Shown: positions 1 through 64,000 of the stretch, in pieces
Layout of the letters: the number at the start of each line of letters is the position of its first letter
How positions within the stretch are numbered: position 1 is the first letter of the stretch
Source: Liquorilactobacillus hordei DSM 19519
GTDB taxonomy: Bacteria; Bacillota; Bacilli; Lactobacillales; Lactobacillaceae
DNA length: 64,000 nt
Assembly: GCF_019443985.1 (NCBI RefSeq)
Contig: NZ_CP049303.1
Location: forward strand, 1,612,001-1,676,000
Direction of reading: 5' to 3'
Notes under the pieces: generated by a model
Database searches by the model: none
Told to the model about the DNA's origin: nothing
The model's input: only the letters and a program-made list of their open reading frames with translations
Made by a program: the position numbers and the translations under genes

Positions 1-435
1 AACACTATCATCCCATGTCGTCTGTCGCATTCGACTAGCAAGCCCCGTATTTGTCAAAAAATCAACATCTCCTGCAAATGGTTCCTGACTAATTGCATTA
101 GACAAACGAACTTTTGCAGAACGCACATTAGTATTATTTCCTTTTTCTGTCTTCATATAACCAAAAAAGTCAATTTCAGGATAATCTTTTATGGATACAG
201 TTTTGCTAAATTGGATTACCTTTCTATTACCAGAACCCTCTACACTTAAATCTGTTTCTGGTTCCCCGAGTTGTTGCACAATATTATATCTAAGAGCTTG
301 ACGTGAAATATAAGTGTACTGATAACCAGTATCTCGCGTTATTTTTTTTAAAGAAGCTATATTTCCTAGACTTTCGCCATAATTAGCACTACTTGCTTCA
401 AAAATAATTGTTGCTGTTAGACCTTTACTTTTCAT
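1..435 (-). CDS. cas7: Type I-B CRISPR Cas7 (Cst2/DevR family), N-terminal part only
   Basis: The reading frame begins with ATG at 435 and stays open for 145 codons to the window edge, so the C-terminal part is missing. The N-terminus (MKSKGLTATIIFEASSANYG, then 'ITRDTGYQYTYISRQALRYN') matches the Cas7/Cst2/DevR backbone family of type I-B systems. Six or so copies of such a protein coat the crRNA in Cascade. The start overlaps the end of cas8 by 11 bases, indicating translational coupling in one operon with cas8 and cas6. Cas5, Cas3 and the adaptation genes would be expected further left, outside the window. Confidence 0.85.
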   Translation of the reverse strand, partial: MKSKGLTATIIFEASSANYGESLGNIASLKKITRDTGYQYTYISRQALRYNIVQQLGEPETDLSVEGSGNRKVIQFSKTVSIKDYPEIDFFGYMKTEKGNNTNVRSAKVRLSNAISQEPFAGDVDFLTNTGLASRMRQTTWDDSV

Positions 436-2149
436 CTACTTTCCCCTCTTTTTTTCCAGAAATCAAACCTGTTATGAATGCATAAACTAACTGCTTGAAT
501 TCTTCTTTATTTTCCATTTTTTGCATAAATTCATTAGGTATACTTTCCTGCTGTCTTAAGTAGCAACTTAACAATAGATTCATAGTTTTTTTCTGATTTT
601 GTATTTTCAATGCTTGCAAGAGTTGATAAATCAAAATTTTCTCCTTATCTGGATTTAACTTGTATTTTTGTGCAAACTTCTTACCATCACCATAAACTTT
701 CGACAATATTTTGATATCTAACTTCGTTACATCCATTTCGTTAAATAGTATTGTATTTAGTTCAACAATATCCAAAATTTGCATTGGTGTAATATAGACT
801 CCTCGTCTATTTAAGATTTTTAAAAACAATAACTTATTAACTAGGTTATTCATATTAGTTTGGTTCAAAATTCGCATAATAACCTCATCGAAAATCATGA
901 AAGATTCTACGCCCTGATATTCAAAAATAAATGCATTGTTAAGCACATCCAAAATAGTTATCTTTTCTTGTCCATCACTTCTTTGTTTTTCTGCTTTTCT
1001 TAAAACATTTGCAGCAACCTCAGAAATAATGTTGAAATGATACTGTTCATTTTTGCGATTAACTATTTGTACATTTACAAACATATTTTGTTTAGATTTA
1101 TTAAATTCTTTCTTAAACACCTCATAAAATCCATACCATGGTGAAACCTTATTTGCTCCCTCAAATGATTCAGTAAGAACTTCTAAAAAATTGTTATTTG
1201 CATTATACAAATTATTTAAATTATATCCTGTTTGATTTACAAAAAAACCATGGTTCCCCTTCAAATTGTATGTAAAACCAGCTGGAACTGCGGAATACAT
1301 TAGACGACAAATAGGACACAAAAATTGATCAGAATTAAACTTATAACCATTACTATTTCTTTTCCTATAATCATACCCCATCCCGTTTAAAAATGAGTAT
1401 CCTATTTTCTCATTTGATCTCATTTTTCTTCCACAAGTTGTACATTTAATTTTTGCTTTTTCATGATTCTCCGATAAAAAATCAATTACAGGCTGTACAA
1501 AATATTCTTGATAGTCTTGATAAAGATTAACAATTTTACTTTGATTATTTAGAAAGGAAATACCATTCCAACCCTTATTGATGTATCGATATCCCAAACT
1601 TTTAGCTAGAAAGTATCTCTTATTAGTATCATTAGCAAAATATTGGACAATTTTCTTTAATTCACCAAAAAGAACAGTAAGTTCTTTCTTTAGGTTAACG
1701 TTCTTATCTTGCCACTTGTTTTTGCTTAGTTTCTTGAATAAATTTGTCGCATTTTCTAGATATTCTTCAATTGGAATTTCTGAATGTGCAAGTGGTCGCA
1801 TTTGCTTATAGCTACTTGTTTTTATAAAATATCTGACATTATTATTAAACCATTTAACACATGCTTGATAGTCTTGAAAAGTATATTTGTCAAACCCCAA
1901 TTTTTCTATTGCAATAATTTTAGGTAACCAACTAATTATTTTGTAATAATGTGTATATTGTCCATACGTATTAATAAAATATTGAAAGAAACTATTATTA
2001 ATCGTTTTGAATACCGTTGTTTTTACAATTAATTGATCATCGTTAATCTCATAATCTTCTACATCCAAAATTCTTGTTAAACCAATTATTCCAGCGTTTT
2101 CCAGCCAACTATCCATGTAAAAATTAATTGTTTTGGGTAAAACTGCCAT
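425..2149 (-). CDS. cas8b1: Type I-B CRISPR Cas8b1/Cst1, CXXC-CXXC large subunit
   Basis: This is a large Cascade subunit of about 574 residues. It carries two zinc-knuckle-like pairs, CTTC near residue 237 and CPIC near residue 277, which mark the Cst1 'CXXC-CXXC' family. In the complex the large subunit is expected to recognise the PAM and recruit Cas3. The frame opens at 2185 with TTG inside the end of cas6. I prefer the ATG at 2149 because an AAAGGAG site lies 11 bases before it and no site precedes the TTG. It sits between cas6 and cas7. Overall sequence is divergent, as usual for Cas8. Family assignment rests on the cysteine pairs and the position. Confidence 0.8.
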   Translation of the reverse strand: MAVLPKTINFYMDSWLENAGIIGLTRILDVEDYEINDDQLIVKTTVFKTINNSFFQYFINTYGQYTHYYKIISWLPKIIAIEKLGFDKYTFQDYQACVKWFNNNVRYFIKTSSYKQMRPLAHSEIPIEEYLENATNLFKKLSKNKWQDKNVNLKKELTVLFGELKKIVQYFANDTNKRYFLAKSLGYRYINKGWNGISFLNNQSKIVNLYQDYQEYFVQPVIDFLSENHEKAKIKCTTCGRKMRSNEKIGYSFLNGMGYDYRKRNSNGYKFNSDQFLCPICRLMYSAVPAGFTYNLKGNHGFFVNQTGYNLNNLYNANNNFLEVLTESFEGANKVSPWYGFYEVFKKEFNKSKQNMFVNVQIVNRKNEQYHFNIISEVAANVLRKAEKQRSDGQEKITILDVLNNAFIFEYQGVESFMIFDEVIMRILNQTNMNNLVNKLLFLKILNRRGVYITPMQILDIVELNTILFNEMDVTKLDIKILSKVYGDGKKFAQKYKLNPDKEKILIYQLLQALKIQNQKKTMNLLLSCYLRQQESIPNEFMQKMENKEEFKQLVYAFITGLISGKKEGKVDEK

Positions 2150-2174
2150 ATCATTAAATACTCCTTTCTCTTCA

Positions 2175-2924
2175 TCAATTAGCAATCATCCCAAAACCAG
2201 ATCCGCACTTAACACCTAGTCCTATTTGATTTATTAGATTTAGTAATACAGGATTTCCCTTAAGCACAAACGATCCTTTAGTAGCCTCAACAAATAAACC
2301 AAAATTTCGGGAAACTACTTTCTTAACTTTAATTGGCTGAAATTCTAATGTATCAACCATTTGTAAAAATTCAGCACTATACTCTTCTTGTAAACGACTT
2401 TTCATATTTATTCGTAACGTTTCATTAAAAAGTTTCGCGTTATTTTCACTATAAGATAAAAATATTTTTTGATCTTGGCGAACAACAATAGGTGATAATG
2501 TTCTGAAAATAACCATATCAGCTACAATAAGCGTCTCCCTAACCAATTCAACTTTTCCAAATTTTACAGTATTTTCCCTATCAAATCGCAAATTGTTTTG
2601 TTGCTGCAACCATATGAAGGAATTATAGAAATAAAGTGCTCTTGCACCATCATCAATACTAAAATTCAGTACGCATATTTTGCTTGATCCTAATTCAATG
2701 TATTCCTTTTTGAAAAGTACATTATCTTTAAAATAAATGCTAAAGGTAAAGTTTTTGGCTGTGTTTTTATTGTAAAGTTCTTCAAAAAGTTTTACATTCA
2801 CATTTGACAATCCTAGTTTAATTAATGAGAGAATTCCAGGAGCGTAATCCATTGCAATTGTTGGATGCTCACTTTCTGAATTAAATTTCAATTCTATACT
2901 TAATCTCAAACATTTCGTCCCCAT
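2175..2924 (-). CDS. cas6: CRISPR endoribonuclease Cas6
   Basis: This 249-residue RAMP-type protein ends in the glycine-rich loop 'GLGVKCGSGFGMI', characteristic of Cas6. Cas6 cleaves pre-crRNA within each repeat and stays on the 3' handle. It is the first gene of the cas operon: a -35/-10 pair lies about 65-90 bases upstream and cas8 follows directly. The only histidine is near residue 20, so the catalytic histidine cannot be placed with certainty. The start is ATG at 2924 with only a weak GTGGT site; a downstream TTG is possible. Confidence 0.82.
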   Translation of the reverse strand: MGTKCLRLSIELKFNSESEHPTIAMDYAPGILSLIKLGLSNVNVKLFEELYNKNTAKNFTFSIYFKDNVLFKKEYIELGSSKICVLNFSIDDGARALYFYNSFIWLQQQNNLRFDRENTVKFGKVELVRETLIVADMVIFRTLSPIVVRQDQKIFLSYSENNAKLFNETLRINMKSRLQEEYSAEFLQMVDTLEFQPIKVKKVVSRNFGLFVEATKGSFVLKGNPVLLNLINQIGLGVKCGSGFGMIAN

Positions 2925-2987
2925 TCATACCACTATATTTCGAATAGTTTTTTACTTCCATATGTAACTATATCGACTAATCTTCCA

Positions 2988-3016
2988 ATTATATTTACTT
3001 CATTAATTTTACACAA
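2988..3016 (-). promoter_or_regulatory. Putative promoter of the cas operon
   Basis: On the minus strand TTGTGT (3011-3016) and a perfect TATAAT (2988-2993) are separated by exactly 17 bases, about 65 bases ahead of cas6. The surrounding 2925-3118 stretch is very AT-rich and shows no CRISPR repeat. Confidence 0.5.
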
Positions 3017-3118
3017 CATTTTTTAGAAAAAAAAGAAACCTTAATCAAGAATGACTAAAGTTCTTATAAAAACAATACCTTTATGAATATATTAAATAAA
3101 TTAATATATTTATTATTT

Positions 3119-3328
3119 TTAAACTCTTTTCCAATAATAATTAAATAAGTCAAGCATCGTTTTACCTGTAAATTCGGTTACTTCTTGACCAGCTACCGTT
3201 ACTTTATAAACTTCATAACCATCTTGCAATTCAGGATCGTCTACTAAAAGACTCCCTACAAAATCGCTAGGTTTTTCAAATTCAACTTCTTTTTTGTCAT
3301 AATCCGCTTTGTAGTAGATTTTCATCAT
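3119..3328 (-). CDS. Small conserved hypothetical protein (DUF4649-like)
   Basis: A 69-residue soluble acidic protein (MMKIYYKADYDKKEVEFEKP...) preceded by AAAGGGAG ten bases before the ATG. The pattern of an N-terminal beta strand, a charged middle and a C-terminal 'LFNYYWKRV' resembles small DUF4649-type proteins of lactobacilli. The family call is from memory and uncertain. No function can be assigned. It is monocistronic, between the cas operon and a divergently transcribed small membrane protein. Confidence 0.6.
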   Translation of the reverse strand: MMKIYYKADYDKKEVEFEKPSDFVGSLLVDDPELQDGYEVYKVTVAGQEVTEFTGKTMLDLFNYYWKRV

Positions 3329-3500
3329 TATGTTTTAGCTCCCTTTCACTATCATATTTATATATTATATAACATTTAGCTTACTCCATAAAATATTCAT
3401 TTTTTCATACTTTATTTACGAAAAAAGCAAAGTATCTTCCCCTAAAAGAAAACTTCTTGCTATATCATCATTGCTATAAGTTATCAAGGAGGAATAATCT

Positions 3501-3707
3501 ATGTATGCTAAAGATCGTGGTACCAAAAAAATATTAATTATCGGAATAATTATACTATTGATTGCAAGTGCTAGTGGTGGAATCGGTTATTACTTTGGTA
3601 CTCAAAAAGCACAATCTAATACTCAAATTGGTAGTACACCCAATGGGAAGAAAATGAAAGGTATGCCAAACGGGAAGAAACCTTCTGCGAAGAGTTTCAA
3701 AAATTAG
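3501..3707 (+). CDS. Small single-pass membrane protein with a lysine-rich tail
   Basis: 68 residues with a strong AAGGAGGA ribosome binding site. Residues about 11-32 are a hydrophobic segment (IIGIIILLIASASGGIGYY). The C-terminal tail is strongly basic and contains the pentapeptide PNGKK twice (near residues 47 and 56). The predicted topology is a short cytoplasmic N-terminus, one membrane helix and an outside basic tail. It is not recognised as a known family. The gene ends before a clear bidirectional terminator. It could be a small envelope-associated peptide; bacteriocin-related roles have no support from neighbours. Confidence 0.6.
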   Translation: MYAKDRGTKKILIIGIIILLIASASGGIGYYFGTQKAQSNTQIGSTPNGKKMKGMPNGKKPSAKSFKN

Positions 3708-3744
3708 TATAATATGCATTTAACAATAAATTTGTGATAAATAA

Positions 3745-3792
3745 AATAAGAGAAGCAAGGGCAAAAATAATTTTGTCACTGCTTCTCTTATT
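3745..3792. terminator. Bidirectional rho-independent terminator
   Basis: Thirteen-base perfect inverted repeat (3745-3757 AATAAGAGAAGCA with 3780-3792) flanked by T- and A-rich sequence. It separates the plus-strand small membrane protein from the minus-strand BASS gene. Confidence 0.75.
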
Positions 3793-3879
3793 TATTTTTG
3801 ATAGATGTATCTACAAATTAAAACTTTGTAAGTTTTATATCAACTTTTGGCATACCTGCACCCATGTAATCACTACTTA

Positions 3880-4857
3880 TTAATCAACAATTGACTTTGT
3901 ATCTTCTCTTATAACCTTGGTTTTTTCATTAACTGTCTTATTCTTCCAATTAACGGCCAAGACAGAACCTGATATATTATGCCAGATACTAAAGACAGTA
4001 GAAGGAATTGCTGCAGCTGGAACAAAATACTTCATGGCTAATGTTGCTCCCAAACTTGAATCTTGCATCCCAACTTCAAAAGTAATTGCTTTTCTCTGCG
4101 GTGTCCTTAATCTGATTAGTTTAGAGAAGACATATCCAAGTCCATAACCTGACAAATTATGCAACATTACAACTGGAATAACAAGTAATGTTTGTGTCGT
4201 CATTAAATCAGCATGATTAGCAGAAATTACTGCTCCAATTATCAAAAGAATTGCTAATTGTGATACTAATGGCAAAAACCTTGTTACCCATTCAATCCTA
4301 TTCTTAAATAAATGATGTACCAATAAACCTAACAAAATTGGAACTAAAACAATTTTTACTGTACTTAAAAATAATGAAAATGTTGGAATATCAACGTATT
4401 TTCCCGCAAAAAGTAATAACAAACCGGGAAGTGCGATTGGTGCAAGTAACGTGGATAAGGTTTCAATTGACACATCAAGAGCGACATCTCCACCAGCAAG
4501 ATATGCCATTACACTTGACGATGTTCCACTTGGACATGAACCAACTAAAATCACACCAGCTGCAGTAGCACCTTTTAATTGAAAAATAAGACATAAAATC
4601 CAAGCAATTGTTGGCATAATTAAATAATGTGCAAAAGTTCCTGCAATAACGGGGAAAGGTTTCTTGGCAATCCTTTCAAAATCTTGTAATTTCAAGGTTA
4701 GCCCCATTCCAAAAAAAATTATTCCCAACAAATATGAGACATTTGGAACTACCCATTCGCTCGTTTTTGGCAAAAAATAATTAAAAACTACCCAAAAAAT
4801 AATTGCCGCTGTAAAGTATTTACCTACCAATTTACTTATCTTTTCGACTTTATTCAT
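3880..4857 (-). CDS. Bile acid:sodium symporter (BASS) family transporter
   Basis: A 325-residue membrane protein with about nine to ten hydrophobic segments. Family signatures include 'GMGLTLKLQDF' near the N-terminus, 'VGSCPSGTSSSVMAYLAGGDVALDVSIET' (the sodium-site crossover region) and 'FEVGMQDSSLGATLA' in the second half. BASS proteins import organic anions with Na+; bacterial members carry bile acids, keto acids or ketopantoate. The ATG at 4857 is chosen because AGGAGG lies nine bases before it. Its 330-base leader contains a Val/Ile/Leu-rich peptide and a terminator, which suggests that the substrate is linked to branched-chain amino acids or their 2-keto acids. That inference comes from regulation, not from the protein. 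Confidence 0.85.
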   Translation of the reverse strand: MNKVEKISKLVGKYFTAAIIFWVVFNYFLPKTSEWVVPNVSYLLGIIFFGMGLTLKLQDFERIAKKPFPVIAGTFAHYLIMPTIAWILCLIFQLKGATAAGVILVGSCPSGTSSSVMAYLAGGDVALDVSIETLSTLLAPIALPGLLLLFAGKYVDIPTFSLFLSTVKIVLVPILLGLLVHHLFKNRIEWVTRFLPLVSQLAILLIIGAVISANHADLMTTQTLLVIPVVMLHNLSGYGLGYVFSKLIRLRTPQRKAITFEVGMQDSSLGATLAMKYFVPAAAIPSTVFSIWHNISGSVLAVNWKNKTVNEKTKVIREDTKSIVD

Positions 4858-4949
4858 ATTCAAAAACCTCCTAATTTATTTAAATGCTTTCCTTCTCTCT
4901 TTGCAGGCATGATTAAAATATATAAATTTTTAATTTTCCTCATTCGTGC

Positions 4950-4990
4950 AAATAAAAAACCACCATGCTTTTTAACTCGCACGGTGGTTT
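4950..4990 (-). terminator. Attenuator terminator upstream of the BASS transporter
   Basis: On the minus strand AAACCACCGTGC pairs with GCATGGTGGTTT around a short loop, followed by a TTTTTTATTT run. It lies 16 bases after the stop codon of the leader peptide and about 90 bases before the BASS start codon. A competing pairing is visible: TGGTTT at 5013-5018 (leader Trp-Phe codons) can pair with AAACCA in the terminator's 5' arm (4985-4990). Confidence 0.8.
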
Positions 4991-5006
4991 ACTGATCTTA
5001 GAAATC

Positions 5007-5111
5007 TTAGCCAAACCAAAACTTTCTAGTCATAAGATCACGCGTACGCCTGATAATAATAACTAGAATAATGACAACAACATTTACATTTTGATTATTC
5101 GTGTAAGACAT
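5007..5111 (-). CDS. Branched-chain-rich leader peptide (transcription attenuator)
   Basis: A 34-codon frame, ATG at 5111 and TAA at 5007-5009, with an AGAGGAAA ribosome binding site at good spacing. Residues 9-20 read VNVVVIILVIII, eleven Val/Ile/Leu in twelve, followed by a basic RRTRD segment and a FWFG end. A consensus-like promoter precedes it and a strong terminator hairpin follows 16 bases after its stop. This is the architecture of ilv-type attenuators, in which ribosome stalling at scarce Val/Ile/Leu-tRNA prevents terminator formation. The hydrophobic core is too short for a normal membrane helix, which argues against a small membrane protein. The downstream gene is a BASS-family transporter rather than a biosynthetic gene. 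Confidence 0.75.
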   Translation of the reverse strand: MSYTNNQNVNVVVIILVIIIRRTRDLMTRKFWFG

Positions 5112-5197
5112 AAGATTTCCTCTTTCTAAAATTAACATATAATAAAATGATTAAAAAAAATTATTTTTGACATCAAAAATTAATTATCGATATCCCT

Positions 5198-5226
5198 ATA
5201 CTAAATCTCACTAACAATACAGTCAA
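5198..5226 (-). promoter_or_regulatory. Promoter of the leader peptide-BASS transcript
   Basis: On the minus strand TTGACT (5221-5226) and TAGTAT (5198-5203) are separated by 17 bases. Transcription would start near 5190, giving about 80 bases before the leader peptide and about 330 bases before the transporter gene. Confidence 0.6.
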
Positions 5227-5291
5227 GATTTATTTTAAAAAAGCATTAAATTTTTTTACAGTCTTTTCTCATTGTTTTTTGCATAACTTAT

Positions 5292-5327
5292 AAAAAAGGC
5301 CAAATCAAATTTTTTATGATCTAGCCT
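5292..5327 (-). terminator. Terminator after the DUF1516 gene
   Basis: On the minus strand AGGCTAGATCA pairs with TGATTTGGCCT (with G-U pairs), followed by TTTTTTAT. The hairpin core resembles the dispersed 'AGGTCAAA...' repeat seen at several other places in this window. Confidence 0.6.
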
Positions 5328-5348
5328 CTTCTATATATTTACTTTTAA

Positions 5349-5693
5349 TTAAAATGGTCGACCTCCAGCTAAAATAAAGCCTAATAAGCCAACAAGTATA
5401 GTTGTCACTAGTAACAAAGCTTTGGTCCTGCTCCTCCAATTATGTCCTTGACTAAAATATATCTCACAAAAACCAATTAATCCTATTGCTAACAATATCT
5501 TAACCACTGCCAAAACTGGAGATGCTTCCCAAGCATAACCGAGAAGCATTATACCACTGACAAGTGCAACCACGTAACAAATTCTCGCAATCATTTTTGC
5601 TGCTACACTTACATCTTTTTTACTGAAAACTACTGAAAAAACAACAATCAGCAACACAATCCATGTAACTAAGTGCATCCATAGCCAAATCAT
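5349..5693 (-). CDS. DUF1516 (YisL) family membrane protein
   Basis: 114 residues almost entirely made of four hydrophobic helices (about residues 5-23, 33-52, 58-78 and 90-110). Length and pattern fit the YisL/UPF0344 family of Firmicutes, whose function is unknown. A GGAAGTGAG site lies before the ATG. It is transcribed alone, between the BASS leader and the OppA-like gene, with its own terminator. Confidence 0.7.
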   Translation of the reverse strand: MIWLWMHLVTWIVLLIVVFSVVFSKKDVSVAAKMIARICYVVALVSGIMLLGYAWEASPVLAVVKILLAIGLIGFCEIYFSQGHNWRSRTKALLLVTTILVGLLGFILAGGRPF

Positions 5694-5798
5694 TTACTCA
5701 CTTCCTACTTCGAATTATTTACAATTCTATTGTAGTTTATAAAATTTAAAAATTCATCCTTAAATTGCTTTTTCTACACCAAAAAATTGTACATTTTT

Positions 5799-7421
5799 CT
5801 ATTTCCAATAAGATCTTGTGTAATCAGCAAAACCAGCTGTATGATAAATTACACCTGTTAAACCATCCTGAACTAAATGATCTTCTTTGACATAGTAAAG
5901 TGGAATAATTCCCGTTGTCGCTTGCAATCGCTTCTCTGCTTTGCGTAGATTCGACCAATAAACAGTTCTTGTCTTTGCAACTTGAGCATTTGCAATATAT
6001 GAATCAAACACACTATCTGAATATTTTCCTGTGTTCATTGAGTTCCCTGTTGTCAAAATTCCTAGATAGTTAATAGGATCCGCATAATCAGCCAACCAGT
6101 ACCATAAACTTAAATCAAATTCTCCTGCAGTTTTTTTATTTGATAATCCTTTCGCAGGTAAGTTTTGAACTTTGACAGAAACGTTATTTAATTTACTCTG
6201 CACTGCACTTTGAATATATTCAGCAACCTTTTTTTGAGTTTCAGTATCTTCAGCAATCAAATTAAGTGTTATCGAAGTCTTACCACTCTCTGCCAATCCC
6301 TCTTGCCATAATTTCTTTGCTTTCTTAACATTAGACTGTGTGGTGTTTGCTGTTTCTGTACTAAAGTCCTTACCTGTGGTTGGATCTGTAGCAGTTTCAG
6401 GACTGACAAAACTGCTTGCAGCAGTCGAACCGTCTCCTAAGACTTTTTTTGTTAGTTCATTACGATTTACTACTAATGAGATTGCCTTTCGTAACTTAGC
6501 ATTAGCTAGTGGTGAGCCTGCACTCTGATTTACCTGCAAATAATATGTCCAGGCTCGATTTACTTTTTTCAAGTTTTTATTATTTTGTAATCCCTGTGCA
6601 ACTACACCTGAAACCGTCGCATCATCTAATTTATTAGTCTTAAAAAGATTGTATGCAGTATTATCATCTTTTACAGTTGCATAGTTAATTTTATTTAATT
6701 TAACCTGCTTTTTGGCATAGTAATACTTATTTTTAACCAACGAATAAGAATCATTGATACCTGTCCACTTAGTAATTTTAAACGCACCATTAGACACAGT
6801 ATATTTTGCATTTGTACCGTATTTCTTAGTTCCAATCTTTTGTACAAAAGACTTATCTTGTGGTAAAAAAACTGGCATTGTTACCAACTTATTAAATGAT
6901 TGCATTGGATGTTCCAATGTAATTTTCAATTTATACTTACCAACTGCTTCAATTCCCAATTGACTTGAAGGAAGTTTACCTGCAACAACTGCATCCGCAT
7001 TTTTAATACCACTAAAAACATAAGTATAAACTGGCTTATTTGCAGGATCGACTGATCGACGCCACGAATAAACAAAATCTTGTGCTGTAACCTTGTCTCC
7101 GTTAGACCAGCGTGCATCCTGGCGTAATTGAATTGTATATGTCTTTCCACCATTTGTTGGCTTAACAACTGACTTCGCAATTGCAGGTACGACTTTATTT
7201 TTCGAATTAAGCTTGTACAATCCTTCATCTATATTCGTTAAGGTTGAAAATTCTGACATTGTAGCCTGATTAGTGTTATCCAATGTTGTTAATTCCGATG
7301 TCTGCATTAAATTCAACGTTGTTTTTTGCTTTGAAGCATCTTTTTTTGCTGCGCAAGCACTTAAAAAAGACATTCCAATTATTAGCGGAACTACAATCTT
7401 AATTATCTTTCTCTTTTCCAT
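5799..7421 (-). CDS. OppA-type peptide ABC transporter substrate-binding lipoprotein
   Basis: About 540 residues. The N-terminal signal ends in a lipobox (FLSAC), so the protein is probably lipid-anchored outside the membrane. 'LNLMQTSELTTLDNTNQATMSEFSTLTNIDEGLYKL' and 'WSNGDKVTAQDFVYSWRR' are SBP_bac_5/OppA signatures. The preferred start is the ATG at 7421, with GGGGAT six bases before it; the ATG four codons earlier lacks a site. It follows the OsmC gene by few bases, so both share the transcript controlled by the upstream T-box. No permease or ATPase genes adjoin it, so it must use a shared Opp transporter. The T-box suggests uptake of methionine-supplying peptides. Confidence 0.85.
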   Translation of the reverse strand: MEKRKIIKIVVPLIIGMSFLSACAAKKDASKQKTTLNLMQTSELTTLDNTNQATMSEFSTLTNIDEGLYKLNSKNKVVPAIAKSVVKPTNGGKTYTIQLRQDARWSNGDKVTAQDFVYSWRRSVDPANKPVYTYVFSGIKNADAVVAGKLPSSQLGIEAVGKYKLKITLEHPMQSFNKLVTMPVFLPQDKSFVQKIGTKKYGTNAKYTVSNGAFKITKWTGINDSYSLVKNKYYYAKKQVKLNKINYATVKDDNTAYNLFKTNKLDDATVSGVVAQGLQNNKNLKKVNRAWTYYLQVNQSAGSPLANAKLRKAISLVVNRNELTKKVLGDGSTAASSFVSPETATDPTTGKDFSTETANTTQSNVKKAKKLWQEGLAESGKTSITLNLIAEDTETQKKVAEYIQSAVQSKLNNVSVKVQNLPAKGLSNKKTAGEFDLSLWYWLADYADPINYLGILTTGNSMNTGKYSDSVFDSYIANAQVAKTRTVYWSNLRKAEKRLQATTGIIPLYYVKEDHLVQDGLTGVIYHTAGFADYTRSYWK

Positions 7422-7439
7422 AACTATCCCCATTTTCCA

Positions 7440-7859
7440 TTATTCTTGTTCGAAATTAAAGGTGAATTTAACACCTGGTTCTAATGTTTTATGGACTGTA
7501 CATTTGGCAAGGGTTTCTTCAAGAAAACTATTTTTATCTGCGCCTTCTATATCAGCCTTAAATATAATATTAACTACTATTTCATCAACTTTTGACGTTC
7601 CATCTGTATACTTAACAACGTTCCCTACTGAACGAACATCAAATCTTTCAAGCTTAATCTTATATTTTCTCGCAACAGATTGAGCAGTAATTGTTAGACA
7701 TCCATTCACGGCCCCAATTAAATACTGTACAGGATTAGGACCAGCATCTGTTCCGCGAACAGTTGTTGGTTCATCCATCAAATAACGATGTACCCCTGCC
7801 TGTGTTCCGACTTGATAACCTATATTTCTGATACTTGAATTAACTACATATTTTCCCAT
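7440..7859 (-). CDS. OsmC/Ohr family thiol peroxidase-like protein
   Basis: 139 residues. The family's two reactive cysteines are present: one in 'AVNGCLTITAQ' near residue 54 and one in 'LAKCTVHKTL' near residue 121. Such proteins reduce hydroperoxides in the cytoplasm. GGAGGATTCT precedes the ATG directly. It is the first gene behind a T-box riboswitch and is followed at once by the OppA-like gene. Placement under an amino acid-sensing switch is unusual for a peroxidase and may reflect sulfur amino acid metabolism. Confidence 0.85.
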   Translation of the reverse strand: MGKYVVNSSIRNIGYQVGTQAGVHRYLMDEPTTVRGTDAGPNPVQYLIGAVNGCLTITAQSVARKYKIKLERFDVRSVGNVVKYTDGTSKVDEIVVNIIFKADIEGADKNSFLEETLAKCTVHKTLEPGVKFTFNFEQE

Positions 7860-7883
7860 GAGAATCCTCCTTTGTTTGATTAA

Positions 7884-8150
7884 ATAAAAAAAACCCTTGA
7901 AAATATTATTTTCAAGGACGAATTATCTTCGCGGTACCACCTAGATTCACATCTTAACTTGCACTAAGATGCCTCAAGAGATATTCATTCAGAACGAATA
8001 CCTGGATTTTTAATGGAATCCATCCAATATTACTTTACATAAATTGCTCAGCAATATATTACTCCAAGACCATTTTCTTGATATTCATAACACCTGTTTT
8101 CAGCATATACAAGTTCTCTTTAGATAATTCTATCAATACTCATCTCATCA
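7884..8150 (-). promoter_or_regulatory. T-box riboswitch, probable methionine specifier
   Basis: The T-box core AGGTGGTACCGCG is at 7930-7942. It is followed by a ten-base-pair terminator (7895-7904 with 7908-7917) and a T-run. A stem I-like region lies upstream with 'GGTG' near 8090 and the 3' motif 'GAAA-NNN-...CTTGGAG'. Aligning that motif to the known glyQS arrangement puts ATG (8071-8073) at the specifier position, so uncharged tRNA-Met would antiterminate osmC-oppA. An offset of one base would read AAT (Asn). The element is certain, the specifier less so. Confidence 0.88.
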
Positions 8151-8177
8151 TTGTAATTACAAATTGTAAGTATGTTA

Positions 8178-8206
8178 ATACTATATTTTTTTAAAACCAA
8201 TGTCAA
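8178..8206 (-). promoter_or_regulatory. Promoter of the T-box-osmC-oppA transcript
   Basis: A perfect TTGACA (8201-8206) on the minus strand is followed by TAGTAT (8178-8183) at 17-base spacing, or the overlapping TATAGT at 15. Confidence 0.65.
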
Positions 8207-8320
8207 CTAAAGTTGTTCGTAAATCATCTACATTCGGATCTCTAATCGTTTGTAATAATTTACTTTTACCAGACTAAATTACTTTTGAAAAAATTTGAGA
8301 TTTTCCATGACACATTAATA

Positions 8321-8411
8321 AAAAAATAAAGCTAGATCAAAAATCAAAATTTGACCTAGCCTTTCAATTTATTACAAACAGTCAAGCTTCATAAGTTAAA
8401 CCTTTTCGTCT
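8321..8411 (-). repeat. Dispersed intergenic repeat copy with terminator hairpin
   Basis: On the minus strand the stretch reads '...AACTTATGAAG...TTTGTAATAAATTGAAAGG' and then a hairpin, AAGGCTAGGTCAAA pairing with TTTGATCTAGCTTT, followed by ATTTTTTTA. The same order of elements occurs at 34601-34684, 62594-62676 and (inverted) 39655-39725. The hairpin lies just after the uS14-bL32-orphan operon and probably terminates it. Confidence 0.6.
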
Positions 8412-8504
8412 AACATTATCAGTTTTAAACTGTTTATAAAAATTTTGCTGTTTTTACAGTTAATTAAGAGCTTTTACTTGTGCTATTCTTTAGTAATTCG
8501 CGAA

Positions 8505-8897
8505 CTATACTGCCCTTTGTCTTCCTGACAGAAACTCTTGAATTTGAGCTTTTTCAATATTAGTTAATTTTGCTTGAAATGAGTCACTCATTAATTTTGC
8601 TTGAAAATCTGTTGTTATTTCCCAAAAACCATTAATTCGTTCAAATTCAACTTGATCACACTTTTTAAAAATTGGATACATATCAAGAAATTCATCCCAC
8701 TCAAGGTTAGGCTCTTCTGTGATACTCTCAACATACCCTTGACTCAAGGCGTATGCTGTTGGAAATCCAAACTCATCAATAATTTTGTCTTTGATCAATG
8801 CTTGATAAACCTGTACTTTGTAATCTAATGTAATTTTTTCACCTTCAGCGAGTTCTTCAACTGCCTGCTCAACGAGAATTGGATAAATCACTCTCAT
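8505..8897 (-). CDS. Hypothetical protein in a zinc-independent ribosomal protein operon
   Basis: 130 residues, soluble, acidic, predicted mostly helical, with a single cysteine (KKCDQVEF). I do not recognise the family. The ATG at 8897 is chosen over the GTG nine bases upstream because GAGG lies eight bases before it. That site overlaps the stop codon of the bL32 gene, so translation is probably coupled. Its place as third gene behind uS14 and bL32 paralogues and a Zur-like operator suggests expression during zinc limitation. No metal-binding cluster is visible. It ends at a repeat-type terminator. Confidence 0.75.
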   Translation of the reverse strand: MRVIYPILVEQAVEELAEGEKITLDYKVQVYQALIKDKIIDEFGFPTAYALSQGYVESITEEPNLEWDEFLDMYPIFKKCDQVEFERINGFWEITTDFQAKLMSDSFQAKLTNIEKAQIQEFLSGRQRAV

Positions 8898-8907
8898 GAC
8901 AAACACC

Positions 8908-9066
8908 TCATTTTTTACGGTTTTTTATTTCCTCTATTGAATAATGATGACTACGATGATATTCACCTGTAGAAGTATTTAAGGAGAATGATGGTACAGT
9001 TAATTTTTTATTTCCTCTGCGTTTATTTTTCTTACTTTTGGATGTTTTTCTTGCTGGAACAGCCAT
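8908..9066 (-). CDS. rpmF: Ribosomal protein bL32, cysteine-free (zinc-independent) form
   Basis: 52 residues beginning [20 protein letters not shown], the conserved bL32 N-terminus. The usual two CXXC pairs that bind zinc are absent; the C-terminal half ([19 protein letters not shown]) has no cysteine. GGAGGAATAATT precedes the ATG. It lies 21 bases after a cysteine-free uS14, a pairing typical of 'C-minus' ribosomal protein paralogues that replace zinc-binding versions. A second, zinc-binding bL32 may exist elsewhere in the genome. Confidence 0.85.
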
Positions 9067-9087
9067 AATTATTCCTCCTTTTTCTAT

Positions 9088-9357
9088 TTACCAACTAGCT
9101 TTTCTGACGCCAGGTATCTGACCTTTCAGTGCTAGTTCTCTAAACCTAATTCTCGACATCCCAAATTTCCGCATATAAGCATGTGGTCTTCCATCTAGAA
9201 AGTCTCGATTATGTAAACGTGTAGGAGAGGCATTCCTTGGTAATTTGCTCAAACTCTCGTAATCATGTTTAGCAATTAGTTCTTTTCTATTTTCTGCATA
9301 TTTAGCAACTTGAAATTCTAACTTCTTTTGTTTCGCTATTTTAGATTTCTTAGCCAA
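9088..9357 (-). CDS. rpsN: Ribosomal protein uS14, zinc-independent long form
   Basis: 89 residues from a TTG start at 9357 ([15 protein letters not shown]), with GAAGGAAT upstream. The frame extends further up, but those residues are not part of uS14 and cover the site. The length and the lack of the CXXC...CXXC zinc ribbon identify the long C-minus form (RpsN2/YhzA type) rather than the 61-residue zinc form. '[20 protein letters not shown]' is the conserved core. It is the first gene of an operon with bL32 and an orphan, behind a palindromic operator. Confidence 0.9.
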
Positions 9358-9377
9358 AATAATTCCTTCTTTCTTTT

Positions 9378-9433
9378 TAAATAGTAACAATTACTATTTA
9401 AATAATAATACACCTTTTATCATTTTTTGTAAA
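9378..9433 (-). promoter_or_regulatory. Promoter with Zur-like operator ahead of rpsN-rpmF
   Basis: On the minus strand TTTACA (9428-9433) and TATTAT (9405-9410) are 17 bases apart. Four bases after the -10 lies a perfect palindrome (9378-9400) with ten-base arms TAAATAGTAA/TTACTATTTA around three bases. Its core TAGTAATTGTTACTA is close to the Bacillus Zur box TCGTAATNATTACGA. Position just after the -10 fits repression. The regulator is inferred from the box and from the C-minus ribosomal genes. Confidence 0.7.
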
Positions 9434-9712
9434 TGTTATTAATACTCAAATCCTTCAATACAAATACGAATTCTCAAGTTTATAAATTAAGTTGCACATT
9501 CTAAAATGGCTTTATTTTAAAAAAAGTGAACGAAGTCCAAAATATAGAAATTTTAAAAGCTGACTTTATTTTGCAGAAAAATTCGCAAAATTTATGGATA
9601 AATAAACCAAATGTAGCATGTTGTCGTTAATTTTGTCGTTAATTTTCTAAAAATAAAAAAATAAAAAGCCACAAACGTTAATATAACAACGTTTGTGGCT
9701 AGTCATACTTAT
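9401..9712. other. Intergenic stretch between rpsN and sufB
   Basis: Apart from the rpsN promoter (9405-9433) and the suf terminator (9661-9701) I see no gene. A 12-base unit, TTGTCGTTAATT, is repeated twice in tandem at 9621-9644. Confidence 0.5.
9661..9701 (-). terminator. Terminator of the suf operon
   Basis: On the minus strand AGCCACAAACGTTGTTA pairs with TAACGTTTGTGGCT (outer 12 pairs perfect), followed by TTTTTATTTT, just after the sufB stop. Confidence 0.85.
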
Positions 9713-11116
9713 TTAACCAACAGACCCTTCCATTTGATACTCAATTAACCTGTTAAGTTCAACTGCATATTCCATTGGTAATTCCTTCGTAAATGGTTCT
9801 ACAAATCCCATAATAATCATTTCTGTTGCTTTCTCTTCAGTAATTCCACGACTCATTAAATAATAGAGTTGCTCTTCTGAAATTTTAGAAACTTTTGCCT
9901 CATGCTCCATTGAAACATTTCCATTTTTGATCTCATTAAATGGAATCGTATCACTTGCACTCTTGTCATCAAGAATAATAGTATCACATTCAACATGTGA
10001 AAATGATCCATCACTCGTGCGACCAAAGCGAACCTTCCCACGGTAGTCAACTCGTCCACCATCTTTACACAGAGACTTAGAAACAATTGAACTAGATGTA
10101 TTTTTGGCATTGTGAATCATTCGTGCACCTGTATCGGAAACTATATCTTTGCCTGCAAAAGCAATTGAAAGCATTGTCCCTCTTGCACCTTCACCGTTTA
10201 AATAAACGCTAGGGTATTTCATTGTAACTTTAGAACCTAAATTACCATCGACCCATTCCATTGTCCCATTTTCAAGCGCCTGAGCACGTTTGGTTTCCAA
10301 ACTGTATACATTATCCGACCAATTTTGAATTGTGGTATACCGACAGTAAGCATCCTTCAACACATTGACTTCAACAACAGCTGCATGCAGACTATCTTCA
10401 GAATAATTAGGTGCTGTACAGCCCTCAACATAGTTAACACTTGCACCTTCATCAACAATAATCAGTGTTCGCTCAAACTGACCACTATTTCCCGCATTAA
10501 TACGGAAATAACTCTGAATAGGCACTTCTGTTCTGACACCTTTTGGTACATAAATGAATGTTCCGCCTGACCAAACTGCAGAATTTAGTGCTGCAAATTT
10601 GTTATCAGAAGGAGGAATCAACTTACCAAAATATTTCTTTACTAATTCTGGATATTGCTGTACGGCTGAATCCGTGTCCATAAAAACAATTCCTAATTTT
10701 TCAAAATCCTCACGCATATTATGATAAACAACTTCAGACTCATACTGAGCAGAAGAACCAGCTAAATACTTACGCTCAGCTTCAGGTACACCCAAACGAT
10801 CAAACGTCTTCTTGATATCTTCAGGAACATCCTCCCAATTACGAGCAATTCCTTCACTATCACGCCTGAAATAATTAATATGATTCAAATCAAGAGTTGA
10901 TAAATCTGGACCAAAATCAGGCATTTCCATTTGTTCATAACGTTTGAATGATTTTAAACGAAAATCAAGCATCCAATCTGGCTCATTTTTTGCTGCTGAA
11001 ATCTGTCTTACAATCTCTTCATTAAGGCCTTCGCCAGTTGTTAAAATGGGTTGAATATCATCTTTAAACCCATATTTATACTCTCCGCCTAGACCGAGCA
11101 TACTTGCATCTGCCAT
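9713..11116 (-). CDS. sufB: Fe-S cluster assembly scaffold protein SufB
   Basis: 467 residues, full length. The SufBD core beta-helix signatures are present, including '[21 protein letters not shown]' and '[20 protein letters not shown]'. SufB forms the SufBC2D complex on which Fe-S clusters are built from persulfide sulfur. GGAGGGAGTTTAT precedes the ATG. It is the last gene of sufC-sufD-sufS-sufU-sufB and sits 12 bases after sufU, with the operon terminator right behind it. Confidence 0.95.
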
Positions 11117-11128
11117 ATAAACTCCCTC

Positions 11129-14103
<2,975 letters not shown>

Positions 14104-14116
14104 AATTCACCTCATT

Positions 14117-14896
14117 CTACGCATCTTCATCAACAAGCTTAATATCTAAACCAAGCTCGTCTCTTATTCCCGCGTACCCTTCGTCTTCCAATCTCTTAGC
14201 AAGTTCTGGACCACCTTGCATTACAATTTTGCCCCCCATCATTACATGAACAACATCAGGAACAATATAATTCAAGAGGCGTTGATAATGCGTAATAATC
14301 AATGATCCAAATTCAGGGCCTCTCATTTCGTTAACACCACGTGAAACAACTTTTAATGCATCAATATCTAAACCGGAATCAATTTCATCTAGAATTGCAA
14401 ATTTTGGTTTAATCATCATCAATTGTAGAATTTCATTACGTTTTTTTTCACCGCCTGAAAACCCCTCATTAAGATAGCGATCCGCCATTTCTTCTGTCAT
14501 GTCTAGTACCGACATTGTCTCATCCAATTGTTTCAAAAATTTTCTGATTGAAATTGCATCATTTTCAGGCCTTCTAGCATTAATTGCACCACGAATAAAT
14601 TCTGCGTTTGTCACACCAGGAATCTCAGCGGGATACTGCATTGCCAGAAATAGACCAGCACGTGCACGTTCATCAACAGGCAAATCAAGAATATTTTCCC
14701 CATTGAGCAATACTTCTCCTTGCGTTACCTTGTAGGCAGGATGACCCATAATTGCTTCTGACAAAGTTGATTTACCAGTTCCATTCGGTCCCATGATTGC
14801 ATGAATTTCACCGGTTTTCATTGTTAAATTAACACCTTTTAATATATTTTTACCTTCAATTGACACATGTAAATCTTTTATTTCAAGTGTTGACAT
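14117..14896 (-). CDS. sufC: Fe-S cluster assembly ATPase SufC
   Basis: 259 residues, an ABC ATPase with Walker A 'GPNGTGKST', signature 'FSGGEKKRNEI' and Walker B 'FAILDEIDSGLD'. These match SufC, which drives conformational change of the SufBD scaffold. GGAGG lies five and eight bases before two adjacent ATGs; the second (14896, MSTLEIKDL) has the better spacing. It is the first gene of the operon. Confidence 0.95.
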   Translation of the reverse strand: MSTLEIKDLHVSIEGKNILKGVNLTMKTGEIHAIMGPNGTGKSTLSEAIMGHPAYKVTQGEVLLNGENILDLPVDERARAGLFLAMQYPAEIPGVTNAEFIRGAINARRPENDAISIRKFLKQLDETMSVLDMTEEMADRYLNEGFSGGEKKRNEILQLMMIKPKFAILDEIDSGLDIDALKVVSRGVNEMRGPEFGSLIITHYQRLLNYIVPDVVHVMMGGKIVMQGGPELAKRLEDEGYAGIRDELGLDIKLVDEDA

Positions 14897-14927
14897 CATC
14901 AATTCCTCCAATTTAGAACACGCTCTA

Positions 14928-14956
14928 ATTTTAGCTTAGTTGCGAATCGTTTTCAA
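14928..14956 (-). promoter_or_regulatory. Promoter of the suf operon
   Basis: TTGAAA (14951-14956) and TAAAAT (14928-14933) on the minus strand with exactly 17 bases between them, about 30 bases before sufC. Confidence 0.65.
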
Positions 14957-15026
14957 TTAGAAAATTCATTAATTTTTAATTTTTACTAATAACTAAAGAT
15001 AGTAAACCAGTTATCCATTTACTTGT

Positions 15027-15380
15027 TTAGAGCCATTCCGTTTCATACACATCGGGTTTAAAACCACAAGTAAAATGATTACCTTCAATCATCAAAGGTC
15101 GCTTGATCAATTTACCATCACTAGCTAAAAGTTCACTTGCTTCTTCGTCACTCATTGAAGGAACTTTATCCTTCAACTTCAGTTCACGATACTTAATACC
15201 ACTGGTATTAAAGAAATATCTGATTGGATGATTACCTTGTTTAATCAATGTTAATAATTCTTCCTTGGTTGGAGGTGTCTTGACAATGTCAACTTCGTTA
15301 TAAGATACATTTTTTTCATCTAACCATTTTCGTGCCTTAGCACAAGTACTACAACGATTGTAACAATACATTTTTTTCAA
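15027..15380 (-). CDS. ArsC/Spx-family thioredoxin-fold protein (YusI-like)
   Basis: 117 residues of the ArsC/Spx/MgsR superfamily. The redox CXXC is present as 'NRCSTCAKARKWL' at the N-terminus, with 'LIKRPLMIEG' near residue 90, typical of the YffB/YusI branch. The arsenate reductase role is unlikely without ars genes nearby; a thiol-redox or regulatory role is possible. The start is probably TTG at 15380 (GGAG nine bases upstream). Confidence 0.8.
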   Translation of the reverse strand: MKKMYCYNRCSTCAKARKWLDEKNVSYNEVDIVKTPPTKEELLTLIKQGNHPIRYFFNTSGIKYRELKLKDKVPSMSDEEASELLASDGKLIKRPLMIEGNHFTCGFKPDVYETEWL

Positions 15381-15535
15381 TTAAGTCCACTCCTTTTTAT
15401 ACTTAGATTAATTATAGTACAGGTCCCAATTTGTGACAAAGAAGTGTGTTGTAATACAGTTACTATAACACTGACTATTAATCATTAAATTTGAGTACAG
15501 TTTTAGGCATATCTTATATATTTTTTAGCTAAACT

Positions 15536-15575
15536 AAAAAGGTCAAATCAAAAATTAATTTGACCTGACCTCTTA
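15536..15575 (-). terminator. Terminator after rodA, repeat-family hairpin
   Basis: On the minus strand AGGTCAGGTCAAATTAA pairs with TTTTTGATTTGACCT, followed by TTTTTAG. It lies just after the rodA stop and shares the 'AGGTCAAA' core with the other dispersed hairpins. Confidence 0.65.
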
Positions 15576-15588
15576 AAAACAAAAGATA

Positions 15589-16788
15589 TTAATGGAAATC
15601 TTTACTATTGCTGAACATATAACTCTTATTATGATACCTCATCGACATTATCAGCCCAATACCGATCATATTACCAATTAATGAGGACCCACCTTGACTT
15701 ATAAATGGTAATGGAATACCGGTTAATGGTAACAATCCAATACTCATCCCAATATTTTCAAACACATGGAAAAGTACCATCATAATTACGCCAGTAGATA
15801 TATATGCATAAAATTCATTTTTAGTGTCAAAAGTAACCTGAATCATCTGAAAAATTAATAACAGATATAAAAATATTAAGACACAACCACCAATAAAACC
15901 ATAATTTTCCCCGATAACTGAGAAAATCATATCAGATTCGCGTACAGGTACATATACATTCGAAACATTAAAACCTTTACCAAGCAATTTACCAGAACCA
16001 ATTGCTTTCATACTTTGCCACAATTGATAACTAGTTGATGATGTATTAGCCGAGGGATTCAACCAAGCCTCAATCCGATTGAACTGATAGGTTTTGAACC
16101 CAATTTGTTCAAGAATACTTCTTCCGTATATTACCAAACTAATTGCAGTTGTACCCAAGACACCACCGGCAACCACAATTGGAGCGATAATTTTCCAAGT
16201 TATTCCTGATACAATTACAACCCCTCCAAAGATTGCAAAGAAAACAAGCATCGTTCCAAAATCATTTTGTAGCTTAAGTAAAACAGCTATTGGTAAGGTC
16301 CAACCAAACATCCTAAACAGAAGTTTCCAATCATCACTTACCGTATGCACAATATGCTCACTATTATGCTGTGCAACAACACGCCCCAGCATCATAATAT
16401 ACGCAGGTTTCATAACTTCGGACGGTTGAAAAGTTAAACTTCCAATTGCAAACCAGCTTTTAGCACCCGTCTTAGCAAAGTAATATCTACTATACAAAAA
16501 CAAAACCATTACTAAAAGAAATATTCCAACACCATACGCAATTGGAGCCAACTTCCACAGCTGTTCTGCATCAAACTGCATAATAATTACGATTGCAACA
16601 GTTCCGATTGCATACCATGCTGCTTGCGTCAATATCATCTTAGTAATACTTGAAGTACTTGTATCATGGTTAGCAGCGACATAAATTGATGCTATTCCAA
16701 TCACGGCTAGTACAAGAACTGAAAAGATAATACCATAATCAATCCGAACATCCTTATTATCCGCCCTCGTCAATTGTTTTTCAGCCAA
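15589..16788 (-). CDS. rodA: Peptidoglycan glycosyltransferase RodA (SEDS family)
   Basis: 399 residues with about ten membrane helices. SEDS signatures include 'GAKSWFAIGSLTFQPSEVMKPAYIMMLGRVV', 'QNDFGTMLVFFAIFGG', and 'GIPLPFISQGGSSLIGNMIGIGLIMSM'. SEDS proteins polymerise lipid II with a class B PBP partner. RodA rather than FtsW is favoured by the mbl and yidD neighbours on the same strand. GGAGG lies before the ATG. Confidence 0.9.
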   Translation of the reverse strand: MAEKQLTRADNKDVRIDYGIIFSVLVLAVIGIASIYVAANHDTSTSSITKMILTQAAWYAIGTVAIVIIMQFDAEQLWKLAPIAYGVGIFLLVMVLFLYSRYYFAKTGAKSWFAIGSLTFQPSEVMKPAYIMMLGRVVAQHNSEHIVHTVSDDWKLLFRMFGWTLPIAVLLKLQNDFGTMLVFFAIFGGVVIVSGITWKIIAPIVVAGGVLGTTAISLVIYGRSILEQIGFKTYQFNRIEAWLNPSANTSSTSYQLWQSMKAIGSGKLLGKGFNVSNVYVPVRESDMIFSVIGENYGFIGGCVLIFLYLLLIFQMIQVTFDTKNEFYAYISTGVIMMVLFHVFENIGMSIGLLPLTGIPLPFISQGGSSLIGNMIGIGLIMSMRYHNKSYMFSNSKDFH

Positions 16789-16888
16789 TATAGCTCCTCC
16801 TTATAATACCTGCGAACTTAAACAGATATCCTCAAATAATAAAACCGCTAGTATGAGTATCCATATCTACCGGATTTACAAAAAATAT

Positions 16889-17113
16889 CTAATTCGCATG
16901 ATGAAGATGGTAGTCACGTATCAACAAGTTAATAGCCTCATCATGGGAACTAGTCTTAAAAGTTTCACCATTTGGAAGCAACGCTACAAAACCCCTTGTT
17001 GAAACTCTGACACTGCCTAAAGCTACTGATCCAATCGTCAACACGATTTCAGTCTCACCATTTACAACCTTTTCTTCTTCTTTAATCTCAATGTTTTTCT
17101 CTTTACGTGACAC
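16889..17113 (-). CDS. DUF2969 family protein
   Basis: 74 residues, charged N-terminus (MSRKEKNIEIKEEEK) followed by a beta-rich middle (EIVLTIGSVALGSVRVSTRGFVALLPNG) and a helical end. This is the lactobacillar DUF2969 family, of unknown function, often found between mbl/yidD and rodA as here. It is probably co-transcribed with them. Confidence 0.75.
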   Translation of the reverse strand: MSRKEKNIEIKEEEKVVNGETEIVLTIGSVALGSVRVSTRGFVALLPNGETFKTSSHDEAINLLIRDYHLHHAN

Positions 17114-17174
17114 TATTTTCCTCCCATATGAGAATCCTCTGATACCCTATTAATTCATAAAGATTTAATTTAGC

Positions 17175-17420
17175 TTATTTTGGATTACTATTTCGCCTTA
17201 AATTAAATTTTGACGGTACTGGATCATATCCGCCCTTCACGAGGGGATGACACCTTAAAATCCTAGAGATACCCATCAAACTTCCCTTAATAGCACCATG
17301 TTTCTCTATAGCCTGAATCATATAATTAGAACAAGTTGGATAATATCGACAACTTGGTGGAAAAAAGGGGGAAATTCCTTTTTGATATCCACGTACAAAT
17401 AAAATCAATAGTCGTTTCAT
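17175..17420 (-). CDS. yidD: Membrane protein insertion efficiency factor YidD
   Basis: 81 residues, close to the usual 70-85. The family core '[31 protein letters not shown]' and '[14 protein letters not shown]' is intact, including the conserved cysteines. YidD is thought to help YidC insert membrane proteins. It lies 27 bases after mbl on the same strand. Confidence 0.93.
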
Positions 17421-17446
17421 CGAAAATTATCCCCCTTATTGTATAA

Positions 17447-18433
17447 TTATTTCTTATTTTTTTCTATATGTTCTAATAAGAATCCCGTTCCCAATGCAAC
17501 ATCATCCAAAGGTGAATCAGCAATCATTACAGGAACCTTTAAATGCTCTGAAAATAACTGATCAATTCCGTTAAGCAGTGCACCTCCGCCCGTCAAAACA
17601 ATTCCTCGATCAATAATGTCAGCAGCTAATTCTGGCGGTGTCTGCTCTAAGACATCCTTTGCTGCATCAATAACTGACATCATTGTTTCATGCAAAGCAC
17701 TTTCGATTTGATTAGAAGATAATGTAATTGTTCGTGGTAATCCGTTCACAATATCACGTCCGCGGACTTCCATCTGTTCGTTACGATAATCTGCCAAAAC
17801 TGTCCCAATTTCAATCTTAATCTTTTCGGCAGTTCGTTCTCCGATTTGTAATCCTTGAGTTTTACGTGTGTACGTCATGATATCAGAATTCAAACGATCT
17901 CCTGCTATTCTTAACGAACGGCTAACAACAATATCACCCAGTGAGAGAACTGCAACATCACTAGTACCACCACCAATATCAATTACCATACTACCGTGAG
18001 GCTGAAAAATATCTAATCCTGCTCCAATAGCAGCTACTTTAGGTTCCTCTTCAAGAAAGACCTCGCCACCACCTGATTTTTCAGCAGCCTGCCTAATTGC
18101 TTTTCGTTCTATGGAAGTCGTATTGGTTGGACAACAGATTAAAATATTGGGTTTAGACATGAACCCCTTAACATTAAGCTTCTTAATAAAATATGAAAGC
18201 ATCTGCTCTGTTATATCAAAATCAGCGATTACCCCATCCTTTAGTGGACGAATTGCCCTAATATTATTAGGAGTCCTTCCAACCATCTTATAGGCTTCCG
18301 AACCAACGGCTAACACTCTTCCTGTGCGAGTATCGATTGCAACTACTGATGGCTCATTTAAGACAATACCCTTGCCTTTTAAATTAATTAAAACATTAGC
18401 AGTTCCCAAATCAATACCAATATCTTTAGCCAT
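17447..18433 (-). CDS. mbl: Rod-shape actin-like protein Mbl (MreB family)
   Basis: 328 residues with actin-fold motifs: phosphate 1 'DIGIDLGTANVLI', phosphate 2 'SMVIDIGGGTSDVAVLS' and the adenosine motif 'GIVLTGGGALLNGID'. It organises lateral wall synthesis with RodA. The second ATG (18433) is favoured because AAGGAG is eight bases before it but only one base before the first ATG. No mreC/mreD adjoin it, which fits Mbl rather than the mreBCD-linked MreB. Confidence 0.9.
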   Translation of the reverse strand: MAKDIGIDLGTANVLINLKGKGIVLNEPSVVAIDTRTGRVLAVGSEAYKMVGRTPNNIRAIRPLKDGVIADFDITEQMLSYFIKKLNVKGFMSKPNILICCPTNTTSIERKAIRQAAEKSGGGEVFLEEEPKVAAIGAGLDIFQPHGSMVIDIGGGTSDVAVLSLGDIVVSRSLRIAGDRLNSDIMTYTRKTQGLQIGERTAEKIKIEIGTVLADYRNEQMEVRGRDIVNGLPRTITLSSNQIESALHETMMSVIDAAKDVLEQTPPELAADIIDRGIVLTGGGALLNGIDQLFSEHLKVPVMIADSPLDDVALGTGFLLEHIEKNKK

Positions 18434-18514
18434 AGCCATTCTCCTTTAATAAATTTATATGTAGTCTTTCTAAAAGTAAATTCACTTTTAATTAATCCAC
18501 AAAAAACCTATTAT

Positions 18515-18523
18515 ATTATACCA
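18515..18523 (-). promoter_or_regulatory. Extended -10 promoter for mbl
   Basis: On the minus strand TGGTATAAT (18515-18523) is an extended -10 motif, about 75 bases before the likely transcription-to-translation start of mbl; the -35 is poor. Confidence 0.4.
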
Positions 18524-18591
18524 CAAACATTCTTTTACAAAAATACAGAATTATAATAAATATCAAAATAAGCTATGGGTTTAAAAGATAT

Positions 18592-19902
18592 TTAATTATT
18601 GAGCTTAGAAGCTATTATGCTTTTAGTCTCACTCAAACTTTCATCGTCAACACGTGTAATCTCCGCACCCAAAGATGCAAGCTTTTGATGAAAATGATAG
18701 TATCCACGATCGAGGTACTTAAGATGTGTAACTTGTGTATATCCCTCTGCTACAAGTCCAGCCAAAACTAATGCTGCAGCTGCTCTCAAGTCAGTTGCTG
18801 CAACCTCGGCACCATGTAATTTTGTTGGACCATGAAGAATTGCAGAACGACCCTCAATTCTAACATTAGCGTTCATTCTTCTTAGTTCATCAAAATGCAT
18901 AAAACGATTTTCAAAGACTGTTTCCGTTACAATGCTCTCCCCATCTGCTAACAGTTGCAAAACGGACAACTGTGGCTGCATGTCTGTTGGAAAACCTGGA
19001 TGAGGTAACGTCTTAACTGTTGCAGGTTTCAATTTTTTTGTACCAACTACCCTAATACCTTCATCTTCTTCAGTTACAGATGCTCCCATTTCTTCTAACT
19101 TAGAAATTAATGGGCGATTATGTTCAGCAATTGCATTTTTCACTAAGATATTTCCATTAGTAACCGCGGCCGCAACGATAAATGTGCCGGCTTCTATTCT
19201 ATCTTGGACAATTACATGCTCAGTACCATGCAATTCATCTACACCAATAATTCTCAATCTTTCAGTTCCTGCACCACTAACATTGGCTCCCATTTTGTTT
19301 AAAACATTCGCTAAATCCACAATTTCAGGTTCGCGTGCAACATTTTCAATAATAGTTGTACCTTTTGCTAGAGTAGCCGCCATCATAATATTTTCTGTAG
19401 CCCCAACACTTGGAAAATCCAAGTAAATATCTGCGCCTATTAAACCATCGGTTGTGGCTTCAATGTAACCGTCATGATGTTCGACTACTGCTCCCATCGC
19501 TTCAAGCCCTTTCAAGTGTAGGTCAATCGGTCTTGAACCAATTGCACATCCACCTGGCATAGCCACTTTTGCATGTCCTAAACGCGCCAATAATGGCCCA
19601 AAAACAACTATTGATGCACGCATTTTAGAAACATACTTAAAAGGTGCTTCGTATGACAACTTAGAGGTAGCGTCTAGTGACACAGTTTTATCAGTTTCAT
19701 TCATTTCGACTTTGACGTTTAGAAAGCGTAATACATTATTCATCATGTAAACGTCAGATAAAACTGGCACACTCTCTAACTTCATTGTTCCCTCTTTGGC
19801 TAGCAGACTAGCTGCTAAAATTGGCAATACTGCATTTTTTGCGCCTTCAATTTCAACACTACCGGCGAGTCGATTCCCACCATGAACAATTATTTTTTCC
19901 AA
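18592..19902 (-). CDS. murA: UDP-N-acetylglucosamine 1-carboxyvinyltransferase MurA
   Basis: 436 residues with two EPSP-synthase-like halves. '[16 protein letters not shown]' supplies the substrate-binding Lys-Asn, and '[18 protein letters not shown]' holds the PEP-binding, fosfomycin-target cysteine. It performs the first committed step of peptidoglycan synthesis in the cytoplasm. It follows a DUF1146 gene on the same strand, the usual order in lactobacilli and bacilli downstream of the atp operon. Confidence 0.94.
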
Positions 19903-19934
19903 AATGATTCCTCCAAGTTATCATAATAAGTTTT

Positions 19935-20171
19935 TTATTTTTGAAATAAATAAGACAAATTGCGTACATTATTGATGAAGTCCAAAAAAAATGAACTACA
20001 CAAATATCCAACTGCAATCGATACCAATATAATCAGTATTTTAAACATACCTTGTTTTTGTGCGGATATGTACCGGTCCAAACGTAAAGCTTGTACACAA
20101 TAAAAAGCAAGAAAAACAAATATAAAGTTACATACAATGTTAAGTAATGCAGTTATCCCATAGTAATTCAT
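19935..20171 (-). CDS. DUF1146 (YwzB) family membrane protein
   Basis: 78 residues with two membrane helices (about residues 8-30 and 43-65). Family and position between atpC and murA match YwzB of bacilli. ATG at 20171 has GAGGAG eight bases upstream; a GTG three codons earlier is less likely. Function unknown. Confidence 0.8.
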   Translation of the reverse strand: MNYYGITALLNIVCNFIFVFLAFYCVQALRLDRYISAQKQGMFKILIILVSIAVGYLCSSFFLDFINNVRNLSYLFQK

Positions 20172-20388
20172 TATCCACACTCCTCTTAGCGATACAGCCT
20201 AATATTATCATAAAAAAAAATACAAGTCTTTAAATATGTAATAAGTTTGTAATAATTTAATTATTTTTTTTAATAATTTACCAAAAAAGCACCTTCAAAA
20301 CTTGATTTACATGTCCATGTTTTGTAAGGCACTTCACTTATATCACACCCCATACTATTTAAATCACTTTAGCAATTGAAGAACAAAA

Positions 20389-20425
20389 AAAATCATTCGT
20401 TTCATAAAAAGAAACGAATGATTCA
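20389..20425 (-). terminator. Terminator of the ATP synthase operon
   Basis: AATCATTCGTTTC pairs perfectly with GAAACGAATGATT around a seven-base loop and is followed on the minus strand by TTTTTTTTG. It lies ten bases after the atpC stop. Confidence 0.9.
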
Positions 20426-20434
20426 AATACTTTA

Positions 20435-20860
20435 TTAATGCCCTGAAACATTTATTCGATTAACTGCTTTTCTCAATGAGATCTCAGCACGTTTGGCAGT
20501 ATCAACATCATTATTTTGCTTTGCAGTTTCTAAACGGCGTTCAGCACGCTCACGAGCTTTAGTAGCTCGACTCGTATCGATGTTCTCTTTCTTCTCTGCA
20601 CTATTTGCAACAACCGTTGCAACATTATTAGAGAATTCAACAAAACCACCACTAACTGCAATTTCATCAAATTTATCATCTGTACCCTGTACTTTGACTC
20701 TCACTTCATCTATTTCCAGAGATGCAATCAATGGAATGTGATTTGGTAAAATACCAATTTCACCTACAGTAGTTTTAAAAACTGCTAATCTTGTCTGACT
20801 CTCATAAACATTACCATCAGGAGTAACTACACTAACTGTCAATAAATCCTGTTCAGCCAT
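20435..20860 (-). CDS. atpC: F1Fo ATP synthase epsilon subunit
   Basis: 141 residues: an N-terminal beta sandwich (LTVSVVTPDGNVYE..., 'VGEIGILPNHIPLIASLEI') and a C-terminal helical hairpin (RAERRLETAKQ). It forms part of the F1 central stalk and can inhibit ATP hydrolysis. Last gene of the operon, 14 bases after atpD. Confidence 0.95.
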   Translation of the reverse strand: MAEQDLLTVSVVTPDGNVYESQTRLAVFKTTVGEIGILPNHIPLIASLEIDEVRVKVQGTDDKFDEIAVSGGFVEFSNNVATVVANSAEKKENIDTSRATKARERAERRLETAKQNNDVDTAKRAEISLRKAVNRINVSGH

Positions 20861-20874
20861 CTAAGTTACCTCCT

Positions 20875-22278
<1,404 letters not shown>

Positions 22279-22302
22279 TTAAACATTCCTCCAATCATCT
22301 TA

Positions 22303-23265
22303 TTAATCAAGAGCAGCTTGTGCACCTGTAATTTCCGTAATTTCAGTGGTAATCGCACTTTGACGAGCACGATTATACTGTAATTCCAATGAAGAAATAA
22401 TATCTTTTGCATTATCAGTTGCAGATTTCATTGCCATTGAACTAGAACCATGTTCAGAAGTCTTTGCATCAAGAATTGCTCCATAAATCAAGCTCTCAGC
22501 ATACTGAGGCAAAACTACCTCTAAAATTGCATCTTCTGAAGGTTCCATTTCATACTCAGCCGAAATATTTTGCTCATCATCATCTGCTAAATCATCCTCA
22601 CCCACATTGCCTACATTCATTGCAGAAATTGGCAACATTGGTTCTGCACGAAACTCTGAAGTTAGCGAATTGACGAAATGATTATAGCAAACAAATAATT
22701 CATCAAAGGTTTCATCATCATACATGTCAATAATCTTTTTTACTAATTGATGAGTTTCTCTGAATTTTGGAATATCCTTAACTCCACGAAATTCGAAAGG
22801 AACTTTATAGCCTCTCTTCTTAAAGAAGTCAGCCCCAGTACCACCGATTGCAATAATTACTACATCTTCTGTAGAATGGTTGCCACCACTGATTAACTCC
22901 AGCGTTTGCTTAATAACATTGCTGTTATAACTTCCTACCAATCCACGATCAGAAGTGATTACGATAATCCCTGTACGTTTTACTGGTCTTTTAATGAGCA
23001 TACTCAACCCATCAATTTGATCATCATTTTTCTTATTAGATTCCTTTGAGCGTGGTGTAATAGATGCACCACCATCAAGAAAATGTGATTTGGCAAGATG
23101 CGTGATAACACTACGGATTTTCTTAGCATAAACTTGATAGCTGGTCGTATGACGTTGAATCTGACTCAATTTAGCAGTCGAAACCATCTGCATCGCACCA
23201 GTGATTTGCTCTGTCTTCTTAGTTGAAGAGATTCTTCGCTTAATTTCTTGTAGAGAAGCCCCCAC
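22303..23265 (-). CDS. atpG: F1Fo ATP synthase gamma subunit
   Basis: 320 residues, longer than the usual 285-290. The rotor coiled-coil ends are conserved ([29 protein letters not shown]; '[34 protein letters not shown]'). Extra length comes from a basic insertion near residue 75-85 and an acidic stretch near 215-230 ([12 protein letters not shown]). The start codon is GTG with GAAGGCTA close before it. It starts 18 bases after atpA. Confidence 0.95.
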
Positions 23266-23283
23266 TAGCCTTCACCGACCTTT

Positions 23284-24813
<1,530 letters not shown>

Positions 24814-24821
24814 TTATATAA

Positions 24822-25364
24822 TCATTTCAAAAGCATTCTTTTGATTTGTGCAAACCTTAATTTTAAAGAACCATCATAGATATAATTATTTGATCTAAGA
24901 ATGACTCCTCCAATAATGTCAGAATCAACTTTTTCTTCAAGTAAAACTTTGTTTGCACCGACTATCCTAGCAAAAGAATTTGCCAATTTTGATTTTTGAT
25001 CACTATCTAAAGGAATAGCCGTTGTAACCGTTGCTTTAACTGTTTTCTCGTACTCATCATTCAATCTAATATATTCATCAATAATGACATCTAAATCGAC
25101 AATACGATCATAGTCAAACAACATATCCAATAAGTTTTTTAAAGTTTCAGAAGCTGAATCACCCAAAATTTTGATAAATTTTTGTTTGTCAGCTTTAGTA
25201 ATTTGCTTACTAGTCAAAAGTAACATCATGTTAGGTTCATTAACTAGCACTTGCTTCAATTCTACCAATTCTTTTTTTAAATCTTGGCGTTCACTTTTTT
25301 CAAGTGCCAATTCAAACAGTGCACTCCCATATCGATGAGCTATCATTGTTTTATTTAACTTCAT
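24822..25364 (-). CDS. atpH: F1Fo ATP synthase delta subunit
   Basis: 180 residues, OSCP/delta family, linking F1 to the b-subunit stalk. The frame is open upstream to 25397, but the ATG at 25364 ([20 protein letters not shown]) is the natural start, with GGGGAAG four bases before it. It overlaps the atpF end by 14 bases. Confidence 0.93.
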
Positions 25365-25878
25365 TTTGCTTCCCCAACCCTTCGATATAAGAATCAATTA
25401 AGGCCTTTTGATCATCAAACTGCAAGTTCTTAGAGATAACCTTTGAAGCAATTTCAAGTGACAATTCAGCTACATCATTCTTGACACCCTCTAAAGCATC
25501 TTGGCGTTCACGTGCAATATCTTGCTTTGCAGTTTCTTTGAATGATTGAGCTTCACTATGAGCATTTTCAACAATTATATTTTTTTGCTGTTCACCATTT
25601 TTCTTTGCACGCTCGATAATTTGCGATGCCTCGACATGGGAAGCCTTTAAAGCATCTTGCCTCTTTACAGCAAGTTCTTCAGCTTTTTGTCGAGCATCTT
25701 CTGCAGAATCAATATCATTTGCAATTTTATTTGCACGCTTATCCATCATCTCATTGACAGGGCCCCATGCAAAATGTTTCAACAGTGCAAGTAACACGAT
25801 AAACAAGACTAGATAAAATAACATATCTCCCCATTTAACAGATGTTGCAACAGCACCAAGTATAAAATCTGTACCCAT
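25351..25878 (-). CDS. atpF: F1Fo ATP synthase b subunit
   Basis: 175 residues: one N-terminal membrane helix (about residues 16-36) then a long charged coiled coil ([33 protein letters not shown]) typical of the peripheral stalk. Translationally coupled with atpH by overlap. Confidence 0.95.
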
Positions 25879-25924
25879 TTAATTGACACCTCCTCTGTTT
25901 TGACAGTTTAAACAGTTAATTTGT

Positions 25925-26883
<959 letters not shown>

Positions 26884-26977
26884 GTCTCACCTCTCTTCCT
26901 CTTGATGGTATGACTCATCAAATTTAGAAAAACATGTGCAAAAGCCTAATAACAAGCACTTTTTAATACACAAGAAA

Positions 26978-27049
26978 TGATACCACCATTTGGATAAAAA
27001 AACAAAATATTTTTAAACGGTTGGAAAGCGTTTTCCTATGTGATATAAT
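26978..27049. promoter_or_regulatory. Divergent promoters with a cre-like CcpA site upstream of atpB
   Basis: On the minus strand TTTGTT (27001-27006) and TATCAT (26978-26983) with 17-base spacing would drive atpB. On the plus strand TTGGAA (27021-27026) and TATAAT (27044-27049), also 17 apart, point the other way. A cre-like palindrome, GGAAAGCGTTTTCC (27023-27036), overlaps the plus-strand -35 and lies upstream of the atp promoter. CcpA could repress the rightward transcript and might influence atp. Confidence 0.5.
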
Positions 27050-27718
27050 ATTCTTTTATATCTAAATAAGTATTAAACTTGATCTTTTCTTTGTTAATTC
27101 TCAATATATTTATGTACCATTTGGCAATTAATTTTTTGTGTTCTAAGGTCTTTAAAAAGCATAATACATTGATCAAGTTCATACAATTTCATGCATCTTT
27201 CTTTGTACACAATATAAATATATTTTTTATTGCCTTAAATTTACTAATATTGAGATTTCTCTTATTCAGCAAAAAAAGAGAAGAGCTCAGGGAAAATTAT
27301 TTCTTGTTTCTTGCTAATCTCCTTTTTTATAGAACAGTTATCATCGATCTACTGCATCACAATCTTCTAATATTAATTGCTATTAAAGTAATTAATATCT
27401 TCCTTTTTTAGCTTCTCAAGATCCTCAAACTAAAATCTTTTATCATTTACATAAGCAATCCACCAAATAAAATTAATTTTAACAGCACACGCAGATCATA
27501 TGTATATTCAGATACTCAAAGATATAGAGTTTAATTTTAAGACTTTCAACTATTTTGTTAATCATTTTCCTAGGCTGATTTTATTTTTCAATCAGTTTTG
27601 ATACTAAATCTGGTCTGATTTACGCTATAAATATTATATATTTTGAATATTCTTTCTATGAATATAGGGTATTTTTTTGAAGATAATAGCTGCAATCAGT
27701 GCTTTATTTTTAATTATC
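27050..27718. other. Gene-poor 0.67 kb stretch downstream of a rightward promoter
   Basis: Very AT-rich. The only frame over 100 codons here (plus strand, about 27079-27411) begins with TTG, lacks a ribosome binding site and is low-complexity Phe/Leu/Ile/Asn, so I do not call it a gene. The stretch is bracketed by a plausible promoter and a strong terminator, so an untranslated transcript is possible. Nothing else is recognisable. Confidence 0.4.
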
Positions 27719-27768
27719 CAAAAAGAACTACACCAGAAAAATCGTTAATTTTTCTGATATAGTTCTTT
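27719..27768. terminator. Strong bidirectional terminator
   Basis: AAAAAGAACTA pairs with TAGTTCTTTTT and, inside it, CAGAAAAAT with ATTTTTCTG, leaving a four-base loop; T-runs on both sides. A second ten-base palindrome with a seven-base loop (27792-27801 AGTACTTTTA with 27809-27818) lies between it and the upp stop. Confidence 0.8.
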
Positions 27769-27845
27769 TTTTACTTAGGTACTTTTGATCCAGTACTTTT
27801 ATTTCGAGTAAAAGTACTCCATTTTATCGCAGAATCAATTTACTA

Positions 27846-28475
27846 TTACTTCGTACCAAATAAACGATCTCCTGCATCACCTAACCCTGGAACAATGTAT
27901 CCATTTTCATTCAACTTGTCATCTAGAGCAGCGGCAAAAATATCGATATCAGGATGTGCTGCACGTAGAGCTTTAACTCCTTCGGGTGCCGCAACAAGAC
28001 AGACAAACTTAATCGCGACCGCTCCTCGTTTCTTTAGTGCATCAACAGCCATAATTGCAGATCCACCAGTTGCCAACATTGGATCTACCACAAAAATTTC
28101 GCGACTCTCCATGTTTTCAGGCATTTTGACAAAATACTCAACAGGCTTTAATGTCTCCTCATCACGATACATTCCCACATGACCAACTTTTGCAGCTGGA
28201 ATTAGCTCCAAAATACCGTCAACCATTCCTAAGCCTGCACGCAAAATGGGCACGATCACAACTTTCTTGCCCGCAAGACTTTTTTTAGTTGTAACTGTTA
28301 TTGGTGTTTCAACCTGCACATCTTCAAGTGGCATGTCTCTTGATACTTCATAAGCCATCAATTCGGCAATTTCGTTAACGACTTCACGAAATTCACGTGT
28401 TCCACAATTTTTATCGCGAATAATCGTCAATTTATGTTGGATCAGCGGATGATCAAGTACTTCAAATTTTCCCAA
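27846..28475 (-). CDS. upp: Uracil phosphoribosyltransferase
   Basis: 209 residues, the standard length. It converts uracil plus PRPP to UMP in pyrimidine salvage. '[25 protein letters not shown]' is the PRPP-binding motif and 'DRLFGTK' the conserved C-terminus. The start is TTG at 28475 ([11 protein letters not shown]), with AAAGGAG eight bases before it; the GTG three codons upstream overlaps that site. Confidence 0.94.
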
Positions 28476-28549
28476 ACTAGACACTCCTTTTTTATTCTTA
28501 ATTATTTTAGCGGAAAAAACGAATTTTGGCTAGCTTCTTTCATCTTAAA

Positions 28550-29563
28550 TTAATCTATAAAAAATTGGTCTCCTGCTGATTTTTTCAGACGATTCATATA
28601 AGCAATTCCTAAGCCCTGTTCTGCAAAACCCGCAGCCAAAATCCATTTAACATCTTTTTTATCATCAAAATATCTTAAACCTGCAAAAAGGTTATGACTT
28701 GCTTGCTCAACATTATTACCTAAATCAAAAAAAACAAAATTTTTTGACAACGTTTTTTCTTCTATCCCTGGAGCCATTATACCAACTAAGTAAGGTTGTT
28801 TTTTAGCCCAATTCAAAGCAGCCTCCCACTTACCCTCTTCAACTATTAACACTTGTGCATCAGGTGCATAATGCTTGTATTTCATTCCTGGAGCTTTGGG
28901 GGTTTCATCTTTACCTACCTCATGATGGTCTGTATCTAACTTTTTTTGCAAAACCTCTTCTATTTCTTCACGGGTTACTGCACCTGGGCGCAAAATAACT
29001 AATTTGTTAGTTGACATATCAATAATTGTCGATTCAACTCCAACTTGAGTCGGACCATCATCAACAATTCCCGCAATTCTACCTTCAAGATCATGATAAA
29101 CATGTGCTGCCGTAGTTGGACTTGGTTTCCCAGAAGAATTAGCAGAGGGTCCCACTATTGGAACTTGCGCTAATTCTATTAACTTTCTAGTAACTTCATT
29201 TTCAGGCATTCTAAAAGCGGCTGTTTTTAACCCGCCAGTCACTGTTTTCGAAAGAGTTCCGGGTTTAATCTTGAATACAAATGTTAACGATCCAGGCCAG
29301 AAATGTTTGATTAACTTCCTAGCATCATCACTAATATCTGTTGCAAATTTTTCCATCATTTCAATAGAAGAAACTGTAACTATCAAAGGGTTATCTGATG
29401 GACGACCCTTTGCTAAATAAACTCGTTTAACTGCTAATTCATTCGTAGCATCAGCACCAAGCCCATAAACTGTCTCAGTAGGAAATGCAATCAATTCACC
29501 TTTGCGTAATTCATCTGCAGCTTTTTCTACTTCGGCTGGCTTATAGATTTTTGTAATCAGCAT
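28550..29563 (-). CDS. Threonylcarbamoyl-AMP synthase, Sua5 type
   Basis: 337 residues with an N-terminal YrdC domain ('GELIAFPTETVYGLGADA', 'KGRPSDNPLIV', 'PSANSSGKPSPT') and a C-terminal Sua5 domain (from about 235). It makes the threonylcarbamoyl-AMP used for t6A37 of tRNA. The start overlaps the prmC end by seven bases, forming a prfA-prmC-sua5 translation cluster. Confidence 0.93.
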   Translation of the reverse strand: MLITKIYKPAEVEKAADELRKGELIAFPTETVYGLGADATNELAVKRVYLAKGRPSDNPLIVTVSSIEMMEKFATDISDDARKLIKHFWPGSLTFVFKIKPGTLSKTVTGGLKTAAFRMPENEVTRKLIELAQVPIVGPSANSSGKPSPTTAAHVYHDLEGRIAGIVDDGPTQVGVESTIIDMSTNKLVILRPGAVTREEIEEVLQKKLDTDHHEVGKDETPKAPGMKYKHYAPDAQVLIVEEGKWEAALNWAKKQPYLVGIMAPGIEEKTLSKNFVFFDLGNNVEQASHNLFAGLRYFDDKKDVKWILAAGFAEQGLGIAYMNRLKKSAGDQFFID

Positions 29564-30414
29564 TTTTTCTTCTCCTTATTTATTGTTACTCTTATCATTC
29601 GATCATTTCCATAAAAGTCCTGTCTGATTTCAACTTTACCCACATTCTCAAATAGCTTTTCAATTTTTTTCCCTTGCTTAAATCCAATTTCTAAATAAAG
29701 TTTTCCACCTGGTTTAAGGTAATCTGATATTTCTTCAGCAAATTTTCGATAAAAAAACAAACCATTTTCTTGTGCGAATAATGCATTCTCAGGTTCATGC
29801 TTCAACACCGATTTATCCATCAAATCTACCTCAGAAATTGCAATATAGGGTGGATTAGAGACTATCAAATCATATTTACCTCTTAAAACCGATAATAAAT
29901 CCCCAGTTTCAAAATTAACACTTGCTCCCAGACTAGATGCGTTTTTCTCAGCCACCGCGATTGCTTTTTTCGAAATATCTGACAAAGTTACATCCCAGTT
30001 AGGTCGTTCTAATTGCAAAGATATTCCAATTGCACCTGTTCCAGTCCCAATATCTGCTATTTCTCTCATAGATTCAACTACTGGATTATCTGCTAATATC
30101 CATTCAACTAGTTCCTCTGTCTCAGGTCGAGGAATCAGCGTGTCTTTTGTTACCTGAAAAGTATGTCCAAAAAATCTCGTATATCCCAAAATATATTGCA
30201 CTGGCCAATCTACCTGATACATATGGATTCTTTTTTTAAATTGTTCAAATTCACTATCAGTTAAATTTGACCGCAAATTCTGCAATAATTGTAACTCATT
30301 CCATCCTCTAATATCCATTAAAAGTAACTTGATTGCATTTTTTGTTTCTTCATCCTTTTTATCCATAAAAGAAAAAGCCCACTTCTGGGCCTCTAAAAAA
30401 TTCACACTAATCAT
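29557..30414 (-). CDS. prmC: Release factor glutamine methyltransferase PrmC
   Basis: 285 residues. The SAM site '[15 protein letters not shown]' and the catalytic 'SNPPYI' are present; the enzyme methylates the GGQ glutamine of RF1/RF2. ATG at 30414 overlaps the prfA stop, with GGAGAA about nine bases upstream. Sits directly after its substrate gene prfA. Confidence 0.93.
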
Positions 30415-31489
30415 TTTGCAGATTCTCCAGTGCTTTAGTTTGATCAAATAAAATCAATGCATCAATCACGTCTTCTAGTTCACCATTCATAATGCGATCT
30501 AACTTGTTAAGCGTCAAACCAATGCGATGATCCGTAACACGATTTTGTGGATAATTGTAAGTCCTGATTCGTTCGGAGCGATCACCTGTTCCGATAGCTG
30601 ACTTTCGATTTTGATCATATTCACTTTGCTCTTTTGAAGAATAATAATCGTATACACGTGCCTTTAAGATTTTCATTGCTTTTTCACGATTTTGCTGTTG
30701 TGACCGTTGATCTTGCATTGCCACAACAATTCCAGTGGGTAAATGCGTCATTCGAACAGCAGAAGAAGTTTTATTAATATGCTGTCCACCAGCACCGGAA
30801 GAACGATAAACGTCCACACGAATGTCTTTGGGATCCAAATCAATCTCAACATCTTCTTCTTCAGGCATAACGACTACTGTTGCAGTAGAAGTATGTACAC
30901 GTCCTGCAGATTCAGTTACAGGAACTCGTTGAACACGATGTGCCCCACTTTCATACTTTAGCTTTGAATAGACACTATCACCATTAATTAACAAAGCAAT
31001 TTCCTTGAATCCACCAACTTCTGTAACATTCTTATCAAGTACTTCAATTGTCCAGCCTTCTTTTTCTACAAATTTGGAATACATTCCAAACAAATCAGCA
31101 GCAAAAAGACTGGCTTCATCTCCACCAGCAGCACCACGAATTTCCATAATAATATTTTTATCATCATTAGGATCTTTAGGAAGCAACAGAATTTTAATCT
31201 CGGCTTCCAATGATTCTTTGTCATTTTTTGCAGTTGCGAGCTCTTCTTTAACCATTGAAGCCATTTCATCATCGAGCTTTTCACCTAACATCTCTTCATC
31301 ATCTTTAATTGTTTGAACAGCTTCTTTGTACTGATTGTACTTTTCTACAGTCTCTCTTAAGTCAGCCATTTCTTTTGAAAGGCTAGTAAACTTTCTAGTA
31401 TCGCTAATAATATCCGGATCAGACAATAACTCACCTAGCTCTTCATAGCGATCCTCAAGAGATTGTAAACGATCAAATAGGTCATTCAT
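30407..31489 (-). CDS. prfA: Peptide chain release factor 1
   Basis: 360 residues, full length. The GGQ motif is in '[19 protein letters not shown]', and the UAA/UAG reading motif region '[13 protein letters not shown]' is intact (PVT-type '[10 protein letters not shown]'). Terminates translation at UAA and UAG. Precedes prmC with overlap. Confidence 0.96.
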
Positions 31490-31533
31490 TTAAAAATATT
31501 CCTCCATCTTTTGTTCTAGTTAAATTATATATT

Positions 31534-32109
31534 TTAGAAATTCAAAGGCGGTTTTAAATAATGTTTACGACATACGGGATAATATGCCTCATTCCCACCA
31601 ATTAAAATTTGTTTACCGTCATATACTGGTTGCCCTTCGTGAACTCTAAGATTCATAATTGCTTTCTTGGCACAAAACCAGCAAATCGTCTTCATTTCTT
31701 CAATTTTATCAGCGTATAATAACAAATATTTTGAGCCCACAAATAACTCATTACGAAAATCATTTTTTAATCCAAAGGCCATAACTGGAATATTCATTTC
31801 ATCAACAATCTTTGCAAGTTCCTTTATATGATGATGTTGCAAAAATTGAGCCTCGTCTATTAATACACATGCTATTTTTTTATTCATCTTAGCAATTAAC
31901 TCATAAACATTTGTATCTTCATAGATAGGGGTAGCCTTTCTCTTTAAGCCAATCCGACTTGTAATGACTCCAATTTCATCCCTGTCGTCAACTGCGCTAG
32001 TCATAATTACAACTGCCTTATTTTGCTCTTCATAATTATGTGCAACTTTCAATATTTCAATACTCTTGCCACTGTTCATTGCACCATAACGGAAAAACAA
32101 CTGTGCCAT
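31534..32109 (-). CDS. tdk: Thymidine kinase
   Basis: 191 residues from ATG at 32109 ([16 protein letters not shown]), with TTGGAG ten bases before it. P-loop 'GAMNSGKS', 'VLIDEAQFL' and the zinc-binding cysteines near the C-terminus ([18 protein letters not shown]) identify a type II thymidine kinase for deoxythymidine salvage. First gene of the tdk-prfA-prmC-sua5 run. Confidence 0.94.
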
Positions 32110-32488
32110 GACTACCAACTCCAAATTTAGACTTTCCTATTAAGTATATATGATTTTCTTATAAATTTCACTATTCAGATGATATATGTTTCAGTAATTA
32201 TATTAAGAATGGCTTTTTATCTGTCAATACACTAAGATTTTCTGCAGAATTTGTGATATTATTTTCTTTGTAATTATAAAAAATAACGTGATATAAGTTG
32301 GGAAGTTTACCTAATATTTTGGGAGTGTATCATAAGTCGATAAAATTTAACTTTTGATACCTTCCCACATGATACTTTGAATTTATCTTAAAAATCCTAG
32401 TTTCTAAAGTACGTTTATATATAATTAACAGATAAACCGCCATAAACTACTAGTTTCAGACAGTTTATTTTGAAATGGAGGAAATCTA
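32110..32488. other. Intergenic between tdk and murT with a divergent repeat copy
   Basis: No gene seen. The segment 32325-32375 (GGGAGTGTATCATAAGTCGA... 'TTTAACTTTTGATACCTTCCC') resembles an eroded copy of the dispersed hairpin repeat. A TATAAT lies at 32420-32425, a possible murT -10 with a poor -35. Confidence 0.4.
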
Positions 32489-33838
32489 ATGTCACTTAGA
32501 AGTTCGGTGGCAATTGCGGCAGGACATACATCCTACTGGTTTTTGCACAACTTTTTACATGGTGGTACCGCGTTACCAGGAAAAATAACGTTAGCAGTTG
32601 ATCCAGATGTTCTGCAAACTCTGGCAAAAAATTACGAAACAGTCATCATAACCGGAACAAATGGCAAAACCTTAACAACCGCACTAACGGTTAAAGTACT
32701 GAAAGCAAAATATCCACAAGTACTAACTAATCCTAGTGGTTCTAATATGAAGCAAGGAATAGTCACTGCATTTTTAACATCGCAAAAAACTAAATCTGGC
32801 AAAAAATTAGCTGTCCTTGAAACAGATGAAGCTAATGTAGAGCTTGTAACAAAATACGTAAAACCAAAAGTTTTCGTATTAACTAATATTTTTCGTGATC
32901 AAATGGATCGTTATGGAGAAATCTATACAACTTACGCCAAGATTTTAGCGGGAATTAAATTAGAACCTTCTGCAACTATCATTGCAAATGGCGATGCACC
33001 GATTTTTAATAGCGTGCAACTACCCAATCCGATTATCTATTACGGAATTGATGCACAAGAAGATAAGGAACAACAAGCATTACCAAACACTGATGGATTA
33101 TTGTGTCCTAAATGTCAACACATTTTGCATTACAAGAAAATATCATACGCAAATTTGGGAAAATATTATTGTCCAAATTGTACCTTCAAGCGTCCACCAT
33201 TAAATTTCTCGGTATCTAACATTATTCAACAAACACCTCAGAGCTCTAAATTCATTGTCGACGGTACTACAATCAACTTGCATATTGGTGGAACTTATAA
33301 CATTTATAATGCTCTAGCCGCATACAGTATTGCTAGATTTTTTGAAATTGATAGTTCCCTAATCGCAGCAGCATTGAATGACAATGACGAAAAAATATTT
33401 GGTCGGCAAGAAGTTATTAATGTTGATAACAAGAAAATAACCTTAATATTAGTAAAAAATCCGGTTGGTTTAGATCAGGTACTTGAAATGATTAAAACTG
33501 ATTCAGAGCTCTTCTCCCTTGCTGTCTTATTAAATGCAAACTATGCTGACGGAATTGATACCAGTTGGATTTGGGATGGTCGCTTTGAAAATCTGCCATT
33601 CGCCAATATTCCTAGTGTCCTTGCTGGGGGCGAACGATATCGCGATATCTCATTTCGTTTAAAAGTGGCTGGCGTTTCTGATAAACAATTTATAGAACGT
33701 GAGAATCTGACCGAAGTTTTAGAAGCACTTAAGAAAATGCCTACCAATAAAATCTATGTCCTAGCAACCTATACTGCTGTACTTCAATTACGTAAATTAC
33801 TAGCAAGCCAAGGTTATATCAAGGAGGGAATGGAATAA
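32489..33838 (+). CDS. murT: Lipid II isoglutaminyl synthase subunit MurT
   Basis: 449 residues of the Mur ligase fold. The P-loop 'TGTNGKTLTTALT', 'FRDQMDRYGE' and a four-cysteine zinc ribbon (CPKC...CPNC near residues 209-230) followed by a DUF1727 C-terminal domain identify MurT. With GatD it amidates the D-Glu of lipid II to D-isoglutamine. GGAGGAAATCTA precedes the ATG. The stop overlaps the gatD start by one base. Confidence 0.94.
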   Translation: MSLRSSVAIAAGHTSYWFLHNFLHGGTALPGKITLAVDPDVLQTLAKNYETVIITGTNGKTLTTALTVKVLKAKYPQVLTNPSGSNMKQGIVTAFLTSQKTKSGKKLAVLETDEANVELVTKYVKPKVFVLTNIFRDQMDRYGEIYTTYAKILAGIKLEPSATIIANGDAPIFNSVQLPNPIIYYGIDAQEDKEQQALPNTDGLLCPKCQHILHYKKISYANLGKYYCPNCTFKRPPLNFSVSNIIQQTPQSSKFIVDGTTINLHIGGTYNIYNALAAYSIARFFEIDSSLIAAALNDNDEKIFGRQEVINVDNKKITLILVKNPVGLDQVLEMIKTDSELFSLAVLLNANYADGIDTSWIWDGRFENLPFANIPSVLAGGERYRDISFRLKVAGVSDKQFIERENLTEVLEALKKMPTNKIYVLATYTAVLQLRKLLASQGYIKEGME

Positions 33839-34542
33839 TGAGTCTTAAACTAAATATTGCCCATCTCTATGGTGATCTCCTTAATACCTATGGTGATATT
33901 GGAAATATTCTTGTTCTCGACTACTATGCTAAAAAGATGGACGTCGAATTGACTTCTGAAATCGTCAGCTTGAACCAGCGGTTTGAAGAATCAAAATTTG
34001 ATCTTGCCTTCTTTGGTGGTGGTCAAGATTATGAACAGATGATTGTTTCAAAAGATATTCAAAATAAGAAAGAAGCTTTAATTTCTTTTATTGCCAGCGA
34101 AGGACCGATGCTCGCAATTTGTGGTGGTTACCAGCTACTCGGTGAATACTATATCTCAGCCAAAGGAGAAAAAATAGCAGGCATCAATGCTCTGCCCCAC
34201 TATACCAAAAGTCAAGACAATAACCGTTTTATCGGTGATATTATTATTAAGAATTCAGAAACGGGTCAAGAATATCATGGATTTGAAAATCACAATGGCA
34301 TGACATTCTTAGGTAATGGTGAAAGACCCCTTGGAATAGTTATTAGCGGTCATGGAAACAATGGTGCAGATAAGACAGAAGGAGCCATTTATAAAAATGT
34401 CTTTTGTTCTTATTTTCATGGGCCTATTCTCGCCCGAAATGGTGAATTAGCAAAACGAATACTATTATTGGCGCTAAAACGTAAGTATCCCGATGCTGAT
34501 TTTACAAAACAAGAACAACTAGAAATCAAATCAACATATTGA
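33838..34542 (+). CDS. gatD: Lipid II isoglutaminyl synthase subunit GatD
   Basis: 234 residues, CobB/CobQ-like class I glutamine amidotransferase. The nucleophile cysteine lies in 'MLAICGGYQLLGEYY', and the partner histidine in 'CSYFHGPILARN'. It supplies ammonia to MurT. The genes form a two-gene operon ended by a repeat-family terminator. Confidence 0.94.
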   Translation: MSLKLNIAHLYGDLLNTYGDIGNILVLDYYAKKMDVELTSEIVSLNQRFEESKFDLAFFGGGQDYEQMIVSKDIQNKKEALISFIASEGPMLAICGGYQLLGEYYISAKGEKIAGINALPHYTKSQDNNRFIGDIIIKNSETGQEYHGFENHNGMTFLGNGERPLGIVISGHGNNGADKTEGAIYKNVFCSYFHGPILARNGELAKRILLLALKRKYPDADFTKQEQLEIKSTY

Positions 34543-34600
34543 TAACAGCTACTTGAAATAAACATGTTCAGCTTTTTAAGACACTACAAAATCGGAAAAA

Positions 34601-34684
34601 TTTGATTTGTGAAATATATTTATCCGGAATAAATAGAGAGGGTGAGTCAAAATTTAATTTTGGCTACCCTCTCTATTTTTTTAG
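34601..34684 (+). repeat. Dispersed repeat copy acting as gatD terminator
   Basis: Plus strand: 'TTTGATTTGTGAAATATATT' then 'ATCCGGAATAAATAGAG', then AGAGAGGGTGAGTCAAAATT pairing with AATTTTGGCTACCCTCTCT, then a T-run. About three quarters of positions match the copy at 62594-62676. Confidence 0.7.
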
Positions 34685-34776
34685 ATAAATCTGGCACTCT
34701 TTTATGATCATTCAAAATTAATAATTCAAAAAGTTGTTTACTAAATCAAATTTTAATTTTTGTTACAACCAAATCC

Positions 34777-35745
34777 TCATGCCTTTTCACCAGGTTCGGA
34801 AATAATTAATGTTAAGTTTCCTCTGAACTGCCATTTTTTAACATCAAACGGTAGAATAAAATGGACACCTTTTTTAAGTGGATACTTATCGTCCTCAATT
34901 ACCAATTCTCCTTGACCATCAAGTACCGAAAATAACGTATATGGTGCTTTTATTCGCATTCCTGTACTTTGTCCGCCCGCTAGTTCCAATTTATAAACAC
35001 TGAAAAAGTCAGTCTGAACAAAAGTCGTAAGTGTTCCATCACCTACTTTATCAACCTCAATATTAAGTTCTGGATCTTTATGAGGAACATTTGTGACATC
35101 AATTGATTGCTGAATATGCAGTTCTCTTTTTTGACCTGTCTTTTCATCAACTCGATCAAAATCATATACACGGTATGTTGTATCACTGCTTTGTTGCGTT
35201 TCAAGCACCATTACACCTTTACCAATTGCATGAATAGTCCCACTTGGCACATATAAAAAATCACCTGCTTTAACAGGAACATGCCGCAACAATTTGTCCC
35301 ATTGTTCTGTTTCAATCAAGTTTGCCAGTTCTTCACGTGACTTAGCGTGATGTCCGTAAATCATTTCTGAATCTTCATCTGCTGAAATCACATACCAACA
35401 TTCTGTCTTTCCTAACTCTTTTTCATGCTCCCATGCATACTTATCATCAGGGTGAACCTGAACTGAAAGTGCGGTTTGAGCGTCTAAAATTTTTGTTAAT
35501 AATGGAAAAACATCTCCCTTGGCATTCCCAAACACTTCACGATGAGAATCCCAAAGTTCATTTAATTTAATTCCTTTGAATTTTCCATTACTAATAGTTG
35601 CAGGTCCATGAAGATGAGCAGAAATTGCCCAGCATTCACCAGTGTGTTCACTAGGAATCTCATACCCGAACTCACTAGCTAACTTATTCCCACCCCATAT
35701 TTTTTCTTGAAAAGCAGGCTCTAAAAATAGCGGTTCTTTTGTCAT
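34777..35745 (-). CDS. manA: Mannose-6-phosphate isomerase, class I
   Basis: 322 residues of the cupin-type type I family. The zinc ligands are visible in 'LSVQVHPDDKYAWEHE', 'KTECWYVI' and 'SGTIHAIGKG'. It interconverts mannose 6-phosphate and fructose 6-phosphate. Monocistronic, with AGAGGGGAAC before the ATG. Confidence 0.93.
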   Translation of the reverse strand: MTKEPLFLEPAFQEKIWGGNKLASEFGYEIPSEHTGECWAISAHLHGPATISNGKFKGIKLNELWDSHREVFGNAKGDVFPLLTKILDAQTALSVQVHPDDKYAWEHEKELGKTECWYVISADEDSEMIYGHHAKSREELANLIETEQWDKLLRHVPVKAGDFLYVPSGTIHAIGKGVMVLETQQSSDTTYRVYDFDRVDEKTGQKRELHIQQSIDVTNVPHKDPELNIEVDKVGDGTLTTFVQTDFFSVYKLELAGGQSTGMRIKAPYTLFSVLDGQGELVIEDDKYPLKKGVHFILPFDVKKWQFRGNLTLIISEPGEKA

Positions 35746-35778
35746 AAATGTTCCCCTCTCATTTTGGCTTCGCTTACA

Positions 35779-36783
35779 TTATATCTCTTTTTCACTCAAA
35801 TATTCAGTAATTATTTGATCTCTTCGTAATAAAAATTCATTATTGGGTGCATGCGGATGTATTCTATTGGTAAGAACAATCAATGCATCTTGTTTTTTCT
35901 TGTCTATTAAAATAAATGTTCCTGTGTAACCCGTATGATAGATACAAGGATCATTTGACTGATTATATCTCAAATCCCATCCATACGTCCTACCTAAGTT
36001 ATGAGTTGGTGTCTGATCTTTGAACAATTTATTCACCATATCAGTTTTAAAGAATTTTTTTCTGCTACCTTCGCTTAATAACCATCTACTGAATTTCACC
36101 AAGTCCTCCATTGACATAAAAAGGCCTGCTGAACCACAATGTTCCCTTAAAATGTTGGCTTTAGGATCATGAACTATCCCTTGGATCAAACCACGTTTTT
36201 TGGTTAATTCTGTTGGTACACACTCACTTTGAAGTGGCGTAAATGTACTATTTTCTAGCTTTAATGGTTCCAACACGATTTCGGTAATAACTCTTTGAAC
36301 TGGTTTTGCATAAAGCTTTTCAATAATCAATCCTAAAAAAATCATCCCAATATCAGTATACACAACCTCATTTTCAAAAGTTGGCCCAACATGTAACGTA
36401 TAAAGTGCCTCCAATAATTGCTTTGCATTCAATTCATTTCGATTCTTAATGTATCCAGTAATACCCGAAGTATGGGTCAATAAATGGCGAATAGTTACTC
36501 GTGCATCAAAAAAGCCAGGGAGATACTTGATGACTTTATCATCAAATGCCAATCTTCCTTCATCAACTAATTTTAAAATTACTGTTGTAGTTCCTACGAC
36601 TTTAGTTAGTGATGCCACATCATATTTCAATTCAGGGATCAATTTCTTCACAACAGGTTCCAATTGGCGATTTCCAAAAATTTCTTTCTGTTCTTCTTCA
36701 TTATGGAGCATCGTATATGATACACCCGGAACAATCCCATCTGAGACCAACTCATGAAGTAATTTTGTTGTTCTTTCATTCAT
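35779..36783 (-). CDS. Beta-lactamase-family serine hydrolase
   Basis: 334 residues, class C/esterase-like. The catalytic 'ASLTKVVG' (SxxK) lies near residue 58, 'YTDIG' (YxN-like) near 143, and 'HTGYTGTFI' in place of the KTG box. No signal peptide, so probably cytoplasmic; an esterase or D-amino-peptidase role is as likely as wall remodelling. Its start overlaps the end of the phosphatase gene by one base. Confidence 0.82.
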   Translation of the reverse strand: MNERTTKLLHELVSDGIVPGVSYTMLHNEEEQKEIFGNRQLEPVVKKLIPELKYDVASLTKVVGTTTVILKLVDEGRLAFDDKVIKYLPGFFDARVTIRHLLTHTSGITGYIKNRNELNAKQLLEALYTLHVGPTFENEVVYTDIGMIFLGLIIEKLYAKPVQRVITEIVLEPLKLENSTFTPLQSECVPTELTKKRGLIQGIVHDPKANILREHCGSAGLFMSMEDLVKFSRWLLSEGSRKKFFKTDMVNKLFKDQTPTHNLGRTYGWDLRYNQSNDPCIYHTGYTGTFILIDKKKQDALIVLTNRIHPHAPNNEFLLRRDQIITEYLSEKEI

Positions 36784-37442
36784 TATTTTATCGACTTCTT
36801 TTTATTAATATTAACAATTTCAAATTTGCCTTTAGCATAATCAACTTGACTAACGCGCGCATTCTTCAATAAAAACAGTGGAACATCCCCGCTTAAATTT
36901 TCAATGAACAATGAAAGTATCAGTGCATGGGCCACAATTAAAATGTTTACATTTTGTTCTTCGTATTGTTTTCCAATATTAGATAAGGTTCTCGTAATTC
37001 TCGCATTTAATTGCTTTGCATCTTCGATTTGAGCCCCTTCATCCATTTTTCCAAATAAATTAGTCACAGCTGCTACCCTTTTTTTTGAAATAGCTGCACT
37101 AAAAATCTGACCTATTCCCAACTTTTTGATTGCATTTGGAACCATATGTCGATTTTTCATTTCTTCAAAATTTCCAAAGCTAATTTCCCTTAGACCAGGA
37201 TTACGAATTATTTTCGGTAATTCTTTCTGATTTTCACTTAAGATAATCCGTGCCGTTTCTTGCGTTCTTTTTAAATCACTAGTATAGACCTCGGTAAATC
37301 CGATATTTTGGAGTTGAATTCCCAACCTTCTAGCTCTCCGAATACCTTTTTTTGTAAGCGGGGAATCCGTAATTCCTTGAAGTCGGTGATACCTATTCAA
37401 TTGTGTCTGACCATGCCGAACTAAATAGAAATGTACTGTCAT
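36783..37442 (-). CDS. Histidine phosphatase family protein
   Basis: 219 residues. The phosphohistidine motif 'LVRHGQTQLNRYHRLQG' begins the protein, and the second active histidine is in 'ILIVAHALILSLF'. Phosphoglycerate mutase-like broad-specificity phosphatase; substrate unknown. Coupled with the serine hydrolase downstream. Confidence 0.88.
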   Translation of the reverse strand: MTVHFYLVRHGQTQLNRYHRLQGITDSPLTKKGIRRARRLGIQLQNIGFTEVYTSDLKRTQETARIILSENQKELPKIIRNPGLREISFGNFEEMKNRHMVPNAIKKLGIGQIFSAAISKKRVAAVTNLFGKMDEGAQIEDAKQLNARITRTLSNIGKQYEEQNVNILIVAHALILSLFIENLSGDVPLFLLKNARVSQVDYAKGKFEIVNINKKKSIK

Positions 37443-37534
37443 AACTTCACCTCATCCAAAGAATTTCTTCATCTTGTTCAATTATACCAAAAATCCTGCT
37501 ACAATTGAGACAAATAACTGGAGGTTTGCTAAAA

Positions 37535-37864
37535 ATGGCAAGTAATTCTGATTCAATCTTTAATCTTTTATCATATCTAAAACGACATGAAGCTAACTAT
37601 CAATTAATAAAAAACCCTTATAATAATATAATTAGATTAGTAATTTCAAATGAAACACCTATTTCTGATACCGATATTTATTTTCCTTCTAATCAATTAA
37701 TGGTCAATCGTCTATCCGATGACTTCTTAGCACAACATGGAGAACTTTTAAATTATTATCTTGATTTGGGGCAAATAAATAACCCACACTTTTTAGAAGT
37801 CTGGGTTACTACTACTTATATTAAAGATGTCAAAAAATATTTATTAGAATTATCTTTTGAATAA
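37535..37864 (+). CDS. Hypothetical protein
   Basis: 109 residues, soluble, no recognised motif; alternating helical and beta segments with 'IRLVISNETPISDTDIYFPS'. The ATG at 37535 has GGAGG nine bases before it; upstream in-frame codons overlap the site. It is convergent with the MFS gene, 6 bases apart. Divergent from the phosphatase gene. Confidence 0.7.
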   Translation: MASNSDSIFNLLSYLKRHEANYQLIKNPYNNIIRLVISNETPISDTDIYFPSNQLMVNRLSDDFLAQHGELLNYYLDLGQINNPHFLEVWVTTTYIKDVKKYLLELSFE

Positions 37865-37870
37865 CTCTCC

Positions 37871-39085
37871 TTATCTATGAATCTTCAAAGGAACAAACTT
37901 TAGTACTATAAAAAAGTTCACTAACACTAAGGCAGCTGTAACTAAAAATACACCTTGATAGTCAAAAACACTCGAAACTAGTGACCCAATTAATGGTCCT
38001 ACAACCCCACCAGTCGCTTGAAAAGATTGATTGTAGCTGAAGATTCTTCCAAAGGCTTCGCTTGGAACATCAACAGTCAGGATTGTTTGAACTGCCGGCA
38101 ACATTGCTGCACTTGAAAGACCTAATATAAATCTCAAAATACCTAATTGCAGTGGACTAGTTACAAAGAACATTGGTATAAATACAATTGCCGTAACTAT
38201 AAGTCCAAACAATAGGACTCTTTCTGGTTTTGTCTTGTCCATTAGTCGACCTATTCTGGAGGCAACAAGTAAGGTTCCAAAACCTGGCATCGCGGCTACA
38301 ATTCCACTAACAAGAGAAATATTTCCATGCCCATGCATCAGCTCTCGAACAAGCAAACTAATAATCGGCGAAATTGACATCAATGAGGATTGTACAAGTA
38401 AGGTTGTCAAAAACATTGTGACAATCAACCCTTTATTTTCTAACTCACCAAAAATTTTCTTAATAGATTTCATTTTCTTTGCGGGAATCGGAATAAAATG
38501 TTCCTTAACGTATATGTTAGTCAATATAAAAACCAACCCCATTAGTATTCCAGTAATAAAAAATGTAATACGATACCCAAGACTCCCCGCAATCAATCCA
38601 CCAAATAATGGGCCTAGTAGTGTTCCGGTAACATTTGCAGTCATCAAATTACCCATTACTTGTCCACTTTGTTCATGTGGTGTTTCCCCTGCCATCAGGG
38701 CAGTCGCGTTATTTATATACCCTGAAAAGGCACCTTGTAAGAACCTCAAAAGTATTACGATCCAAACACTTTGCGCTGTTCCAACCAAAAATATTGTACA
38801 TGCCATGACACCCGAAGCACGTAAACACATTAATTTACGTCCCTTTTGGTCTGCCAAGCTTCCCCAAAAAGGAGAGACAATAGCTTGTGAGAAATATGTA
38901 ATTGAAAAAGCTACACCAGAATATATATTCAACTGCCATGTTGAAAAATTACCCAGCGTATCTATGTAAAGTGAAATAAACGGCATTGTCATTGAATAGC
39001 CCAGCGCCGTTATAAAGCATCCCAACCATAATGTTAGAAAACTTCTTCTCCAAACTCGACTACCGTCTGTAGTGGTTTTTCCCAT
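37871..39085 (-). CDS. MFS multidrug efflux transporter (MdtG-like)
   Basis: 404 residues with 12 hydrophobic segments. The MFS loop motif appears as 'GSLADQKGRKLM', and 'RFLQGAFSGYINNATALMAGETP' is typical of the drug:H+ antiporter (MdtG/YkuC) branch. ATG at 39085 follows AAGGGAG by 11 bases; the frame continues upstream without a site. Substrate cannot be read from sequence. Confidence 0.85.
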   Translation of the reverse strand: MGKTTTDGSRVWRRSFLTLWLGCFITALGYSMTMPFISLYIDTLGNFSTWQLNIYSGVAFSITYFSQAIVSPFWGSLADQKGRKLMCLRASGVMACTIFLVGTAQSVWIVILLRFLQGAFSGYINNATALMAGETPHEQSGQVMGNLMTANVTGTLLGPLFGGLIAGSLGYRITFFITGILMGLVFILTNIYVKEHFIPIPAKKMKSIKKIFGELENKGLIVTMFLTTLLVQSSLMSISPIISLLVRELMHGHGNISLVSGIVAAMPGFGTLLVASRIGRLMDKTKPERVLLFGLIVTAIVFIPMFFVTSPLQLGILRFILGLSSAAMLPAVQTILTVDVPSEAFGRIFSYNQSFQATGGVVGPLIGSLVSSVFDYQGVFLVTAALVLVNFFIVLKFVPLKIHR

Positions 39086-39336
39086 CCAAATTTCAGCTCC
39101 CTTATAAATTAAACAATTACCATGGTAACACTCCATCCAGCTTTAGCATATAAAATTATAATGAATACTATTAAAAACTAATTATCGAAAGTATATAATC
39201 AACTGATCTTGATTGCTGCCAAAGCCCATATTAACAATATAAGGGCTAGGAAAATATAAATATCACCCTGGCCCTCTAGCTAATCTATTCATCTCTAATA
39301 ATAACTACACAACAACATTATAACTGTCAGCGTGCA

Positions 39337-39600
39337 TTAATCATCTAGGTCTCTTTCAATATCAAGACCATAAATATCACTGACTGGTTCATTTTTATCA
39401 ACTGGATGAACAACTAAAATTGTCGTTGCCCCTTTTTCACTCACATACCCCGCAAAGCTTGCAACTTCTTCGACGCGATATGCTAGGCCGTCAGAATTAT
39501 AAATATACTGACCAGCAACTGGCATATTTTCAAAATAAACCTTATTCATCCGATAATATTCATTTTCTCCATCATGCATTACTAGAACAACCTTAAACAT
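39337..39600 (-). CDS. Small hypothetical protein
   Basis: 87 residues, acidic, predicted beta-rich (MFKVVLVMHDGENEYYRMNK...). The pattern of a short conserved N-terminal strand and a central 'YRVEEVASFAGY' is not tied to a known function. AGAGGTG lies six bases before the ATG. Monocistronic. Confidence 0.65.
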   Translation of the reverse strand: MFKVVLVMHDGENEYYRMNKVYFENMPVAGQYIYNSDGLAYRVEEVASFAGYVSEKGATTILVVHPVDKNEPVSDIYGLDIERDLDD

Positions 39601-39654
39601 CTACTTCACCTCTCAAAGTTTGCAAATAAAAAATTATTATCACCATCTGAGAAT

Positions 39655-39725
39655 GTGCCAAAAGTTAAATTTTGACCCAGTCTCGCTAATTATTTCGTGT
39701 AAAAGTATTTCATAAGTCAAAATTC
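39655..39725 (-). repeat. Dispersed repeat copy, inverted
   Basis: On the minus strand 'TTTTGACTTATGAAATAC', 'CGAAATAATTAGCGAGACT', then 'GGGTCAAAATTTAACTTTTGGCA' (split here into elements). The same order of elements is found at 62594-62676 on the plus strand. The rest of 39601-39926 holds no gene. Confidence 0.6.
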
Positions 39726-39926
39726 TCCGTTTGACTTCGAGTTACTCACAGCAAAACAATCGCTATGCTCGTAATTCCGAGTTAGTACTCAAATTTTCCC
39801 TATTTCTGTCACACGCCCTATCTAATATCATTAAGTAAGTTAATTATATCATTTTTGCCCTAAGATATACGTTACAAAACCTTTAATTAATCATTTAGTT
39901 TTCACATTAAATGCTTATCTAATATA

Positions 39927-40628
39927 TCAATTATTAAGTTGTCTTTTTATCTCTGAAAGACTGTGCACCGTATAATTAGGCATGTACTTTGTAAGATTTT
40001 TCTTATATCTTGGGTTAAACCACATCGTATCAATTCCAGCATTAATACCACCTGCAATATCTGATGTTAATGAATCTCCAATAATTAAAGATTTATCATT
40101 CTCAAAGTCACTAATGTTATTAAAAACATAATTGAAGAATTCTTTTTTAGGTTTCTGATATCCCGTATGTTCAGATATAAATACATTTGTAAAATAGGTA
40201 TCAAAATGTGAATCTGCCAATCTCTTAGTCTGTACGCTTTCAATACCATTTGTTACAATAAACAATTCAAAAGATTGTTTATGTAACTCCTCCAACAAGT
40301 CACGAGCTCCACTTATTTCCTGATGTCCCTGTGCTAAATACAACAAATATTTCTTGCTCATTTTGTCATTATCAACATTCATTCCGAATTCATGCTTGAA
40401 AAATTCTGTAAACCTAGTAGACAATAACCTTTCTCGCGATAATTTACCTTGTTCCATCATTTTCCAAAGAGATTGATTAAATTCTTTATAGTCTTGCTTA
40501 ACAGTATCTGTCAGTTCAATTCCTTCCATTGTGCTAAACAGCTTTTCTAACGCTGCATCCTCTGCCATGCCAAAGTCCAGTAACGTATCGTCAATATCAA
40601 AAAGCAAAGTTCGGTATTTTTTCTTCAA
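39927..40628 (-). CDS. YjjG-type HAD nucleotidase
   Basis: 233 residues. HAD motif I 'LLFDIDDTLLDF', motif II 'FIVTNG', and motif III/IV 'KPKKEFFNYVF...LIIGDSLTSDIAGG' are complete. YjjG-like enzymes dephosphorylate non-canonical pyrimidine nucleotides. TTG at 40628 (MKKKYRTLLFD) is preferred: GGAGG stands eight bases before it and overlaps the in-frame ATG further up. Confidence 0.87.
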   Translation of the reverse strand: MKKKYRTLLFDIDDTLLDFGMAEDAALEKLFSTMEGIELTDTVKQDYKEFNQSLWKMMEQGKLSRERLLSTRFTEFFKHEFGMNVDNDKMSKKYLLYLAQGHQEISGARDLLEELHKQSFELFIVTNGIESVQTKRLADSHFDTYFTNVFISEHTGYQKPKKEFFNYVFNNISDFENDKSLIIGDSLTSDIAGGINAGIDTMWFNPRYKKNLTKYMPNYTVHSLSEIKRQLNN

Positions 40629-40729
40629 AATGATTTCCTCCATGATTAAGTATCATTATAGCAAGAAAAAAGAGTTTATGGATTCTATAAACTGATTTAC
40701 AATTGATAAAAAAGATAAGGACTTAACAC

Positions 40730-41518
40730 ATGACTACTTTTAATTACTCACTTGAATTACTTCAAAATAGCTCAATTTCAGAACTAGCAACTCTCCAAAA
40801 ACTAGATCCTGAATTTATAAGTATCACATATACAAATCATGCACTTTCTTTTTTCGAAACGACTTTCACAACCGCATTAACACTTAGAAAGACAACCCAT
40901 ATTAAGACAGTTATCCATCTGCCTGCAACGTCATTTACCAAAAAAGAATTAACCACTTTATTAGCAGAACTAGATTGCAGTCCAATCGACTCAGTATTAG
41001 TTCTATCTGGCGATCAAAAAATAAATAAGAAAAGCATTTATACCTCTGCACTCGAATTAACGCGTTTCTTAAGTAATGAACTTCCACATCTCAACATTTT
41101 ATGCAGTTGTCATCCCGAGACAATTACTTCAAAAGTTGATTTACAAAAAGAAATAGATCTAATGAAAGCTAAAGAAAGTGCTGGATGTAAAATTTTTATT
41201 TCTCAAATTTTTTTCGATAACACTAGTTTTGTTAAATTTGTAAAATATTGCCGCGCTGCTGGAATCAAAGCACAAATTAGAGCTGGAATTATGCCTATCA
41301 TTAATAAAAACCAAGTTAGTTTTGTAGAAAAAGTACTGAAAATACATTTACCACATTCTTTTAAAAATATTGAAAATAATACAGATTTACGAAAAGTTGG
41401 AATTCAATTTGCACTTAGTCAAATCAAAATATTAAAAGACAAAGGAATAGCTAACTTTCATTTTTTTACGATGAATGATCTAGAAACTATTAAAATATTA
41501 ACTGACGGAGTATTATGA
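40730..41518 (+). CDS. metF: Methylenetetrahydrofolate reductase
   Basis: 262 residues, somewhat shorter than the usual 280-295. The TIM-barrel/FAD pattern is visible in 'SITYTNHALSFFETTF', 'LVLSGDQ', 'CKIFISQIFFDNTSFVKFV' and 'IRAGIMPIINKNQ'. It reduces methylene-THF to methyl-THF for methionine synthesis. AAGGA lies before the ATG. A TIM-barrel gene follows 40 bases later on the same strand. No metE/metH is in the window. Confidence 0.8.
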   Translation: MTTFNYSLELLQNSSISELATLQKLDPEFISITYTNHALSFFETTFTTALTLRKTTHIKTVIHLPATSFTKKELTTLLAELDCSPIDSVLVLSGDQKINKKSIYTSALELTRFLSNELPHLNILCSCHPETITSKVDLQKEIDLMKAKESAGCKIFISQIFFDNTSFVKFVKYCRAAGIKAQIRAGIMPIINKNQVSFVEKVLKIHLPHSFKNIENNTDLRKVGIQFALSQIKILKDKGIANFHFFTMNDLETIKILTDGVL

Positions 41519-41558
41519 GAAGGGTTAATTGATTACATTATGTTTTGGAGGATGAAAA

Positions 41559-42254
41559 ATGAACAATTCAATTGAAAATATACCAATCCTTTCTTCTCAA
41601 TTAAGAGCCGATATTGTCGAAACACCAGCAATTATTCAACAAGCTTCGGGACTAAAGTTATTTGGTAAGAAGATTAAGAGTATTATCTATACAACCGATG
41701 TTGCTGTAATCGCAAACTGTAATGCAGATGCTGTTCTTGTTGTTTATCCATGGACTCCCAACACACGTATACTAGAGGCTGTTTCTACAGTTTCCAATAT
41801 TCCTATTCTCGCGGGTATAGGTGGCGGACTAACAAGTGGTGTAAAGTCGACTGTCGTTGGACTTTTTGCCGAAGAAAACGGTGCCCAAGCCGTAGTACTG
41901 AATGCCCCAACCTCCATAGAGACAATAAAAAATGTTAAAAAAGCTGTTGATGTCCCAATTATTTATACTGTTGTAAGTTCAAATCTTGATATAAAAGAAC
42001 GCATAGATGCTGGGGTAAAAGCTTTTAATGTCGCTGGAGGCAAAGATACTCCAGAATTAGTCGTTTGGGTGAGAAATGAACTAAAAAAACTCGGTCTAGA
42101 TGAAAGCTTCCCCATTATCGCATCTGGAGGTAAGACAGATGAACAAATTCATAAGACAATCCAAGCAGGAGCAAATGCTATTTCATTCACTGCCTATGGT
42201 GTCACAGAGGCAACATTTCAAAAAAAGATGGAAAAATATCGTCGTGAAAATTAA
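41559..42254 (+). CDS. TIM-barrel protein of unknown function
   Basis: 231 residues with the strand-helix periodicity and C-terminal 'IIASGGKTDEQIHKTIQAGANAISFTAYG' phosphate-binding-type end of ribulose-phosphate-binding barrels. 'ILAGIGGGLTSG' is a glycine-rich loop in the middle. I cannot assign a reaction. GGAGGATGAAAA leads into the ATG. It probably shares a transcript with metF, ended by the hairpin at 42352-42402, so a folate or methionine link is possible. Confidence 0.75.
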   Translation: MNNSIENIPILSSQLRADIVETPAIIQQASGLKLFGKKIKSIIYTTDVAVIANCNADAVLVVYPWTPNTRILEAVSTVSNIPILAGIGGGLTSGVKSTVVGLFAEENGAQAVVLNAPTSIETIKNVKKAVDVPIIYTVVSSNLDIKERIDAGVKAFNVAGGKDTPELVVWVRNELKKLGLDESFPIIASGGKTDEQIHKTIQAGANAISFTAYGVTEATFQKKMEKYRREN

Positions 42255-42339
42255 TATTCGCAAGCATAGTTAGAAAAGTGTGGACCAAATATTAAACGTT
42301 GTCAACCACTAAGAATTTAACCCATTAACTATTTTTTCT

Positions 42340-42402
42340 CTGAATAGACAGAAGTGGGAGCTAGGTCAAAATTAATCTTAACCTAGCTCCCACTTTTATT
42401 TA
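42340..42402 (+). terminator. Terminator after metF-TIM barrel, repeat-family hairpin
   Basis: AAGTGGGAGCTAGGTCAAAATTA pairs (in halves) with TTAACCTAGCTCCCACTT, followed by TTATTTATTTT. The core 'TAGGTCAAAATTAA' matches the dispersed repeats, and 'GAATAGACAGA' before it resembles their 'AATAAATAGAG' element. Confidence 0.8.
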
Positions 42403-42453
42403 TTTTACATTTTTAAACTTAGCATCACATTTTTTGTGGAAAATATTTTTTAA

Positions 42454-42578
42454 GGTTGCAGCCCCCTTTAAAAGGTACAAAGGCAAGTTACCCACTTGCT
42501 AGGAGATATAAGGATCACTTCCTTTCAGTTATTAAAACAACACACTGTTGGAAATGTACTCAATATCTCACCTCCTTA
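42454..42578 (-). pseudogene. Possible remnant of a type I holin-like toxin locus
   Basis: On the minus strand AAGGAGGTGAGATATTG precedes a TTG-initiated frame (42525-42563) that reads MSTFPTV and stops after 12 codons. Downstream is a small hairpin, GCAAGTGGGTAACTTGC, then 'CCTTTGTACCTTTTAAAGG' and GGGGGCTGCAACC. The leader, MSTFxTV start and downstream hairpin resemble the short holin-like toxins of lactobacilli, but the hydrophobic body of the toxin is missing. I read it as an internally deleted copy. Confidence 0.4.
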
Positions 42579-42656
42579 ACAAAAGAAGTTTATTCCACAC
42601 CCATATTTTAATACTATTAGATTGTTAAATGCTAGTTGAATAGTCTTTTAAAATAA

Positions 42657-42953
42657 TTAATTTTCTTGTTCAATAATATCTTGACTAATATCATCGTACA
42701 TTATATTATCAATTCGATATGAATTCCTAACATCTATTTTGGATACTTTCATATCAGGTCCCAACAAGAAACTCTTTCCATTTGAGTGTTTAATCGAACT
42801 GTTTTGAGGATTATAATTTGTGACTACGACAATATGTCCTTTTCCTTTAGCACCTTCGCCATCAGAAACCTTCTCATTGGTTGTCCCAACATAGACGCAC
42901 GGATTTGTTTCATTCCCTATCATTAGTCCTAAATCTTTCAATACTCTTTCCAT
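42657..42953 (-). CDS. Hypothetical protein
   Basis: 98 residues, soluble. Contains 'DLGLMIGNETNPCVYVGTTNEKVSDGEGAKGKGHIVVV' with a Gly/Lys-rich loop; no family recognised. Two ATGs adjoin AAGGATT; the second (42953) has the better spacing. A perfect nine-base hairpin lies 30-60 bases upstream. Surrounded by gene-poor, toxin-remnant and IS sequence, so likely accessory. Confidence 0.55.
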   Translation of the reverse strand: MERVLKDLGLMIGNETNPCVYVGTTNEKVSDGEGAKGKGHIVVVTNYNPQNSSIKHSNGKSFLLGPDMKVSKIDVRNSYRIDNIMYDDISQDIIEQEN

Positions 42954-42981
42954 CATAATCCTTCTTCCCACTTAAATTGAC

Positions 42982-43011
42982 GAAGGCGTCATACCTCTGT
43001 ACGACGCCTTC
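42982..43011. other. Perfect hairpin, not a typical terminator
   Basis: GAAGGCGTC (42982-42990) pairs with GACGCCTTC (43003-43011) around a 12-base loop. Neither side has a T-run, so a terminator role is doubtful; it could be an operator-like or RNA structure ahead of the 42657-42953 gene. Confidence 0.4.
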
Positions 43012-43368
43012 TAACTAAGCTAATTATATTAAATTGTTCCGAAAATTTTATTACATGAACTAAAATTAAATTCTAACTTTCAAAGTGCTATCCCAACCTC
43101 TATAACACATTTACAACTCTATAGTTGCGCCATTAACATGAAAGATCAACAAACTTAAAACCAATCTATAAATTAAATAACGCTTAATGTATCTGTATTG
43201 TACCACATATTCTCTATTATTGATAGTCTACCACTTCATCCACTATTATCAATCATCAATTAAAAAGTTATAGATGTTACTTTACAATAGTAATTCTTCC
43301 CAAAAAGATAGGCCAGTTAATCAAATAATTATTATAGTTACCATAATCTAGAAATTTAACTAAGAAAA
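43012..43368. other. Intergenic stretch with no gene seen
   Basis: About 360 AT-rich bases between a hypothetical gene and the CocE/PepX-C-like fragment. No ribosome binding site, terminator or repeat could be supported. Confidence 0.4.
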
Positions 43369-44067
43369 CTAAACCTCGTCATAACTCAATGGTACTTCTA
43401 AATAACTTTCTTTTCCAATGTAGATCATTTGTTCACTCGTTTTCTTTATGCTTTCACTAAATTTATCCTTATATCTAAGTTGCACTGTATCTGCTAGAAA
43501 ATTACTTGCCGCTATTAGTACAACAAGTCTTGATCCTTTTTTCATCTGCCAAGCAACATTTCCAAGAGAAATATTTAATTCTACTTTTTCCCTTGCAGAG
43601 TGGGTTTGAGTAGAATTATCATTGCAAGCTGACACAGAAACAATTCCATCTTTTATATTTATATAATCCGAATCTTTTGTGTATTCACATATTTTCACCA
43701 AAAAAGTCGTATTTTCTTTAATTGGTAAAATTGCTAAATACAATTTTAACTTACCAATAACCCTTGTTCTACCATTGAAGTAAGCCGATCGGAAAGCAAC
43801 CATATCTCGTCTTTTTGAATATATATTTGTATTCACAAATCCATGGGGTTTATCAATAAATTCTGGACTAATCCAAGCAAACACATCTTCTTTTGTTGGC
43901 CAATTTATATTTTTCAATGAACTACGTGTAAACTTAATCTGCTCATTTTTCTTAGACTTCATTATCGATAGTCTACCATGATCTTGTAAGTACAATTTCA
44001 ATATCTTATTGTAGTTCACTTCTGTCCTAATACTTTTCTCTATTTTCATCATATTATTCATCTCCAA
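43369..44067 (-). CDS. CocE/PepX C-terminal-domain-like protein, possible hydrolase remnant
   Basis: 232 residues. The segment 'DMVAFRSAYFNGRTRVIGKLKLYLAI' and 'SLGNVAWQMKKGSRLVVLIAASNF' follow the beta jelly-roll pattern of the non-catalytic C-terminal domain of CocE/NonD and X-Pro dipeptidyl-peptidase hydrolases. The alpha/beta hydrolase domain with its catalytic serine is absent. An IS3 element begins about 90 bases upstream, where the missing N-terminal part would lie, so truncation is likely. TTTGGAG before ATG codons means it could still be translated. The family call is by pattern and not certain. Confidence 0.5.
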   Translation of the reverse strand: MEMNNMMKIEKSIRTEVNYNKILKLYLQDHGRLSIMKSKKNEQIKFTRSSLKNINWPTKEDVFAWISPEFIDKPHGFVNTNIYSKRRDMVAFRSAYFNGRTRVIGKLKLYLAILPIKENTTFLVKICEYTKDSDYINIKDGIVSVSACNDNSTQTHSAREKVELNISLGNVAWQMKKGSRLVVLIAASNFLADTVQLRYKDKFSESIKKTSEQMIYIGKESYLEVPLSYDEV

Positions 44068-44176
44068 ATACTCCCATCATTCTTTTAAGAATTCAAAAAA
44101 ATGTTAAGTTTCGTAGTAATACTAAATTTATATAATTTACCATATGCTCCTAAGTCAATATTTGGCACATGCTTTT

Positions 44177-45012
44177 CTAGACACTTGTTCTGATTCTTTC
44201 AGTGTTGAACCAATTAATATAATTTGAGATTCTGAGAATTAAGTCCTCAAAGCTTGAGAAGTGCGTTTGAAAAACGAATTCTCGTTTTAATAATGAATGA
44301 AAAGCTTCTATTTGGCTATTATCGTAAGGATATCCTTGCTTAGAATACGAATGGAGGATTTGATGTCGTCTAAGCAAGTTTTCAACATCACTGCTCGTAT
44401 ATTGTGAACCCATATCTGAATGAAAATATGCTGGTCTTTTATGATGTTCAAGTGCTTGGTTAACTGTATCTACTACTAGTTTGGCATTCATCTGTCGTCC
44501 TATCTTATATGCGAGTATCTTATGAACCTTTGGCTCATACACTGAACTAAGATATACCCAAGTTCCAGGTCGTAGCTCAAGATAAGTAATATCAGCTCGC
44601 CAAGTTCTAGCTTTTGGCTTGTTTTTGATTAGATTGGGACGTTGTAAATAATCAACATGAGTACTAGGCTTTTTAAAACGCCGATGCATGAGAGAGTGAA
44701 TCTTCATTTCTTGCATTAGCCGAAAAATCCGTTTGACACCAACTATAATTCCCAGTCTATTTAATGCTAGTTTGATTCTTGGATAACCATAAGCGCGATA
44801 GTTTTCTTCCCAAATTTTTCGAATACTTGCTTTTAAGTGACGGTCAACACAATCGTGTTGACTAGTTTGATAGTTCAACCAATGGTAATAGGTGCTACGA
44901 GCTAATCTTAAAGTTGAGAGTATTAAGGATAGGCGGTGATAGGGTAATTGAATCTTAATGAAAGCAAGAGTTTTAACTCGCCCTAACGCTTTCCCAGTAA
45001 CACCGCCGCAGC
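44177..45012 (-). CDS. IS3-family transposase OrfB (frameshift-fused)
   Basis: Integrase-core (DDE) transposase. Motifs include 'HHH-like' N-terminal 'YGYPRIKLALNRLG', 'WRADITYLEL' (first Asp), 'YFHSDMGSQYTSSDVENLL' (second Asp) and 'DNSQIEAFHSLLKREF' (Glu). A free-standing start could be the TTG at 44878, but the frame is open past it to at least 45012, through 'KALGRVKTLAFIKIQL'. It therefore looks translated as an OrfAB fusion by -1 frameshifting at the slippery site 45013-45019. It appears intact. Confidence 0.85.
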
Positions 45013-45246
45013 TTTTAAAATCTCCAATTCCTCCTTGAGACGTTGGTTCTCTTTTTGTAATTTTTTAAATTCTTTAGAAGTAACTTCAGTTCCATCATCA
45101 AGTTCAACTGATTTTGCATCTTTAATCCAGTTATGAATTGATGCAGGAGACACTGCATATTCTTCTGAGAGAGAACGAGCTGATCTCTTTTCCTCGGTGT
45201 GCATTTTAATAATGCTTGCTTTAAAATCATCAGTATATCGTTTCAT
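44983..45246 (-). CDS. IS3-family transposase OrfA
   Basis: 87 residues: helix-turn-helix 'SARSLSEEYAVSPASIHNWIKDAK' followed by a leucine-zipper-like coiled coil (KKLQKENQRLKEELEILKAA). The slippery heptamer T-TTA-AAA (45019-45013) lies in its last codons in the zero frame and would shift ribosomes into orfB. Confidence 0.88.
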   Translation of the reverse strand: MKRYTDDFKASIIKMHTEEKRSARSLSEEYAVSPASIHNWIKDAKSVELDDGTEVTSKEFKKLQKENQRLKEELEILKAAAVLLGKR

Positions 45247-45462
45247 ATAAAAACTCCTATCCTAGTTATTTTATTATGGCACAACTGTCTAAATATTTGT
45301 GTACCAAATACTAGGATAAGAGCAATATACTTACTACTAATTATTACAAACATTTTTTTCATAGATTATTATTATACTATTTAATTTTAAATGTTTTTAA
45401 TTGTATAATATTAATATATTAGGAGTTATATTAACTAAATAAGGAAAAGGCTTACAAATAAA

Positions 45463-46590
45463 ATGCAAATAACAGACTTATTAAATGAATTTTACCTAGC
45501 TTCGAAGATTTCTATTTTTACCTATGACATTAATGGTAAATTAATTTCTTCTTTTAAACATCCTCTCATCCCAGACTTCCCTAATAATTTACTTGCAAAA
45601 ATTGATTTTCAAATTCAAGCTGGAAAAGTTAATCTTTTTAACACTAACCAAGATGAATGTTTCAGCACACTATATCTTCCACAAAAACAGCATCATCTAA
45701 TTATTTTATGGTGCAGCACTCAAACAATTGAATCTTTGGGAAATTTTCGTGATAATTTTCCTAGTGTTAGCCTTGAAAGATTGACTCACTATACAAAGAT
45801 ACTATATTTCATTTTCTTTAAAAAACTTCCTGATATTAATGCGCCGAAATTGATTAACGATAAAAACTTAACTAACACCAACAACAAAGGTAAGCTAAAT
45901 GACATCATTTCAGAAAAACAATATCATAATAACTATCAAAAAGAAAAATTGATGTTACAATCACTTTCTGAGGGAAACTTGCCTGCATTTCAATTTTGGC
46001 TAACCTCCTTTATCAAAAGCGGTTCCTTTGGTCAAATGGCTCTCGGAAATAAACTGAGAAATAGTAAGAATCTTTTGATTGCTGCAACAACCGTCTTCAC
46101 TCGCGCTGCAATTAGAGGCGGAATGCATCCTGAGGCAGCATTTGTATTAAGTGACAAATGTATTCAGCGAATTGAAAAATTAGGTAAAATAGATAACATT
46201 TTGGAATTAATACAAGAAATTGGTGAATTATTTGTAAAGCGTGTTCGAATGGCTCAAAATTTTTCAAACTCAACAATTATTTTTTTAATTCAAGATTATA
46301 TTTTCAAACATTTAAATGAAACGCTTCGGTTGGAAAACATAGCAGATAGTTTAGGTTATTCCAAGCAATATCTTTGCCGTGTGTTTAAACAAGATACAGG
46401 AGAAACAATTATTTATTATGCTAATGAACAAAAGATACGTGAAGTTTGCAACCAATTGATTTTTTCTAATAATAACGTTACAGAAATTGCAACTAAATTA
46501 GGTTTTTGTGATCAAAGTTATCTAACAAAATTGTTTGTTAAACACACTAGCATGACACCAATTGCATTTAGAAAGAAATACCATATGTAA
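45463..46590 (+). CDS. AraC-family transcriptional regulator
   Basis: 375 residues. The C-terminal ~100 residues hold two helix-turn-helix motifs ('LENIADSLGYSKQYLCRVFKQDTG' and 'VTEIATKLGFCDQSYLTKLFVKHTSMTPIAFRKKY'). The N-terminal ~150 residues may be a sensing domain; its 'LLNEFYLASKISIFTYD' start resembles YSIRK/LytTR-unrelated AraC sensors found in lactobacilli. No obvious target lies beside it; the neighbour across the IS is a truncated hydrolase, whose operon it might once have controlled. Confidence 0.85.
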   Translation: MQITDLLNEFYLASKISIFTYDINGKLISSFKHPLIPDFPNNLLAKIDFQIQAGKVNLFNTNQDECFSTLYLPQKQHHLIILWCSTQTIESLGNFRDNFPSVSLERLTHYTKILYFIFFKKLPDINAPKLINDKNLTNTNNKGKLNDIISEKQYHNNYQKEKLMLQSLSEGNLPAFQFWLTSFIKSGSFGQMALGNKLRNSKNLLIAATTVFTRAAIRGGMHPEAAFVLSDKCIQRIEKLGKIDNILELIQEIGELFVKRVRMAQNFSNSTIIFLIQDYIFKHLNETLRLENIADSLGYSKQYLCRVFKQDTGETIIYYANEQKIREVCNQLIFSNNNVTEIATKLGFCDQSYLTKLFVKHTSMTPIAFRKKYHM

Positions 46591-46612
46591 TTCTACTGTG
46601 TGCTAAGCACAA

Positions 46613-46640
46613 AAAAAGGTCTCCGCAGAGAACCTTTCTG
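46613..46640 (-). terminator. Terminator of fhs
   Basis: On the minus strand AAAGGTTCTC and GAGACCTTT pair around TGCG, followed by a seven-T run; it lies right after the fhs stop and may also end the araC transcript. Confidence 0.75.
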
Positions 46641-46661
46641 GTAATTCTATAATATTACTAA

Positions 46662-48320
46662 TCAATACAATCCTGAAATCTTGCCCTCATCACTTAAGTC
46701 CATCCCATTTGCAGCTGGTATCTTCGGTAAACCTGGCATTGTCAAAACATTACCCGTAAGTGCAACAATAAATTGTGCTCCTAATTTCGGAACAAATTCA
46801 CGAACATGGATTGTAAAGTCTGTTGGTGCTCCTAATTTTTTTGCATCGTCAGATAATGAATATTGGGTTTTCGCCATACATACTGGAAGATGGTTCCATC
46901 CTAATTCTGCAAATTGCTTAAGCTGTCTTTTAGCCTTGGTACCATATTCTACTTTGGTACCACCATAGATCTTAGTAACAATTTTCTCAACCTTTACCTT
47001 GATTTCGTCTTCTGCTGAATAAAGAGGTGCAAACTCACTAACTTGTTCACAGGAATTGACCACTTCTTTTGCCAATTCTAGTGCACCTGCTCCACCTTTC
47101 GCCCAGACATTAGCAACAATCGCTTTCGTGCCTTCATCAGCACACAGTTTCTGTAAACATTGAAGCTCTGTTTCAGTATCAGAAACAAATTGATTAATTG
47201 CAACTACAACTGGTACGTTGTACTGTTTCATGTTATTAATGTGTCTGCTTAGGTTAACATAGCCGTTCTTTAATGCTTCTACATTTTCTTGTTTTAAATC
47301 TTCCTTTTTAACGCCGCCATGCATCTTTAAAGCTCGTACTGTTGCAACAATTACAATTGTATCTGGTGACTTCCCGAGTACAGGCGTTTTGATATCCAAA
47401 AACTTCTCGGCACCCAAATCAGCACCAAACCCTGCCTCAGTGATTGTATAATCAGCTAATTTTAAAGCAGTCTGTGTTGCTAAAACACTGTTACAACCAT
47501 GAGCAATATTAGCAAATGGTCCACCATGAATAATTGCAGGCGTATGTGCCAATGTTTGAACTAAATTTGGTTTAATTGCATCCTTTAATAATAATGCAAT
47601 TGCACCAGTCACACCTAGTTGATCAACTGTCACTGGTTTTCTTTTTGTTGTATAACCAATTACAATATTTCCAATTCTACGCTTCAAATCGGCAACATTC
47701 TGTGCAAGACATAAAACAGCCATTAATTCGCTAGCAACAGTAATATCAAAGCCATCCTCACGTGGTATTCCTTGAGAAATTCCACCTAGTCCAATCACAA
47801 CATGTCTCAAAGCTCGATCATTGATATCCAATACTCTTTTCCAAATAATCCGTCTCTGATCAATATCTAATGAATTACCTTGATATATATGATTATCTAT
47901 CAAAGCAGCTAATGTGTTATTTGCAGTTGTCAGGGCATGCATGTCACCAGTAAAATGAAGATTTATATCTTCCATTGGAACAACTTGTGAATATCCACCT
48001 CCTGTAGCTCCGCCTTTCATTCCCATAACTGGGCCAAGTGAAGGTTCACGCAAGGCAATCATTACCTTTTTGTCTAATAGACTGAAGGCATCTCCTAACC
48101 CTACTGTTACAGTTGATTTTCCCTCTCCCGCTGGAGTTGGATTAATGGCTGTCACCAAAATTAACTTTTCTTTAGTTTTAGTACTCTTTTTAATTGGTAA
48201 TTTAATCTTCGCCTTAAAATCCCCATACTGTTCAATATCAGATGGCTTTAGCCCAACCTTCTCAGCAACTTCCTTAATATTCCTCATTTCAGCCTGTTGT
48301 GCAATTTCAATATCTTTCAA
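46662..48320 (-). CDS. fhs: Formate-tetrahydrofolate ligase
   Basis: 552 residues, the standard length. '[18 protein letters not shown]' is the ATP/formyl phosphate P-loop and '[23 protein letters not shown]' the family signature. It makes 10-formyl-THF for purine and fMet synthesis. The start is probably TTG at 48320 ([12 protein letters not shown]), with AGGAGG nine bases upstream; the ATG five codons earlier overlaps that site. Confidence 0.94.
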
Positions 48321-48447
48321 CGAAAACATCCTCCTAACAATTATAATTGAATTATAATTCATTGTTCGTTAAATGTCATTATAATATCCCTAGATATCAT
48401 AAAATAAAAACATAATATATATTGTTTAATGATATTTACGAACTTTT

Positions 48448-48831
48448 TCATTGTGAAACTATTATATTGTATAGTATTTTACAATTGCTTTTACTCATAA
48501 TAAAATGATATTTCTGCCTTTTTACAGTAATAATAATTCCATATTTTGAGATTCTCACATTTTCAATATTCGTTAACGTAATTTTTTTAGTATTTTGCGG
48601 AATTATCGTGTGAACTATCATTTGTTCATCATCAACTTCAATCCATCTTAAAAGAAGCTGAATAATAGTAATAGCACAAAAAATTAAAAAAACAATGACT
48701 GTCCATATTTGAAAAACGGTTATTTCAAGCCACAATAAAACACTTAAAAGTAGTATCATAAATGTAAATGACCAACAAATAACGCTAGTTGCAAAATCTG
48801 GTTGATACCAGAACTTCTTATTCATATTCAT
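48448..48831 (-). CDS. EbsA-like membrane protein
   Basis: 127 residues with two membrane helices (about residues 17-36 and 40-62) followed by a soluble beta-rich tail. It is divergent from the RNase H gene by 29 bases, the arrangement of the enterococcal/lactobacillar EbsA family. Its role is not firmly known. Confidence 0.65.
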   Translation of the reverse strand: MNMNKKFWYQPDFATSVICWSFTFMILLLSVLLWLEITVFQIWTVIVFLIFCAITIIQLLLRWIEVDDEQMIVHTIIPQNTKKITLTNIENVRISKYGIIITVKRQKYHFIMSKSNCKILYNIIVSQ

Positions 48832-48860
48832 AAAAAAACACCTTCCTAGGAGTGATTACT

Positions 48861-49256
48861 CTGATTAAACTTTTTACTGATGCAGCTACAAAAGGAAATC
48901 CTGGCCCAAGTACTGCAGGTATTCTTATCATTAAGGATGGTCAACAGTTCCAATATGCGATTGCCTTACCAGACTCATCCAATCATACTGCCGAATTTTT
49001 AGCAGCATTAACAGGTCTTCAATATGTAGAAAAATTATTTGGAAATGCCGAAACTTTGATGTTCTTTAGTGACAGCCGTATTGTGATTGAAAGTATTGCT
49101 AAAAATTACTCAAAAAAATATAATAATTTTCTTGTACAAATAATTACACTTCAGGCAAAATTCCCACTAGTCGTTAACCAATGGATACCAGAAAAAAAGA
49201 ATCATGGGGCACACACCTTGGCAACACAAAAACTCCACAGTATTTTAAAAGAATAG
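48861..49256 (+). CDS. RNase H family protein (RNase HI-like)
   Basis: 131 residues. 'LFTDAATKGNPGPSTAGI' holds the first active aspartate, 'HTAEFLAALTGL' the glutamate and 'FFSDSRIVIESI' the second aspartate. It cleaves RNA in RNA-DNA hybrids. The start seems to be CTG at 48861, eight bases after AGGAG; a GTG at 48852 would overlap the site. Non-ATG initiation is inferred from this spacing and from the family N-terminus (IKLFTDAA). Confidence 0.85.
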   Translation: MIKLFTDAATKGNPGPSTAGILIIKDGQQFQYAIALPDSSNHTAEFLAALTGLQYVEKLFGNAETLMFFSDSRIVIESIAKNYSKKYNNFLVQIITLQAKFPLVVNQWIPEKKNHGAHTLATQKLHSILKE

Positions 49257-49534
49257 TTTCTCATTTTGATTATACTAAATATCTGAGTAAATAACGAAAT
49301 TATCGTATAATTAATCCTTTTTTAAGGCAATTTAATTTTCATAAATTCTAATCGCTGCTAACCATCTTTACTCAATTCAAAAAGTAGCCGAATTAAAATA
49401 AGTAATACCCTATGATATGAAAAAACTAGGGTACCTCTTATTTTGATTCAGCCTCTCTTCTATATACAACTTCACTTCATAAGTTTTTTCACCAAATTAT
49501 GAAATACGAATGTTCTTTTTTATAGAAAACTTAT

Positions 49535-50671
49535 TTAGTTATTACGTTCCTTTTTCCCCCAATATTGGAAGTAATCCGTCCGTAATGAGCCATTGTATAA
49601 CTTACGCTTTTTCGTCGCTCTTTGACCATAATATTTATCAAATTCAAGATCACTTGTAAGAATGTACTTACTCCAAGTAGTTAACTCTTTATAAGTTTGA
49701 CCCATTTGCTTGTATAATTCCCTAACAGCCGTTTGATCGCTCAAACGCTCACCATATGGCGGATTAGCAACAATTACACCATTTTTCTTCTCAGTTCTGA
49801 AATCTTTTAACGCTAATTGTTTAAACTTAATACTATGAAGTAGTCCAGCTTCACTCGCATTAAGCTTCGCAATGTCAATCATTTTTCCATCGATATCATA
49901 GCCAGCTATATCAAGTTCTATATCATAATCAGCCTTGGCATCAGCCTCATCTCTAAGTTGTTGAACCAACTCTTTTGGATGCCATCCCCATGTTTCGCAG
50001 ATAAAGTCTCGGTTGAAACCCGGTGCAATATTGTGACCAATCATTGCAGCTTCAATCGGAATTGTACCTGAACCACACACTGGATCAACAAAAGGCATTT
50101 CAGGATACCAATGTGCCAATAATACCAGCGCTGCAGCCATATTTTCCTTTAAGGGAGCAGGTCCCTTTTCAATCCTATATCCCCGCTTAAAAAGACTGGA
50201 TCCAGTTGTATCTAAAGTCAATAACACCTTATCCTTATTAATTGCAACCTCTAAAGGAAATTTTGCACCTGTTTCAGCAAGCCGTGTTCTTCTATGATAA
50301 ATGGTACTCATCTTGTCAACAATTGCTTTTTTCACAATAGATTGTACATCAGGAACACTATATAGTTTTGATTTCTGTGACTTACCAGCAACTGGAAATT
50401 CAGCATCTAGTGGCAAGTATTTATCCCATGGCAAAGCTTTTGTCTTTTCAAATAATTCATCAAAAGAAGTAGCAGTAAACTCAGCGATTACAATTTTTAT
50501 ACGATCAGCAGTTCTCAGCCATAAATTTGTCTTGATAATATCAGTAAAATCTCCACTGAATCTAACTCGACTATTCTCAACCTCAACATGGTAGCCTAAA
50601 TGCTTAAGTTCATTTCCAACAAGAGACTCAATGCCAGCAGCAGCAGTCGCAATTAAATTATATTCTTCCAT
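49535..50671 (-). CDS. 23S rRNA-type class I methyltransferase with THUMP domain (YpsC/RlmL-like)
   Basis: 378 residues. N-terminal THUMP region (about residues 50-160), then the methyltransferase with 'FVDPVCGSGTIPIEAAMIG' and the catalytic 'VIVANPPYGERL'. Likely modifies a 23S rRNA guanine. ATG at 50671 is seven bases from AGGAGA. It lies next to rnpB and gpsB, the order found in bacilli and lactobacilli. Confidence 0.9.
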   Translation of the reverse strand: MEEYNLIATAAAGIESLVGNELKHLGYHVEVENSRVRFSGDFTDIIKTNLWLRTADRIKIVIAEFTATSFDELFEKTKALPWDKYLPLDAEFPVAGKSQKSKLYSVPDVQSIVKKAIVDKMSTIYHRRTRLAETGAKFPLEVAINKDKVLLTLDTTGSSLFKRGYRIEKGPAPLKENMAAALVLLAHWYPEMPFVDPVCGSGTIPIEAAMIGHNIAPGFNRDFICETWGWHPKELVQQLRDEADAKADYDIELDIAGYDIDGKMIDIAKLNASEAGLLHSIKFKQLALKDFRTEKKNGVIVANPPYGERLSDQTAVRELYKQMGQTYKELTTWSKYILTSDLEFDKYYGQRATKKRKLYNGSLRTDYFQYWGKKERNN

Positions 50672-50704
50672 GTTCACTCATTCTCCTATATTTTATCAAA
50701 ATAA

Positions 50705-50730
50705 AAAGGTTAGGAATAAACCTAACCCTT
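50705..50730 (-). terminator. Terminator of rnpB
   Basis: GGTTAGG and CCTAACC pair around six bases (50708-50714 with 50721-50727), followed on the minus strand by TTTTTATTTT. Confidence 0.85.
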
Positions 50731-50737
50731 CCCTGAA

Positions 50738-51128
50738 ATGTAGTCCTCTATAAGCCACGTTCCGTACGTCATTCAACACAGGATGTTGAAATCGGTGGTA
50801 ATCATCTATCTCCAGATAGTCTTTTAACTATCTGCCCCCATGATTTGTTCATTTCCGTCATGAAGCGCCCCTACCAAAGTTTGGGTTACCTGCTCGTGGG
50901 GTTTACCGCGTTCCATCAATACCGTTTCCAATATTGCTTCGTCACTGTGGCACTTTCAAGACTACTCGGACATAGCACTAAACCTTAGTCCTTTTATCTG
51001 CCGTTACCCATAAGAGTACCTTGCCTTATTTTTTCAGCAAGCACGATCACTACAAGCATCTCAGCCTGTGCAAGCTTGGACTTTCCTCAGCCTACTTAAA
51101 GTAGACCGCGATTACCAGAGAACTACAC
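50738..51128 (-). ncRNA. rnpB: RNase P RNA, type B
   Basis: The minus strand carries RNase P landmarks: 'GAGGAAAGTCCAAGCTTGC' near the 5' end, 'ACAGTGACGAAG', 'GGAACGCGGTAAACCCC' and the 3' 'GGAACGTGGCTTATAGAGGAC'. The ends pair as helix P1 (GTAGTTCTCT at 51117-51126 with AGAGGACTAC at 50740-50749). About 390 nucleotides, in the low-GC Gram-positive type B form. It processes the 5' ends of tRNAs. It lies between the YpsC-like gene and gpsB. Confidence 0.95.
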
Positions 51129-51148
51129 CAAATTCTTAAGATAGTCTG

Positions 51149-51490
51149 CTAAAAACGACTATCTCTATTTGCATCATCATTCAATTGTGCACCAAAGACA
51201 TGACGCTCTAAATTAGATAAACGTTTCAAAATGTCCATGTTCGTGACATTAGAAGTTGGACGACTAGCTTGACCACTTTTTCCAACAGCCAATTGCTTTG
51301 TTAATTCATCCACTTTACTAACAAGACGATCATTTTCCATTTGCAAGCGTTGTGTTTCTTTAGAATACGTCTCATAGTCCTTAATAACATCATCAAGAAA
51401 TTCGTCTACATCTGCTGGATCATAGCCACGCATCTTAGGCTTGAAATTTTTATTTACAATATCTTTTGGCGTGAAATTTATCTTCTCCAC
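51149..51490 (-). CDS. gpsB: Cell division protein GpsB
   Basis: 113 residues. The DivIVA-like N-terminal domain ('[39 protein letters not shown]') is followed by a coiled coil and a short C-terminal '[14 protein letters not shown]' trimerisation region. GpsB coordinates PBPs with division. GTG at 51490 is the likely start, nine bases after GAGG. Confidence 0.93.
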
Positions 51491-51557
51491 AGCAATGCAC
51501 CTCATATTCTTTAGAAAACTAAGTCTATAACTCTGTTAATTATACCAAATATTATAA

Positions 51558-52121
51558 TTATTGCAAATCATTTTCATTCTTTCTTTCAAAAAATTCTTGA
51601 GCTCCGTTTTCAAGCCAATCCATATCAATATTTATAATATTATATTCATGCTCATTTGCATATTTTTTTGCAGCTAAGATATCGTATTTAGGTTTGCCCT
51701 CATATTCTGGATCATACACAATCATTGCCATTTCCGTATGTTCAAGCATAAAGTTTTGCCAGTTTCGTAATTGTTGTGGTGAGGTATATTCCTTATCACT
51801 CACTGTCGCACAAAAATCAACTTGATCTTTTAAAAGTGAGAATGCTACTTTTCGTTCTGGTTTCCACCTTGTCTCAAATTCATTATATGGCAACATCATT
51901 GCAACTTTAAGCTCCGGAAATTCTTTTTTCATTGAACACACTACTTCGACCGTCATCTGTTCAATTCCAGATTGTCCTCCAACTAGAACCCACTCAAGAC
52001 CGTCTTCTATTTTTTGACTGATTGCATCTTTTAGAATACTTTTCAAGACCTCAACTTTTGGATCAGAATCTTTATAAATATTTAATTCATAACTACGATA
52101 TCCTGTAACCCACATTCGCAT
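51558..52121 (-). CDS. ypsA: YpsA family protein (DUF1273, SLOG superfamily)
   Basis: 187 residues. 'LVGGQSGIEQMTVEV' is the Rossmann-like SLOG nucleotide-binding loop, and the N-terminus MRMWVTGYRSYEL is family typical. In bacilli YpsA affects cell division and adjoins gpsB, as here. Divergent from recU. Confidence 0.88.
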   Translation of the reverse strand: MRMWVTGYRSYELNIYKDSDPKVEVLKSILKDAISQKIEDGLEWVLVGGQSGIEQMTVEVVCSMKKEFPELKVAMMLPYNEFETRWKPERKVAFSLLKDQVDFCATVSDKEYTSPQQLRNWQNFMLEHTEMAMIVYDPEYEGKPKYDILAAKKYANEHEYNIINIDMDWLENGAQEFFERKNENDLQ

Positions 52122-52263
52122 TACTTACTTCACCCCTGTCATAACTTGACTAATCATAAAACAAGAATATTATAAATAGCAATATTATAACCATCTAAGA
52201 TATGCTTTTTTGCCAACTGTTTGTGTTGTTGGTATAATAAGTCGAATGGAGGCATGATACGAC

Positions 52264-52881
52264 ATGGTTCTTAGATATCCCAATGGCAAAACTTATCAAC
52301 CAATAGTAAAAGAAAAAATATGCAATAATAAAAATTCAAATATCATATTTGGTAATCGTGGAATGTCGTTGGAAGAAGAGATTAATCAAAGTAACCAATA
52401 CTATTTGCAACAAGGGATCGCTGTTATTCACAAGAAACCCATACCAATTCAAATTGTCCAAGTTGACTATCCGCAAAGAAGTGCTGCCGTAATCAAAGAA
52501 GCATATTTCAAGCAAGCATCAACTACCGATTATAATGGCGTATATCGCGGTTACTATCTTGACTTTGAAGCAAAAGAAACTCACAACAAGACTTCTTTTC
52601 CACTCAGCAATTTTCATGAACACCAAATTGCTCACATGAAAGCGTGTGTTGATCAAAAAGGAATTTGCTTTACCCTTATTAAGTTTACCGCAACACAAGA
52701 AATTTTTTTATTACCTGCCGCAATTCTCTTCGATTACTGGGATAATCAAGAAAACGGGCGTAAATCAATTCCAAAGAAAGTTATTGTTAATGGTGGATTT
52801 CAAATCAAGTACCATGTAACACCACTTATTCCGTACCTAAAAAGTATAGATAAGATTATTGAAAATCTATGTAATGCATAA
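52264..52881 (+). CDS. recU: Holliday junction resolvase RecU
   Basis: 205 residues. 'FGNRGMSLEEEINQSNQYYLQQGIAVIHKKP' and the acidic 'YYLDFEAKETHNKTSFPL' (D-E-K nuclease core) are intact. It resolves recombination junctions and pairs with the next gene, ponA, 11 bases downstream, as in bacilli. Confidence 0.94.
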   Translation: MVLRYPNGKTYQPIVKEKICNNKNSNIIFGNRGMSLEEEINQSNQYYLQQGIAVIHKKPIPIQIVQVDYPQRSAAVIKEAYFKQASTTDYNGVYRGYYLDFEAKETHNKTSFPLSNFHEHQIAHMKACVDQKGICFTLIKFTATQEIFLLPAAILFDYWDNQENGRKSIPKKVIVNGGFQIKYHVTPLIPYLKSIDKIIENLCNA

Positions 52882-52892
52882 AGGAGTAAATC

Positions 52893-55175
52893 ATGAGTAG
52901 CAATCAGGATCCTAATAATTCAAGAGTAATGCGGAGAAAGCAACGAGTTATAAAGAAAAAGAAACCTGTGGGTAAATTCAAGAAGTTCCTAAAACGATTT
53001 CTACTAACAGCATTAGTATTCGTTGAGATAGTTATTGCAATTGGAGCTACAATCTTTTTTGTCTATGCGAAAAATGCCCCTTCTTTAAGCGAAGCTCAGC
53101 TTACAAGCGCGGGCTCAACCACCATCTATGATTCTAATGGTAAAATCATTACCCGCATAGGAACTCAAAACCGCATCTATGTTAATAGTAATAAAATCCC
53201 TCAGACTTTAAAAGATGCTGTCGTATCAATTGAAGACCGTCGTTTTTATAAACATCACGGAGTTGATCCGCTGCGAATCGCTGGTGCAGCACTCTCTAAT
53301 CTATCAGCTTCTTCTGGTTTACAGGGTGGTAGTACACTGGATCAACAATTAATTAAATTAGCTTATTTTTCAACCAGCACTACTGATCAAACATTTAAGC
53401 GCAAAGCTCAAGAAGCTTGGCTGGCTCTCAAGTTAGATAATACTTACAGCAAGCAACAAATATTAACATTCTATATTAATAAAGTTTACATGGGAAATGG
53501 TGTCAAAGGCATGCAAACTGCTGCAAAGTATTACTTTAACAAATCCCTAAGTCAACTAGACTTAGCTCAAACTGCTTTAATTGCTGGTATCCCAAATGCA
53601 CCGACAGATTATAATCCTTATGCTAATCAGAAGTTAGCAAAAAGTCGTCGGGATGAAGTTATCAACGCAATGTTAGCAAACAAAAAAATTACAGCTGCAC
53701 AAGCAAAACAGGCAAAGAGTGAGAGCATTACTCAAGGTCTTGTACAGACTCATGAAAGCTCAACAAACACTACCGAAAAATCGAAAATTGCGGATGCTTA
53801 CCTTAAACAAGTAATTCAAGAAGCAGAATCTAAGGGTTATAATCCATATAAAGGTAACTTGAAAATTTATACAAACCTAGATATGAATGCACAGGAGTAC
53901 TTATATAATCTTGCAAATACAAATGACGAAATCACATATCCTGATGATAAACTTCAGGTTGCTTCAACAGTAGTTAACCCAAATAATGGCAAAATTGTTG
54001 CAATGATTGGCGGACGAAAAAATGGAGATGTCACTTATGGATTAAATCGCGCAGTTCAAACAGACCGTACAAATGGTTCTACTGCAAAACCTCTGATGGA
54101 TTATGGTCCTGCAATTGAATACCTTAGTTGGGCAACATATCATGAACTCGACGATAGTGAGTATGTGTATCCTGGAACAAGCATCAATCTTTATGATTTT
54201 GATGATGAATACCAAGGTGCGATTACGATGAGAAGCGCATTAACCCAATCACGTAATATTCCTGCCATTCGTTCATTGCAGGCGGTTGGTATCACTAAGG
54301 CACAAAATTTTATTAGCAAACTTGGTTTTAACTATAAAAAAACACTTGAATTTCAAAATGGAATTGGTCTACCTTCTTCAACACTCCAAAATGCGGCTGC
54401 ATATGCAGCATTTGCGAATGGTGGAACTTACTATAAGCCACGTTATATCAACAAAATTACTTCTTCAGATGGCAATTCCAAAAATTACTCTAGTTCTGGG
54501 AAGCAAGTTATGCAGTCATCAACTGCATATATGATTACAGATATGCTCAAAGATGTCATTTCCAGCTCTAAAGGTACAGGGAAGTACGCAAAGATAAGCG
54601 GCTTATATCAGGCAGGTAAAACTGGGACGAATTCTTATCCATCAGATGTTGCTTCTAAATTCCCTAGTTCAGCTGATATGGACTCATGGTTCAATGGCTA
54701 TACACAAAACTATTCAGTTTCAGTTTGGATTGGCTATGATCATCAATACGAATCAGGTAATTACTTGTCTCAATCTTCTGCAAGAATTGCTTCTTACTTC
54801 TATAAATACGCAATGACATACCTTTCACAAGGAAAAACAAATAAAAATTGGAAGAGACCTAGCAATGTCTATACAAAAACCGTTAACGGTGTTCGTGAAC
54901 TCTATCTAGCTGGTTCATCCGATACAGTGTCATCTGATATCGAAAGTTCTAGCATTGCAAGTAGCGTTTTCAGCAGTACTAGCTCATCAAGTTCTAGCTC
55001 GAGCTCAAGCACGAGTTCGTCTTCTAGTTCCAGTTCGAGTTCAAGTTCAAGTTTGAGTTCATCTTCTAGTAGTTCTGCTGTTTCTTCTAGTTCAAGCTCT
55101 GAGAATAGTCAGACATCAAGTGTCTCAGAAACCACAACTAGTGCAAATGAATCTAACACACAACAATCTAATTAA
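52893..55175 (+). CDS. ponA: Penicillin-binding protein 1A with long serine-rich tail
   Basis: 760 residues. A basic cytoplasmic N-terminus and one membrane helix (about 33-56) lead into a glycosyltransferase GT51 domain ('EDRRFYKHHGVDPLRIAGA', 'GGSTLDQQLIK', 'NKVYMGNGVKGMQTAA'). The transpeptidase domain follows, with SxxK 'STAKPL', SxN 'SRN' and 'KTGT'. The last ~75 residues are nearly pure serine with some Thr/Ala, encoded by mixed Ser codons. It polymerises and cross-links peptidoglycan. In an operon with recU. Confidence 0.95.
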   Translation: MSSNQDPNNSRVMRRKQRVIKKKKPVGKFKKFLKRFLLTALVFVEIVIAIGATIFFVYAKNAPSLSEAQLTSAGSTTIYDSNGKIITRIGTQNRIYVNSNKIPQTLKDAVVSIEDRRFYKHHGVDPLRIAGAALSNLSASSGLQGGSTLDQQLIKLAYFSTSTTDQTFKRKAQEAWLALKLDNTYSKQQILTFYINKVYMGNGVKGMQTAAKYYFNKSLSQLDLAQTALIAGIPNAPTDYNPYANQKLAKSRRDEVINAMLANKKITAAQAKQAKSESITQGLVQTHESSTNTTEKSKIADAYLKQVIQEAESKGYNPYKGNLKIYTNLDMNAQEYLYNLANTNDEITYPDDKLQVASTVVNPNNGKIVAMIGGRKNGDVTYGLNRAVQTDRTNGSTAKPLMDYGPAIEYLSWATYHELDDSEYVYPGTSINLYDFDDEYQGAITMRSALTQSRNIPAIRSLQAVGITKAQNFISKLGFNYKKTLEFQNGIGLPSSTLQNAAAYAAFANGGTYYKPRYINKITSSDGNSKNYSSSGKQVMQSSTAYMITDMLKDVISSSKGTGKYAKISGLYQAGKTGTNSYPSDVASKFPSSADMDSWFNGYTQNYSVSVWIGYDHQYESGNYLSQSSARIASYFYKYAMTYLSQGKTNKNWKRPSNVYTKTVNGVRELYLAGSSDTVSSDIESSSIASSVFSSTSSSSSSSSSSTSSSSSSSSSSSSSLSSSSSSSAVSSSSSSENSQTSSVSETTTSANESNTQQSN

Positions 55176-55211
55176 TAAAATCAATTTTTCTCTAATCTTA
55201 ATAGTAGTTTA

Positions 55212-55253
55212 GTAAATAAAAAGACCTACTTTATTTTCGAAGTAGATCTTTTT
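55212..55253. terminator. Bidirectional terminator between ponA and the CPBP gene
   Basis: AAAAAGACCTACTT (55218-55232) pairs with AAGTAGATCTTTTT (55240-55253) with one mismatch; T-rich on both strands. Confidence 0.8.
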
Positions 55254-55301
55254 ATTCACCCTGATTTAATTGTTTAACAACTTTAAACTCTTATCATTTT
55301 T

Positions 55302-55985
55302 TTATCTAGTCATAACCAAGATTGGAATAAGCGCAATCAAATTATTTGTAGCATGAATTGCTATATTTAACTTGATGTTGTCATACTTCACATAAATAGT
55401 CCCTAAAATAAGGCCCATCGTAATATACATAAGTGCACTAATAATTGTATCACTTGAATGTAATACACCAAACAAAACCCCAGCTATCAAGATAGCTACC
55501 CAATTGATATTCCAAAATTTTAATTTAATTGTCTTGATTAGGAGCGCTCTAAAAAATAACTCTTCGCAAATTGGAGCAAAAATTATTACCATCAATATCA
55601 TTGTCAACCTTATCGAATTTTGTTGAAAAAATAATTTGGTAATTTCTGTATTGTTTGCTGTCTGATTCTCTCCACTAACTAGAAGGTTTAGCATCCCTAA
55701 AACATACTCACTAAATAATAATATCCCTATTCCAGCTAAATATCTCTTACTAAAAATATCAGAATTTTTCTTAAAAGCTGTCGTTCCTGTAATTTTCTTA
55801 AATAACTTCAAGAGTAACCAAATAGCTAAAATATATATACTTATCGTTAATAAACAACCGAGATATTGAAAAACTCTATTTTCTAACCTTAGTTGTATAA
55901 CTAAGCCTACCTGAGGAACCATGGTTAATCCAAAACTCAGCAATAAAATCAGAATATAACCCGCTTTTTGTACAACTTTTTTCAT
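55302..55985 (-). CDS. CPBP-family intramembrane metalloprotease-like protein
   Basis: 227 residues with about seven membrane helices. The EExxxR-type motif 'CEELFFRALLIKTI' near residue 143 and 'GVLFGVLHSSDT' near 180 are the family's catalytic pair. Related proteins act in CAAX-type processing or bacteriocin self-immunity; no bacteriocin genes are visible here. Confidence 0.85.
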   Translation of the reverse strand: MKKVVQKAGYILILLLSFGLTMVPQVGLVIQLRLENRVFQYLGCLLTISIYILAIWLLLKLFKKITGTTAFKKNSDIFSKRYLAGIGILLFSEYVLGMLNLLVSGENQTANNTEITKLFFQQNSIRLTMILMVIIFAPICEELFFRALLIKTIKLKFWNINWVAILIAGVLFGVLHSSDTIISALMYITMGLILGTIYVKYDNIKLNIAIHATNNLIALIPILVMTR

Positions 55986-56006
55986 CAGACTTCCCTCCTA
56001 TATTTC

Positions 56007-56903
56007 TCACTGTACTGTTGCTTTACCCGTTGCGTAGTCAATTTTTATTCCATCCTGTACATTTGGTATAAAGACATTAAATTCAATTGTTCCATCTGCT
56101 GATTTTGCTTCAATTTGTGCACCCGAGGGTACAAGATTATTTTCACTATAAATATCTATAACACGATAACGAATATTTTTATTTTGATCCAATCCCTTTC
56201 TAACAATTGTTTCGTAATAATTTTGCCCAGTAGAGTAACGTGCTGCAGCCTCGTTTGCCCATGCAGTTTGTGTAGCAATATTACGTTTGTTAGCCTCAGA
56301 AGCATCAAAACTAGTAATCCCTCCTACTAAAGCATATCCCAGTAAATGTCCACGATCATAAGCGTGTTTATATCTACCTTGTAAGTTTAAAAGCTGATTA
56401 AATCCAGCCGGTTTCCAAGAAGTTGCGCCTTCATTCGTTTCACTTCTATTACGGTACTGACGCGTTGTCTTATTCAACCATGCATCCCCAACAGCTGGTC
56501 TTCCACTGCTATCAACTTTATTTATTGCATAGGGTGCACTCCTAATATTCGCATTTAACGTTGTTTTATTATTATTAATAATAAAAGCTCCTGCATTATT
56601 CCAAACTATATTATTTCCTAATTTTTTTCTTACATCTTGTACTAATACGGATTCTGCAAGCTCTTGACTTGGGACAGAACTTGAATAATACGATGAACTA
56701 ATTTCTGAAGAGCTATTATTTTTTGTGGTATCTGTACCACTACTGGAATAGTTTCCAGCAGCGCTCATATTCGCACTATTTTCGACTTCAGAGTGTCCTT
56801 TATTACTATTACTTTGAGTTCCATATCCAATTAATAACGCCACTAAGACAGTAAAAATACTCACTAAAGAAATAGGTCTACTCTTTATTTTTCTTTTCCT
56901 CAC
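56007..56903 (-). CDS. Secreted DNA/RNA non-specific endonuclease
   Basis: 298 residues. A basic N-terminus and one hydrophobic segment (about 12-26) serve as signal/anchor, followed by a Ser/Asn/Thr-rich linker. The nuclease core has the catalytic '[14 protein letters not shown]' (DRGH) and '[14 protein letters not shown]'. This is an EndA-type extracellular nuclease. GGAG-poor start region; ATG at 56903 chosen by the signal sequence. Confidence 0.88.
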
Positions 56904-57067
56904 TTGTTTATATCCTCAACTCATTAAATTTAAACTATGTCACTATTATATGCTAAATCTATCCATATAAATCAATTTTATACAAAAAGCAAGAGGACTA
57001 CGACAAAATAATTATTCTGCGTATTTCCCTCTTGCTTTTCTTCAGCATTGATACTAAAGAATCGTAA

Positions 57068-57607
57068 TTAGTTTGTTGACTCTTTTGGAACCCAAACTTT
57101 TGTTTCACTATAATCAGGATAATAATACCCATTCGGAATCGTCTGTATCTCAATCAACATTCCCCATGGAGTTTTAACATAGACACTTCCATTTTGAGGT
57201 GTATCCTCATATTTTGAATTTTCATGCACACTTGACAATGCAATGGCTCCAGCAGCAACAGCATTCTTTAGTGCTTTTTCAATATCTGATACAAAGATTG
57301 AAAAATGATTGATTCCAAGATCCTCTAATCCCAGTGGCTTTTGTTGTTTTGTAGACTCTATCTCAAATAACTCAATCCCGGGACCATTTCCTATTACAAC
57401 CATCTCTTGTCCAATAATCTTTGCTCCTTGAGAAAGTCCAAGTTGATGCTCCACTTTTGCGCCTTCTCTTGGTTCATCTTCCTTTTCTATTCCTAAATAA
57501 GCAACTTTTGCACCAAATGCCTCCTTAAAAAAGTTAGTTGCTTGTTTAATACTAGGCACTGTTATCCCTAAATGATTAATACCAAGAATTTCTCCGAACT
57601 TTTGCAT
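57068..57607 (-). CDS. VOC (glyoxalase/dioxygenase superfamily) protein
   Basis: 179 residues with two betaalphabetabetabeta modules: 'GINHLGITVPSIKQATNFFKEAFGAKVAYLG' and 'GINHFSIFVSDIEKALKNAVAAGA'. Metal-ligand-like His and Glu residues are present (H in each module start; 'MLIEIQTIP'). Substrate unknown. It is 18 bases after the sortase gene on the same strand. Confidence 0.83.
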   Translation of the reverse strand: MQKFGEILGINHLGITVPSIKQATNFFKEAFGAKVAYLGIEKEDEPREGAKVEHQLGLSQGAKIIGQEMVVIGNGPGIELFEIESTKQQKPLGLEDLGINHFSIFVSDIEKALKNAVAAGAIALSSVHENSKYEDTPQNGSVYVKTPWGMLIEIQTIPNGYYYPDYSETKVWVPKESTN

Positions 57608-57625
57608 AATAGTCTCTCCATTCCC

Positions 57626-58297
57626 TTATTCAAAAACTTTTACATTACTTTTTGTTACATTTTCAACTTTTTGCAAACTACCCTGCAGTAAAATTCTGAG
57701 TGGAGTATGTGCAACTCCCTTAATTGGATCACAAGTAATCAGCGTTATCATTACTTTTCCAGCTACATCATCTACCACTTGAACTTGATATTTATTAATC
57801 GTTTTACGCACATCAATTTTGTATATATAAACCTTCTTGCCATCTGTCAAATATACTTTGTTTCCAACCTTCACCTTAGCTAAGGGTGAAAACAAAATAT
57901 TGGGATTATTCATATGGTGCCCCGCTAAAGCATAATTACCGGTACCCATTTTCTGCTGAGCTTTCATCGTCCCAGCCCCGCGTAATAAATTATTATTGCT
58001 AATTCCATAAAATATAGGTAATTTCAAATTAACCGCTGGGATGGCAATTTTTCCTATCATTCCAGTATTTGATGAAGTAAGGCTGGCTTTTGCGATTCGT
58101 GAAGCACTTGCAGACTTAACCTTATTAAAGTCAAATGAACCTTTTTTTTCATGCTTTTGACTAATACTTTGTTTTAAATCAGTTGCCGTCATCCTCCCAA
58201 CTAGCAAATCCGAAATTTGTTGATTAAAGATTAGAGCAACTCCTATTATTATCAGTAAAATCTCGACAAACCACACTATTTTTTTTTTCATTTTCAT
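57626..58297 (-). CDS. srtA: Class A sortase
   Basis: 223 residues. One N-terminal membrane helix (about 7-24), then the sortase barrel with the catalytic His in 'YALAGHHMNNPNILF', Cys in 'VMITLITCDPIKG' (TLITC) and Arg in 'HTPLRILLQG'. It anchors LPXTG-type proteins to the wall. Confidence 0.92.
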   Translation of the reverse strand: MKMKKKIVWFVEILLIIIGVALIFNQQISDLLVGRMTATDLKQSISQKHEKKGSFDFNKVKSASASRIAKASLTSSNTGMIGKIAIPAVNLKLPIFYGISNNNLLRGAGTMKAQQKMGTGNYALAGHHMNNPNILFSPLAKVKVGNKVYLTDGKKVYIYKIDVRKTINKYQVQVVDDVAGKVMITLITCDPIKGVAHTPLRILLQGSLQKVENVTKSNVKVFE

Positions 58298-58486
58298 AAA
58301 CCCCAGCCATCACATTGTTTAACATTTAAAATATAGCATAATAATTCATTAAATACATTTTTTATGTACCCAGTTATTAAAAAAAACATAAACCATCATT
58401 CCCTAAAAGCTTCTCTAACAGCAGCATTATTAGTGGTATGAAAGTCTATGAATTAAAAATTTTCAATATTCTATATATTATATATC

Positions 58487-60034
58487 TTATTCCTCACTAC
58501 TATCGTTTTTCTTTACAACATCTTCTTGAACAACAGGTAATGACACTCTAAAAACAGACCCTCTTCCAATTACACTCTCTGCTGTAATTTGTCCATGGTA
58601 TCCCTCAATCAGTCTCTGTGCTATTGAAAGTCCTAAGCCATTTCCACCTTTTCCACGACTACGAGCTTTATCAACACGATAAAAGCGATCAAAAACTTTT
58701 TGAATATTTTCTTTGGAAATTCCTTCTCCAAAATCTTGAATAGCAATATTCACATATCTCTGATCCCGTGAGACTGATAAGTGCACTTCTTTTCGCTTTT
58801 CAGAATATTTTACCGCATTATCCATTAAAATAATTAACACTTGCTCCAAATGATTACGGTATATTCTAACTGGAGTTTTACCTTTTAAATCATCATCTAG
58901 TAAAAAAACAAAATCAGGCTTAATCATTTTAAAGTTGTTATAAACTTGCAAAACAATTTCACGAACATCTGCAACCTCTTTACCATATTGAATCTCAACT
59001 TGTTCAGCACGTGATAAATCCAACATTTCCTGTACAAGGCTCTTCATTCGATTAATCTCCTGAAGTGAGGCTGAAATTGACTCAGCTAAAACCTCTGGGT
59101 CATCTTTTCCCCAACGATTCAGTAGTTCCATATGTCCTTGAACAATTGTCACCGGTGTCCTCAACTCATGAGAGACATCTTCGACAAATTGCTGTTGTTG
59201 TTCAATATAGCGCTGCATCCGGTCTAACATATCATTAAAAAGTTGGCTTAAATCCGACAATTCATCATTGCGCTTGATTGCTTCAATTGGTACTCTAATA
59301 TCTGCAATTGGATCATCTTCATCTTCTTGATTAATCTTATCAATCGTATCATTTATCAAATCAATTGGCCTTAATAACCAAGCCGACAAGGCATATTCAA
59401 GCATTGCACTTGCTATGGCCGCCGTAATCCCAAATATAAAAAATATCAGTCCTAACTTTTCCCGTGCCTTATCATAATCAGTCAGCCGATTTGTAACTTG
59501 GATGTAGCCAATTACTTTTTGTGTGCTCTTTGCAACTACTGGTTTTCGAATTATAAGAACATTAACATCTTTAACTTTTTGGACTTGCGTAGTATTAGTA
59601 CTATTATTAATATTAAACTCAACCGGTAAGGACCTTGAAGCAAAAACTTCTTCACCATTCAAATTATAAATTCCTACTCCTATATTTTTGCGTGATAACG
59701 TAACAAAAACTGAATCTGAATACAAACTTGCTGGTCGATTTTTTTCTTGATTAACTGCAGAAATATTTGACCCAAGCTCACGCTTAGCACTATCATTTGT
59801 TAATTCATTTTCTAAGGAAGATAATCGGCTTTGTGCCACAGCTACAGCATCAATAGCATACTGCTTTTCTTGTTGTAACATTAAATTAGAAAAACTTTGG
59901 AATAATAAAACTGCAAAAATTGCAAAAATGACCAACACACCTATACTGGTGCCAATTGCCCATTTTAATTTAATTGAGAAACCTTTTTTAGTTTTTTTTC
60001 TGGTTCTAAATAAACTTTTTTTCTTTTTTTTCAC
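58487..60034 (-). CDS. Sensor histidine kinase (ArlS/LisK-type, HAMP)
   Basis: 515 residues. Two membrane helices (about 25-48 and 194-216) enclose an extracytoplasmic domain. A HAMP linker follows, then the HisKA box '[23 protein letters not shown]' with the phospho-accepting His, and HATPase N/G boxes ('[10 protein letters not shown]', '[38 protein letters not shown]'). Overlaps the response regulator gene by four bases (ATGA). Input signal unknown. Confidence 0.9.
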
Positions 60035-60717
60035 GAACGCATCACATACCCTGTGCCTCGAACAGTTTGAATATAACTTTCCTCATCTGGTCGATCAATT
60101 TTATTACGAAGATAACGAATGTAAACATCAACAACATTAGTTTCGATTTGTGACTCGTATCCCCAAACTTTTTTCAGCAAGACATCACGAGCAAGAACAA
60201 CATTGATGTTCTCCATCAAAGCCAGAAGCAATTCATATTCTCTCTTAGTAAGCTCAATAATTTCATCACCGCGACGAACTATTCGATTTTCCTTTTCAAC
60301 TGTCAAATCACGATATGTTACCTTAGTTTGTTTAGAGGCATTTTGTTCACTTTCAATATCAATTCTACGGAGCAAAGCGCGTAAACGTGCTAATAATTCT
60401 TCAATTGCAAATGGTTTAACAATATAATCATCGGCTCCATGATCAAGTCCTGATACCCTATCAATCACTGAGTCTCTAGCAGTCATCATAATTATTGGTG
60501 TATTTTTTGTTTGTCTAACACGACGACAAACTTCAAGTCCATTTAATTCAGGCAACATTAAATCAAGTAAAATGGCATCCCAATCACTTTCTAATGCCGC
60601 ATCTAACCCTGTCCGTCCATTATAGTGAACCTCTGTTTCATAGCCTTCATGTTGTAACTCTAGTTCCACAAACCTAGCAAGATTTTTTTCATCTTCAATA
60701 ATTAGTATTCGATTCAT
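60031..60717 (-). CDS. OmpR-family response regulator (ArlR-like)
   Basis: 228 residues. Receiver domain with the phospho-accepting Asp in '[16 protein letters not shown]' and '[10 protein letters not shown]', then a winged-helix domain ('[28 protein letters not shown]', '[14 protein letters not shown]'). First gene of a two-component operon with the kinase. GGAGAGTGGAAT precedes the ATG. Confidence 0.92.
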
Positions 60718-60831
60718 ATTCCACTCTCCTAGAAAATTAAATAATAATATTATTATTTTTCATTTAACATTAATCTAACACAAAAGCAATAATTTAGCAC
60801 TTCTTTGATAAAATTATTTTTTAGTAATGCA

Positions 60832-60871
60832 CAAAAAATCGATAGATTTATTTAGAAATCTATCGTTTTTT
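60832..60871. terminator. Terminator after gnd
   Basis: CGATAGATTT pairs with AAATCTATCG around six bases, with A/T runs on both sides (AAAAAA...TTTTTT), giving a bidirectional terminator 45 bases after the gnd stop. Confidence 0.8.
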
Positions 60872-60917
60872 GACATTGTTGGCGAACATTCCTGTTTATA
60901 TTATTAGGTTGTCCGTT

Positions 60918-62339
60918 TTATTCTTCGTGATACCATTCATAGTGGTACATACCTTCTCTATCAGTTCTTTCATAAGTATGTGCTCCAAAATAGTCACGTT
61001 GTGCTTGAACGATATTTGCTGGTAAATTAGCTGATCTGTATTGATCAAAGTAAGTAATTGCGGCAGTAAATGCTGGAACAGCAACACCGGCTTGAATTGC
61101 CAATGCTACAATTTCGCGGACCGCTGCTTGATACTTATCAGTAATTTCCTTAAAATAAGGATCCAACATCAAATTACTTAACTTATCATTCTTATTAAAT
61201 GCATCTGTAATCTTTTGTAAGAATTGTGCACGAATGATACAACCTTCACGCCAAATCATTGCTAATTCACCATATTTAAGATCCCAATCGTAGTGTTCTG
61301 AGGCAACACGCATCTGCTCGAATCCTTGGGCATAACTCATAATTTTACTAAAATATAGTGCCTCTCTGATTTTTTCAACTAATACTTTCTTGTCAAGCTT
61401 ACTTGAATCGAAATCAGGCCCTTTTAAAACATCGCTGGCTGCTACGCGTTCATCTTTCAAGGCAGAAATATATCTTGCATATACTGATTCAGTAATCAAC
61501 GATTGTGGCACACCAAGTTCAAGTGCACTCTGAGAACTCCATTTACCTGTGCCCTTATTACCTGCACGATCAAGAATAACATCAACAATTGGTTTGCCCG
61601 TTCCCATATCATCTTTACGTGTCAAAATTTCTGCAGTAATAGACATCAAATAACTATCAAGTTCTCCTTGGTTCCAGTCGTTAAAAATCTCAGCAATATC
61701 ATTAACCTCAAGTCCTAGAACATTTCTTAGAAGATTATAGCTTTCTGAAATTAATTCCATATCGCCATATTCAATTCCATTATGAACCATCTTTACATAA
61801 TGACCTGCACCATTAGGGCCGATGTAAGTTACACATGGTGTTCCATCCTCAGCCTTAGCAGCAATCTTATTTAGTATTGGTTCAACAAGCTTGTATGCTT
61901 CAACCTGTCCACCTGGCATTAGTGAAGGACCCTCAAGTGCACCTTTCTCACCACCAGAAACGCCCATACCGATGAAGTTAATCCCGGATTCATCCAATAC
62001 TGCATTTCTGCGTACTGTATCTTCGAAGAATGTATTTCCACCGTCAATTAATACATCTCCCTGACTCAAATGAGGTAAAAGCTGTTTAATTAGCCCATCT
62101 GTCGGTGCACCAGCCTTAACCATCATAATAATTCGTCTAGGGGTTTCAAGAGAAGCAACAAAGTCTTCAATATTATAACTAGGAACGAGTTTTAACTCTG
62201 GATGATCAGCAACTACCTTTTCAGTCTTTGACCCAGTTCTATTATAAATTGCAACATTATAACCACGGCTTTCAATATTCAAAGCCAAATTTTTTCCCAT
62301 TACAGCCATTCCAACTACACCAATTTGTGGTTTACCCAT
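60918..62339 (-). CDS. gnd: 6-phosphogluconate dehydrogenase (decarboxylating)
   Basis: 473 residues. Rossmann motif '[16 protein letters not shown]', signature '[25 protein letters not shown]' and C-terminal '[13 protein letters not shown]' are intact. It yields ribulose 5-phosphate and NADPH in the oxidative pentose phosphate / heterofermentative route. Monocistronic. Confidence 0.96.
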
Positions 62340-62593
62340 TATTAAACCTCCTACAAGTAATATTCATCTCTAATGTTACCAAAAACAACTTAAAAGATAA
62401 AGACGTTGTCACATTTTAAATCTATTAATATTTTAAAAATTTTCCTGGTAGCTTAATATTTTTTTAATTTAAAGCTACAAACACAATATTATGAAAGACA
62501 GAGTTTGATATGAGTTTGCAAGGTTCCAAAGCTAATTCAAAATTACGAACATCGTGTGTACTTTGATATAAGCAATTCAAAGTTAGTTGAAAC

Positions 62594-62676
62594 TTTTGAT
62601 TTATGAAACACATTTATTCGTAATAAATAGAGGGGTCAAGGTCAGAATTAACTTTTGGCCCAGCCCCCTCTCCAAT
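62594..62676 (+). repeat. Dispersed repeat copy with hairpin, after clpX
   Basis: 'TTTTGATTTATGAAACACAT', 'TTCGTAATAAATAGAG', then GAGGGGTCAAGGTCAGAATT pairing with AACTTTTGGCCCAGCCCCCTC. The closest relative in this window is at 34601-34684. It probably terminates clpX transcription. The rest of the 62340-62593 gap holds no gene I can see. Confidence 0.65.
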
Positions 62677-62681
62677 TTATT

Positions 62682-63929
62682 TTATGAAGCTTGTTTGTCA
62701 TCTAAAATAAGTTTTGGCATTTCATTACCATCTACACTTTTTTGATTAATAACTACTTGTGAAACATCAGTACGACTAGGTATTTCGAACATTACATCAC
62801 GCATCGTATTCTCAACAATTGAGCGTAAACCACGAGCTCCTGTATTACGTTCGATAGCCAAAGAAGCTATTTTTTTGAGCGCATCTTTATCGAACTTGAG
62901 TTTTACATTATCAAGTTCAAGTAATCTGCTATACTGTTTAACTAGTGCATTTTTTGGTTCTGTCAAAATTCTTACCAGATCTTCTTCTGTCAATTTCTCC
63001 AAAGCAGATAAGATTGGTAGACGTCCGATAAATTCAGGAATCAATCCAAATTTTAACAAATCTTCAGGAATAATTCGTTGCATTAAACTTATTTTATCGT
63101 TGTAATCATCCTTTGAATCAACACCAAATCCAATTGTTTTATCTCCTAGACGATTTTTCACCATTGTCTCAATTCCATCGAATGCTCCACCAACAATAAA
63201 CAAAATATTTGTGGTATCAATTTGGATAAACTCCTGTTGTGGGTGCTTACGTCCGCCCTGAGGTGGTACATTAGCAATAGTACCCTCCAATATTTTAAGT
63301 AGAGCCTGTTGAACACCTTCACCTGAAACATCACGTGTGATTGATACATTTTCGCTTTTTTTAGCAATCTTATCGATTTCATCAATATAAATAATTCCAC
63401 GTTCTGCCCGTTCAACATCAAAATCGGCACTTTGAAGTAACTTTAACAAAATGTTTTCAACATCTTCTCCAACATAACCGGCTTCTGTTAATGTTGTAGC
63501 ATCCGCAATAGCAAATGGAACTTGTAATATTTTCGCTAAACTTTGTGCTAAAAATGTTTTACCAGAACCAGTTGGACCTACTAGACAAATGTTACTTTTT
63601 TGTAACTCAGTTTCACTATCATCATCTTCAAGCGAAGCATTAACTCTTTTATAGTGATTATACACTGCAACTGCTAAAGTCTTTTTTGCTTGTTCTTGCC
63701 CAATAACATACTGGTTCAAAATATCAACAATTTCGCGTGGCTTAGGTACATCTGTCAATTCCTCTGTCACTTGGTCTCTGAATTCTTCATCTATAATATC
63801 TTTGCATAAATCTATACATTCATTACAGATATAAACACCAGGTCCCGCAACAATTTTTTTTACCTGATCCTGTGACTTACCACAAAAAGAACACATTACA
63901 GGTTCATTACTATCTGTATTCTCAAACAT
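62682..63929 (-). CDS. clpX: ATP-dependent protease ATP-binding subunit ClpX
   Basis: 415 residues. N-terminal zinc-binding domain ('CSFCGKSQ', '[13 protein letters not shown]'), Walker A '[12 protein letters not shown]', Walker B '[10 protein letters not shown]', and the ClpP-docking loop 'KTIGFG'. It unfolds substrates for ClpP. ATG at 63929 follows AGGGGG by seven bases; the longer upstream frame has no site. The trigger factor gene is commonly next to the right, outside this window. Confidence 0.96.
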
Positions 63930-64000
63930 ATTTAGCCCCCTAAAATTGTAACTCAAGTCTCGCTAGGTCTCTAATCATTCAATCATTATATACGTGCTAT

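Follow-up and report, generated by a model that had tools for sequence, protein, structure and literature searches.

We report on a locus on the minus strand of a 64,000-nucleotide stretch of the Liquorilactobacillus hordei DSM 19519 genome (contig NZ_CP049303.1, positions 1,612,001 to 1,676,000; hereafter the window), where a short leader ORF rich in branched-chain codons and an intrinsic terminator precede a gene for a BASS-family transporter. A promoter, a 34-codon peptide with an I/L/V run, a terminator and a BASS gene had been proposed in an earlier note on this DNA, and all of them are found on the minus strand where that note had placed them. The features, in window coordinates, are:

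5198 to 5226, minus strand: promoter, with the -35 box TTGACT at 5226-5221, a 17-nt spacer and the -10 box TAGTAT at 5203-5198
5164 to 5179, minus strand: inverted repeat TTTTTGATGTCAAAAA, approximately 12-27 nt past the expected transcription start
5007 to 5111, minus strand: leader peptide ORF of 34 codons, ATG at 5111 and TAA at 5009-5007, product MSYTNNQNVNVVVIILVIIIRRTRDLMTRKFWFG
5052 to 5087, minus strand: control codons 9-20 (V N V V V I I L V I I I), VNVVVIILVIII
5025 to 5067, minus strand: predicted protector hairpin UUCUAGUUA...UGACUAGAA, from the fold with a ribosome at codon 11
5043 to 5048, minus strand: predicted antiterminator helix B, 5' strand CGUACG, partner 4983-4978
5034 to 5040, minus strand: predicted antiterminator helix A, 5' strand, partner 4999-4993
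4993 to 4999, minus strand: predicted antiterminator helix A, 3' strand
4978 to 4983, minus strand: predicted antiterminator helix B, 3' strand CGUGCG, which overlaps the 5' arm of the terminator
4957 to 4990, minus strand: intrinsic terminator AAACCACCGUGC / GCAUGGUGGUUU with U tail, assigned on sequence, folding and conservation
3880 to 4857, minus strand: BASS-family transporter gene, 325 aa, of an ilvD-linked subfamily, assigned on Pfam SBF, phmmer and context

The leader ORF is preceded by a GAGG ribosome-binding site and its control codons comprise five Val, five Ile and one Leu codon. Sixteen bases separate the leader stop from the terminator, which has a 12-bp stem, a 10-nt loop and a U tail, and the BASS start codon (ATG at 4857) has AGGAGG just 5' of it.

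Of the short ORFs (15-60 aa, all six frames) in the window, 998 in total, one has a run with at least 11 of 12 residues being I, L or V, i.e. the leader ORF itself, and 20 Markov-resampled windows gave three such ORFs altogether. The predicted fold of the leader RNA was better than that of all 200 shuffles (z -4.0). Taken alone, the promoter pattern was not significant (12 promoter-like sites vs 10.1 ± 2.9 in shuffles); the hairpin loop limit in the promoter scan was 8 and the 10-nt loop of the terminator was too long to be listed, and terminators were read directly from the sequences. The DNA from promoter to terminator is 84-86% identical in the three relatives having the same layout, where the leader peptide and both promoter hexamers are kept, and the L. 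cacaonum leader is 76% identical to that of the window over 259 nt, with both hexamers nearly kept. The inverted repeat TTTTTGATGTCAAAAA is unchanged in the window genome and these three relatives and carries one change in L. cacaonum; possibly it is an operator or a 5' hairpin. As support for the locus, we consider that this conservation weighs more than the promoter pattern.

No Rfam family was detected at the leader, where nine sub-threshold matches were taken as chance, and the T-box model RF00230 gave no match at 4800-5350 with E ≤ 10. Likewise, Rfam searches of six other loci (L097, L098, L112, L114, L126 and L107) and of seven further, mainly solo-BASS, loci predicted nothing at the BASS or ilv leader. 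Elsewhere in the window, a T-box leader (7911-8160, minus strand, 104.2 bits) is located 5' of OsmC-like and oppA-like genes, 2.8 kb from the BASS leader, and a T-box is also present in UCMA15818 (L107). The window also carries a class B RNase P RNA gene (50746-51123, minus strand) and two ORFs at 425-2924 (minus strand) that may encode CRISPR-associated proteins, with a Cas6-like glycine-rich end.

Within the genus, a near-complete BASS gene was found in 12 of 14 genomes; the two remaining genomes gave a 45-residue match and no match, respectively. The leader lies directly 5' of BASS in four of the 12 (the window genome, UCMA15818, L. mali ATCC 27304 and L. mali KCTC 3596) and ilvD occupies that place in the remaining eight. 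In six of these eight a kindred leader precedes ilvB in the order ilvB-(ilvN)-ilvC-ilvA-ABC-(RidA)-ilvD-BASS, where ilvN and RidA were each uncalled as ORF in one of the six clusters; the leader peptides end in ..IIMRxCDLMPGL in five of them and in ..INMRECDLMPRVI in the sixth. For one cluster, the NCBIfam models for ilvB, ilvC, ilvA, ilvD and Rid scored above their cut-offs; the ilvN label is based on similarity and position, without an NCBIfam match at 1e-10. In the seventh, L. cacaonum, leader-ilvD-BASS occupies the SUF-OsmC-OppA-DUF1516 site that leader-BASS occupies in the window (sufT, with 93.2 bits, scores below its cut-off of 143.4 bits), and L. sicerae, the eighth, has the ilvB cluster and its leader on the opposite strand. 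A tree of 18 BASS proteins places the four leader-BASS sequences in one group (96/93) with L. cacaonum adjoining (100/100). The proposal that an ilv-type attenuator precedes BASS hence gains from three sides, i.e. a peptide kept in all three relatives, the same leader before ilvD-BASS in L. cacaonum and kindred leaders before ilvB...ilvD-BASS, and the conservation suggested as a check in the earlier note, a Val/Ile/Leu-rich leader and terminator before orthologous BASS genes, is indeed seen in relatives.

Beyond the genus we compared the context of 80 named loci. On the strand that carries BASS, an ilvD gene ending no more than 2.5 kb upstream was present at 37 of the 43 Lactobacillaceae loci, one of two in Enterococcus, one of 10 in Streptococcaceae and none of 25 in Actinobacteria; in Streptococcus and Actinobacteria BASS is mostly found away from ilvD. 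Leaders rich in V, I and L (seven or more of nine residues) were also found before ilvD or ilvB in some other genera, including Lentilactobacillus, Limosilactobacillus, Agrilactobacillus, Ligilactobacillus and one Enterococcus. By the same criterion no such leader was found for the Companilactobacillus ilvB or ilvD units, the Loigolactobacillus units and most Secundilactobacillus units, and many Lactobacillaceae with ilvD-BASS gave none. In Enterococcus italicus (L187, upstream of 10001) a promoter-like site, the peptide MNQSIALVIIIKSRT and a terminator are followed by BASS, with no ilvD within 2.5 kb and ilvD approximately 13.5 kb off. Since this leader and the other Enterococcus leader, which precedes ilvD-BASS and has the similar end VVILIIKSRT, end alike, E. 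italicus may have a second, independent leader-BASS unit.

A gene for an MHS-family metabolite:H+ symporter was also seen with an Ile-rich leader peptide and a terminator-like hairpin at eight of 12 loci (L226-L232 and L234), and it is divergent from ilvB wherever both were seen; it may represent a second transporter under branched-chain attenuation. The copy in the window genome (L236, C3:24500-25765) is without such a leader and the DNA upstream of it resembles, by eye, a transposase fragment.

Two facts were unknown to the earlier note: BASS belongs to the ilv operon, and the window genome has lost the ilv genes. Specifically, the window genome gave no match to ilvD or ilvC and none to ilvB at E ≤ 1e-60. 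Likewise, no ilvD, ilvC or close ilvB was found in L. mali ATCC 27304 and UCMA15818, both of which have kept the leader and BASS. The window genome retains the branched-chain aminotransferase BcaT (ilvE_II, 353.7 bits, cut-off 250). In L. cacaonum ilvD is present, and ilvC and a close ilvB were not found; its leader-ilvD-BASS arrangement may represent a half-way stage of decay or reliance on dihydroxy acids taken up from outside. In L. mali KCTC 3596 a full ilv cluster, preceded by a separate leader and without BASS, lies on another contig than leader-BASS, and leader-BASS therefore also occurs where the pathway has been kept. The two L. mali records (L134 and L133) differ in that one has a full ilv cluster and the other neither ilvD nor ilvC, and contamination is possible; the record with the full cluster is a 120-contig assembly at 4%.

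Because ilvD-BASS adjacency is the rule outside the leader-BASS group, loss of ilvD from between the leader and BASS is the simplest reading. A search for a scar, in which the leader-BASS spacers were aligned with both ends of the L. cacaonum ilvD, gave no convincing alignment: for the window, L132, L133 and L134 the score was reached by 282, 243, 6 and 9 of 300 shuffles on the 5' side and by 10, 38, 26 and 101 of 300 on the 3' side. We read the locus, from its sequence and that of its relatives, as an ilv-operon attenuator that appears to have been left in control of the former last gene of that operon, the transporter. Among five of these BASS genes dN/dS varies between 0.045 and 0.121 over 10 pairs, where the distances to L. 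cacaonum are saturated, and the BASS gene is under purifying selection.

To predict the behaviour of the leader, transcripts ending just past the terminator 5' arm were folded with the RNA under and behind the ribosome removed, for the leaders of the window, UCMA15818, both L. mali and L. cacaonum. With the A site at codons 12-16, the arm was predicted to be paired upstream with P 0.76-0.84 in all five, compared to 0.09-0.66 at codons 6-11 and 0.01-0.08 at the stop; a second and lower rise at codons 21-28 reached 0.49 in the window leader. The earlier note had asked for folding with a ribosome on the control codons, and in these truncated transcripts that is where upstream capture of the terminator arm is predicted to be best in five of five leaders. 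For the ilv-operon leaders L136-L139 the capture probability stayed at 1.00 until the control codons and was 0.06-0.16 with the ribosome at the stop; the corresponding values for L146 were 0.94-1.00 and 0.28. When the downstream codons were recoded synonymously the real value was reached by 12 of 300 recodings for the window leader, 10 of 300 for L132 and 13 of 300 for L133, by 3 of 300 and 0 of 300 for the ilv leaders L137 and L146, and by 44 of 300 for the L. cacaonum leader L135, where this control is weak.

Covariation within the antiterminator comprises two pairs changed on both sides, among only four distinct sequences. At one position of helix B, L. mali and L. cacaonum have G-C where the window genome and UCMA15818 have A-U, and with G-C the covarying column loses a terminator pair (T-A to C-A). 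In the alignment, where the L. cacaonum row was shifted by one in helix A, 94.1% of the cells are paired vs 24-58% for slid partners; the shuffle control is weak, with 45 of 500 shuffles reaching 94.1% and, for two measures, 227 and 387 of 500 reaching the real value.

Our data suggest that the leader is very likely an ilv-type attenuator in which transcription is coupled to translation. A shortage of charged tRNA-Val or tRNA-Ile would stall the ribosome at codons 12-18, helices A and B would capture the terminator 5' arm and BASS would be transcribed. With the ribosome upstream of the control codons the protector hairpin would hold the antiterminator 5' strand, and when both tRNAs are plentiful the ribosome would reach the stop and the terminator would form.

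Membership of BASS in the ilv regulon appears well supported by its gene context. The keto-acid link put forward in the earlier note is strengthened by this ilv context, the substrate and the direction of transport being what we infer. It is probable that the inherited ilv attenuator now drives a BASS protein that imports a precursor of Val and Ile. Most likely, the imported compounds would be the IlvD products 2-oxoisovalerate and 2-oxo-3-methylvalerate, which the retained BcaT would turn into Val and Ile, and import would then salvage what the lost enzymes made. Import of branched-chain 2-oxo acids is the best explanation because the IlvD products represent the last common step before BcaT, and it is favoured since BcaT is retained and BASS is placed under a starvation switch after the pathway was lost.

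That BASS instead exports surplus 2-oxo acids or 2-acetolactate of the ilv pathway, with leader-BASS as a leftover, appears unlikely to us. Its ancestral site at the end of a biosynthetic cluster makes overflow conceivable, and the direction of transport is not readable from sequence; against this, BASS is kept under purifying selection in the three genomes where ilvD, ilvC and a close ilvB were not found, and the predicted attenuator would switch it on in starvation, when exporting makes no sense.

The protein itself bears on a second alternative, i.e. a PanS-like transporter of ketopantoate or pantoate that belongs to the ilv regulon since ketopantoate derives from 2-oxoisovalerate. The BASS protein belongs to the family according to Pfam SBF (131.6 bits, cut-off 24.3) and is below the cut-off of TIGR00841 (250.1 vs 326.3). 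PanS (NF047939) is its best NCBIfam model, with 264.9 bits under an equivalog cut-off of 400 bits, and phmmer matched ASBT_NM (3zux) with E 4e-79. We take Ser128 and Thr132 of ASBT_NM to be among its sodium ligands. In the residue alignment, from which eight of the 80 loci are absent since no BASS ORF was kept, the position of Ser128 is Asp in 73 of 73 sequences, that of Thr132 is Glu in 50 and Gly in 23, Thr112 and Ser114 are kept, and that of Asn115 is Ser, Asn or Gly. Moreover, the position of Asn265 is Asp (Asp266) in all 73. ASBT_NM is the nearest solved relative; according to PMC10645422 it binds pantoate, the change of Asn265 to Ala abolishes binding, and the sodium ligands include Ser114 and Asn115. 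Because the positions of Asn265, Ser128 and Thr132 are altered, both the ligand and the cation site are likely to differ from those of ASBT_NM; as a guess, BASS might be coupled to protons rather than sodium. The score under the PanS cut-off, Asp in place of the pantoate-contacting Asn265 and the result for panC, which was not found in 14 of 14 genus genomes with a control that was positive in 9 of 14 known genomes, weaken the ketopantoate variant of the earlier note, and we regard a PanS-like function as improbable in spite of the best model and the pantoate-binding relative.

When whole leaders were folded, the terminator stayed at every ribosome position listed for the window leader and L132-L133; two ilv leaders, L138 and L139, do switch in their best whole-leader fold with a ribosome at codons 24-26. 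Since the whole-leader folds keep the terminator, BASS antitermination must be kinetic if it works. These folds would also suit a passive relic, with BASS expressed from elsewhere and the terminator merely lowering expression; this is quite improbable, considering that the promoter, the codons and the antiterminator pairing are kept at a BASS dS of 0.81-0.85 between the window genome and its three near relatives. Finally, import of the pantoate-like 2,3-dihydroxy acids, the IlvD substrates, is very improbable: leader-ilvD-BASS without ilvC or a close ilvB in L. cacaonum looks as if the IlvD substrate came from outside, but L. cacaonum may be an intermediate of decay and such acids would be useless in the window genome, UCMA15818 and L. 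mali ATCC 27304, which are all without ilvD.

Returning to import of branched-chain 2-oxo acids, a wider proposal is one that we regard as possible yet short of probable. The distinct BASS subfamily with Asp at the Asn265 and Ser128 positions would be a dedicated ilv-regulon importer of Lactobacillales for branched-chain 2-oxo acids or dihydroxy precursors, perhaps proton-coupled, and, once the pathway decays, the leader and importer would remain together as a minimal salvage operon.

The E. coli ilvL and ivbL leaders are ilv leader-peptide attenuators, and a uORF at Corynebacterium ilvBNC is reportedly a leader. The window leader resembles ilv attenuators in its short peptide with branched-chain codons, the terminator past the stop, the predicted alternative fold and its position before ilv genes in relatives; unlike them, it would control only a BASS transporter in four genomes. 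T-box leaders of Firmicutes amino-acid genes also sense tRNA charging, but none was reported at the BASS leader, where sensing would be via translation. For the Staphylococcus aureus ilv-leu leader, PMC5794164 reports an antiterminator that captures the U tail, whereas capture of the 5' arm is predicted here. PanS of Salmonella and ASBT_NM of Neisseria are of the same family and length, and differ in that the window BASS scores below the PanS cut-off, has changes at Asn265, Ser128 and Thr132, and is ilvD-linked in Lactobacillaceae. The plant proteins BASS5 and BASS2 are, as described in PMC10645422, 2-oxo acid and pyruvate transporters of the same family, with oxo-acid substrates as proposed for the window BASS; their residues matching Asn265 and Thr112 are Ser and Gln, compared to Asp and Thr in the window BASS. 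In the literature searched, which covered few subscription papers, no description of a BASS gene under an ilv leader was found.

With both its ancestral neighbours and its switch belonging to Val/Ile synthesis, an orphan transporter family gains a strong functional lead. The locus looks like a biosynthetic operon decaying to a sensor and a transporter, a simple route from maker to scavenger in which the starvation sensor is kept. Branched-chain 2-oxo acids matter for food flavour, and the carriers by which lactic acid bacteria take them up would become directly testable.
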